A stretch of 43,740 nucleotides of DNA, taken from NCBI GenBank assembly GCA_947461445.1, contig CANHKV010000009.1, forward strand, positions 1-43,740. The letters run 5' to 3'. Both the position numbers and the translations under genes were made by a program. This DNA comes from Holosporales bacterium. GTDB taxonomy: Bacteria > Pseudomonadota > Alphaproteobacteria > Holosporales > Holosporaceae. The notes below the pieces were generated by a model. The model had not been told where the DNA came from and ran no database searches. It saw nothing but the letters and a program-made list of their open reading frames with translations. Below are positions 1 to 43,740 of this stretch, piece after piece. Numbering within the stretch: position 1 is the first letter of the stretch; each line of letters opens with the position of its first letter.

Positions 1-416
1 GACCCCACCCATTGCATAGATTGTCGCAACAGCATGTCCATGCTTTCTTGAATTTGAGGCCCAGATTCTTTAAAAAAATCCGCCATTAATGGCGTAAAAA
101 AACCCCAAAACGCTTGTCGATACACAGAAATTTGATAAGAAAAAGACCGGGACCATGCCGCCAACATGGGAATAATATTCACAAACACGTAAATGAAAAT
201 TCCATAGGTCACAAGGCAAAGAATCAAAGCACATGCCGTGTCTGACATATGATATTTCTGAAAAAATCGTTTGATAGGTCGATAGCCATAGGCCATCATG
301 GCCCCCAATACAAACGGAGATAGGACCGCACCAAAAAACCAAAAAAATGCACACAATCCAATCAATGCCAGCCACATCAATACCCGGATACGCAAAGGAT
401 TTGCCATGGTGCTCAT
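1..416 (-). CDS. AI-2E/PerM-type (UPF0118) membrane protein, N-terminal part
   Basis: The reading frame starts at ATG 416 and stays open to the window edge, giving 138 residues of the N-terminus. Two hydrophobic stretches come first (about residues 12-45, rich in Leu, Phe and Trp). A short basic loop follows, then another membrane pair and an amphipathic segment. This is the layout of the AI-2E family transporter (PerM, UPF0118) superfamily. The start overlaps the stop of the upstream phosphatidyltransferase as ATGA, which suggests translational coupling. The family has ~350 residues, so most of the protein lies outside the window. The substrate cannot be told. Family assignment is by overall pattern, not a catalytic motif. 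Confidence 0.65.
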   Translation of the reverse strand, partial: MSTMANPLRIRVLMWLALIGLCAFFWFFGAVLSPFVLGAMMAYGYRPIKRFFQKYHMSDTACALILCLVTYGIFIYVFVNIIPMLAAWSRSFSYQISVYRQAFWGFFTPLMADFFKESGPQIQESMDMLLRQSMQWVG

Positions 417-928
417 TCCCATGTTTTCCATAACTGAACCCCATACATGGCAAAAGAAAATACAGTGGTAATCCATAAAAAGAAAATGCCACAAGCAATG
501 ACAACAGGATTTTTACCCCATAAAATGGCAGCACATAAAATGCCCTGAATGGCTGTATTCCACTTGCTGATCAAGATCGGTTCAAAGGATACAGCGCCCT
601 TGCGATAATGCACAGACCAAACTCCTAAACCAATGCACACGTCGCGCAATAGGACAACAGCATATAGGGACCAAGGCAGCTTGTGACACAAAACCAAGGC
701 TGTAAAAATAGAAAAGGTTAAAACTTTGTCCGCCAATGGATCCAATAATTGCCCTAATGGTGTTTCCCAATGAAAAAATCTGGCCATCCACCCGTCCAAA
801 AAATCCGTGAGAAAGGCGACAATCACCCCCAGTAATGCCCACTTTTCGTGACCAAAAACGATCAACAACCCAACAAAGGGGGCGCATATCAGACGCATAC
901 CGCTTAATAGATTAGGAATCCAATACAC
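413..928 (-). CDS. pgsA: CDP-alcohol phosphatidyltransferase, PgsA-like
   Basis: Probable CDP-diacylglycerol--glycerol-3-phosphate 3-phosphatidyltransferase, the committed step of phosphatidylglycerol synthesis at the inner membrane. The CDP-alcohol phosphotransferase signature is complete: DGWMAR, then eight residues to a Gly, then two spaced Asp (LLDPLAD). N-terminal IPNLLSGMRL is the usual family opening, and several membrane helices follow. I chose GTG 928 because a G-rich Shine-Dalgarno-like stretch precedes it and the 171-residue product begins where family members begin. The frame also stays open back to ATG 1096, inside ndk, but those extra residues do not look like the family. It lies just downstream of ndk and is coupled to the next membrane protein. 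The exact head group is inferred. Confidence 0.8.
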   Translation of the reverse strand: MYWIPNLLSGMRLICAPFVGLLIVFGHEKWALLGVIVAFLTDFLDGWMARFFHWETPLGQLLDPLADKVLTFSIFTALVLCHKLPWSLYAVVLLRDVCIGLGVWSVHYRKGAVSFEPILISKWNTAIQGILCAAILWGKNPVVIACGIFFLWITTVFSFAMYGVQLWKTWE

Positions 929-962
929 AACCCCACCCCCATTTAATACCCCTGAAGCAGGA

Positions 963-1391
963 TCACGAAATAATGTCCGAATCTTGGAAAAAGAACGCGA
1001 TTTCCTTTTCAGCATTTTCCAAAGAATCCGATCCATGGACACTGTTTTCATCAATAGACTTACCATGGGCATGGCGAATGGTGCCCGCTTCTGCATTTTT
1101 TGGATCCGTTGCCCCCATTAATTCTCGATATAGGTGTACGGCATTTTCACGCTCCAGAACCTGAACAACCACTGGACCAGCGCTCATAATGGTGCATAAA
1201 TCTTTGAAAAAAGGCCGTTCTTTATGAACATCGTAAAATTTAGCAGCATGATCGTGCGTTAATTGCATACGCCGTTGGGCCACAATTTTAAACCCCGCCG
1301 TTTCAATGATGCAATTAATTGCTCCTGTAATATTGCGCTGTGTGACATCGGGTTTCAGGATGCTCAGCGTTCTTTGTACGGTACCTGACAT
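963..1391 (-). CDS. ndk: nucleoside diphosphate kinase
   Basis: Transfers the gamma phosphate from ATP to NDPs through a phospho-histidine, balancing NTP and dNTP pools in the cytoplasm. The 142-residue length is normal. The N-terminus has the LSILKPD strand, and the C-terminal half carries NSVHGSDS with the catalytic His at about residue 119, followed by the usual acidic segment and triple Phe. It is first in a minus-strand group with the PgsA-like gene and the AI-2E-type gene, and is divergent from the DsbA-like gene. Start ATG 1391 gives a standard N-terminus. Confidence 0.96.
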
Positions 1392-1583
1392 GGATGTTGA
1401 TCCGTTAAATCTTTGCTCTCATTATGAGGAAAACTGGAATTTTTTACAAGAGACTGCCCCAGAATCCAGATCATCCCAAAATAGATCAAAAAGAATAGGC
1501 ACCCTGTTTTGGTGTAACTTTTTGTAAACAAACAATCCCTTATGATGCAGTAAGGCTGTTTTATACTTTGGGTAATTTATTAA

Positions 1584-2408
1584 ATGCGTTTGTTTTTTAT
1601 GGCCGTTCCTCTGTTCCTCGCCCTGTCTTCCAGTGCCTATTCCAACCCCCTTTCACCAACCGACCTGCCCTATTTGATTGCAGAATGTCTTTCGGAAAAT
1701 CCATCCATTCTCGAAAACACCTTGATGGAGAATCCAGATATACTGGCACGTTTTTTCAAGGAATACCCCTCTGTTTTTTCCGCGGCTCAACAGAATATGA
1801 TCGAGCATTTTTCAGAAACCGTATCCCAAGATTTGCAAAAAAGCACCCAACGACTGTTTAAAAACAGCCCTGAACTGTGGGGAAAGCTGAAAAAAAATCC
1901 TATCACATCGGGAAAAAAACATATTATTGTTTTTCTGGACCCATTGTGTCCCCACAGCATGGCCCTGTTCAGAGATTTGTTGGACCTGTCCCGCCATTCA
2001 AAAAAACCGTTGGCCCTTTGCCCCCATTGGATCACCCAACACCACGATGTCAATGGTCAAATTATTGTACGCAGTTTGATGGCAGCCCACCTCTTGGGGA
2101 AACTGCAGGCGTATTTGGATATTATTTTGAACCAGGTTGGTCCCCTTTCCGCTGGATTGGCTTTGACGCTGGCTAAACAAATCGGATGCGATATCAAAAA
2201 GTTCCACTCTCATATGTTTAACGCCACTACGGACCAATATTTAATGGAGGCACGATCCTATGGCAACCAGTTTCAATTTCCCAGTTTTCCCACCATGCTG
2301 TATCAAAAAGAGGACCTTTCCAAAAAGGATTTATCCGATCAACCCTTTGAAATGATCGAAGGCCGACCGGATTCTTTAACAGCACTTTCCAAAATGTTAT
2401 CCCGATAA
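1584..2408 (+). CDS. DsbA/Com1-like thioredoxin-fold protein with a single active-site Cys
   Basis: The 274-residue protein starts with a signal peptide (hydrophobic residues 2-18, likely cleavage after AYS). About 85 residues of helical, charged sequence follow, as in alphaproteobacterial DsbA/Com1 proteins. The thioredoxin-fold part begins near residue 112 with IIVFLDPLCPHS. The usual CPxC site is CPHS here (residues 122-125), so the resolving Cys is absent. A cis-Pro-like FPT is at 235-237. Other cysteines are at about 35, 136 and 202; Cys136 sits in a second CPH. The fold indicates a periplasmic thiol protein, but with one site Cys it cannot act as a classic dithiol oxidase at this site. 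It is followed by murG after ~100 bases. Confidence 0.72.
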   Translation: MRLFFMAVPLFLALSSSAYSNPLSPTDLPYLIAECLSENPSILENTLMENPDILARFFKEYPSVFSAAQQNMIEHFSETVSQDLQKSTQRLFKNSPELWGKLKKNPITSGKKHIIVFLDPLCPHSMALFRDLLDLSRHSKKPLALCPHWITQHHDVNGQIIVRSLMAAHLLGKLQAYLDIILNQVGPLSAGLALTLAKQIGCDIKKFHSHMFNATTDQYLMEARSYGNQFQFPSFPTMLYQKEDLSKKDLSDQPFEMIEGRPDSLTALSKMLSR

Positions 2409-2512
2409 TTTACCCCGCTATGGAACCCGTATCATGGACCCTATTCTGTGATGCTTGTTCCATGGCTTGGGATATCGTATGGTAACAACTAGGATACACA
2501 CGGACAATAATC

Positions 2513-3580
2513 ATGTCTTACTGTGAGCATAACGCTATTGTATTGGTGGCTGGTGGTTCTGGTGGTCACGTTTTTCCCGCCATTGCATTGGCTGAATATG
2601 CCCATCAACGGGGCGAAAAGATTATTCTGATTACCGATGCCAGAGGTGCCCGATTTATTGAAAAAGACCGATCATTTTTTAGCCATATCGAGATATTGCC
2701 TCTGGCCTCTGTTCGCACTGCTTTTTCCATACATCAAACCATCAAAGCACTGTATCGACAGCATTCTGCAAAAGCGGTTGTGGGATTTGGAGGCATCACA
2801 ACGGTGTTACCTCTTTTAATGGCGCGTATAAAGGGCATACGCTGTGCCATTCATCAATCCGATGCTGTTTTAGGCAGAGCCAACAGATTTTTGGTCCCCC
2901 TGATGCATTCTGTTTTTGTCGGCCATGATCTGGAGTGCTATGGAAACCATCGTTCAAAATCAAAAACACACCAATGGCGCACCATCGGCACCCCCGTACG
3001 TCAAGCACTTACCGCGGTTACTGCCCATAAATTCATCCCTCTCCCTATCCATATCTTGATCATCGGGGGCAGCCAGGGGGCAAAAATTTGGTCAACCTTG
3101 TTTCCCCAAGCGCTAGCCTTGCTCTCTGCAGCCCAACAAAAGTCCCTTCGAATCCGCCACCAGAGCTTGCCCACCGATTGCCCAACCTTAACCCATCAAT
3201 ACAGCCGTTTAAACCTGGCATCTTTTCATGTCGCACCATTCTTTTCCGATATGGTGGACATGCTGTCCTGGTCCCACGTGGTCTTTTCCCGGGCAGGGGC
3301 GTCCACCTTGGCAGAATTGTCTTGCGTACAACGGCCTGCTTTTTTGGTTCCCTATCCCTTTGCCATTGACAACCACCAACACTTTAATGCCCATGCCCAT
3401 GCTCAAAACCATTCCGCCTGGATATGCCCTGAAGCCGCGTTAACTGCCACCCTCATTGCTGATAAAATCAAGGGTTGGCTGGACAAACCAGACGAACTGC
3501 TCTATGGTGAACAACAAATAAAAATACCCCAACCTGGTAATGCCTGCTCTGAATTATTCTCTTTTTGCACATCACCCTAA
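2513..3580 (+). CDS. murG: UDP-GlcNAc--lipid I N-acetylglucosaminyltransferase
   Basis: Adds GlcNAc to lipid I to make lipid II, on the cytoplasmic face of the inner membrane. The protein has 355 residues, the usual size. The N-terminal glycine-rich loop is GGSGGH (residues 14-19), the middle linker has IIGGSQGAK, and the C-terminal UDP-sugar site has RAGASTLAEL followed by VPYPFAIDNHQ. All are typical of MurG (GT28). The 3' end overlaps murC by 41 bases, so the two are probably translationally coupled, as in dcw clusters. Confidence 0.95.
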   Translation: MSYCEHNAIVLVAGGSGGHVFPAIALAEYAHQRGEKIILITDARGARFIEKDRSFFSHIEILPLASVRTAFSIHQTIKALYRQHSAKAVVGFGGITTVLPLLMARIKGIRCAIHQSDAVLGRANRFLVPLMHSVFVGHDLECYGNHRSKSKTHQWRTIGTPVRQALTAVTAHKFIPLPIHILIIGGSQGAKIWSTLFPQALALLSAAQQKSLRIRHQSLPTDCPTLTHQYSRLNLASFHVAPFFSDMVDMLSWSHVVFSRAGASTLAELSCVQRPAFLVPYPFAIDNHQHFNAHAHAQNHSAWICPEAALTATLIADKIKGWLDKPDELLYGEQQIKIPQPGNACSELFSFCTSP

Positions 3581-4931
3581 ACGCATTCACTTTATTGGAA
3601 TCAGCGGCATCGGCATGAGCGCGCTGGCCCTGTTATGCTTGCATCGCGGCTGGTGGGTTCAGGGCAGCGCTCTTTTTCAAAATGACAGCACCGAACAATT
3701 GCTTACCCAAGGCGCAAGAGTGTTCCTGTATCACGATTCCAGCCACATATCCCACGATTTGGAATGTGTGGTGTATTCCAGTGCCATATCCGATGATCAT
3801 CCAGAGCTGCAAACCGCCAGATCCAGAAACATCCCCACCATTCACCGCTCTGACCTGTTAAGGGCCTTTGCCAGTCCAATGAAAACCTTGGCCATCAGTG
3901 GAACCCATGGCAAAACCACCACCACATCCCTGTTGGGGCATATTTTACATACCAGTCAACAAGACCCCCTGATTGTTTCCGGTGGCATGATGGTCCGTTG
4001 GAACAGCCCCTTGTATCCGGGTACTGGACCGTTTTCGGTCATAGAAGCGGACGAATCTGACCAGAGTCACATCAATTTTTCCGCCCTTTCTGGCGCCATC
4101 TTAACGAACATAGAACCCGAACACATGGCAAATTATGGGAACTGTATGGATAATCTGTGGGATTCTTTTCGTCATTTTCTGAATCTAGCCACAGATTTTG
4201 TCAGCATCTGCCGGGATGCCATTGATGCGTCCAACCCATGGTTTCAAAATCTGTCTTGCCCCATTACCTGGTATGGAACAGATCCAAAATCAGATTTTTA
4301 TGCTGAAAACATCCGCACCACTCTCACAGGCATGATGTTTGATTGTGATACCCCCTGGGGGCGATTGGATGGTGTGGCCCTGAATTTGTGGGGTCATCAT
4401 AATGTTTTGAATGCGCTGGGGGCCATCTCGGCCAGCCTGCGCATTGGATTGCCTGTAGAGAGCATTCGTCAAGGTTTGGCTTCTTTTTCAGGGGTTTATC
4501 GACGTTTAACCCTGGTTGGAACCAAAAATGGCATCCCCATTATCGATGATTATGCCCATCATCCCACAGAAATTGCCGCCGTACTCCATGCGTTGCACAG
4601 ACGTGGATATGGCCGTATCTTGGCGCTATGCCAACCCCATCGCTATACGCGTCTGCGTGATACCATGGCCGCTTTTACACGATGCTTTGATCATGCCCAT
4701 CATGTGGGCATATTGCCCGTTTATGCAGCAGGAGAACCCCCCATAGAAAACTGTGGATCCGAAAATTTAGTGGAAAACATAGAGAATTTAGGAAAAAAAG
4801 TGACATTGATGCCCGATTTTTTAACCGCCGAATCCCATGTCAACGCATTAATGGACACGGGTCAATATGACGTTGTGGTGTGTATGGGCGCGGGCGATAT
4901 TACGCACTTGGCTAAAAAATTAGCGGATTAA
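3540..4931 (+). CDS. murC: UDP-N-acetylmuramate--L-alanine ligase
   Basis: ATP-dependent addition of L-Ala to UDP-MurNAc, the first amino-acid step of peptidoglycan precursor synthesis in the cytoplasm. The 463-residue frame shows the MurC N-terminal Rossmann motif HFIGISGIGMS near residue 17, the Mur-ligase ATP loop GTHGKTTTT at 121-129, the EADESD segment in the middle domain and the DDYAHHPTEI segment of the C-terminal domain. It starts inside murG. The gene after it is argS on the other strand, so the usual murB-ddl-ftsQAZ continuation is not here; ddl is found alone at 21860. Confidence 0.96.
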   Translation: MPALNYSLFAHHPKRIHFIGISGIGMSALALLCLHRGWWVQGSALFQNDSTEQLLTQGARVFLYHDSSHISHDLECVVYSSAISDDHPELQTARSRNIPTIHRSDLLRAFASPMKTLAISGTHGKTTTTSLLGHILHTSQQDPLIVSGGMMVRWNSPLYPGTGPFSVIEADESDQSHINFSALSGAILTNIEPEHMANYGNCMDNLWDSFRHFLNLATDFVSICRDAIDASNPWFQNLSCPITWYGTDPKSDFYAENIRTTLTGMMFDCDTPWGRLDGVALNLWGHHNVLNALGAISASLRIGLPVESIRQGLASFSGVYRRLTLVGTKNGIPIIDDYAHHPTEIAAVLHALHRRGYGRILALCQPHRYTRLRDTMAAFTRCFDHAHHVGILPVYAAGEPPIENCGSENLVENIENLGKKVTLMPDFLTAESHVNALMDTGQYDVVVCMGAGDITHLAKKLAD

Positions 4932-5007
4932 AAGCCATCATTTCTGGATAAGGGTATGGCGCCCGTTGCACCAATCCTGTTTATCCATCTTTTTACTGAT
5001 TTTTTAA

Positions 5008-6726
5008 TCAGCGCAGCTCTTCTTTTGGCGTAATGCCTAACATGGTTAAGCCAGACGCCATCACAAAGGCTGTGGCTTGAACACAGGCCATGGATGCATA
5101 GGTTTTATCCAAATCATCAGCTTGCACCAATTTCATGGTGGGGTTTTGATTCCCCTTTTGCCATAACGCATGAAAGGCACCGGCCAATTTTTGCAAATAA
5201 TTTGTAATGCGGTGCGGTTCACGATGCAAGGCCGATTCCGACACCTGTCGGGGCCAATCCATTAACAGGGACACCAACGGATCATGTAAAAACCCAGAAA
5301 AATCAGCCAACGCCATGGATTCTGCCCTCTGTTTTTCCTCTGAGAACAATGGTTTGGCCGCGCGTAAAACCGAACAACACCGGGCATGGGCATACTGGAC
5401 ATAAAACACGGGGTTCGAACTGCTTTGTTCTTGCATTTTTGCAATATCCAGGTCCAGATGGGTATCGGCTTTTTTGGTCAAAATCATAAAACGCAAAACA
5501 TCTTTGCCCACCTGATTCAACACATCGCTCAACAAGACAAAATTTCCCGATCGTTTAGACATTTTCAACACTTCACCATTGTGAAAAAAATGCACCATTT
5601 GGAACAACAAAACCTCTACGTTTTTTTCAGCCATGGCCGCTACGGCACCAGACATGCGCTGCACATGACTGGCATGATCAGCCCCCCACACATCAATCAT
5701 ATGGTCGCATCGCCCCGCTTTGTCCCAATGATAAGCAATATCATTGGCAAAATACGTCCATGCCCCATCAGAACGCTGTAATGCCCGATCTTGATCATCG
5801 CCAAATCGGCTGGATCGGAACAACATCAAGGGCGTGGGCATCCAATCCGGATCCTCTCGGCCAACGGGTTGAGGCAAAACCCCCTTATAGATCAAATCCT
5901 TATGGTTCAATGCATCCATGGTTTTTTGCAATATCCCAGACGATTGCAATGATTTTTCCGACGTAAACACATCATGATGAATGCCCAAATCATGTAATAC
6001 GGAACGAATATCCTGCATCATCTGATCCACCGCAAAGGATGCCACATCCTGCATGGATTGGGTTTTCCAATTTTGCGGATGTTGGCGTAAAAAGGATTCC
6101 GCGATTTCTTGACCATAGGCACCGGGGTATAACCCCTCTGGAATCACCGCCGTTTCGTTGTTTTCCAACGCAGCGCAATGACACAGCACGGTTTCGGCCA
6201 AACGGATGACCTGCTGGCCCGCATCATTGATGTAATACTCACGAACCACACGGTATCCAACGGCCTGTAATAGGTTGGCGACCACATCACCCAAAACCGC
6301 ACCCCTGGCGTGTGCCGCATGCAAAGGCCCTGTGGGATTGGTCGAAACATACTCCACATTCACCACTTGGTTCTGACCCCAGCCTTGGTGTCCATACCGA
6401 ATGCCTGTGGTTAAAATGTGCGCCAATTCTTGCTGAAAAACACAGGGCTTTAATCGAATATTAACGTATCCACCTAGGGGTTCTGCAGATTCAATCAGCG
6501 GGTTTTGTAAAACCACAGCACACAATTCTTTGGCAATGGTCATGGGAGGTTTTTTCCATAATTTGGCCAGAGAAAAGGCCACAGGCGAAGCAAAATGCCC
6601 ATGATCTTCACGATCTGGCGGCACAAAACCCCAATTAAAATCGTCAGGTAAAATGCCCTGTAAAGCGGCCTGAACCCTGTGGGCTATGCCCCGATTATTA
6701 TCCAAATCTGCAAGAACACTGACCAT
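5008..6726 (-). CDS. argS: arginyl-tRNA synthetase
   Basis: Class I aminoacyl-tRNA synthetase charging tRNA-Arg. STNPTGPLHAAHARG contains the HIGH-type site (HAAHARG at about residues 126-132) and KMSKRSG gives the KMSKS loop near 378. The C-terminal third is the helical anticodon-binding (DALR) domain. I chose ATG 6726, giving 572 residues and a normal-length N-terminal domain. The frame also extends to a TTG at 6768 (586 residues) and neither start has a clear Shine-Dalgarno site. The gene is convergent with murC and divergent from the secretion operon. Confidence 0.95.
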   Translation of the reverse strand: MVSVLADLDNNRGIAHRVQAALQGILPDDFNWGFVPPDREDHGHFASPVAFSLAKLWKKPPMTIAKELCAVVLQNPLIESAEPLGGYVNIRLKPCVFQQELAHILTTGIRYGHQGWGQNQVVNVEYVSTNPTGPLHAAHARGAVLGDVVANLLQAVGYRVVREYYINDAGQQVIRLAETVLCHCAALENNETAVIPEGLYPGAYGQEIAESFLRQHPQNWKTQSMQDVASFAVDQMMQDIRSVLHDLGIHHDVFTSEKSLQSSGILQKTMDALNHKDLIYKGVLPQPVGREDPDWMPTPLMLFRSSRFGDDQDRALQRSDGAWTYFANDIAYHWDKAGRCDHMIDVWGADHASHVQRMSGAVAAMAEKNVEVLLFQMVHFFHNGEVLKMSKRSGNFVLLSDVLNQVGKDVLRFMILTKKADTHLDLDIAKMQEQSSSNPVFYVQYAHARCCSVLRAAKPLFSEEKQRAESMALADFSGFLHDPLVSLLMDWPRQVSESALHREPHRITNYLQKLAGAFHALWQKGNQNPTMKLVQADDLDKTYASMACVQATAFVMASGLTMLGITPKEELR

Positions 6727-7031
6727 GGCGAATGTGACGAATTTTTTGAAATTATTCCATTTGTTCAATAAAATAACAAGCGCTCCATATCAACCCCCAT
6801 AGGATTTTCAGAGCGCACCACCATAGGACGCCGTATTCGAAAGAATTTAAATTAACTTTTAACAATACGGACAGCCCATCAAACAGCGCGCCTATTTAGA
6901 ATTCTTTTAATTAAATTAAGCACATTTTAATTAAAATTTTAAACATATTGACGTGAAATATCCGCGTTGACATTCTGAATATTCAAATCTATGATATCGG
7001 CAGGAGCATCGGAGCAAGGCATTTTTTACTG
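6727..7031. other. AT-rich divergent intergenic region
   Basis: About 300 bases between argS and the gspE-like gene. The middle (6840-6945) is strongly AT-rich and contains the palindrome TTTTAATTAAAA at 6925-6936. An inverted 7-base pair, CCGTATT/AATACGG, is at 6831-6837 and 6864-6870. The gspE-side promoter is listed separately. I saw no DnaA boxes and no gene. Confidence 0.6.
6967..6995 (+). promoter_or_regulatory. sigma70-type promoter for the secretion/pilus operon
   Basis: A perfect -35 TTGACA (6967-6972), a 17-base spacer and a -10 TATGAT (6990-6995) lie 36 bases before the gspE-like start. Only one -10 base differs from consensus. It should drive the five-gene operon at 7032-12227. 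Confidence 0.7.
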
Positions 7032-8666
7032 ATGAGCATTCCTGGAAATCCCACTGTTGATCATTTAATTCGGGATGGATCCATTTCTGTTGATGATGCT
7101 TCGGTTTTATGGACAGAGCATAAAATATCAGGAAAATCCATCGAAACCTTGATCCTAGATGCAGGCATCATGGACGAAGATGCGTTGTTGGATTTATCGG
7201 CTCGACTGCGCCAATGCCAAACGGCTGATCCTGCTGAACATATGGATGCCATTAGACGCTTGCACCCCATGATTCCATCAGAAATTTGGGAACAATGCCA
7301 CAGTGTGCCCATTGATTATGATGAGACCATTTCCACATTGCGGGTTGCCATGGCTGATGTCAGCGATATTCAGGCCCAAGATTTATTGATGCATCATTTG
7401 CCAGCGGCCACCATTCTGTCCCCCGTATTATCCAAAAAATCAGCCATTATCACCATTCTCCAGGGGATGCATGCCCCATCCCATCCCATGGATGTCACAC
7501 AATGCGCTGTGGGTGATAAAATCATCAATCGATTTTTGCACCAAATCATTGTCAAAGCCGTTGAAGAAAGGGCTTCTGATATCCATTTTCAACCTGAAAA
7601 GTTTAAAATTAGGGTGCGTTATCGCAAAGATGGATTATTGCACACGATACAGACCTTTCACACGTCGTTTTGGCATCCCCTATGCAACCAGTTAAAAATA
7701 TTGGCAGCCATGGATATTTCGGAAACCAGACGACCTCAAGACGGTCGATTTTCCCTTCTCATATCTGGAAGAACTATAGATTTTCGAGTATCAGCCCACC
7801 CCACGGTATATGGCGAAAACCTGGTTTTGCGTATTTTAGATCAACAGCATTCTTTGATTGCACTGGAAAAACTGGGATACAGCCCCCACAACATGAAACA
7901 GATTCACCGAATTCTAGAAAAACCAGAAGGTTTGATTATCCTAACAGGACCCACAGGATCAGGTAAAACCACCTCGTTATACAGCATGTTGGCCACGCTG
8001 GATCACGAACAAATCAATATTATGACGCTGGAAGAACCCATCGAATATCACGTTCCCAACATCAGACAGAGTGAAGTCAAGGAAAAAAGCCAATTTGATT
8101 TTATGTCGGGCATGCATTCCCTGTTGCGTCAAGATCCTGATGTCATCTTAATTGGTGAAATTCGGGATGAAAAAACAGCCGATATGGCCATTCGTGCGGG
8201 CATGACAGGACACAGGGTTTTTACGACACTGCACACCGTCCATGCCCTGGGGACCATTTACCGATTAATCGAATTACAGGTTCCCATTTCCTTGTTGGCA
8301 GGGGTACTCAATGGGGTTGTGGCGCAACGTTTGATTCGATTGTTGTGTTCTGCTTGTAAAACGCCCACGCGCCTAGAGGTTGAACAGGCCAAAGATTACC
8401 GTGTGTGGCCACAGGTTGACGTATTCAGCGCCAACGGATGTGAGCATTGTGGATTTTCTGGATATTATGGGCGAAAAGCCATTGCCGAAGTCATGGTGAT
8501 GGATGCAGATATCGAGGCATTGATTTTGGATCGTGCATCGCACCAAGAATTGCAACGTGCGGTAAAAGACAAAGGGTTTCGTTCGATGCACCATGATGCC
8601 ACAGAGGCCGTTATTCGAGGTGAGACATCTTTGAGCGAAATTCGTCGTGTGATGGGATCCTTATAA
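7032..8666 (+). CDS. gspE: type II secretion/type IV pilus assembly ATPase, GspE/PilB family
   Basis: A cytoplasmic hexameric ATPase that powers pseudopilus or pilus extension. The protein has 544 residues. An N-terminal GspE/PilB-type domain (about 1-140) precedes the ATPase core: SDIHFQP entry, Walker A GPTGSGKT at 306-313, the DPDVILIGEIRD Walker B segment and the TGHRVFTTLHT His box. Two CxxC pairs near the C-terminus (CSAC and CEHC) form the zinc knuckle of GspE/PilB. It heads an operon with GspF-, GspL/PilN-, PilO- and PilP-like genes. GspE versus PilB cannot be decided from sequence alone; the GspL-like third gene leans toward GspE. Confidence 0.9.
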   Translation: MSIPGNPTVDHLIRDGSISVDDASVLWTEHKISGKSIETLILDAGIMDEDALLDLSARLRQCQTADPAEHMDAIRRLHPMIPSEIWEQCHSVPIDYDETISTLRVAMADVSDIQAQDLLMHHLPAATILSPVLSKKSAIITILQGMHAPSHPMDVTQCAVGDKIINRFLHQIIVKAVEERASDIHFQPEKFKIRVRYRKDGLLHTIQTFHTSFWHPLCNQLKILAAMDISETRRPQDGRFSLLISGRTIDFRVSAHPTVYGENLVLRILDQQHSLIALEKLGYSPHNMKQIHRILEKPEGLIILTGPTGSGKTTSLYSMLATLDHEQINIMTLEEPIEYHVPNIRQSEVKEKSQFDFMSGMHSLLRQDPDVILIGEIRDEKTADMAIRAGMTGHRVFTTLHTVHALGTIYRLIELQVPISLLAGVLNGVVAQRLIRLLCSACKTPTRLEVEQAKDYRVWPQVDVFSANGCEHCGFSGYYGRKAIAEVMVMDADIEALILDRASHQELQRAVKDKGFRSMHHDATEAVIRGETSLSEIRRVMGSL

Positions 8667-8668
8667 TT

Positions 8669-9817
8669 ATGCCGCTTTATGTGTATCGGGGGCTGAATTT
8701 AAATGGTGAGCTGTTGCGAGGATATCTATCCGGAGGCTCCTCTAATGACATTCGTAAAACATTGCATGCGCGGCAAATAGAGCCCTTGTCCTTACGGCGT
8801 TTGTGGTTGCCACGTACACAACCCAAAGAACTGGCCTTGTTTTTCCTGCACTTGTATTATGCCTTGCAAGCGGGGCACCCCTTGATTCAGGCCATTACTT
8901 TGGTTCAGCCTTCTTTTCAGGGGTCCTTTGGCGTGTTCATTCAAGCGTTGATTCAAAATGTAGCCCAAGGAAAATTACTGTCTGATGCCTGCCAATGGTA
9001 TCCGTGGATTTTTTCTGGCCCATTGCTTGCCCTTCTGCATGTGGGCGAGCAATCTGGTCGACTGGCGCAAACGTGTCAAAATGCCCACGATTATTTAAAG
9101 AAAACCCAAAAAAACAAACAGGCTTTTCGCAAGGCATTGGCCTATCCCATTTTAAATTTTGGATTTTTTATGGTGGCTCTTTTTTCCTTGTCACAGGGGT
9201 TATTACCCACCCTAGAAGATATGGCCATGACAAGGGATGGTCCCTCATCTTGGCGCACAGAATTCTTGATGCACCTGACTCAGGGAGACTTGTCTTGGAT
9301 AATGTACGGCACCATGGTTGGGGGGATTGGCCTTTTTTTGTACTTTAACCCGTTGCGCATTCCTCTTCTGGGGGATTGGCTGGCGAAAAAGACTTATTGG
9401 TCCCTTTTTTCTGGTTTGGTTTTGCTTTTAAAGGAAGAAATCCCCCTAGTCAAAGGGCTGTCCTTGATGGAAAGCAGTCTGGGTTATTGCCCTGCCTTGC
9501 GTCAACCGTTGGCCAAAATGGTCAGAGAAATCCAAGAAGGGCGGTCGCTGGTGGACTCCATGGCCACATTACCCCACTTTTCTTTGATGTACCTGCAATT
9601 TTTAAGGGCGGGTGAAGGCACTGGACAACTGATTCCGTCCTTTGAGTTAATGCTGGACTTTATCCAAGATGATCTGAATCGGTCTCTGGAACAGTGGTTG
9701 TTTTGGATTACCCCCATCAGCCTGACGATCTTGGGCCTTTGTTTTTGGGTCTTAATCGACGGGACAATGGCACCCCTTTACGACAGCATCGACCAAACCA
9801 TCCGAGAGGTGGTATGA
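8669..9817 (+). CDS. gspF: inner-membrane platform protein, GspF/PilC family
   Basis: Polytopic inner-membrane platform that couples the ATPase to pilin assembly. The 382-residue frame opens with MPLYVYRG, typical of GspF/PilC. Two repeated T2SSF domains follow, each with a helical cytoplasmic bundle (about 50-165 and 250-345) and a hydrophobic segment after it. The repeated ALQAGHPL-type and LKEEIPLVKG-type openings and the FLRAGEGTGQL segment fit the family. It starts two bases after the gspE stop, which indicates one transcript. The N-terminal domain is somewhat shorter than in typical ~400-residue members. Confidence 0.88.
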   Translation: MPLYVYRGLNLNGELLRGYLSGGSSNDIRKTLHARQIEPLSLRRLWLPRTQPKELALFFLHLYYALQAGHPLIQAITLVQPSFQGSFGVFIQALIQNVAQGKLLSDACQWYPWIFSGPLLALLHVGEQSGRLAQTCQNAHDYLKKTQKNKQAFRKALAYPILNFGFFMVALFSLSQGLLPTLEDMAMTRDGPSSWRTEFLMHLTQGDLSWIMYGTMVGGIGLFLYFNPLRIPLLGDWLAKKTYWSLFSGLVLLLKEEIPLVKGLSLMESSLGYCPALRQPLAKMVREIQEGRSLVDSMATLPHFSLMYLQFLRAGEGTGQLIPSFELMLDFIQDDLNRSLEQWLFWITPISLTILGLCFWVLIDGTMAPLYDSIDQTIREVV

Positions 9818-9821
9818 AGAC

Positions 9822-11168
9822 ATGAGCATGACCCTTTACATCATTTGTCATCGCCATATTTTATACCTGTATCGCATGGATATTGACCGTCCTGTCTTTC
9901 TGAAATCCGATACAGAGTCAGAGACGATCATCGCGGAACTGGTGTCTTTCAATCCCAAAAAAGTGATCATTATCGATAATGGTTCCAGCAACAGTTTAAA
10001 AATTGAAACCACCAGCCGTACGTTATCTTTGTACGAGTACGCTCAATGGGCTTGGCAAAAATGGCGCCACATTCGACAAAACTCTCTGTTTGCCACCGTG
10101 CGCATATTGCGTCAATACAACAGCATTTTGGTTGCAACCTCGCCTTTTAACGGGCCTCTGGTTCCTTTTTTAGAAAAATTGGATCAATACGCTGTGACAT
10201 CCAATGTTTACAATTATCCTCTGGCTCTGATTATGGGGATTTACGCAGAACACAGGGCACATTTGCTTTCACAGCCCTTACTGGTCATAGTAGACAAAGA
10301 TCATCGCAGTTTTTTGGCGTTTTTATTAAAAGAAAAGTTGGTTTTCGTTCGTCAACATACCCTGTCGTCCACAGATGCGTACAACGATATTGGGCCTAAA
10401 AACATCATCTTGGACACGATCCGATATTTGGAAAAAACCTTTGCCGTATCCAACATTGTCCCGATGTTCTTTTTAGAAGACACCTCTTGGGAAACCATGT
10501 TTCGGGCATTTTTCCCCAACAGTATGTTTCACATTCCAGAAAAAGATCGGTCTTTTTTGCCTATAGATGACACGTTTGTATCACCTGATGTCAGCGTTTT
10601 TGACGGCATTGTATTGAAAAAAACCCCATCCACAGCATTAATGCATTTACTGGGTAGCATTTTTCAAAGATCATGGATCCGACGATTGGTACCCTATATC
10701 CAGCTGGCCAACATCGTTGCCCTATTGATCTGTATTTACAGCATGTATACGGCTTTTTGTTTGATGACCTGCAATCAACAATTGGGAAAAAAGTTGGATA
10801 AATTGACGCAATCATTTGCCAGCATCCAAAACCAGTTGTCGCAAATGCCCATTGCCTCTTGTCACATTGATCAGATTGAAAAAACCAGAACCTTGTCGGA
10901 AACCCAGTACAAAGCTTTGATCCAGTACTTTGCCCTACTAGAACATGTATTAAACGATCGCTGCATCATTCGCTCTCTTTCCATGAGTCCAAAAAAAAGC
11001 CGCCTTTCCCTGCAAATGACCGATCCGACCTTGACCATGGATGATTTAATTGATTTGGGACAAAATGCGTTGCCCCATTTTCAAATCACTGCGCCTGCCC
11101 AGACCCCCTCTTCTATTTTTGTTGTTGAAACAAAATCACCTCTGTCTTATGAAAAAACGTCTGATTAA
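9822..11168 (+). CDS. GspL/PilM-PilN-like bitopic assembly protein
   Basis: The 448-residue protein has a long cytoplasmic N-terminal part (1-285) with alternating strands and helices. One membrane helix follows at about 290-314, then a coiled-coil-like stretch (320-350) and a periplasmic C-terminal domain of ~95 residues. That is the GspL layout, or PilM and PilN joined in one chain. Sequence identity to the families is not obvious by eye, so the call rests on architecture and on position after GspF and before a PilO-like gene. It would link the ATPase to the periplasmic parts. It starts 4 bases after gspF and its end overlaps the next gene by 20 bases. Confidence 0.55.
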   Translation: MSMTLYIICHRHILYLYRMDIDRPVFLKSDTESETIIAELVSFNPKKVIIIDNGSSNSLKIETTSRTLSLYEYAQWAWQKWRHIRQNSLFATVRILRQYNSILVATSPFNGPLVPFLEKLDQYAVTSNVYNYPLALIMGIYAEHRAHLLSQPLLVIVDKDHRSFLAFLLKEKLVFVRQHTLSSTDAYNDIGPKNIILDTIRYLEKTFAVSNIVPMFFLEDTSWETMFRAFFPNSMFHIPEKDRSFLPIDDTFVSPDVSVFDGIVLKKTPSTALMHLLGSIFQRSWIRRLVPYIQLANIVALLICIYSMYTAFCLMTCNQQLGKKLDKLTQSFASIQNQLSQMPIASCHIDQIEKTRTLSETQYKALIQYFALLEHVLNDRCIIRSLSMSPKKSRLSLQMTDPTLTMDDLIDLGQNALPHFQITAPAQTPSSIFVVETKSPLSYEKTSD

Positions 11169-11700
11169 TATACTGATCTATTTAATTGGATCTTTAACCG
11201 TCTGTATATGTATGTTTTTAATCGTATTTTCATTGCAAAAACAAGAGAAGATTTTTTTTGAAAAAATTCAGATCCTGAATCGTCAACTGATCAAAGAAAC
11301 AGAACAATTGAAAACCTTGCAATCCACCACACGCGCATTATGCCAATCCATGCAGTTTAAAGGCAGAAAAAATGGTTATGCAGATAACGCTATTTTTTTG
11401 AATCATGCAAAGCAACATCATTTAAAGAATGTGGAATTGACGGCTCTGCCCCCTGAAATAATTTATCATGACCAAAAAATGACATTGCGGAAAATACCCA
11501 TCCGAATGAATTTTATGTTAACAAAAGATCAAAATTTTTGGAAATTTTTAAATGCTCTGCAAGAAGCTTTTCCTGCGTCAATATTAATTCAATTTTTATC
11601 CATCGAGCGGATTTATTTCAAAGAAAGGCTTGGAATTTTCTTAAAAGCCAGTTTTCATTTTGATTGGTACACCATTCTTATTTCTGCGGATGCATCATGA
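11149..11700 (+). CDS. PilO/GspM-like inner-membrane protein
   Basis: I chose ATG 11149, which opens MKKRLINILIYLIGS. The 183-residue product has one N-terminal membrane helix (about 5-26), then a coiled-coil-like region with many Glu, Gln and Lys (28-60), then a small alpha/beta domain. PilO and GspM have this layout and pair with PilN/GspL through the periplasmic domain. The start overlaps the previous gene by 20 bases and the stop is shared with the next start as ATGA. Composition is more AT-rich than the two ATPase/platform genes. The call is from architecture and context. Confidence 0.5.
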   Translation: MKKRLINILIYLIGSLTVCICMFLIVFSLQKQEKIFFEKIQILNRQLIKETEQLKTLQSTTRALCQSMQFKGRKNGYADNAIFLNHAKQHHLKNVELTALPPEIIYHDQKMTLRKIPIRMNFMLTKDQNFWKFLNALQEAFPASILIQFLSIERIYFKERLGIFLKASFHFDWYTILISADAS

Positions 11701-12227
11701 TTGTATTGGGGCTCAGCGCCATTATGATGTCTTCCTTATTCTTTTCTCCCCAAGAGTGTCACGACATAGAAAATCGAGAACATTCCCATATTTGTCAAAA
11801 CCCAACAGAAAAAGAAGATATGCCTCTGGTTTTGAATGGCATTTTGTGTCGGCCTGACTTGGATCATTGGATTGTTTGGATTAATGGCACGCGCATTTAC
11901 AGTCAAAGACCACAATCCATACAGGGTTGGACCATTATCAAGGTTCATTCGGACAGCGTTGTTGTGCGCTCTAAGCATGGAGAAGAGCGAGAATTGCGTC
12001 CAGAGCAAGATCCGGATTTAGAGGAATTTAGTACGTCTATGGATGAGACCACACCTGAAGATTTAGAGATTAACGAAGATGATCAAAACGAGGCGGGTCA
12101 TGAGGACACAACTGTAGCCCCTGAAACAGAAAACAGTGACGATGCCCCAGAGGCAACGGAGAATTTTGAAAGTAGCCATACCCCCAACAGATTGGCAAGC
12201 CAAAAACAAGAAAAAGCCACCATGTAA
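11697..12227 (+). CDS. PilP/GspC-like protein with a long acidic tail
   Basis: ATG 11697 overlaps the upstream stop as ATGA. The 176-residue product has an N-terminal hydrophobic anchor (2-17). A compact domain with LNGILC, WIVWING, GWTIIKV and GEERELRP follows (about 42-105). This pattern of a short beta domain naming a 'new/own' operator-like loop is that of PilP, GspC homology-region and GspB-type proteins, which contact the secretin. The last ~70 residues are very rich in Asp and Glu and look disordered. It ends the operon. No secretin gene follows in the window. Confidence 0.5.
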   Translation: MIVLGLSAIMMSSLFFSPQECHDIENREHSHICQNPTEKEDMPLVLNGILCRPDLDHWIVWINGTRIYSQRPQSIQGWTIIKVHSDSVVVRSKHGEERELRPEQDPDLEEFSTSMDETTPEDLEINEDDQNEAGHEDTTVAPETENSDDAPEATENFESSHTPNRLASQKQEKATM

Positions 12228-12274
12228 AGAATCATAAGGGGCCATTTCAGAATCATTTTGTGGGCGTTTGCCTT

Positions 12275-12303
12275 TTGACAGAGCATTTTTTTTAGACTAT
12301 AAT
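12275..12303 (+). promoter_or_regulatory. consensus sigma70 promoter for rpmJ-rpoZ
   Basis: TTGACA at 12275-12280, exactly 17 bases, and TATAAT at 12298-12303: a full consensus match. It lies 33 bases before rpmJ, so this unit is expected to be strongly expressed independently of the secretion operon. Confidence 0.85.
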
Positions 12304-12335
12304 GAGGATAAGTATTCATAAAATTTTTTAATAAC

Positions 12336-12461
12336 ATGCGTGTTTTAAGTTCTCTTCGCAGTCAAAAGCAACGCGATCGCAATTGTCAAGTTGTGCGCAG
12401 AGGTCGTCGTGTGTATGTGATTAACAAGAAAAACCGTCGTTTTAACGCACGGCAGGGTTAA
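12336..12461 (+). CDS. rpmJ: 50S ribosomal protein L36
   Basis: A 41-residue protein. It has the alphaproteobacterial L36 form: [10 protein letters not shown] at the start, [18 protein letters not shown] in the middle and the RFNARQG end. Only one of the four zinc ligand positions of C+ type L36 is kept (Cys at about 16), as usual for this C-minus form. The TAA stop shares its last base with the ATG of rpoZ (TAATG), so the two are coupled. Confidence 0.93.
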
Positions 12462-12967
12462 TGAACAGTCCAAAAGGGGTTGTTGAAAGCTGTCTTTCAA
12501 AAACATCAGACCCATTTACACTGGTTGTTCTTGCCGCCTATCGGTCACAAGAACTTGCTTCGGGTATTGCTGCATGCATACCCACAGACGGCAGCAAGGA
12601 TGCCCTTGTTTCCCTAAAGGAAATTTCTAGCGGAAAGTTGGATATGCATTCTCTAGAAAATCGCATGATTAAAAGTCTGCAAAAGTTTTCCTTTTTATCC
12701 GAAGAAGGTCTGGGGGATTTCGAACCCATGGCAAAACCTGTTCCTGCTTATGAGAGCGCAGCCATGCATGCCCATGCTCTGTTCCAAAAGCCTGCAGCAG
12801 TGACACCGGAAACGGATGATGGGGTTTCTTTTGATTCTGAAGACCATAATGAAGACTCCTTTGATGGTGAATCCGACGATTCAGTTACAGACGAGGATTT
12901 TGTAGAAGATGACGACGGCGATATTTCAGATGATGAATTGGACGAGGAATCGGACGAATTGCTGTAA
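12461..12967 (+). CDS. rpoZ: RNA polymerase omega subunit with acidic C-terminal extension
   Basis: Omega helps fold and assemble the beta-prime subunit of RNA polymerase. Residues 5-80 carry the omega pattern: VESCL, DPFTLVVLAAYRSQELASG, then VSLKEISSGKLD and an RMIKSLQKF helix that ends the core. The protein has 168 residues; typical omega has 70-130. The excess is a tail (about 115-168) made almost only of Asp, Glu and Ser, probably disordered. It starts at the TAATG overlap with rpmJ. The omega call is from the core motif and I consider it likely. Confidence 0.8.
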   Translation: MNSPKGVVESCLSKTSDPFTLVVLAAYRSQELASGIAACIPTDGSKDALVSLKEISSGKLDMHSLENRMIKSLQKFSFLSEEGLGDFEPMAKPVPAYESAAMHAHALFQKPAAVTPETDDGVSFDSEDHNEDSFDGESDDSVTDEDFVEDDDGDISDDELDEESDELL

Positions 12968-13359
12968 ATCGATTCATCGCAACCATGGACCCTAGGTGCC
13001 ATCCCAGGCTTGGTGCGCCAGATTCATCAAGACCTCTCATTAGAACGACGGATTTGTCCCGCCATGAATTCTAGGTGGCCATCCGAAGTTAGATACCAGA
13101 TTCATCAGGACCTCTCATTAGGACGAAAGTATATCGCATTTATTCAGCCATGATTCTGGAATACTCATAATATTTATCAAGCTTAATGTTCAGTCCAATC
13201 CCCATCTGATCAAGGCATTTTATTAAAGTGGTTCCAAAATGCGATATCCGTTGGGTTTAGAGCCATGGTATCAAGAGACTATGGGGCAATGGCGATGAAC
13301 AACCTGTGATCGGCCCAATGCCCCAGAGATAAAACGATCTTGCTTACACTCTCCCATGA
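12968..13359. other. intergenic region with a degenerate tandem repeat
   Basis: Nearly 400 bases with no frame that resembles a protein. The left part holds two ~79-base imperfect repeats (listed separately). The remainder (13151-13359) is unremarkable; I see neither an RNA gene nor a terminator. Confidence 0.6.
12985..13150. repeat. two-copy ~79-bp imperfect tandem repeat
   Basis: Copy 1 (about 12985-13063) and copy 2 (about 13064-13150) both start CATGRA...CTAGGTG and share CCAGATTCATCA and GACCTCTCATTAG, with substitutions and small indels. A third start (CCATGATTCTGG) appears at about 13149 and then decays. No homologous copy elsewhere in the window was noticed. Confidence 0.6.
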
Positions 13360-13938
13360 TCAGCCCAGAGATCCACGGACCATAATGTATCCCAGCGTCA
13401 ATAAGGCACTGATAAAATTAGCGAGAAAAAAGATTCCAAAATTCTTGACAGAAAATGAAACCTTGGAACAAACCCGATTAATCCCTTGATTTTTTGACAC
13501 CAACACCACCGCTGCCAATTCTAACAGCGCATTGATGGTGGCCAAAGAAATACCGGCAATAACCTGTCTGGGTACACTAAATGTTCCTCCTAATATATGA
13601 TCCAATATCACGGAACTCAGCAGCCCCCAACAGACATACACCACCTGCCCGATGGACATAGAGACCGCATTGGCAAAACACGTTAAAACACCCGAATACC
13701 ATAGGGTTGTTTTTGTCACTTTTTTAACAAAAGGCCATTCCACCAACAGACTGAGAACCACCAAGGTTAAAAAATGCGCCATGATATGGTTAACCACCAT
13801 CAGTTCGGGCCAGATTAAATTGCCTTGTACCCTAGATACAGCCAGAAAAAGCCCTGGTATGATTGCATAGTGCCATTTCAACATCAACGGAACAAACAAA
13901 CGAATCGAACCGTCCCAGTGTATCGTATCATCTTTCAA
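13360..13938 (-). CDS. hypothetical polytopic membrane protein
   Basis: The 192-residue frame is strongly hydrophobic, with about five membrane segments (roughly 23-40, 52-68, 80-108, 127-148 and 168-188) separated by short, often basic loops. A polar N-terminus (MKDDTIHWDG) comes first. I do not recognise the family and see no catalytic motif. It stands alone on the minus strand between two repeat or decayed regions. It may be a genuine small transporter-like protein or the surviving part of one. Start ATG 13938 is the only good choice. Confidence 0.5.
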   Translation of the reverse strand: MKDDTIHWDGSIRLFVPLMLKWHYAIIPGLFLAVSRVQGNLIWPELMVVNHIMAHFLTLVVLSLLVEWPFVKKVTKTTLWYSGVLTCFANAVSMSIGQVVYVCWGLLSSVILDHILGGTFSVPRQVIAGISLATINALLELAAVVLVSKNQGINRVCSKVSFSVKNFGIFFLANFISALLTLGYIMVRGSLG

Positions 13939-14917
13939 AAAATGCTTACGGATTTACGGACTCATCACCCCACCCTATTGACCGCTTTATTCATTTGCAT
14001 TTTTGTCAGTAAATTCGTTAATGGGATATCGCAACAAAGCCATTACAATAGGACATTGTAACAGGACCTAAAAGTCCATTGCTCCCTGGGATTTTCTGTA
14101 CTGGATTAACATGCACATAACCGCGAACAGACAAAGAGGGGTACAACCCCCCCGGAAAAACAAAGGCATTTCAGCACCATTGTTGCTCTCCAAGGGATTT
14201 GCTGCCAAGTGTTCACGTCAGTGCCATGGGTAAAACGGGAATGATGGGTGTTTTGCCCCCTTTGGACACCAGGGACAGGCCCTTTTTTCCCAAATTGTCC
14301 TAATGAAAAAACCTCTTGGATAGGTAAACCTGTGGCATACAGCAACACCATGGCACCTGTACGAGATGGGTCAATGGGTGTCCAAAATGTAATAGGGATT
14401 GATCCAAGGGGAAAGGCAGGAGGAGAGACACCGCAATTTTTGCAAAAACCAGGACAGCGTATGTGCGTGTTCCATCAAAAACCCATAAAACACCTTCAAA
14501 CCTGACAACGATGGGGCATTGGTGGCATCAGATGCCTGATTTCCACTGCAATAGTGGAAAAAAGCCAGCATATCTGTCATAGTCACGGCCACCATATCCA
14601 TTTTGAGGCGTATCTTCTCTATAGGATTCATATAATCTCTGAGCCTGCGATGTATCCTATAGGATGCAGTATGGAGTAGGGCCTCTGCTGTAGAACACTG
14701 CTCTTGTTACAAAACAAAGGATGGCACCAGCCAGTCCAATAGGTCCCTGCCTCACCAAAGGCCTAGGAAACGCAGAATACGCGACCCAGATCAGGGCTGA
14801 TGCATCAAGGGATGGGAGTGCCTATTTTTACAGACTATAAAATAAGGTGTATGATCAGTATGCATATGGGGGTCTTTGGCATGAATGCCTTTTGATCACA
14901 CAACACCACCCTAAATT
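13939..14917. other. long low-coding region around a recombinase remnant
   Basis: Almost 1 kb between the orphan membrane protein and ubiE. The centre is a minus-strand Xer-like pseudogene (listed separately). The flanks (13939-14099 and 14641-14917) have no frame I can assign and no RNA gene I recognise. Confidence 0.55.
14100..14640 (-). pseudogene. decayed XerC/XerD-type tyrosine recombinase
   Basis: Read on the minus strand, pieces of a tyrosine recombinase appear in order but in different frames. From 14640 down, a SAM-like core-binding part reads TMTDMLAFFHYC...KVFYGFLMEH...QKLRCLS...INPYYIL, then a stop at about 14372. About 20 bases on, in another frame, comes AMVLLYATGLPIQEVFSL, which matches the catalytic-domain opening LLYATGLRxSE. 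The catalytic Arg position is Pro. Another frame gives SKGGKTPIIPVLPMALT, like GKGGKxRxVPL, and then FVFPGG...LSVRGY. The C-terminal HxxR and Tyr motifs were not found. The frameshifts, internal stop and missing ~40-residue linker indicate a dead gene. Confidence 0.6.
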
Positions 14918-15643
14918 ATGAAAAATGCTTTTTCGTCCATCAATGCTTTGTTTTCATCCATTGCACCAGCCTATGATCGCATGAACGATGTGATGAGTTT
15001 TGGGTTGCACCATGTGTGGAAACGGATTTTCGTGGATCAATTGCCTCTTTTTCATCCAAATAATGTGAAAAAAGATCCGTGGGTTTATGTGGATATGTCC
15101 TGTGGCAGCGGTGATATCGGGTCCCTGGTTTTAGAATGCTGTACACAAAAATCCATCTTGATTTCCCCCATTTTTATCGATCCAAATGCAGAATTATTGG
15201 CCATTGCCCAATGCCGATTGCCAGATCAATCCATACAATGGCATCAAGAATCGGCGGAACATGTATCCCTGCCCCATCACAGCATTGACCTGTATACCAT
15301 TTCTTTTGGTCTACGCAATACGGATGATCGCTGCCAGGCCCTGAAACAGGCGTATGATGTATTGGCACCAGGGGGGCAATGGTGGTGCTTGGAATTTTCC
15401 CACCCTGAAAACCCCTTGATGGCCTCTGCCTTTGATGCCTATTTGAATATATTGCCTGTTTTGGGCAACACCATCATCGGTCAGGCAGAGCCGTATGCCT
15501 ATTTGGCCGACAGCATTCGATCCTTTCCAGTCAAAGATGTATTTTTACAAGAAATCCGCGATGCTGGATTTGTAAATGTGACCTATCAACCCTTATCCTA
15601 TGGCATCGTATCCATAACCAGAGGTGTAAAATGTTTTTCATAA
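14918..15643 (+). CDS. ubiE: ubiquinone biosynthesis C-methyltransferase UbiE
   Basis: SAM-dependent methylation of a demethyl-quinone ring in ubiquinone (or menaquinone) synthesis. The 241-residue protein has the UbiE opening FSSIAPAYDRMNDVMSFG (about 12-30) and HxxWKR. The SAM loop VDMSCGSGDIG follows, close to the usual LDxAGGTGD. SFGLRNTDD and FSHPENP-like segments follow, then a C-terminal ITRG close to the family's end. Gly-Gly-Thr is Gly-Ser-Gly here but the spacing is kept. The 3' end overlaps the AmpG-like gene by 13 bases. Confidence 0.92.
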   Translation: MKNAFSSINALFSSIAPAYDRMNDVMSFGLHHVWKRIFVDQLPLFHPNNVKKDPWVYVDMSCGSGDIGSLVLECCTQKSILISPIFIDPNAELLAIAQCRLPDQSIQWHQESAEHVSLPHHSIDLYTISFGLRNTDDRCQALKQAYDVLAPGGQWWCLEFSHPENPLMASAFDAYLNILPVLGNTIIGQAEPYAYLADSIRSFPVKDVFLQEIRDAGFVNVTYQPLSYGIVSITRGVKCFS

Positions 15644-16944
15644 ACCGCACACAACGCGATTCCAATACCAGGGAGAAAAACAGCCATTGGTGGCCGTTGT
15701 TGGCCTTGTTTTTACTCGGTCTAATCGGTGGCATTATTTATGATACGGGGGATGTTTTGATTCGATTATGGTCTCGTGATATGGGGGTGTTGCCCAAACA
15801 ATTGGACTGGTTGAATGGCATTGAAATCTTGCATCCTTTGAAATTTTTGTGGGCACCTTTGTTTTCTGTTGCCCTTGCCTTTGGTCCCTGGACAGGACGT
15901 CGGGCATGGATATTAATGGTTTTGGGGTTGGTGGTGTGTACCGTTGTGGGAATCAGTTATACCCCTGTTTTTGGACTGACTTTTTTGGCTATTTTACTGG
16001 TCATGACCATGGCAAGAGCCAGCTATGATGCCCTGATTATTGCATCCCAAATGGATGCGGTTTCCAAATCCTTGTGGGGATGGAGTGAAAACAGCTGTGT
16101 CACAGGATACCGTGTGGGCATTATGCTGACATCCAATTTGGCTTTGCGTGCCAGCGCTGGGGGGTTCTCCTGGGAGACAATTTATCTGTGCATTGGTTTG
16201 ATTCTGATCGCTTGCTTTTTATTGGTGGCCTACAGCCCCCTTTTTAGATTTTTAAATACGACTCAATCTGCCCCTACTCCCTCTAAACCTTTGGGTTTTT
16301 TGGCTTCTATTACCCAATGGTTCCATTTGCCGGGCAGCATGGCTGTATTGATATTTCTAACCATTTATCGATTACAAGATGGATGGATTGACCCACAAAG
16401 AGAATATTTTTTACTGGATTCCGGATTAACAAAAATCCATTTGGCCCATTTAAAAACATTGGGTTTGTGTGGAACGATTGCGGGAGGGTTTGCTGCCGGA
16501 GCCTGTATTCGCTATTTAGGTTATCGCAGGGCATTAACTTTAGGACTGATGGTGCATGGCTGTGCAGGTGGATTGCTGTACCTATCCAGTCTGTACTCTG
16601 GCTTGCCCTGGTGGCCCGAATCCTTGTTAAAAATGGCTTATTGTTTAGAGCAAACCACCAAAGGATGGTCAACCATCACCATATTCTCATTTCAATTGCT
16701 GTGTTGTCAGGGGGGCAACATCATGACGCAATTGGCATTATTCAGTGCCTTATCCGATCTTGGGATAAAGATCATTTCCGCGCGTTCTGGTTGGTTGGCC
16801 CAAGAATTTGGCTGGCCCACATTAATGGGTGTGGCAGCAGTATCTGGTTTGCCTGCACTGTGCCTAATCCCCTATTTATTTTCACGAACCTTTATCCGAG
16901 AAAAGACATTATCTATTCAAGGAGATTCCATGATTGATCCGTAA
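15631..16944 (+). CDS. ampG: AmpG-like MFS permease
   Basis: A 437-residue major facilitator protein with about 12 membrane segments. The first helix pair and following loop resemble AmpG: a DTGDVLIRLWSRDMGV stretch, then HPLKFLWAPLF, which matches the Y/HxxKFLWAPL feature of the family. AmpG imports anhydro-muropeptides released from peptidoglycan turnover, which would fit the dacB, NlpC/P60 and Mur genes of this window. Substrate is inferred; related rickettsial AmpG-like paralogues may carry other solutes. It begins inside ubiE. Confidence 0.75.
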   Translation: MFFINRTQRDSNTREKNSHWWPLLALFLLGLIGGIIYDTGDVLIRLWSRDMGVLPKQLDWLNGIEILHPLKFLWAPLFSVALAFGPWTGRRAWILMVLGLVVCTVVGISYTPVFGLTFLAILLVMTMARASYDALIIASQMDAVSKSLWGWSENSCVTGYRVGIMLTSNLALRASAGGFSWETIYLCIGLILIACFLLVAYSPLFRFLNTTQSAPTPSKPLGFLASITQWFHLPGSMAVLIFLTIYRLQDGWIDPQREYFLLDSGLTKIHLAHLKTLGLCGTIAGGFAAGACIRYLGYRRALTLGLMVHGCAGGLLYLSSLYSGLPWWPESLLKMAYCLEQTTKGWSTITIFSFQLLCCQGGNIMTQLALFSALSDLGIKIISARSGWLAQEFGWPTLMGVAAVSGLPALCLIPYLFSRTFIREKTLSIQGDSMIDP

Positions 16945-17023
16945 ACTATACATGCAACGAGAGAAAATACAGATTATCCCTTTTTTAAAACCATGCAAAA
17001 TTTTTTCAAAAAATATTTTCTTC

Positions 17024-17052
17024 TTTATATTTTCCTAAATTTTTTGTATAAT
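17024..17052 (+). promoter_or_regulatory. probable greA promoter
   Basis: A perfect -10 TATAAT (17047-17052) lies 32 bases before greA in a very AT-rich stretch. The -35 at 17 bases is a weak TTTATA. No ribosome binding site is evident before the ATG. Confidence 0.5.
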
Positions 17053-17084
17053 CATAACTTTATTGACAAAAGTGATTTTTAACC

Positions 17085-17579
17085 ATGATACCTATGACAC
17101 CACGCGGCTTGGGTCAGCTGCAAAAAGAACTTCAATCCCTTTTAACCATTGATCGTCCAGCGGTAATCGAAGATATTGCCCGTGCACGTCAATATGGAGA
17201 TTTGTCTGAAAATGCAGAATATCATGCAGCCAGAGAAAAGCAACGTCATATCGAAGACCGAATTCGCCAATTAGAGCACAAAATCAATAATGCCAATGTC
17301 ATTGATGTGGCCACATTATCTGGTCCAAAAATTGTTTTCGGTGCCATTGTCACCTTGTATGACGAGGATAAAATGAAATCATCGACCTATCAAATTGTGG
17401 GTATGGATGAAGCCGATTTGGCACAAAAGAAAATAGCCATTGATTCGGCACTGGCCAGAGAATTAATTGGCAAAGAAGAGGGTGCCAGCATCGAGTTATC
17501 CACACCTGGTGGTGAAAAGCATTATGTGATTGAAAAAGTGGAATACAAAGCCCATTTTGGGTCAGAAAATCCTTTTTGA
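17085..17579 (+). CDS. greA: transcription elongation factor GreA
   Basis: Rescues backtracked RNA polymerase by stimulating transcript cleavage through the secondary channel. The 164-residue length fits. The N-terminal coiled coil holds IPMTPRGLGQLQKEL at the start and DLSENAEYHAAREKQ near residue 44, where the acidic tip residues lie. The C-terminal FKBP-like domain carries EEGASIELSTPGGE. It stands between ampG and murI on the same strand, with its own -10 element. Confidence 0.96.
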   Translation: MIPMTPRGLGQLQKELQSLLTIDRPAVIEDIARARQYGDLSENAEYHAAREKQRHIEDRIRQLEHKINNANVIDVATLSGPKIVFGAIVTLYDEDKMKSSTYQIVGMDEADLAQKKIAIDSALARELIGKEEGASIELSTPGGEKHYVIEKVEYKAHFGSENPF

Positions 17580-17662
17580 TCAGGATGTTTGAAAAAACGT
17601 CCCCCTTATCTGGGGCATATGTATTAAAACAAAATGATCAATCTGCATAAAGTGTCTCATCA

Positions 17663-18469
17663 ATGATCGGTATTTTTGACAGTGGTATTGGCGGATTAAC
17701 CGTATTAAAAGCACTTTCCTCTGCTTTTCCCCGGCACGATTTTTTGTATTTGGCTGATTTTGGTTATGCCCCCTATGGCAATCGAACAGAGGACGATATC
17801 GTACAGCGCAGTCAAACAATCGTACGTTGGATGGAGACACGTGGTGTGTCATTGGTGGTGGCCGCCTGTCATACCAGTTCGTCCGTGTTAAAGGCGCAGC
17901 ACACAACGGCCATTACAACGCCTATTGTTACGATGCTGCAGCCCACACTGGATGGAATACTGAAACACCCCCACAGAAAACAGTGGAAAAAAGGCATTGC
18001 CATTCTGGCCACAGCCCTCAGCATCCGAAAAGGAACCTTGGCCTTTGCCCTTCAGTCCCGTGGTTTTGATTTACCCATTTATCCTGTGGCTTGCCCACCA
18101 TTGGCGGGCTTCATTGAATCCTATGATCATCAGGGCGCCATAACCTACCTGAAATCTCATGTCTTTGAATCCTTTGCGCGCAATCCTGTGGATATGATGG
18201 TCTATGGTTGCACCCATTACCCTTTGATAGAACCCTGGTTGATCACCTGTGATGTGCCAAATGTCATTCGTATGAATCCTGCGGAATATGTGGCCACAGC
18301 GGTGGCTGGGGTTTTATCTGTCTCCCGGGCACCTCTGGGTGATGCCAGAGGAAATACACCACCACGGGTATGGTTTTATCATACGGGCACGGCGCAAGGA
18401 ACCGAACAATTGGCCAACCATTGGCCTAATCTAGACACCAGTACGCCTACGGATCTGGTATTAGATTGA
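17663..18469 (+). CDS. murI: glutamate racemase
   Basis: Makes D-glutamate for peptidoglycan in the cytoplasm using two cysteines. The 268-residue protein begins IGIFDSGIGGLTV, with Asp and Ser at 6-7. The first catalytic Cys is at 69 and the second at 183 in YGCTHYPLIE. The first site reads CHTSS where the family has CNTAS, so the Asn beside the catalytic Cys is His. Length and the other motifs are intact, so it is probably active. The 3' end overlaps dacB on the opposite strand by 9 bases. Confidence 0.92.
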   Translation: MIGIFDSGIGGLTVLKALSSAFPRHDFLYLADFGYAPYGNRTEDDIVQRSQTIVRWMETRGVSLVVAACHTSSSVLKAQHTTAITTPIVTMLQPTLDGILKHPHRKQWKKGIAILATALSIRKGTLAFALQSRGFDLPIYPVACPPLAGFIESYDHQGAITYLKSHVFESFARNPVDMMVYGCTHYPLIEPWLITCDVPNVIRMNPAEYVATAVAGVLSVSRAPLGDARGNTPPRVWFYHTGTAQGTEQLANHWPNLDTSTPTDLVLD

Positions 18470-19903
18470 CCGTGATTGTGACGGGGTTTTCTCTTTTCCT
18501 GCCCCATGCAATTGATCCTTTAAAAATGAATCAATAATGGGTTGCACCTTTTTTCTGGTACCCTCATATCCTTGAGCCACAAAAACAAAGGCTTTAGGCA
18601 GAGATCTTGCGCCTTTGGTAGGATGCCATGCATAGCCACACAAAGCACTGATGCCCAGTAAATGACCTGTTTTAGCTCTAACGCCTTTGGGTAAAATGGT
18701 ACGTTTGGCCAAGGTACTATCTTTTTCTCCGGGATGGGCAAAGGCATGGATCAATGCAGGCATACCATAGCCTGCTTTTAATACTTGCCATAACTGTGCT
18801 GGTTGAATACGGTTGTATCGGGATAACCCAGAGCCATCCACAAAAAAAGCCCCTTTCATATCCAAATCAAAGTATTTTTTCAGCAATGCTTTGATAATAG
18901 GATCTCCACGGCACCACTCGACTATGGCATGGGGTGAAACGTTGTGTAATATGGTCAAGTACCATGCGTCAAAGACCAAATTATCCGATGCTTTAAATGC
19001 GGGCCCTAATACCTCAACCAGTTTTTTAGAATACACCACAGAAAGCAGAGCTTCTCTTTTTTTAGAATCTTGACGGTTTAAATGATTGATCACTTGAATC
19101 TGACCCGTTATCCCCAATTCAGTCATGACTTGGCGTACTTTATTCAAAAGATAGGGGGTTAAAGCTTGTGGGGATCGGGTATAGATTTTTTCCGGCTCTG
19201 AATCGTTTAAATATCCAAAGGCATAAAGACAATGTTGATTCCACCACAGTTTTATTTTTGTGGGTTTTTTGTGAACCTTAATGTCGGCAACCATGGGGAT
19301 TTGCCCCGTATTGGTTACCATACAGCCTGTGGTATGGGCATGGCGTTTGATCCGCACTTCGATCCAATTATGATCAATATTGGCAGCAGATACAGGGCCC
19401 GAATGGTTTGATCCCATATCCCCAATCATCCAATCTTCAGAATGTTCTGGGGTTGAAAACGCAGCGCAATCTAAAAAAAGATGACCAGGAATATGTTGTC
19501 CTTGCAAAGGTTTTAGAAGGGTTTTTAATTGATCTGATGTCAACAATGGGTCTCCAGAAAAACCAATTCGTGCACTGTGTATGTGCCCATCCGTTTTAGA
19601 AACAAACAGTTGTGTTTTATATCGATACTGTGGTCCCAAAATGCGCAAGGCCAACAGTGCTGTGATGATTTTTTGACAACTGGCAGGAGTAATATAGATG
19701 TGTGGGGCATGATAAGAATCAATTTTTCCAGATGCATCACCCACAATATAGGCATACAACGCAGGATTTTTATCGTACAGTTTTTGATGCAATTGGGCAT
19801 TGGATGTAAAGGAAATCATAGGATCATTCTTCTGTGCCCAAGATGATGCACACAGCCCCATAAACACAAATAGAGCCTGTAACCAATGGCGTGCTGTGAA
19901 CAT
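18461..19903 (-). CDS. dacB: D-alanyl-D-alanine carboxypeptidase/endopeptidase, PBP4 type
   Basis: Periplasmic penicillin-binding protein that trims or cleaves peptidoglycan cross-links. The protein has 480 residues with a signal peptide (2-23, cleaved near SWA). The active-site SxxK is SCQK at 75-78. The GSGLSRYN motif is at 357-364 and KTG at 411-413. The region between about 100 and 250 is the inserted domain typical of PBP4 (peptidase family S13). It is convergent with murI. The D-Ala peptidase role with ddl, murI and AmpG suggests active wall turnover. Confidence 0.92.
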   Translation of the reverse strand: MFTARHWLQALFVFMGLCASSWAQKNDPMISFTSNAQLHQKLYDKNPALYAYIVGDASGKIDSYHAPHIYITPASCQKIITALLALRILGPQYRYKTQLFVSKTDGHIHSARIGFSGDPLLTSDQLKTLLKPLQGQHIPGHLFLDCAAFSTPEHSEDWMIGDMGSNHSGPVSAANIDHNWIEVRIKRHAHTTGCMVTNTGQIPMVADIKVHKKPTKIKLWWNQHCLYAFGYLNDSEPEKIYTRSPQALTPYLLNKVRQVMTELGITGQIQVINHLNRQDSKKREALLSVVYSKKLVEVLGPAFKASDNLVFDAWYLTILHNVSPHAIVEWCRGDPIIKALLKKYFDLDMKGAFFVDGSGLSRYNRIQPAQLWQVLKAGYGMPALIHAFAHPGEKDSTLAKRTILPKGVRAKTGHLLGISALCGYAWHPTKGARSLPKAFVFVAQGYEGTRKKVQPIIDSFLKDQLHGAGKEKTPSQSRSI

Positions 19904-20101
19904 GATCTGCTGTAATACATCGATCCTAATCTAGGCATTATGCCCTACAGGGTTTATGAATCAAATAAAAGGCAAAAATCCACATCCCCCAAGACGAAAT
20001 ATACCATTGGGTAAGTGCCCTAGGAACGATTATGAAGCAAGGATACGCCGATCCTGGGGGCGAAGGCTAGGGCCTTTCCCTCGTATGGTTACCCCCGGGT
20101 C

Positions 20102-20491
20102 CTATTTGGTATAGTTTTGGGGCCGCTGAATGCCATCATCCAGTATGAAGTTTTCGGGTATTTCCATATAATCGATACACAGCGGATTGGCAAATCCACC
20201 TTTTTCTGCTGTTTTTTGTTCAGCCGATGCCATAACTTGGGGAAAATCCAGGTGATGGTGTCGAGCCAAGGCCTTTAGAACCTCTAGAACATCTCCTATT
20301 TCTTCTGAAACGTCCTTTGGCGTTATTGCCGTACAAACCTCGCTCACCTCTGGGACCAGCTTTTCCCTTAACCGTTGCCCATACTCATCCCCATTCATCC
20401 CATGACCCACAACATTGATTCCTGTGTTCTGCATCATCTGGGGCAAACGATCCCGAATGATCTTATTAAAGTAAAAACGACGATGTACCAT
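20102..20491 (-). CDS. MazG-like/PRA-PH-fold nucleotide pyrophosphohydrolase
   Basis: The 129-residue protein opens FNKIIRDRLPQMM, then a helix with LREKLVPEVSEV, EEIGDVLEVLKALA (the metal-binding acidic helix) and ends EKTAEKGGFANPL. This is the small MazG-like family annotated as phosphoribosyl-ATP pyrophosphohydrolase-like. No histidine biosynthesis genes are near, so a nucleotide clean-up role is more likely than a HisE role. It lies 21 bases after the Nudix gene. Confidence 0.75.
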   Translation of the reverse strand: MVHRRFYFNKIIRDRLPQMMQNTGINVVGHGMNGDEYGQRLREKLVPEVSEVCTAITPKDVSEEIGDVLEVLKALARHHHLDFPQVMASAEQKTAEKGGFANPLCIDYMEIPENFILDDGIQRPQNYTK

Positions 20492-20512
20492 AATGTTTTC
20501 CCTATAAAGAGT

Positions 20513-21049
20513 TTACCAAAAATGAACGGGAACCGTGGGGTGAAAGATGATCTGATCGGTTTTAATCCACTCTGGTATCCATTGTTTTAAAATTGCTGGT
20601 CTTAAATCTAAATTTTGCAAATCCGACAATCGAACCCATTCTGGTTTTTCGAAATATTCGCGACCATAGACCTTTTCATCCATCGCCAGATGATTCATTT
20701 TCCAAACAAACGTTAGCGTTTGTTTTTTTAAAAACCAAAGTTTTTTATAATTCATCTCGACAATCCCCAATACTTTTTCCGCTTTTAATCGAACACCACA
20801 TTCTTCAAAACATTCGCGTTCCACGGCGTTCTGGATGCTCTCTCCACCATCCACATGCCCACCAGGCAAGTTATAGCTCAGACCGCCCAATTGACGCATC
20901 AACAGAATGTGATCAGAGTCCACCAACAATGCCCGGCTGAGAACATGACGTGATGGACGCAAAGCGATGTGCGCGCCCAGGGATAAAACAATATAGGCCG
21001 CTTTTTTATAAGCATCATGCATTCGGCGACGACTGTGTTTTTCAACCAC
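20513..21049 (-). CDS. Nudix hydrolase
   Basis: The 178-residue protein has a full Nudix box: GGHVDGGESI, then REC, FEECG, matching GX5EX7REUXEEXGU. It probably hydrolyses a nucleoside diphosphate derivative; the substrate is not predictable. The start is GTG 21049, whose G is shared with the TAG stop of the upstream GapR gene (TAGTG), which suggests coupling. A conserved N-terminal stretch (about 12-40) before the box holds the substrate-side strands. Confidence 0.88.
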   Translation of the reverse strand: MVEKHSRRRMHDAYKKAAYIVLSLGAHIALRPSRHVLSRALLVDSDHILLMRQLGGLSYNLPGGHVDGGESIQNAVERECFEECGVRLKAEKVLGIVEMNYKKLWFLKKQTLTFVWKMNHLAMDEKVYGREYFEKPEWVRLSDLQNLDLRPAILKQWIPEWIKTDQIIFHPTVPVHFW

Positions 21050-21279
21050 TATCCCCTCAACGCACTGAGATACAAATGCAACAATTCTTCTTGTTCGTTA
21101 CGCTCTTCGGGCTTCATTTTACGCACCCGCAACACTTGACGCAAAATTTTGACATCAAAGCCTTCCCCCTTGGCCTCGGCCATGGTGTTGCTGATATCCT
21201 CCATAATGCCCGCTTTTTGCTCGTCTAAATGTTCCAAGCGTTCTACAAATTGTTCTAATTTTTCAAGACTGACGGACAT
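21049..21279 (-). CDS. gapR: GapR/DUF2312-family DNA-binding protein
   Basis: A 76-residue coiled-coil protein. LEQFVERLEHLDEQK forms the first helix, then EDISNTMAEAKGEGFDVKILRQVLR, then a C-terminal helix ending LYLSALRG. This is the DUF2312 pattern, restricted mainly to alphaproteobacteria, whose Caulobacter member GapR clamps overtwisted DNA. It heads a three-gene minus-strand unit with Nudix and MazG-like genes. No other GapR is in the window. Confidence 0.88.
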   Translation of the reverse strand: MSVSLEKLEQFVERLEHLDEQKAGIMEDISNTMAEAKGEGFDVKILRQVLRVRKMKPEERNEQEELLHLYLSALRG

Positions 21280-21628
21280 GGTTGTCTTTTTTTATAGTAA
21301 TCTTTTCCATCTTAACCGATTTTTAAAACAGAGTGTAGATTATCTTTTCATCAAAATACTCCATGGCAGGGGGAAATCCATGAACGCAGGGGATAATAGG
21401 ATCAAATGCCGGGGACAATAGGCTGGGGTAAAACAGAATGAAATGAAAAATAGAGCATTGTGCTGAAAAAAACAGAATAATAGCAAATGGGCATGATGCA
21501 ATGGGTATTATGAAACGGGATAATCATGATGTGTTTTATGGAAACAACCAAAAAACAGAAGGCTTTCTGATTCTCGGTTATTGCCAAGCATAAGTTTTAA
21601 ATGAGGTCAAAAAACTTACGAAAACACG
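21280..21628. other. intergenic region, no gene recognised
   Basis: About 350 bases between gapR and tRNA-Glu. It is AT-rich with a 21-base imperfect doublet (GGGGATAATAGG/GGGGACAATAGG near 21391 and 21412). A short hydrophobic reverse frame (21402-21587) has no homology I recognise. Confidence 0.45.
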
Positions 21629-21701
21629 CACCCTCTAGGGGAATCGAACCCCTGTTACCGCCTTGAGAAGGCGATGTCCTAGGCCTCTAGACGAAGAGGG
21701 C
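21629..21701 (-). tRNA. tRNA-Glu (anticodon CTC)
   Basis: Read on the minus strand: acceptor GCCCTCT pairs with AGAGGGT, including a terminal G-U. D arm TCGTCTAGAGGCCTAGGA matches tRNA-Glu. The anticodon stem TCGCC/GGCGG has loop TTCTCAA, so the anticodon is CTC. The T arm is CAGGGGTTCGATTCCCCT. CCA is not encoded; the following bases are CGT. Confidence 0.93.
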
Positions 21702-21859
21702 GTATTCATTTATAAGGATACGCATTTTTTCAAAAAAGTCTAGATGGAAAAATGAAAAATATAGAATTTTTTCACCCTTGCCAACAGGAAAAGGACTGAT
21801 ATCTGGTCAAATTAAGCCATGATGGGCTGTACACCTAGACAGCGCATCTCAAAATCGTT

Positions 21860-23029
21860 ATGAGTAAAGAAAGTATTCCTCTTTGCATCATGCCAAACGC
21901 ATTAACCCCATCCAAAGGAACAATTTTGCTCTTGTGTGGTGGATTTTCGGTGGAACATGACATTTCCCTCAACAGTGCCCGCTTTATCGCCAAACACATC
22001 GATAAGACAGAGTATGGCATTCTGGTGGTGATTGTGCGTCATGATCGTCAGTGGGTTCATGTGCCATATCAAGCCTTTCTGGACGGTGAAAATCAGGGGG
22101 AACTTGTTTATTTAAGACACCATCAGGGGGTAACGGCTTTGATGGGAGAAGGCATCTGCGAGCCCATTCACATGGTTTTTCCTGCCATTCATGGCACAGG
22201 CGGAGAAGATGGCAGCATCCAGGGGTTGCTGGACTATATGAATCTGCCCTATGTGGGTAACGACGTGTTCGCATCAGCCGCATGCATGGATAAAATTGCA
22301 ACCAAGCAGATTTTGCTGGCCAATGGCTTGCCCGTTGTGCCTTTTATTGCTCTGTCACGTTGGGACACCATTCCAACCCACGAACAAGCCTGTCGTGATT
22401 TAAATTCTGATATTTTGGTGATCAAACCGGCCACATCGGGATCATCGGTTGGCATATCTAAAATTCTGAATGAATTGGATTACGAGGAAAAAATCCATAC
22501 TGCATTTCTGTACTCTAATCGCATTCTGATCGAAAGCGCCATCACAGGGGCCGAGGTCGAGTGCGCCATTTTGGGCAATGCTTGTGCCATGGCCTCTGGT
22601 GTGGGGGAAATTGTTATTCATAATGCCTATGAAATATATTCATATGATGCGAAATACCATGATCCTCAGGAAAACCAAGCCCGCATCCATGTCACAGCTG
22701 TCAGTATTGATGGTGAAACCCAAGAACGCGTACGCGCCATGGCACTGCGGGCGTTTCATGTGATGACGTGTTCTGGTCTGGCACGCATTGATTTTTTTGT
22801 GACACCAGACAGCATTTTTATCAATGAACTGAATACCATGCCTGGTTTTACGGCCATCAGTCTGTATCCTCAGCTGTGGCAAAAAAATGGCATTTCCCCA
22901 AAAACATTAATTGCACGGTTGTTGCATTGTGCCCAAGAGCGTTTTGACCAGAACGCAACCCTTATTCATTACTATAACGAAGATGGGGGTACGAAAAAAG
23001 ATCTTGCACCTGGTGCCCTAACATGCTGA
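21860..23029 (+). CDS. ddl: D-alanine--D-alanine ligase
   Basis: ATP-grasp enzyme making D-Ala-D-Ala for peptidoglycan in the cytoplasm. The 389-residue protein has the CGGFSVEHDIS opening and a PAIHGTGGEDGSIQGLL segment. A lid stretch PATSGSSVGISK follows, then the metal/substrate end NELNTMPGFT. It is at the longer end of the family. A second possible start at 21890 (MPNALTPSKG) would give a shorter N-terminus. It is separate from murG-murC, unlike in classic dcw clusters. Confidence 0.94.
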   Translation: MSKESIPLCIMPNALTPSKGTILLLCGGFSVEHDISLNSARFIAKHIDKTEYGILVVIVRHDRQWVHVPYQAFLDGENQGELVYLRHHQGVTALMGEGICEPIHMVFPAIHGTGGEDGSIQGLLDYMNLPYVGNDVFASAACMDKIATKQILLANGLPVVPFIALSRWDTIPTHEQACRDLNSDILVIKPATSGSSVGISKILNELDYEEKIHTAFLYSNRILIESAITGAEVECAILGNACAMASGVGEIVIHNAYEIYSYDAKYHDPQENQARIHVTAVSIDGETQERVRAMALRAFHVMTCSGLARIDFFVTPDSIFINELNTMPGFTAISLYPQLWQKNGISPKTLIARLLHCAQERFDQNATLIHYYNEDGGTKKDLAPGALTC

Positions 23030-23060
23030 AATAAAAGGCATGTTTTGTGCGGAGTTTTTT

Positions 23061-24281
23061 ATGCAACGATACCCAAAAATACTTTTAATCGTTTTTGGTA
23101 TTTTTTGCACCACGCCCCTGTCGTGCACGGATACGTCTCCTGGATCTGTGACATCTCATAGGCGGAATTCCGGAGAATTGGAAAAGGTCTTATACCTATC
23201 CAATTGGGCGGATTATTTCCCAAAAGTACTCATTGATCAATTTACAAAAGAAACAGGCATTCGTGTGGTGTACACGGCGTATGACAGTGTGGAATCCCTA
23301 GAAGCTCAGTTGTTATTGGATACACGGTATGATTTGGTGGTGGCACCGGCTTGGCCTGTTTTTATTCGCGGCATCCATACAGGTCGATTCTTGCCCCTAA
23401 ACAAGGATCTGATTCCAAATATTAGATACATTGATCCAAAAATTTGTGAAAAATTGGGCGATGCCGACCCTAAATTAATGTATGGTATTCCCTATATGTG
23501 GGGTACGACGGGCATAGGATATGACCGCAACGCCATCTTGGCAAGAGCCCCTGATGCCCCCTTGGACAGCTGGGCCTTGATTTTTGATCCACGTTGGTCT
23601 TACTTGCTGCAAGAAGGGCACATTTTTTTATTGGATTCTGTGACTGATGTATTACAGGCTGTTTTACTGTACTTGGGATTGTCACCAAACAGTCAAAACA
23701 TTGCCCTTTGGGATAAGGCTGTGGCCCAAATGATGAAAATAAGACCCCATATTCATGCCTTTGAGGGGTCTAAACAGGTCGAAAATTTGGTGACGGGCAG
23801 CAACGAATTGATCCAAGGATATTCGACCTACGTGCAAATGGCCAGAGAAGAAAATACAAATCCAGCCAGAGATATTTGCTATGTCATTCCCAAAGAAGGC
23901 AGCGTGATTTGGATCGATATGATGGCCATACCGCATAATGCCCAGCATCCTAAAAATGCGCACCTGTTCATGAATTTTATCTTGCGTCCAGAAATCATTG
24001 CCCAATGCACCAACATCGTCAAGGCTGCCAATGCCGTACCAGCGTCTCAACCCATGATTGCTCCCGAAGTACGGTCAAATCCTGCGGTGTTTCCTGATTC
24101 TGTGACCATGGAGCGTATTCATCCTGATTTTCTGCCCTCTGTGGCATTGACCCGGCACTTGTGTCGCGAATGGTGTAAAATTAAATTGAATTACCGTCCC
24201 TCTAGTTCATTTTGGTCCTTTTGGTCTTTTTGGCCATTTTCAAAATTATGTAAAAAAGAGACAAAAAATCCCCAACCATAG
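23061..24281 (+). CDS. PotD/PotF-like extracellular solute-binding protein
   Basis: I chose ATG 23061, which has GGAG seven bases upstream; the frame begins earlier at 23040. The 406-residue product has a signal sequence (about 4-16) ending at a Cys-rich PLSC that may be an imperfect lipobox. The rest resembles spermidine/putrescine-binding proteins: LYLSNWADYFP, DLVVAPAW, MYGIPYMWGTTGIGYD, and PKEGSVIWIDMMAIP. The ligand is likely a polyamine, but no PotABC genes are near. The C-terminus is odd: a triple 9-base repeat encodes FWS-FWS-FWP, followed by a basic tail. Confidence 0.8.
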   Translation: MQRYPKILLIVFGIFCTTPLSCTDTSPGSVTSHRRNSGELEKVLYLSNWADYFPKVLIDQFTKETGIRVVYTAYDSVESLEAQLLLDTRYDLVVAPAWPVFIRGIHTGRFLPLNKDLIPNIRYIDPKICEKLGDADPKLMYGIPYMWGTTGIGYDRNAILARAPDAPLDSWALIFDPRWSYLLQEGHIFLLDSVTDVLQAVLLYLGLSPNSQNIALWDKAVAQMMKIRPHIHAFEGSKQVENLVTGSNELIQGYSTYVQMAREENTNPARDICYVIPKEGSVIWIDMMAIPHNAQHPKNAHLFMNFILRPEIIAQCTNIVKAANAVPASQPMIAPEVRSNPAVFPDSVTMERIHPDFLPSVALTRHLCREWCKIKLNYRPSSSFWSFWSFWPFSKLCKKETKNPQP

Positions 24282-24322
24282 CTTTTTTTTCCTATTTAAA
24301 TGGTATAGAATATAAGGATATT

Positions 24323-24414
24323 GGAGAGGTGGCCGAGTGGCTGAAGGCGACGGTTTGCTAAACCGTTATACAGCTTAACCTGTATCGAGGGTTCGAATCC
24401 CTCTCTCTCCACCA
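24323..24414 (+). tRNA. tRNA-Ser (anticodon GCT)
   Basis: Acceptor GGAGAGG pairs with TCTCTCC. The anticodon stem ACGGT has loop TTGCTAA, so the anticodon is GCT. A long variable arm (TATACAGCTTAACCTGTAT) marks a class II tRNA, Ser. The T arm is GAGGGTTCGAATCCCTC. The 3' ACCA is encoded. Confidence 0.96.
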
Positions 24415-24461
24415 AAATATTCATGTTACAAATATTCAGAAAAATTGAACAAGGATTGTCC

Positions 24462-24722
24462 ATGGAAAAACTATTTGGTTTTATTGCTTTATTCACATCT
24501 CTAATCGGTTTGTTTCCCCAAGTCTATAAGGCCTATATCACTAAATCTACGAAAGATGTATCTATGTTTATGTTGATAAATTATTTTGTATGCTCTATTT
24601 CTTGGATTGTATATGGAATTTATCAATGTTCCACATTTGTTATAGCCAGCAATATTGCAGGTTTGGTCATTAGCTTGATTTCTATAATCCAAAAACGTTA
24701 TTATGATGAAAAAAATTCATAA
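24462..24722 (+). CDS. SemiSWEET/PQ-loop transporter
   Basis: ATG 24462 has AAGGA upstream and gives 86 residues; the frame extends to 24423 without good support. Three membrane helices are apparent. The first contains IGLFPQVYKAY, the PQ motif, the second the CSISWIVYGIY loop-helix, and the third is near the end. This is the bacterial SemiSWEET fold, which works as a dimer. Its stop region overlaps the thiamine pyrophosphokinase start by 20 bases. The pair is clearly more AT-rich than its neighbours and lies directly behind tRNA-Ser. The coupling suggests thiamine or a related compound as substrate rather than sugar. Confidence 0.85.
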   Translation: MEKLFGFIALFTSLIGLFPQVYKAYITKSTKDVSMFMLINYFVCSISWIVYGIYQCSTFVIASNIAGLVISLISIIQKRYYDEKNS

Positions 24723-25422
24723 AGCATTTTATAGACACGTTGATCTTAACACATATCATTCCATTATCGCCCTAAATGGAGAGTTGCCAGATCAGTCCTT
24801 TTTTGACGATACGCTTCCTGTTATCGCCACAGACGGTGCTGCAAACAGTCTAAACAAGATAGGTGTTAAACCTAAAATTATTATTGGCGATTTAGACTCG
24901 GTTGATCCAATTCTTTTAAAAAATACAGAGTTTCTTTATATTTCAGACCAAAATAAATGTGATTTTGATAAAGCCTTGGATTATGCCGCACAATCCAATC
25001 TTTTGCCAGCCATAGTATTAGGAGCAAATGGCGGTTATATCGATCATGTGTTAAATAATATAAGCACTTTGATATCAATAGGTGGAACCTTTTATACCCC
25101 ACCCATTGTTGGGCATGCTTTGAGAGCTGAAAGCCTTACAACTTTTTTGCTGCCTATAAACACCAAGATTTCCCTAATAGGCGCAACAAAAACCCTTATT
25201 TCTACCCATGGTCTTCATTGGGAGCTCAGTCACAGCACGTTGTCTTTTATCAATAAAAATTCTTGCTTTAACAGAACCGTAAAAAATAGAGTATCCATCC
25301 ACGTACACAGCGGATGCTGTTTAGCAATGATTTATCTTGAAGACACGCCTGATGCAGGTAAAGATGCCGTTATCTCGGGGGTACAGCATCTTATACACAC
25401 ATTTTCTGATGCCATACCGTGA
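24703..25422 (+). CDS. thiN: thiamine pyrophosphokinase
   Basis: Transfers pyrophosphate from ATP to thiamine to give thiamine diphosphate. The 239-residue protein has ATDGAANSL near residue 43 and IIIGDLDSVDP near 59, the catalytic core. DFDKALDYA follows, then GANGGYIDHVLNN. The C-terminal thiamine-binding beta domain is less conserved by eye. It is coupled to the SemiSWEET gene by a 20-base overlap and shares its AT-rich composition. Two adjacent ATGs (24703 and 24706) could both serve. No thiamine synthesis genes are in the window, consistent with salvage. Confidence 0.9.
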   Translation: MMKKIHKAFYRHVDLNTYHSIIALNGELPDQSFFDDTLPVIATDGAANSLNKIGVKPKIIIGDLDSVDPILLKNTEFLYISDQNKCDFDKALDYAAQSNLLPAIVLGANGGYIDHVLNNISTLISIGGTFYTPPIVGHALRAESLTTFLLPINTKISLIGATKTLISTHGLHWELSHSTLSFINKNSCFNRTVKNRVSIHVHSGCCLAMIYLEDTPDAGKDAVISGVQHLIHTFSDAIP

Positions 25423-25484
25423 TGGATTCCATGCCTATGGATTTGGTGTGAGGTTATGGCAAACCGATCTCCCACCACAACCCA

Positions 25485-26810
25485 TTATTCAACAACCATC
25501 ATGGCGGATAAATGGTCCATAAAACGCTGTGTGCATTCTGGAATATCACGATCAAAATAGAGGGTTGATACCAACGATTGGCCTATAATATGACTACCCT
25601 CCACTTGGTTTTTCATAAAAGGAGAAGAATATCTTGAGTGCGCGATTAACACTTTACCTTTGTAGGTGCCCACATAGAGAACGACATGACCTGGATGATA
25701 CAATATGGTTCGATATGGGATGCCATTTTTTATAATAAAGCGCTCTTTTTCATCGTTGCGTTTTCCGGATAGATCCAGTACTTTTTTTCCACTCTCTATT
25801 TGAGCCTTTGAATTTCTAGGCAATGCATATCCAAAAATACGGAAATAATCTTGGGTCATGCTGGAACAATCTCGATTTTCCAGAGTACCGCCCCATCCAT
25901 AGGGTTTTCCAAGCAATGTGTCCATCGTGCGGGCAATGTTTTGATTGGTCCATGCCAATGGTTTTGTACTGATGATGGTTTTAGAAACACAAAGGGTTTC
26001 CCACCGAACATAACCAGAAGTATGACGTTGAGGCCATAAAACCCACACATTGTGGTCGTCTTCTTTTTTGACAAAAATAATTTGACCCAGGCGACTATAT
26101 CCGGCAAATTGTCCTGATGAATAATAGAGTGGAGCCTTATCTTGACAAAAAACAGCAATAGGAAGGTCTTTGACAGCATTGATTTGGGGTGGTGTCAACA
26201 GGGCAACTTCATGAATTTTCACAAACCCAACTGCTTTGGATGCCACATCTTCGATCATAACCCAGGCACGATCTTTGGAATAATGACTGATGTATACTGG
26301 GGTACCTGCAGCAATATATACATTTTGCAAACGATCCAAGAAAAAATCATACCCTGGTTTTTTGATATAACATGGATAGTTGGTGGGCAGTTTACGGATA
26401 AGCGCATGGGATACCATCACGCCTTTGGCACTCACACCATCAACATTGGTCCTATTCGTATTATTTTTGACCTCTTTAATCCATAATTGATCTGTACAAG
26501 GACGAAAATTTTCTCGATAACAGGAATCTAAAATGCTCAAGGAATCAGAAATGCTCTCGCTCCAATTAAATTGACGATTACTCCAAGACAACAGCCAGGA
26601 CTGCTTTAACCCTTCGAAAGAGGATCTTTGAGGCATACGGGAAGGCACAGGACATTGCTTAATCAGTATCGATCCTGTTTGAGGACAATCGCCCTCATCT
26701 GCTATGGGATCGAAATCAGACCAACGGCCAAATTCCGGTTTGGATTCCCCACGACATTCACCCAAAAAGATCGTGCAAAACATCCAAAACAATACTCTTA
26801 TTTTTTTCAT
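25485..26810 (-). CDS. SH3-domain and NlpC/P60 peptidoglycan hydrolase
   Basis: The 441-residue exported protein starts with a hydrophobic signal (4-16) followed by a Cys at 19 (LGEC, an imperfect lipobox). Residues ~160-275 look like two SH3-type wall-binding domains (SH3b1 and SH3b2), with AAGTPVYIS and SGYVRWETL. The catalytic domain begins GKPYGWGGT; the Cys is 315 in RDCSS, the His 375 in PGHVVLYVG and a further His near 391. It probably cleaves the stem peptide of peptidoglycan. It lies 51 bases after the photolyase gene, both minus-strand. Confidence 0.88.
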   Translation of the reverse strand: MKKIRVLFWMFCTIFLGECRGESKPEFGRWSDFDPIADEGDCPQTGSILIKQCPVPSRMPQRSSFEGLKQSWLLSWSNRQFNWSESISDSLSILDSCYRENFRPCTDQLWIKEVKNNTNRTNVDGVSAKGVMVSHALIRKLPTNYPCYIKKPGYDFFLDRLQNVYIAAGTPVYISHYSKDRAWVMIEDVASKAVGFVKIHEVALLTPPQINAVKDLPIAVFCQDKAPLYYSSGQFAGYSRLGQIIFVKKEDDHNVWVLWPQRHTSGYVRWETLCVSKTIISTKPLAWTNQNIARTMDTLLGKPYGWGGTLENRDCSSMTQDYFRIFGYALPRNSKAQIESGKKVLDLSGKRNDEKERFIIKNGIPYRTILYHPGHVVLYVGTYKGKVLIAHSRYSSPFMKNQVEGSHIIGQSLVSTLYFDRDIPECTQRFMDHLSAMMVVE

Positions 26811-26861
26811 AATTTCTATAATTCAATACTTTTTACAGTTTTTCATTTAACCACATTTGCC

Positions 26862-28256
26862 CTAATCGGTCAATTCTTTATATGCTTGCAGCGCTGCCTG
26901 TCGTGTTTCATCCAAATCAACGATTGGGGCGGGGTAATGCCCACCAAATAAACCCGAACCGTGAGAACTGGCACGAATTTTTTCTGGATCATGGATTACA
27001 CGTGCTGGAACATCCGCCAATTCAGGCACCCAACGCTTGACATATGTACCATCTGGGTCAAATTTTTGACCTTGTAAAATGGGGTTAAAAATACGGAAAT
27101 ACGGCGCGGCATCGGCTCCACACCCGGCCACCCACTGCCACCCTGCACTGTTATTGGCCTCATCGGCATCCAATAACGTATCCATAAACCAAGCCGCCCC
27201 AACCCGCCAATCGGTCATCAAATTTTTAGTTAAAAACGACGAGACAATCAATCGAGCCCGATTGTTCATGGTGCCCGTGTGCCACAATTGTCGCATGCCT
27301 GCATCAATGATGGGAAACCCAGTTTGACCTTTTTTCCAAGCCGTTAACGTCGTTTCATCTGTTTTCCATGGAAAATTCATCTTCTCTTTAAAATTCTGAT
27401 CAGGCAAATGGGGAAAATGGTGCAACAAATAATAAGAAAACTCTCGCCATCCCAATTGAGAAATAAAAACCCGCACACCCTCTGGATCCGCTCCTGTTTG
27501 CTGTCCAACACGTCGATAAATCTGCCACAGACTGAGTTCACCAAAATGAATGTGGGGAGATAGGGATGATACCCCTTCTTTACCCAAATCATTGCGTCTT
27601 ATGGCATAGTGGGATAAGCCACCCTCTGCAAAATGTTCCAGCTTTTTGACGGCACCCGTAACCCCAGGTTGCCAATGCTGATCAAATTCTTTGGCCCAAT
27701 TAGGGTGTTGCGGCAACAAGGACCAATCATCCAAATCATCAGAAACAAGAGGCACCATGCGATCTTTTGCAGAAATAATCATGGGGTCTGGTATAACCAT
27801 ATTCTGTAAACAATGGCGCCAAAAAGGTGTAAATACTTTTGCAATCGACCCCGTACTGGTGCGAATCTGGTCTGGATTGCACAACAAATGCCCATTGAAC
27901 TGTTGATTTTTTACGCCCATATGGTCCAGTTGTTTTGCCACTGCAGCGTAAACACCTTTTCCCTGAACCGTTATGGCATGATTCCAATACACCGCATCCA
28001 GCCCATGGGTTTTAACCAAATTCATCACAATGTCTTGAACCTTTCCACGGTACAGCCCTAAAATCATTCCTTTTTCAGATAGTTGCTGTTGCAAAGCCCG
28101 CAGGCTGTGATGTACCCACCATTTTTGTGCACTGCCCATACCAGGGTCATAGACGTAAATAGGGATAACAAAATCGTGATTTTGACACGCTTGATACAGG
28201 GCCGGATGATCATCGATACGCAAATCATTTTGAAAACACACCAACGCCGTGGACAT
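26862..28256 (-). CDS. phrB: deoxyribodipyrimidine photolyase, CPD class I type
   Basis: Light-driven repair of pyrimidine dimers. The 464-residue protein opens with ALVCFQNDLRIDDHPALYQAC, like the antenna-binding domain of class I photolyases. The FAD domain has LSPHIHFGELS, QLGWREFSYYLL, GMRQLWHTGTMNNRARLIVSSFL and the ANNSAGWQWVAG segment, all expected for the catalytic core. It stands before the NlpC/P60 gene on the minus strand, divergent from the SIMPL genes. A light-dependent enzyme implies that the cell or its host meets light. Confidence 0.95.
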   Translation of the reverse strand: MSTALVCFQNDLRIDDHPALYQACQNHDFVIPIYVYDPGMGSAQKWWVHHSLRALQQQLSEKGMILGLYRGKVQDIVMNLVKTHGLDAVYWNHAITVQGKGVYAAVAKQLDHMGVKNQQFNGHLLCNPDQIRTSTGSIAKVFTPFWRHCLQNMVIPDPMIISAKDRMVPLVSDDLDDWSLLPQHPNWAKEFDQHWQPGVTGAVKKLEHFAEGGLSHYAIRRNDLGKEGVSSLSPHIHFGELSLWQIYRRVGQQTGADPEGVRVFISQLGWREFSYYLLHHFPHLPDQNFKEKMNFPWKTDETTLTAWKKGQTGFPIIDAGMRQLWHTGTMNNRARLIVSSFLTKNLMTDWRVGAAWFMDTLLDADEANNSAGWQWVAGCGADAAPYFRIFNPILQGQKFDPDGTYVKRWVPELADVPARVIHDPEKIRASSHGSGLFGGHYPAPIVDLDETRQAALQAYKELTD

Positions 28257-28449
28257 ATATATGATTCTTCTTCATTTTTGTGCTCACAGTATAACGCATC
28301 CATACACGCGCGTCTTGCTTGGGGCGACCCATTTCCGTACTCAAAACCCCGTTGAAAGATTATTTTAAAAAATAAAACTTTTTTTTATTTCTTTTCAGTC
28401 AATTAAAACTTTTGTTAACATTTTTTGAATTAGTATTAAAATATTATTA

Positions 28450-28477
28450 TTGACTTTGTTTTTTATTGGGCTAATAT
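28450..28477 (+). promoter_or_regulatory. promoter-like element before the first SIMPL gene
   Basis: TTGACT at 28450-28455, a 16-base spacer and TAATAT at 28472-28477, 32 bases before the first lipoprotein gene, in a strongly AT-rich stretch. Copies 2 and 3 lack an equally clear element. Confidence 0.5.
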
Positions 28478-28509
28478 GATGAAGTAACCTCTTAAAAAAG
28501 AATTAAATA

Positions 28510-29367
28510 ATGACTACAAGATTCAGAAAAAATATATTTGCTTTTACGTTTCTGCTGAGTGCATGTGGTTTAACCACGATGAGCAGCAAGGCTTGTGGCG
28601 ATTATTATGATGGGCACTCGAATACTGGCCTGAACATCACAGGGCGTGCCGAAAGAACGGTTAAATCTGATCGTGCCGTATTACGATTAACCATTTCCGT
28701 TAGTGGTGATTGTTACAAAGAACTGCTTCAAAAACTGGACAAGCAAATCAAGGAATTAAAGCAATTCTGGATCAAAATGGGCGTAAAGTCAGACATGATC
28801 CATGAGGACAATCGTACAGATATCAGAATTTCAGATTTGGAATATGGTTCAGATAAAAAACAAAACAAATACTCTATTCAATGCACGATTGTTGTAACCA
28901 TGGATGATCTGGATATGGCCTCTGATGTACAGAAAAAAACCAACACTTTGGTGGAAAAAGGTTTTGTGTTTTCTCAACAAAATTTGGATTATTTTTATAC
29001 TAAGGCTGCTGAATTGCAAAAAGAATTAACCAAAGAGGCCTTAAAGGACGGTGAAAAAACAGCCACAGAAAATGCACACATATTGGGTCTAAGCATCGAA
29101 AAAGTACCAACCAATATTAGTACATCAAATTTGGGTTGCGCTTCGACTTATTCAAACCCATCACCCTATGCAAGAGGATGGGGCGGTGGCAGCACAAACA
29201 TAGAGAACAAGTTTACCGTATTGGTTGATATGAATTATGCATTCAAAAAGGATGATCAAAAAGGAGAAAAAGCACAGGAGTCATCAGAAGATGATGGCGC
29301 AGAAACCCAGGATTCATCAGAAGATGATGGCGCAGAAAGCAATGGGCAAGATGATGCGCAAGGATAA
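28510..29367 (+). CDS. SIMPL-domain predicted lipoprotein, copy 1
   Basis: The 285-residue protein has a short basic N-terminus, a hydrophobic stretch and LSAC, a good lipobox, predicting lipidation of Cys19. Residues ~35-235 match the SIMPL/DUF541 (YggE/BP26) pattern: GLNITGRAERTVKSDRAVLRL, then a helix with FWIKMGVKSD, then LTKEALKDGEKTATENAHILGL. The tail (~255-285) is acidic and Ser-rich, with a duplicated SSEDDGAE unit, ending NGQDDAQG. The residue after Cys19 is not Asp, so outer-membrane sorting by LolCDE is expected. Function of the family is unclear. It is the first of three tandem copies and the most diverged. Confidence 0.8.
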   Translation: MTTRFRKNIFAFTFLLSACGLTTMSSKACGDYYDGHSNTGLNITGRAERTVKSDRAVLRLTISVSGDCYKELLQKLDKQIKELKQFWIKMGVKSDMIHEDNRTDIRISDLEYGSDKKQNKYSIQCTIVVTMDDLDMASDVQKKTNTLVEKGFVFSQQNLDYFYTKAAELQKELTKEALKDGEKTATENAHILGLSIEKVPTNISTSNLGCASTYSNPSPYARGWGGGSTNIENKFTVLVDMNYAFKKDDQKGEKAQESSEDDGAETQDSSEDDGAESNGQDDAQG

Positions 29368-29399
29368 ATAAGCCCCCTTGAAGGGGTTGCTGCCTCCAG

Positions 29400-29425
29400 A
29401 ACCCCAGGTAAATCCTGGGGTTTTT
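29400..29425 (+). terminator. intrinsic terminator after SIMPL copy 1
   Basis: Stem AACCCCAGG, loop TAAAT, stem CCTGGGGTT, then a T run. A second small hairpin, CCCC TTGAA GGGG, lies just upstream at about 29374-29386. Confidence 0.85.
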
Positions 29426-29586
29426 CTGATTCCCCATTCCAGACCCAAGGTTTTTTGATAAAAACCCCCATCACAGAAAAAATGATTTATTTATTTTTCT
29501 TTTCAACAGTTTAATACTTGTTTTAACATTTTTTCAACCAACATGGTTCAATATAAAGGAACAACACATTAATACAAAAATAGTTA

Positions 29587-30429
29587 ATGAATACAAAATT
29601 TAGAAAAAATATATTTGCTTTTACCTTTCTGCTGGGTGCATGTGGTTTAACCACGATGAGCAGTAAAGTTTGTGGGCATTACTATTACGATTACCATCAG
29701 GATCAACACGTCCCTGGATTGAATGTAACAGGGTATGCAGAGAGAATTGTTAGATCTGATTATGCGGTATTGGAATTAACCCTTTCTGTCAGTGGTGATG
29801 ATTGCCAAGAAATTCTTGAAAAACTGAATCATCAGGTAAAGGAATTAAAGAAATTCTGGATCAAAATGGGGATAAAATCAGATATGATCGATGTGGATAA
29901 TCGACCCGATATCGAAATTTCAGAAACCAAACAAAATGAGCACTCTATTCAATACACGATTGTTCTAACAATGGATGACCTGGATATGGCCCCTGTTGTA
30001 CAAATCAAAACCAATCATTTGGTAAAAAAAGGATTTGTCTTTTCTGCACAAAGTCTGAAATTTTTTTACTCAAAGGGTTTTGAATTGCAAAAAGAATTAA
30101 CCAAAGAGGCCTTGAAGGACGGTGAAAAAACAGCCAGGAAAAATGCAGACGTATTGGGTTTACGCATTAAAAAAATACCAAACAATATTGAAGGATCAAA
30201 GCTGATCTGCGCATCGACTTATGAAAATCCATTTCCGTTTCCCTTTGAAAAAATTTCGGAGGGCTGTTGTTCGTGGGGCGGCGGCAATGCAGATATAGAG
30301 AATAAGTTTAGCGTACTGGTCAATATGAGGTATGCATTCAAAAAGGATGATCAAAAAATAGAAAAAGTGCAGGATTCATCAGAAAATGATGGCGCAGAAA
30401 CCGATGGGCAAGATGATGCGCAAGGATAA
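29587..30429 (+). CDS. SIMPL-domain predicted lipoprotein, copy 2
   Basis: The 280-residue paralogue has the same signal region, with lipobox LGAC placing the Cys at 19. The SIMPL core begins GLNVTGYAERIVRSDYAVLEL and includes FWIKMGIKSD and the shared FVFSAQSLKFFYSKGFELQ stretch. Between ~205 and 245 is a loop rich in Phe, Cys and Gly that differs from both other copies. The tail ends with the same GQDDAQG. It lacks the tail duplication of copy 1. It is closest to copy 3 in the middle of the gene. Confidence 0.8.
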   Translation: MNTKFRKNIFAFTFLLGACGLTTMSSKVCGHYYYDYHQDQHVPGLNVTGYAERIVRSDYAVLELTLSVSGDDCQEILEKLNHQVKELKKFWIKMGIKSDMIDVDNRPDIEISETKQNEHSIQYTIVLTMDDLDMAPVVQIKTNHLVKKGFVFSAQSLKFFYSKGFELQKELTKEALKDGEKTARKNADVLGLRIKKIPNNIEGSKLICASTYENPFPFPFEKISEGCCSWGGGNADIENKFSVLVNMRYAFKKDDQKIEKVQDSSENDGAETDGQDDAQG

Positions 30430-30465
30430 ATAAGACCCCCCCTTGAAGGGGTTGCTGCCTCCAGA

Positions 30466-30490
30466 ACCCCAGGTAAATCCTGGGTTTTTT
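30466..30490 (+). terminator. intrinsic terminator after SIMPL copy 2
   Basis: The same hairpin as after copy 1, with one G lost from the right stem: CCCAGG, loop TAAAT, CCTGGG, then six T. Confidence 0.8.
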
Positions 30491-30652
30491 CTGATTCCCT
30501 ATTCCCGGCCCAAGGTTTTTTGATACAAAACCCCCATCACAGAAAAAATGATTTATTTATTTTTCTTTTCAACAGTTTAATACTTGTTTTAACATTTTTT
30601 CCATTAAAATGGTTCAATATAACGGAACAGCATATTAATACAAAAATAGACA

Positions 30653-31459
30653 ATGAATACAAAATTTAGAAAAAATATATTTGCTTTTACCTTTCTGCTG
30701 AGTGCATGTGGTTTAACCGCGATGAGCAGCAAAGTTTATGGCCTTTATCATGATGGCCCGAAAGCTGGCCTGAACATCTCAGGGCGTGCAGAGAGAATTG
30801 TTAGATCTGATTATGCGGTATTGGAATTAACCCTTTCTGTCAGTGGTGATGATTGCGAAGAACTTTTTAAAAAACTGAACAATCAATTAAAGGAATTAAA
30901 GCAATTCTGGATTCAAATGGGCGTAAAGTCACATATGATCCATGTGGATAATCGATCCCATATCAAAATTTCAGATGCCAAACAAAACAATTGCTCTATG
31001 CAATACATCATTGTTCTAACCATGAATGATCTGGACATGGCCCCTGTTGTACAAAATAAAACCAACATTTTTATGAAAAAAGGATTTGTCTTTTCTGCAC
31101 AAAGTCTGAAATTTTTTTACTCAAAGGGTTTTGAATTGCAAAAAGAATTAACCAAAGAGGCCTTAAAGGATGGTGAAAAAACAGCCAGGGAAAATGCAGC
31201 CGTATTGGGTCTACGCATTGAAAAAACACCCTTTTATATTGCAAACACGTCTCTGAGCACTGCACAGACCCATGATCATCCATTTCCATTTCAAAGAAGT
31301 TGGGAGGGCTATGGCAGCACAGATATAGAAAACAAATTTTCAGTAGAGGTCCATATGAGCTATGCAATCAAAAAGGATGATCAAAAAAGAGCAAAAGCAC
31401 AGGAATCATCACAAGAAGATGGCGCAGAAAGCAATGGGCAAGATGATGCGCAAGGATAA
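30653..31459 (+). CDS. SIMPL-domain predicted lipoprotein, copy 3
   Basis: The 268-residue paralogue has lipobox LSAC at 16-19 and the core opening GLNISGRAERIVRSDYAVLEL. Its residues ~135-185 are almost identical to copy 2. The loop near 195-225 (HDHPFPFQRSW) is distinct, and the acidic tail is the shortest. As with the other copies, the DUF541 role is unknown; BP26-type relatives are surface or periplasmic oligomers. Copies differ most in the segments likely to be exposed loops. Confidence 0.8.
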   Translation: MNTKFRKNIFAFTFLLSACGLTAMSSKVYGLYHDGPKAGLNISGRAERIVRSDYAVLELTLSVSGDDCEELFKKLNNQLKELKQFWIQMGVKSHMIHVDNRSHIKISDAKQNNCSMQYIIVLTMNDLDMAPVVQNKTNIFMKKGFVFSAQSLKFFYSKGFELQKELTKEALKDGEKTARENAAVLGLRIEKTPFYIANTSLSTAQTHDHPFPFQRSWEGYGSTDIENKFSVEVHMSYAIKKDDQKRAKAQESSQEDGAESNGQDDAQG

Positions 31460-31491
31460 ATAATCCCCCTTGAAGGGGTTACTGCCTCCAG

Positions 31492-31517
31492 AACCCCAGG
31501 TAAATCCTGGGGTTTTT
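31492..31517 (+). terminator. intrinsic terminator after SIMPL copy 3
   Basis: Stem AACCCCAGG, loop TAAAT, stem CCTGGGGTT with a T run, identical to the copy 1 element. It also separates this cluster from the convergent mgtE. Confidence 0.85.
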
Positions 31518-31614
31518 CTGATTCCCTATTCCAGACCCAAGGTTTTTTGATACAAAACCCCCATCACAGCAGGAAAAACTGAGTTAATCCCTATTGCACG
31601 CCAAAGAAAACATC

Positions 31615-32991
31615 TTATCCAATAAATAATTTGGCCAAACCCAAAAATAAAATATACCCGATGACATCGGTTGTTGTGGTTAACAAAGGACCAGCACTGA
31701 GCGCTGGATCATACCCAAAATGAGAAATCATCACAGGCATAATGGTTCCCGCCGCACCAGCCCAAATCATGTTAAACAGTACGGCACCACCCAAAACAAT
31801 GGAAAAGTGATAATCGTTAAACCAAAAATATCCCACCAACGCCAGGACTACTCCAAACACAGCCCCATTTAATAAGGCAACACGCACTTCTTTGAAAAAA
31901 GAGCGCCACATGTTTACACTGGTCAATTCCTTGGTGGCCAATGCACGAATCACAATGGTGGACGCCTGAATCCCTGAATTTCCCCCCATGGCCGCCGCAA
32001 CAGGCATTAATACAGTTAATGCCACCTGGTTTTGCAGGGTTTCTTGAAATTCATTGATCACCAAAGACGTCAACATGGTGTTCAATAATGTAATAACCAG
32101 CCAATGAATTCGTGCGAAACTGGTTTTAATGGCCGATCGATAAAAATCGGACGAGTGAATACGACCCATGTGCAATAAATCTTCTGTGGCTTTGCGTTCG
32201 ATGACATCGATCACGTCATCGGCTGTAATCACACCAATCAATCGACCTGCCCCATCCACAACGGGAGCAGACATCAGGTCATACAAACGAAATGTTAAGG
32301 CCACCTCTTCTTGATTCCATTGGGCAGGAATGCTGCGAAAATCTGTGGCCATGATGTCCAAAACTTGAGATTTTTTAGGGCCACGAATCAATTGTACCAA
32401 GGGCACCACACCCACAGGATGGGCATTGGAATTCACCACAAAGGCTTCGTACAATGTGTGGGGCACATGATCCAGACCCGCCACATAATCCAAACTTTCT
32501 TGTAATGTCCAATCTTGTGAAAATATCACCATTTCTTGCTGCATCAATCGCCCAGCACTGGATTCTGGATACGCCAAACCGTCTACAAAACGTTTTCTCT
32601 GTGTTTCTGACATGGCCGATAGAACCACAGCTTTTTGGGAACTTTCCAAGGAAGCCAACAGGGATAAGGCATCATCACTTTCTAGCACATTTAAAATGGA
32701 TACCACCTCTGTACCTGATAACAGGGCAATCAGATCGGCGCGTAAATCCTGTTCCAAAAAGAGAACAATTTCAGGATCAAAATCGTGCTTTAGTAATCGA
32801 ATGAATATTTGTCGACTGGGTGCATCCAAATAATGAATCAAATAGGCCACTTCACTTGGTGGTACACCCTTGACCATGGCTTGTAAAACGCCATGGTCTC
32901 CTGGTGTCGCCAAAATCTTTTTTAACAGAGGCACCTTGTCTTGTAAAAAATGGTGCGGCCGTTCTCCTACGGGAAAATCACGCTTTATCAC
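31615..32991 (-). CDS. mgtE: magnesium transporter MgtE
   Basis: Mg2+ channel/transporter of the inner membrane. I chose GTG 32991: AGGAGG lies seven bases upstream, and the GTG overlaps the maeB stop as GTGA. An ATG at 33024 lacks this. The 458-residue protein has an N-terminal helical MgtE_N domain, paired CBS domains (about 125-245; APVVDGAGRLIGVITADDVID) and a membrane domain with five helices. PVAAAMGGNSGIQAST and GPLLTTTTDVIGY match the pore-forming MgtE region. Coupling to maeB suggests joint expression. Confidence 0.93.
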   Translation of the reverse strand: MIKRDFPVGERPHHFLQDKVPLLKKILATPGDHGVLQAMVKGVPPSEVAYLIHYLDAPSRQIFIRLLKHDFDPEIVLFLEQDLRADLIALLSGTEVVSILNVLESDDALSLLASLESSQKAVVLSAMSETQRKRFVDGLAYPESSAGRLMQQEMVIFSQDWTLQESLDYVAGLDHVPHTLYEAFVVNSNAHPVGVVPLVQLIRGPKKSQVLDIMATDFRSIPAQWNQEEVALTFRLYDLMSAPVVDGAGRLIGVITADDVIDVIERKATEDLLHMGRIHSSDFYRSAIKTSFARIHWLVITLLNTMLTSLVINEFQETLQNQVALTVLMPVAAAMGGNSGIQASTIVIRALATKELTSVNMWRSFFKEVRVALLNGAVFGVVLALVGYFWFNDYHFSIVLGGAVLFNMIWAGAAGTIMPVMISHFGYDPALSAGPLLTTTTDVIGYILFLGLAKLFIG

Positions 32992-35162
32992 ACAGAAACC
33001 TCCTGCATCAGCAAGGTCCAGCACGATAATTCTGTGGCATAACGCACATCATCATCCTCTGTTAACACTGAATTCGTTTGCACGGATAAAGGAACAGGAC
33101 CAAACCACGGTTCACCCAGACCGGCAGCAGGTGCGCCAATATGCCAAACGGCATCCAGAGTATTTTGTACAGCCAACCCACCAAAATGAGGAGTAGACCC
33201 CGTAAAGGAATAAACGTCTGCTCCTGCACCAGAATCCCTTGAGCCCATTGATCCAGCCCCATTGCTGTGACCATGATGTTCAGAAAAATCCAAAAGCAAG
33301 CGACAACCGCAGGTTTCCAGCATGGTTTTCACCTGATGTGTGGGGGCAGATTGGGAATATAAATGCAATTTTTCACCATACTGCCATCCGCTGACGTGAT
33401 GGTCGTGACCATACTGTGTTCTTTTGTCTCCAGTTTGCGAGAGCACTCGAATAACCCCAGAAGAATCCTGGGGCTGTTTGCCCAGCACCTGGGAAAATGC
33501 CCCCTGTTGGGCATCGGATAGAGAATAAACAGAAATCTTTGACAACACAGAATCATCTTTTAGCTGATGGGTTATGATGTCATAATCCCCAATAAAATAG
33601 AGTTCAGCCAAACCACAGTGCTGGATCAAACGTGCCGCAGCACAAACGGCATGGGGAACACGACCACCGTCTGTTTCAATGACATATCCCAAACGTGGTG
33701 CGGGTCCCTGGGATGGCATCGAACGGGCCAACAGCGTTTTAAACATCAAAAAGTCCTTGTACGCCCGGCCAATTAAACATGCACGATAATGATCTAAATC
33801 AAAAAAGGGCACTTGCCCTGTCTCCACAGCTGCCCTTGCCACCGCCAATGGCAACTGAACAGACAACCGGTGATCAAAGGGTTTTGGTAAAAAATAGTGT
33901 GGACCAAAATCCTGAATTTGCCCACCATAGGCACCCGTTAAGTCCACAAACCCTTCTTTGGCCAACGTCGACAATGCGCGCACGCATGCTTTTTTCATAT
34001 CCAATGTAATAGAGCGTGCCCCCGAATCCATGGCGCCCCTAAAAATATAGGGAAAACACAGCACATTATTCACCTGGTTGGGTAAATCTGAACGCCCCGT
34101 ACCCACATAGGCATCCGGTCTAACCCTTAAAACATCACTGGGCCAAATTTCTGGAATGGGATTGGCCAGAGCAAAAATAATGGGACAGGGTGCCATGCCG
34201 GCAATCATGCTGGGCGTCACACTGTTTGGGCCAGATAAACCTAAGAAAATATCTGCCCCAGTCAACGCCTCGCCGAGCGATCGATGATGGGTATCCCGGG
34301 CATAGGAACGCTTGTACGACGATAAATCATCTCTTTTTTCATGAATAACCCCCTTGGTATCACAAATCATCAAATTGGACGCAGACAAACCCAATTCCAA
34401 CAACAACTGGGCACAAGCCAGGGCCCCCGCCCCAGCCCCTGCAATAACGCATCGGCTGGTTTCTATGGTTTTTCCCACCAATTCCAATGCATTTAAAATG
34501 GCGGCGGATACGGTGATGGCTGTTCCGTGTTGATCATCATGAAAAACGGGAATATCCAATCGTTTCATTAACTCTGATTCAATATAAAAACATTCTGGCG
34601 CCTTGATGTCTTCTAGATTAATGGCACCAAAGGATGGGGCCAAACGCACAATGGTATCAATCAACTGGTCTGGATTTTGCTCGTCAATTTCTAAATCAAT
34701 GGCATTAAGGCCAGAAAAAAACTGGAACAGAACGGCCTTTCCCTCCATGACGGGTTTGGATGCCAGCGCCCCAATGTTCCCCAAACCCAAAACGGCTGTA
34801 CCATTAGAAATTACGGCAACCAAATGTTGACGCATGGTGTACAAAGAAGCCATTTTAGGATCATTCTCGATGACTTTGCAGGCTTCTGCCACACCAGGAG
34901 AGTACGCCAAAGATAAATCCGACCCCCCTGACAACTTTTTACTGGGAACGGTGGAAAATTTGCCTGGAACAGGAAAGGCATGATACGCCAATGCCGGACT
35001 CAGCACGGGTTGACCACCATCGAATTCTTTGCGTACGGTATTGTTTACCAATGAATCCGGTGTTTCACCAGAAAAATGGCTGTAACCAGCCCCCCCCATA
35101 GAACACGAATGATCTGCTGTATGACCAAGCACTTTTGTCTGATCCGAAGTCTGAATGGCCAT
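32988..35162 (-). CDS. maeB: NADP-dependent malic enzyme, MaeB type
   Basis: Oxidative decarboxylation of malate to pyruvate with NADPH formation. The 724-residue protein has an N-terminal malic domain with SLAYSPGVAEACK, GNGTAVLGLGNIGA-like sequence and FHDDQHGTAI. The NAD-binding domain has VIAGAGAGALACAQLLL. A C-terminal phosphotransacetylase-like domain (~420-724) follows, as in MaeB, where it is regulatory. That domain is somewhat short and has a low-complexity Gly/Ser/His insertion near residue 640. It is upstream of mgtE and downstream of lolD. With mdh in this window it supports malate-based carbon flow. Confidence 0.93.
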   Translation of the reverse strand: MAIQTSDQTKVLGHTADHSCSMGGAGYSHFSGETPDSLVNNTVRKEFDGGQPVLSPALAYHAFPVPGKFSTVPSKKLSGGSDLSLAYSPGVAEACKVIENDPKMASLYTMRQHLVAVISNGTAVLGLGNIGALASKPVMEGKAVLFQFFSGLNAIDLEIDEQNPDQLIDTIVRLAPSFGAINLEDIKAPECFYIESELMKRLDIPVFHDDQHGTAITVSAAILNALELVGKTIETSRCVIAGAGAGALACAQLLLELGLSASNLMICDTKGVIHEKRDDLSSYKRSYARDTHHRSLGEALTGADIFLGLSGPNSVTPSMIAGMAPCPIIFALANPIPEIWPSDVLRVRPDAYVGTGRSDLPNQVNNVLCFPYIFRGAMDSGARSITLDMKKACVRALSTLAKEGFVDLTGAYGGQIQDFGPHYFLPKPFDHRLSVQLPLAVARAAVETGQVPFFDLDHYRACLIGRAYKDFLMFKTLLARSMPSQGPAPRLGYVIETDGGRVPHAVCAAARLIQHCGLAELYFIGDYDIITHQLKDDSVLSKISVYSLSDAQQGAFSQVLGKQPQDSSGVIRVLSQTGDKRTQYGHDHHVSGWQYGEKLHLYSQSAPTHQVKTMLETCGCRLLLDFSEHHGHSNGAGSMGSRDSGAGADVYSFTGSTPHFGGLAVQNTLDAVWHIGAPAAGLGEPWFGPVPLSVQTNSVLTEDDDVRYATELSCWTLLMQEVSV

Positions 35163-35308
35163 AATCTGAAACTTTTAAATGACCGATACAGTATAAGGCA
35201 TAATGTTAAAAAATTCAACCAAAGAAACAGGTTCAGTAATCCTTTTCCAGGGTATTTAAAGAAAAACAATCGGATCTATTCCTAAAAAACCCACCCAAAA
35301 CAGTCCCC

Positions 35309-36043
35309 TCAGTTGGCCGTGGATAGGCCCACAGGATGGGGGTGCAATCCCCCACCATATAAATGCAAAACACGATCAAACTGGGCACTTAAGACAGCAT
35401 TGTGTGTGGCCATAACCACACTGAGACCGCGCTGTTGTCCCAACATTAAAAATAAATCGAAAATTTCTTGCGCCGTGACCTCATCCAAGTTGCCTGTGGG
35501 CTCATCGGCCAACAAAATATCTGGATCATTGGACAAGGCCCGGGCAATGGCTACACGTTGTTTTTGCCCACCGGACAGCTGGCTGGGAAAAGATTTCTCC
35601 TGTTCTCCAATGCCCACCAAATGCAACAAGTCTCTGGCTTTGCTCTTGGATCCGGCCGCCGATCGTCCTGCTATCAATTGAGGCAACATCACATTTTCCA
35701 ACACGGTAAATTCACCCAACAGATGGTGAAACTGGTACACAAAACCAATAAATTCTCCTCGTAATGCCGTGCGCTGGCCCTCTTTTAATCGCCCCGTCCA
35801 AATCATTTGATTGCCATCGCGCAAACCCACATCCCCCGAAACGGGCATATCCAACAGGCCCAACAGCTGTAAAAAGGTAGATTTTCCCACCCCAGAAACC
35901 CCCATCAACGCCACGCGCTCTTGACGAAGCAACTGAAAAGACACGCCTGACAATACGTCTCGACTCGTCCCAGGATATCGGTACGATACCCCAGATGCCT
36001 CTAGGACCACTTTTTCACAGTGTACGCTCTGTCCACTATTCAT
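35309..36043 (-). CDS. lolD: lipoprotein-releasing ABC transporter ATPase LolD
   Basis: ATPase of the LolCDE complex that releases lipoproteins from the inner membrane for transport to the outer membrane. The 244-residue protein has Walker A GVSGVGKST at 48-56, QFHHLL at the Q loop, LSGGQKQRVAIARAL as the signature and LLADEPTGNLD as Walker B. The short FHHLLGEFTVLENV stretch is typical of the LolD/MacB group. Its start overlaps lolC by 8 bases. Confidence 0.93.
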   Translation of the reverse strand: MNSGQSVHCEKVVLEASGVSYRYPGTSRDVLSGVSFQLLRQERVALMGVSGVGKSTFLQLLGLLDMPVSGDVGLRDGNQMIWTGRLKEGQRTALRGEFIGFVYQFHHLLGEFTVLENVMLPQLIAGRSAAGSKSKARDLLHLVGIGEQEKSFPSQLSGGQKQRVAIARALSNDPDILLADEPTGNLDEVTAQEIFDLFLMLGQQRGLSVVMATHNAVLSAQFDRVLHLYGGGLHPHPVGLSTAN

Positions 36044-37292
36044 ACCGCAATCCCTCCACTGGTTTTAATCGCGACGCCTTCCATGCCGGATATAACGTGG
36101 CCAAAAAACTGCACAACAACGACATAACAACCACCAGAATGACTTCTTTGGCATCAATGCGCACGGGCAATGTGGATAAAAAGTAAATTTCTGCCCGAAA
36201 CAAGTCCACACCTGACAAGGCTTCTAGTCCTCTGCGAATGCCATCAATATTACTCGAAAATAACAGCCCCAGTGCGCCCCCAAACAACGTACCAAACCCA
36301 CCGATGCACAGGCCGATATAGCAAAAAATACGCATGATTCCCCCCTGGGATACCCCCAGTGTGCGCAAAATGGCAATGTCTCTGGTTTTGTCTTTGACCA
36401 ACATCACCAAGCACGAAACGATGTTAAATGCTGCGACAACAACGATCAGCGTTAAAATCAAAAACATCACGTTGCTTTGCACTTGAATGGCCTTGAAAAA
36501 GTGCGAATTGGTTTCTCGCCAATCGTGAATATTGACCCCACCCAATGCCAAAATGGCATCCTTGATTTGGGCAATGTGTTCTGGGTTGTTTAAAAAGACT
36601 TCGTGATCGCGAATCGTTTCCACATCAAATAAATCTTTACCCTCTGCCAATGTCATCACTAAAAATGCGCTGTCGTATTCGTGCATGCCACTGTCGAACA
36701 GAGCCGCAACCTTACAGTTTTGAGTCCGAGGCACTGTTCCAAAAGCGGTGGGCTCGCCCTCTGCCCCCATCACAGAAACAATGCCGCCCGGATGGACCCC
36801 CAAGGTGCGCGCCAATTTGTATCCCATAACCACTTGCCCGCCATCACCGCCATGATCATCCTGTAAAAATGGGCTCAACGAACCCTGGACAATATTTTCA
36901 GAAATCAGCTTTTTTTCCATTAAATCGCCCGGATTTACGCACCGAACAATGGCCCCGGACACCCCATGCTCTGTACGACAAATGGCCTGCTTGTCCAAAA
37001 CAGGGTTCGCACTTCTAACCCCTGGGATCTTCCTGATTGCCTCCAGATCCACCGCTCGATTATTCAATGCCATTACGGTTAAATGACTGTTAAAACCCAA
37101 AATACGATTCATCAGCTCGTAACGAAATCCATTCATAACCGACATGACCACAATCAGCGTGGCCACCCCTAGGGCAATGCCCAGAAAAGAAAAGGTCGAA
37201 ATGACGGAAACAAAACCATCTTTTTTACGGGATCGAAGATAACGCCATGCGATAAAACGCTCAAAATATTGAATAATTTCCCCCTTTTGCAT
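36036..37292 (-). CDS. lolC: lipoprotein-releasing system membrane protein LolC/LolE
   Basis: Membrane partner of LolD. I chose ATG 37292, giving 418 residues with the family opening FERFIAWRYLRSRKKDGFVSVIS. The first helix (~25-50) ends VMSVMNGFRYEL. A large periplasmic domain follows, then three C-terminal helices (FtsX-like), for example VVVAAFNIVSCLVMLV and DIAILRTLG. The frame stays open further upstream, but those codons lie in tRNA-Ala. Only one LolC/E-type gene is seen, as in bacteria with a single LolCE-like (LolF) subunit. It overlaps lolD by 8 bases. Confidence 0.92.
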   Translation of the reverse strand: MQKGEIIQYFERFIAWRYLRSRKKDGFVSVISTFSFLGIALGVATLIVVMSVMNGFRYELMNRILGFNSHLTVMALNNRAVDLEAIRKIPGVRSANPVLDKQAICRTEHGVSGAIVRCVNPGDLMEKKLISENIVQGSLSPFLQDDHGGDGGQVVMGYKLARTLGVHPGGIVSVMGAEGEPTAFGTVPRTQNCKVAALFDSGMHEYDSAFLVMTLAEGKDLFDVETIRDHEVFLNNPEHIAQIKDAILALGGVNIHDWRETNSHFFKAIQVQSNVMFLILTLIVVVAAFNIVSCLVMLVKDKTRDIAILRTLGVSQGGIMRIFCYIGLCIGGFGTLFGGALGLLFSSNIDGIRRGLEALSGVDLFRAEIYFLSTLPVRIDAKEVILVVVMSLLCSFLATLYPAWKASRLKPVEGLRYE

Positions 37293-37315
37293 CACCTGGT
37301 GATACGATTTTGATC

Positions 37316-37391
37316 TGGTGGAGCTGAGGGGAATCGAACCCCTGGCCTTGTCATTGCGAACGACACGCTCTGCCAACTGAGCTACAGCCCC
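37316..37391 (-). tRNA. tRNA-Ala (anticodon CGC)
   Basis: On the minus strand: acceptor GGGGCTG pairs with CAGCTCC (one G-U). D arm is GCTCAGTTGGCAGAGC. The anticodon stem TGTCG/TGACA has loop TTCGCAA, so the anticodon is CGC. T arm AGGGGTTCGATTCCCCT; ACCA is encoded. It lies between lipB and lolC on the same strand, only 23 bases before the lolC start. Confidence 0.95.
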
Positions 37392-37484
37392 GATCAAACA
37401 AGTATTTTTAATACACATTTTATTGTACTAAAAAAAGGCATAAATGCAACCCCAATGCCCGACAATCCCCCTGAATGATCCCTA

Positions 37485-38144
37485 TTATAAAAACGGGTTT
37501 GTGGCCAACAGGGCCGTGTCAATATGGGATAATGTTATCTCTGAGTTCAATTGCGATACCGCAATTATGGATGTTTTTTCTAATCCACAAGGAATAATGG
37601 CCCCGAATCCTCCATGCTTTAACAGATGGTCGTGCCCTACATTGATGGCAAAGCCATGGGAACTGATGCCACCAGAAACCCGTACACCAATAGAAGCAAC
37701 CTTGCCAAATGCCGTCCAAACCCCAACAAAACCCGGCACAACACAGCAAGCAATCCCGCACCGGTTCAGCGCGCTGACGATCCATTGTTGCAATATCCCG
37801 ATATATTCTGTGACCCCCATGCCCCGTCGTCGCAAATGAATCATGCAATACACAATGCGTTGACCTGGCCCATGATAGGTCAATTGTCCTCCCCTTTTGG
37901 ACAAGTGCACGGGTAATCCCGTATGATTTGCCATCACGATATGGGCCGGATCCGTTCGAGCCCCATAGGTATACAGGGGGGGATGATGCAAAAACCACAA
38001 AAATTCACGGCCATCCCCATGTTTTAACGTCTCTATATGATGGTCCATATGCTGGCAGGCTGTATCATACTCCACGGGTTGTGCGCTGTGGTGCACATCA
38101 ACCAGTCTGCCCAATGCACTCTCTGAATCATTGCCCTGTGCCAT
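37485..38144 (-). CDS. lipB: lipoyl(octanoyl) transferase
   Basis: Moves octanoyl from acyl carrier protein to lipoyl domains. The 219-residue protein has the RGGQLTYHGPGQ signature at 84-95, the catalytic Lys at about 148 (GKVASIGVRV) and the catalytic Cys at 186 in IIPCGL. GFAIN follows the Lys segment as expected. The gene is followed by tRNA-Ala and lolC and is divergent from efp. Confidence 0.94.
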   Translation of the reverse strand: MAQGNDSESALGRLVDVHHSAQPVEYDTACQHMDHHIETLKHGDGREFLWFLHHPPLYTYGARTDPAHIVMANHTGLPVHLSKRGGQLTYHGPGQRIVYCMIHLRRRGMGVTEYIGILQQWIVSALNRCGIACCVVPGFVGVWTAFGKVASIGVRVSGGISSHGFAINVGHDHLLKHGGFGAIIPCGLEKTSIIAVSQLNSEITLSHIDTALLATNPFL

Positions 38145-38285
38145 ACTGTCTCCATCATTTTTACGGCGTTTAAACCTCTTATGGTATGCGCCATACGGGG
38201 AAAAAGAAACTTTTCATGGTCAATGGCTTGCCTTGATCATCGCCTTGTCGCACAATAAACCCAACAATTCATGACGTGATTTTCT

Positions 38286-38870
38286 ATGAAAGTTTCAGGA
38301 AACGCCCTGCGCCCAGGCAATATTATATCCCATCAAAATCGCATTTGGGCCGTTGTAAACACCCAACACACCCAACCTGGTAAGGGGGGCGCCTATATGT
38401 GCGTGGTTTTGCGCGATGTCCGCGATGGAACCAAAAAAGACGAACGATTTCGGGCCGCAGAAGACGTAGAACGCCTATTTATCGACGAGAGTGAGTACAA
38501 TTTTTTATACCAAGACGGCACAGACTATACGTTTATGAATCCAGAAACCTATGACCAGATCACCTTGGATCCTGCATTATTTAGTGTTTCATCTGATTTT
38601 TTACAGCCAGGCATGATGGTCAAAGTGGGATTTTATGACAACGAACCCTTGTTTGTAACCCTGCCAGCCCAAGTGGTTCTAGCAGTAGAAGAAGCCGACC
38701 CCGTGGTTAAAGGTCAAACGGCCGCATCGTCCTATAAACCAGCTCGACTGACCAATGGGTTGCGCGTGATGGTGCCACCGTACATAGAGGTTGGCGTACA
38801 AATTGTGGTGAATACCGAAGATTCCACCTATGTCGAACGCTATAAAGAGGGCGACAAATTGCGCTTTTAG
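38286..38870 (+). CDS. efp: elongation factor P
   Basis: Helps ribosomes with proline-rich stretches. The 194-residue protein has the three beta domains of EF-P: an N-terminal KOW-like domain with PGKGGAY, where Lys33 is the residue modified in many species, and two OB domains. VNTEDSTYVERYKEGDKLRF closely matches the usual C-terminus. It is slightly longer than the standard ~188. It ends 9 bases before the pseudopilin-like gene. Confidence 0.96.
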   Translation: MKVSGNALRPGNIISHQNRIWAVVNTQHTQPGKGGAYMCVVLRDVRDGTKKDERFRAAEDVERLFIDESEYNFLYQDGTDYTFMNPETYDQITLDPALFSVSSDFLQPGMMVKVGFYDNEPLFVTLPAQVVLAVEEADPVVKGQTAASSYKPARLTNGLRVMVPPYIEVGVQIVVNTEDSTYVERYKEGDKLRF

Positions 38871-38879
38871 TCCAAAGCA

Positions 38880-39890
38880 ATGGTTATGGGTTTTTTCCAC
38901 CAGATGCATCGCAACCTATGGAAAAATGAGCACGGATTTGGGCTGATAGAAATGTCTATTGCCCTCATCATTTTCAGCATGCTTTTTGGCAAAGGATTTT
39001 CCCTGTGGCAAATCTATAATCGTGCCCGAAAGCATGAATTAACCCTGCAGCACCAAAAACTGATTTTCAAAGCCTTAGCCCACTATTTACAGCAAAATGG
39101 GTGCTTGCCCTATCCCTGTTCCATAGAAACCCTGGGCAATACCAAGAATGGATTGGGGAAATCCAGTGCCCATATTGCCCGTGATGCACCTGTACATCGC
39201 GGCATTGTGCCTTATCGAACCTTATTTCTGCCTGAACGCGTGGCCAAGGATGGATTTGGTCATTTTATGACGTACGCCGTGGATGTGCACATGACTCAAA
39301 AATATCCTCTTGTTAAATCCAAAATGTGCAAACAATTTTTCTCTGAACAGAGCGCCCTGGATATTATCGAAAATGGCCAATCTGTAAAACAGGACCTGGA
39401 AAAAAACCCTCAAAAATGGATGCCTGCAACACGGAAATCTGAAACAGGGGCATATGTGCTCGTAAAACCCAACCGATACGAAGGTTTGGCCGTAATCCTG
39501 GTCAGTCACGGGCGTCATGGTTGGGGCGCTCCACAATCCAGCGGCCAATGCATTCCGTTTCCGACCTCTGTGCCCAATGAATGGGTAAAAGACAAAGGCA
39601 CCACTTTTTGGTCCCCTGAGTCGGGCACCGGAGCAATGGAGTACGGCATTGTCCAAGGAAAAACCCGCACGAGTATTTTAGATGACGCCTATCTTGGATG
39701 TGCTGATTATTTCTATGCAGAAGATTCTAAAGAACCCCTGACCCAGGGCGTTACACAAAAAATAACAGTGAACGCCATGGCCAAACCAACCTTTGCGGGG
39801 GCTCATTTTACCCATTCCGCATCATCGGGGCATTCTTTGAATCCACAGCCTAAAAGACCGCTTGCCCCAAACGTCCAATCGTTGCAATGA
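38880..39890 (+). CDS. large pseudopilin-like protein
   Basis: The 336-residue protein has a class III prepilin signal: a short basic leader, then HGFGLIEMSIALIIFSMLFG. Cleavage is expected after Gly19, giving Phe at +1 and Glu at +5, followed by a hydrophobic helix. The rest is soluble, with LPYPCSIE, HGRHGWGAPQ and an extended polar C-terminus rich in Pro and Gln. The family is unknown to me, but the signal marks it as a substrate of a prepilin peptidase and of the type II secretion/pilus machine at 7-12 kb. It probably shares a transcript with efp. No prepilin peptidase gene is in the window. Confidence 0.7.
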   Translation: MVMGFFHQMHRNLWKNEHGFGLIEMSIALIIFSMLFGKGFSLWQIYNRARKHELTLQHQKLIFKALAHYLQQNGCLPYPCSIETLGNTKNGLGKSSAHIARDAPVHRGIVPYRTLFLPERVAKDGFGHFMTYAVDVHMTQKYPLVKSKMCKQFFSEQSALDIIENGQSVKQDLEKNPQKWMPATRKSETGAYVLVKPNRYEGLAVILVSHGRHGWGAPQSSGQCIPFPTSVPNEWVKDKGTTFWSPESGTGAMEYGIVQGKTRTSILDDAYLGCADYFYAEDSKEPLTQGVTQKITVNAMAKPTFAGAHFTHSASSGHSLNPQPKRPLAPNVQSLQ

Positions 39891-39992
39891 TGGTCCGTGC
39901 ATCCGGTTAATCTAACCACTGTAACGATGCAGCGGCGGGATAATGGTTTTCCATCAAGGTTAGAATACGGGCAGTACACCCCCCCCAAAGCA

Positions 39993-40955
39993 TCATGCCA
40001 CCGGGCTTCTTGCCATTGGGGTTTCTATATAGGTCTGAATCAGTGCGCGCTCATCTTTTAAAGAATCAACACTGCGTTGAAACAGGATGGATTCTTCTGG
40101 CGACATGGGATATTCCACAATTTCCTTGACCCCTTGGCACCCCAAGACCACAGGCGTTCCGCAAGACAAATCGGTGACACCAGCATACTCGCCTTGCAGG
40201 ACCACAGAACAGCGCAACAGGCGGTTTTCATCACGAATAATGGCCAAAACCATGCGCTTTACAGCCTCTGCTGGGCCATAATAGGCAGAGCCACTGCCTA
40301 ATAATTGAACGATGTTGGCTCCTCCTCGACATGTTTGCTCTATGACACCGCCGATGACCAAGCGATCCACCTGATCAGGAGACAGAGGCAAACCACCCCA
40401 TCGAATGGATGATATTAACGGCACCATGAAATCGTTGTGCGCACCAATCACACATGCCGTAAGGCTGGATGCATCCACACTTAAAATTTTGGCTATGGCA
40501 GAGCAAAAGCGCCCCTCGTCCAGCACGCATGCCATCCCCATAACGCGCCCAAAGGGCAGATCCAACAATCGCGTCATCAAATACGTCATGGTATCCACGG
40601 GATTCGTCACCACCACCACCACCGCCTGAGTGCCCCTTAATGCTTTTGCAACGCCAGATACGATTTCTGCATTGGCATGCAACAGGGCACTGCGGTCCAT
40701 ACCAGGTTGACGGGCCAGCCCGGCAATCACAACAACCACATCACACTCTTTTAAATCCTTTAGGTCATTTGCCGCATACACAGACGTGTGGCCATGGCCA
40801 GAAATCACGGCCGCTTGGCGTAAATCTTTGGCCTTTCCCTTGGCCATAGAAATTTTGACATCATACAGATACAACTGGAGGTTTGGCTCGCTCAACAGAG
40901 CGTGCGCCAAGGCTCCACCAATATTCCCCACACCGACAATGCCAATTTTCGCCAT
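39993..40955 (-). CDS. mdh: malate dehydrogenase, LDH-like type
   Basis: Reversible oxidation of malate to oxaloacetate with NAD in the TCA cycle. The 320-residue protein begins KIGIVGVGNIGG, the NAD loop. GLARQPGMDRSALLHAN carries the substrate-binding Arg residues. NPVDTMTYL and VMGMACVLDEGRF include the Asp of the Asp-His pair and the LDxxR Arg, and IGAHNDFMVPL has the catalytic His. These match the alphaproteobacterial Mdh group, with some unusual substitutions (DEGR for DSAR, ACV for AGV). It is convergent with the pseudopilin gene. Confidence 0.93.
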   Translation of the reverse strand: MAKIGIVGVGNIGGALAHALLSEPNLQLYLYDVKISMAKGKAKDLRQAAVISGHGHTSVYAANDLKDLKECDVVVVIAGLARQPGMDRSALLHANAEIVSGVAKALRGTQAVVVVVTNPVDTMTYLMTRLLDLPFGRVMGMACVLDEGRFCSAIAKILSVDASSLTACVIGAHNDFMVPLISSIRWGGLPLSPDQVDRLVIGGVIEQTCRGGANIVQLLGSGSAYYGPAEAVKRMVLAIIRDENRLLRCSVVLQGEYAGVTDLSCGTPVVLGCQGVKEIVEYPMSPEESILFQRSVDSLKDERALIQTYIETPMARSPVA

Positions 40956-41240
40956 TTTTCGACCATTTTCTGGACATCATTTGGGCTTGATCAAACCAAT
41001 TTTTTTGGAAAATTGCAACCCCCCTATAAATTCTTGTTTTTTAAGGTTAGGGGTTTTCAGGCCGGAAAAAAGGGATGGCGCCACGGGGATGCACCTGGTA
41101 AAAATCCTGGTTTTTTATCATTTTTCTTTGCGCCTAAGGCCCGCGTATGCAGGGATCAATGTTTATAAATTTTGCAGGGGGGCTATTGACTTTTGTGTGG
41201 ACTTCTGACAAAAAGGAAGGGTATTTTTGTTGATCAATTT

Positions 41241-41705
41241 ATGAAGACCTTTAGTTTAAAAGCTGGAGACATGAAGCCACAGTGGTATGTTATTGACGCC
41301 CAAGATTTGGTTGTCGGTCGTATTTCTGCCATTATTGCTAAGATTTTAAGGGGTAAAAATGAAGCCATTTTAACACCCCACATGAATCATGGCGGTCGCG
41401 TTGTCATTGTCAATGCCAGCAAAGTTCATTTTACGGCTGGTAAAGATAAGCCTTTGTATCGTCATACAGGTTATCCAGGCGGTATTAAACATTCCTTGCC
41501 ATCAGAAGTGTTGGCTGGACCTCATGCCGGAAGAGTCATTCGCAAGTCCATTGAAAGAATGCTGGGCAAAGCCGGTCCGTTGCGTCGTGATCGTATGAAA
41601 AATTTGTATGTGTATTCTGGGCCCAGCCACCTGCATCATGCCCAAAAACCAGTTGCTCTAGATATCGGGTCCTGGAATACTAAAAATCGTAAAAAGGAGT
41701 CGTAA
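41241..41705 (+). CDS. rplM: 50S ribosomal protein L13
   Basis: ATG 41241 opens MKTFSLKAGDMKPQWYVIDA, the usual alphaproteobacterial L13 start; the 154-residue size fits. NHGGRVVIVNASKV and RHTGYPGG are typical, and the end has HHAQKPVAL. It heads a four-gene ribosomal unit. The frame remains open upstream to 41193 but the extra residues are not family-like. Confidence 0.96.
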   Translation: MKTFSLKAGDMKPQWYVIDAQDLVVGRISAIIAKILRGKNEAILTPHMNHGGRVVIVNASKVHFTAGKDKPLYRHTGYPGGIKHSLPSEVLAGPHAGRVIRKSIERMLGKAGPLRRDRMKNLYVYSGPSHLHHAQKPVALDIGSWNTKNRKKES

Positions 41706-41707
41706 TT

Positions 41708-42187
41708 GTGAAAGATTTTCTTTCTTGGGATCGTTTAAAAGATCTTAAAGATCAACTGGCACCAGAACCACAAGAAAACATAGACGTCGTGGATTCCAAG
41801 GGACGTATTTACGCCACTGGAAAACGAAAGACATCTATTGCGCGCGTGTGGATTAAACCGGGCGGAAAAGGTCTGTTTTCCATCAATGGACGGACAAAAG
41901 AGCAATATTTTCCCAGGGAAACCTTGTTGGCGGTATTGAACACCCCTTTCCGAAACGTCAATCGCGTTAATGCTTATGATGTATTTTGCACGGTACAAGG
42001 TGGCGGTATGTCTGGTCAAGCAGGCGCCATTCGTCATGGCATCAGTAAGGCCTTACAGCTTTTCGAACCCTCTTTAAGAGCATCTTTAAAAATGGCCGGC
42101 TTATTGACCCGGGATTCTCGTAAAGTAGAGCGTAAAAAGCCCGGTCTTCGCAAAGCCCGTCGCGCCCCACAATTCTCTAAGCGATAA
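41708..42187 (+). CDS. rpsI: 30S ribosomal protein S9
   Basis: GTG 41708 has AGGAG upstream. The 159-residue protein carries YATGKRKTSIARVWI, GGGMSGQAGAIRHGISKAL and the RKARRAPQFSKR C-terminal tail that reaches the decoding site. The ~30-residue N-terminal extension is usual in alphaproteobacterial S9. It follows rplM after two bases. Confidence 0.96.
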   Translation: MKDFLSWDRLKDLKDQLAPEPQENIDVVDSKGRIYATGKRKTSIARVWIKPGGKGLFSINGRTKEQYFPRETLLAVLNTPFRNVNRVNAYDVFCTVQGGGMSGQAGAIRHGISKALQLFEPSLRASLKMAGLLTRDSRKVERKKPGLRKARRAPQFSKR

Positions 42188-42196
42188 GGAACTGGA

Positions 42197-42568
42197 ATGC
42201 CCACACTTAATCAACTTATTCGAGGTGCTCGCGAACCTCAGAGCGTTCGTGATAAATCTCCTGCCTTAAAGCAATCTCCTCAAAAACGAGGTGTTTGTTT
42301 GTCGGTTTTTACAACAAAGCCTAAAAAGCCAAACTCTGCGTTGCGTAAAGTGGCGCGTGTGCGTTTAACCAACGGATACGAAGTAACGGCCTATATTCCC
42401 GGCGAAGGCCACACTTTACAAGAGCACTCCTCTGTTTTGGTTCGTGGTGGGCGCGTAAAGGACTTGCCTGGTGTACGTTATCACATTGTACGCGGAGCCT
42501 ATGACCTCAAGGGCGTCAAGGGTCGCAAAATCAGTCGTTCAAAATATGGTGTTAAAAAACCTAAATAG
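42197..42568 (+). CDS. rpsL: 30S ribosomal protein S12
   Basis: The 123-residue protein has the [11 protein letters not shown] start, [19 protein letters not shown] and the [15 protein letters not shown] loop near the decoding centre. Both Lys positions associated with streptomycin sensitivity are Lys here. AAGGA precedes the start. It follows rpsI by 9 bases, an unusual junction since rpsL normally opens a separate str operon. Confidence 0.96.
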
Positions 42569-42580
42569 GAGAAATAGAGT

Positions 42581-43045
42581 ATGTCCCGTCGTCGCTCAGC
42601 CGAAAAAAGAGTTGTACAGCCCGATTCGCGCTATGACAGCATCTTGTTTACCAAATTCATCAATGCCTTGATGTGGGATGGTAAAAAATCTATAGCAGAA
42701 TCCATTCTTTACGGAGCTATAGAAATTTTAGACGAAACTCAGGATGGACCAGATGCCGTACAAAAAGCCATTGCCAATGTAAAGCCATCTGTCGAAGTTC
42801 GTTCTCGTCGCGTCGGTGGGGCAACCTATCCTGTTCCCATGCCATTACAACCCCATCGGGCCCAGGCCTTGGCGTTGCGTTGGTTGATTAATGCTGCCAG
42901 AGCACGGTCTGAAAAAACCATGATTGCGCGTTTGGCTGCCGAGATAAAAAGTGCATGCGAAGAAACAGGAACTGCTGTTAAAAAGCGTATTGATACGCAC
43001 AAAATGGCTGCTGCCAACCAGGCATTTGCCCATTATCGTTGGTAA
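42581..43045 (+). CDS. rpsG: 30S ribosomal protein S7
   Basis: The 154-residue protein has the MSRRRSAEKR start, KFINALMWDGKKSIAESI, VKPSVEVRSRRVGGATYPVP and the usual KMAAANQAFAHYRW end. AGGAG precedes ATG 42581. The expected fusA does not follow; a non-coding, repeat-bearing stretch does. A small hairpin (GCCTG, ATCA, CAGGC at 43062-43075) lies ~17 bases after the stop but has no T run. Confidence 0.96.
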   Translation: MSRRRSAEKRVVQPDSRYDSILFTKFINALMWDGKKSIAESILYGAIEILDETQDGPDAVQKAIANVKPSVEVRSRRVGGATYPVPMPLQPHRAQALALRWLINAARARSEKTMIARLAAEIKSACEETGTAVKKRIDTHKMAAANQAFAHYRW

Positions 43046-43349
43046 TACGTTCAGGTATGGGGCCTGATCACAGGCTCTGTTGCTTTCAGTATACTGCTGG
43101 ATTAGAAATATAGGCCTGATGTGCTTGATCCCATCACCTTTGGTCATTTCGGGGCCTGCTGATTCAGGCTCCACTTATGGATCAGCTCCCCAGCTAAAAA
43201 ATCATGATTGTTTAGAGCAGCCTCTATTTAGGCCAGGCATTTGCCCATGAGGTCTCTGCATCTGCTCCACCATCGCCCCCCAGAAACAACTTTCCATCAC
43301 TTTTTATAAGAGGTCTAAGGTATCCTTTGCTTAGTGGATTAGAGAGCCC
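43046..43349. other. non-coding stretch after rpsG
   Basis: About 300 bases with no plausible gene. A 16-base exact copy of part of the rpsG end (CCAGGCATTTGCCCAT, 43018-43033) recurs at 43233-43248. I see no T-rich terminator and no RNA gene. Confidence 0.5.
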
Positions 43350-43740
43350 CTACCCACTTTCTGGAGGGAGTTATATCACCAGAGGATGGAGTATCCAAGC
43401 TGGGTCTTCTGGGGACGACTTTAAGAGCCCTCCCCACCCATTCCAGATGGTTGTCTCTGCTGCTTGTTTGGAAGCTTTGGAGAATAGTTGTGCTTTTGCA
43501 ATCAAAGCTGGGTTAATAGGCCCAGAATCTGATGCCTACCCACTTTCTGGAGGGAATCATATCACCAGGATAATGGAGTATCCAAACGGGTTTTCTGAGG
43601 TCGACTAGGCCCTCCCCGCCCCCCGTTTCAGATGGTTGTCTCTGCTGCTTGTTTGGAAGCTTTGGAGAATAGTTGTGCTTTTGCAATCAAAGCTGGGTTA
43701 ATAGGCCCAGAATCTGATGCCTACCCACTTTCTGGAGGGA
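43350..43740. repeat. ~185-bp tandem repeat running off the window
   Basis: A segment starting CTACCCACTTTCTGGAGGGA occurs at 43350, 43536 and 43721, so the period is 186 then 185. A 112-base core (43444-43555) is identical at 43629-43740 and may continue past the edge. The ~70 bases between cores (43370-43443 and 43556-43628) are diverged. A forward frame (43327-43608) spans the first copy but is broken by an indel in the second, so it is probably not coding. Confidence 0.85.

Follow-up and report, generated by a model that had tools for sequence, protein, structure and literature searches.

The three tandem SIMPL-domain genes described here probably represent a genus-level expansion of a fast-evolving, gene-converted gene for an exported BP26/YggE-like protein, an expansion that serves dosage or mild specialization and not antigenic variation. 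In the scenario that we favor, one exported SIMPL-domain (DUF541) gene would have been triplicated in tandem in a reduced-genome, Finniella-like alphaproteobacterium, with each copy forming a transcription unit of its own. Homologous gene conversion or unequal exchange passes sequence between the copies, such that within a genome the leaders and signal peptides, portions of the core, and the tails and terminators become homogenized, and the loop preceding the last β-strand remains copy-specific. Their products would be directed to the periplasm, those of some copies possibly being lipidated, would assemble into rings of the BP26/YggE kind, and would provide either dosage or mildly specialized subunits under relaxed constraint. 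In kind, the array is ordinary: a real but modest instance of tandem SIMPL genes under gene conversion.

Organization of the array

The window, that is, the whole stretch of DNA analyzed, comprises 43,740 nucleotides and corresponds to one entire contig (C9, CANHKV010000009.1) of a Holosporales genome (G000, GCA_947461445.1), which is 97.8% complete and amounts to 835 kb in 18 contigs. The source bacterium is small and related to endosymbionts of protists, and its genome is that of a probably host-dependent organism. The array spans 28510-31459 and is flanked by a photolyase gene (26862-28256) and by mgtE (31615-33024), both on the minus strand. All three reading frames are intact, and the repeat unit, of ~1.07 and ~1.05 kb, consists of leader, coding sequence, 3' hairpins and a post-terminator block (Table 1). 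Repeats, folding and GC content confirm the reading of an earlier note on this DNA, according to which each unit has its own coding region, hairpin terminator and AT-rich leader; the duplication that the note had seen in the acidic tail of copy 1 is likewise recovered as a short tandem repeat. Adjoining the photolyase gene, a further minus-strand gene (25485-26810) encodes an NlpC/P60 plus SH3 protein that has a short hydrophobic stretch at its N terminus and an LGEC that might be lipobox-like.

Table 1. Coordinates of the SIMPL array and its putative control elements in the window
Feature	Position	Strand	Remarks
Copy-1 leader, two sigma-70-like matches	28415..28477	+	Supported by conservation, not by score
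SIMPL copy 1	28510..29367	+	285 aa; loop type A; acidic tail with internal 33-nt duplication
Copy-1 tail repeat	29275..29338	+	33-nt unit, x1.9
Copy-1 double hairpin, terminator-like	29373..29422	+	29373-29386; 29400-29422
Copy-2 leader	29440..29586	+	AT-rich; ~90% identity to copy-3 leader
SIMPL copy 2	29587..30429	+	280 aa; loop type B, orthologous in the loop to Finniella copy 3
Copy-2 double hairpin, terminator-like	30437..30487	+	Second hairpin passes terminator scan
Copy-3 leader	30505..30652	+	AT-rich
SIMPL copy 3	30653..31459	+	268 aa; loop type C, orthologous in the loop to Finniella copy 2
Copy-3 double hairpin, terminator-like	31465..31514	+	

Family and fold

Scoring 62.6, 50.4 and 40.1 bits against PF04402, copies 1 to 3 all exceed the curated Pfam cut-off of 25.2 bits that served as the threshold of membership, which bears out the earlier assignment of three tandem SIMPL genes. 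For this family the scores are low, the best alphaproteobacterial members among the matches listed reaching up to ~216 bits. The AlphaFold model of copy 1, with a core pLDDT mostly above 90, has two structure matches with E<0.001, namely C. jejuni SIMPL (7c50, E 3e-12) and Brucella BP26 (4hvz, Foldseek E 8e-8, probability 1.00, ~16% identity). What the window genes have in common with the SIMPL/DUF541 family is thus the passing of its cut-off by all three and the fold of its solved members; what sets them apart is their tandem triplication, their long acidic tails and a longer loop before the last strand. Brucella BP26/Omp28 (PDB 4HVZ), an exported protein of an intracellular alphaproteobacterium, has the same fold, the window proteins being known here from their sequence and a monomer model. 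Escherichia coli YggE is a weaker relation: its equivalog PRK11087 (oxidative stress defence), for which the NCBIfam cut-off is 249 bits, yielded 18.4 bits for copy 1, 13.4 bits for copy 2 and no match for copy 3, so that by this test the window genes are not YggE orthologs. We know of no settled function for SIMPL proteins. The appearance of 'DUF541' in a paper on Rickettsia effectors was dismissed as a prefix match to DUF5410.

Leaders and 3' hairpins

The leaders have a GC content of 16-28%, compared with 37-39% in the coding sequences. At the 3' end of every copy there are two hairpins, the first being CCCC-TTGAA-GGGG and the second AACCCCAGG-TAAAT-CCTGGGGTT, followed by T's; their energies lie 2.1-3.1 standard deviations below those of dinucleotide shuffles (z of -3.1, -2.1 and -2.9). 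From these hairpins and leaders, we infer that the three copies are independent transcription units. No Rfam RNA elements were found around the array, and a sigma-70 promoter scan returned no more matches than shuffled sequence did. The two promoter-like matches in the leader of copy 1, TTAACA-16-TAAAAT and TTGACT-16-TAATAT, are both kept at equivalent positions in the orthologous leader of the Finniella relative described below. A segment of ~31 nt that holds the second -35 (28440-28480) belongs to the leader of copy 1 in either species, whereas copies 2 and 3 have leaders without it. Judging from the conservation of these matches with Finniella copy 1, copy 1 may be the main expressed gene.

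Distribution among relatives

The search for further copies that the earlier note had proposed uncovered no SIMPL gene beyond these three in the 835-kb genome at the level of protein, Pfam and DNA. A single-copy state in all relatives is rejected within the genus. The sole named relative recovered, the metagenome-assembled genome (MAG) Candidatus Finniella inopinata ME-21oct19-116 (G002), possesses a syntenic array of three SIMPL genes (L025), likewise between photolyase and mgtE genes, and a congener (G001) has at least two copies: an intact one beside mgtE, at the edge of its contig, and a second one, inside the 3' end of which the contig starts and which has the same hairpin block. The species name of the MAG calls for caution, since its genome is ~0.8 Mb in size whereas 1.8 Mbp were described for F. 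inopinata (PMC11909080).

Could strain variants in a metagenome have been joined into a false array or a false mosaic? Repeats of 1 kb are prone to such errors, and the contig of the congener does break at the array; yet the syntenic three-copy array of the second species was assembled separately and has species-specific sequence at every copy, making an assembly artefact a very improbable explanation.

Outside the genus, no SIMPL gene was detected in G003 and G004, which represent sister genera of the same family. In a further genus of this family, g4, each genome carries between one and three SIMPL genes, and in two of its genomes, G005 and G006, two and three such genes are adjacent beside a trmB-like gene (G005:C69:4936-6211 and G006:C90:11785-14002; L029, L028). 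These arrays differ from that of the window in their locus, in the strong divergence of their copies and in having no acidic tail; they are probably an independent expansion, which suggests that SIMPL genes have expanded repeatedly within the family. Among the genomes compared, the window-type array is known in this genus only. Tandem SIMPL genes as the ancestral state of the family were considered and rejected as unsupported, given that SIMPL was not detected in G003 and G004 and that the g4 arrays occupy another locus. In a class-wide sample, SIMPL was found in 133 of 337 genomes, and among the matches listed at least four genomes have adjacent SIMPL genes (G000, G002, G125 and G206). In the last of these, two SIMPL matches fall into one open frame of 551 aa (G206:C1:1547-2923), an apparent SIMPL-SIMPL fusion.

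Mosaic structure and gene conversion

Copies 2 and 3 had been described in the earlier note as a mosaic of near-identical and diverged blocks, suggestive of recombination or gene conversion. The identity profile and permutations show this mosaic to be real: the stretches 29439-29681 and 30505-30747 are 90% identical, and in a sliding comparison the identity is 87-97% over leader and signal region, falls to 80-84% in the middle, reaches 98% around columns 700-800 (close to residues 155-185) and drops to 63-71% at the loop. Uniform divergence, the pattern that the note had held against its own reading, is rejected by the permutation tests. The longest run of polymorphic sites shared by copies 2 and 3 exceeds that in every within-window permutation (p=0.0005), runs and deviation tests yield p<=0.006 in window-only comparisons, and for most triplets the runs and maximum-deviation tests reach the permutation floor of p ~5e-5. 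These tests assume that polymorphic sites are exchangeable, which selection can violate; the conclusion of gene conversion rests on synonymous sites and on the pattern between species, a comparison of two related arrays of which one is truncated, as well as on the p-values.

The pattern between species is one that conservation alone could not produce. In its loop, Finniella copy 2 is 87-90% identical to its ortholog in this segment, window copy 3. Over alignment columns 450-650, its identity is 94-97% with copy 1 of its own genome but 76-85% with window copy 3, and in tail and terminator the value for that copy 1 rises to 99-100%; for these copy-1-type segments, the permutation p is <=0.0001. 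Synonymous sites point the same way: over residues 67-102, the pS of Finniella copy 2 is 0.05 against Finniella copy 1, as opposed to 0.33 against window copy 3. Terminators and tails are homogenized within each genome. Window copy 1 has a tail of the copy-2/3 type, whereas Finniella copy 1 and the congener have another tail in common, indicating that the copy-2/3-type tail moved into copy 1 of the window. Exchange has thus proceeded in both directions: in Finniella, copy 2 received core and tail sequence from copy 1, and in the lineage of the window copy 1 was the recipient.

Finniella copies 2 (L025:6103-6893) and 3 (L025:7230-8119) both have a frameshifting insert between the signal peptide and the SIMPL domain. 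The insert belongs to a near-identical block of ~150 nt with one frameshift and 45 shared polymorphic sites (L025, about 6203-6345 and 7345-7487). The shared frameshift uncouples the domain from the signal peptide in both copies, and the tail of copy 2 is moreover preceded by an in-frame TAG; copy 1 alone is intact in this MAG. The frameshift appears to have spread by conversion or unequal exchange. It may instead be an indel error repeated in assembly, which would leave the shared insert and the TAG unexplained. Permutation tests, the between-species pattern and the shared frameshift block together support the original suspicion of gene conversion.

Loop identity and evolutionary rates

The most diverged segment, at residues ~198-231, agrees with the region of ~200-240 that had been noted to differ in each copy. 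In the model of copy 1, residues ~197-231 form a loop of lower confidence that connects the last long helix to the last long strand. Between the species, the loops pair in swapped order: the type-B loop of window copy 2 has its ortholog in Finniella copy 3, and the type-C loop of window copy 3 has its ortholog in Finniella copy 2. In these two loop types, pN between orthologs is 0.062 and 0.086, in both cases below pS, compared with 0.30-0.41 between paralogs within one genome; conservation between the species is weaker in loop A of copy 1 (pN 0.24 and pS 0.38 over 32 codons). As the B and C loops are kept from one species to the other and differ between paralogs, the loop appears, at least in this pair of species, to be a paralog label rather than hypervariable. 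The earlier suggestion that an array with such loops could generate surface variation is therefore unsupported, and the loop also falls at a position that is poorly conserved in the wider SIMPL alignment.

The same observations bear on the notion of an antigenic-variation locus, with copy 1 as the site of surface expression, into which segments of two donor cassettes, copies 2 and 3, would be converted. Segmental conversion, promoter-like matches conserved at copy 1 only, the broken copies 2 and 3 of Finniella and the copy-2/3-type tail gained by window copy 1 would all fit such a locus. However, the clearest conversions in Finniella run the opposite way, from copy 1 to copy 2, and the loops are not the moving part, with types B and C the same in both species. 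There are three copies and no extra cassettes in the genome, and copies 2 and 3 of the window are intact, with starts, leaders and terminators of their own. We therefore regard antigenic variation as quite improbable.

Between orthologs, the SIMPL genes have a pN/pS of ~0.5 (pN 0.075-0.139, pS 0.143-0.273), compared with 0.17 for the photolyase gene and 0.11 for mgtE at similar pS; by this estimate, they evolve 3-4 times faster than their neighbors. The rates can mean mild positive selection instead of relaxation, the segments used being too short to decide on the mode of selection. Should the raised ratio be read together with the pseudogenized copies of the Finniella MAG and with the sister genera in which SIMPL was not found, gene dosage alone might account for the array, the copies being redundant genes for a periplasmic protein that drift toward loss while their loops diverge neutrally. 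The conservation of loops B and C between species, with pN below pS, is hard to reconcile with pure neutrality, and we hold this account to be conceivable, if unlikely.

Export and location

The earlier note had stated that all copies keep a lipobox. This holds within the window, where a PROSITE-like lipobox at C19 is found in copies 1 to 3 (LSAC, LGAC and LSAC), but not for Finniella copy 1 (LGAF, with F at the position of C19) or the copy of the congener (LLLC), so that the lipidated cysteine is not conserved among orthologs. A signal-peptidase-I-like A/V-x-G site ending at residue 30, on the other hand, is present in every copy. Export to the periplasm would thus be the feature shared by the copies, and the periplasm is at least as likely a destination as the outer membrane. 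For the window copies, lipidation is possible, considering their good lipoboxes, the presence of Lgt and LspA in the genome, both over cut-off, and LolCDE-like genes in the window (35309-37418; an ABC ATPase plus an FtsX/MacB_PCD permease). The designation as outer-membrane lipoproteins, compatible with this machinery, is doubtful in view of the copy-1 orthologs.

A step further, the earlier note had proposed a hetero-oligomeric coat or ring of three different outer-membrane lipoprotein subunits. Besides the lipoboxes and the lipoprotein enzymes, such an assembly could draw on the loop identity that is maintained per copy and on the architecture of the homolog BP26, a hexadecameric (16-mer) barrel with chain ends lining its rims (PMC6884894). 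The copy-1 orthologs of both relatives do without the lipobox, though, and the location of BP26 is itself disputed, with reports of the outer membrane and of the periplasm (PMC6884894). With two of three copies broken in the Finniella MAG, an obligatory three-subunit coat is disfavored, and we consider the proposal improbable. Equally speculative, and somewhat less probable still, is a SIMPL ring of mixed subunits that would sit in the envelope of protist endosymbionts and in which conversion would keep the core interchangeable and selection would keep three distinct loops, one for each subunit, that face different partners.

Significance and comparison with known systems

Seen as a tandem expansion under gene conversion, the array is a compact case of concerted evolution in a small genome: conversion homogenizes the paralogs and also spreads a null mutation, and one segment resists homogenization. 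Naturally diverged sets of SIMPL paralogs of this kind could help to map which parts of the protein matter. The array also cautions against taking 'variable loops plus lipobox', as seen in one genome, for a surface-variation system. With Anaplasma msp2/p44, Ehrlichia omp-1/p28 and Neisseria pilE/pilS (PMC4534519), it has in common recombination or conversion among related genes. In contrast to these systems, the window array comprises few copies, and its loops are stable between species.
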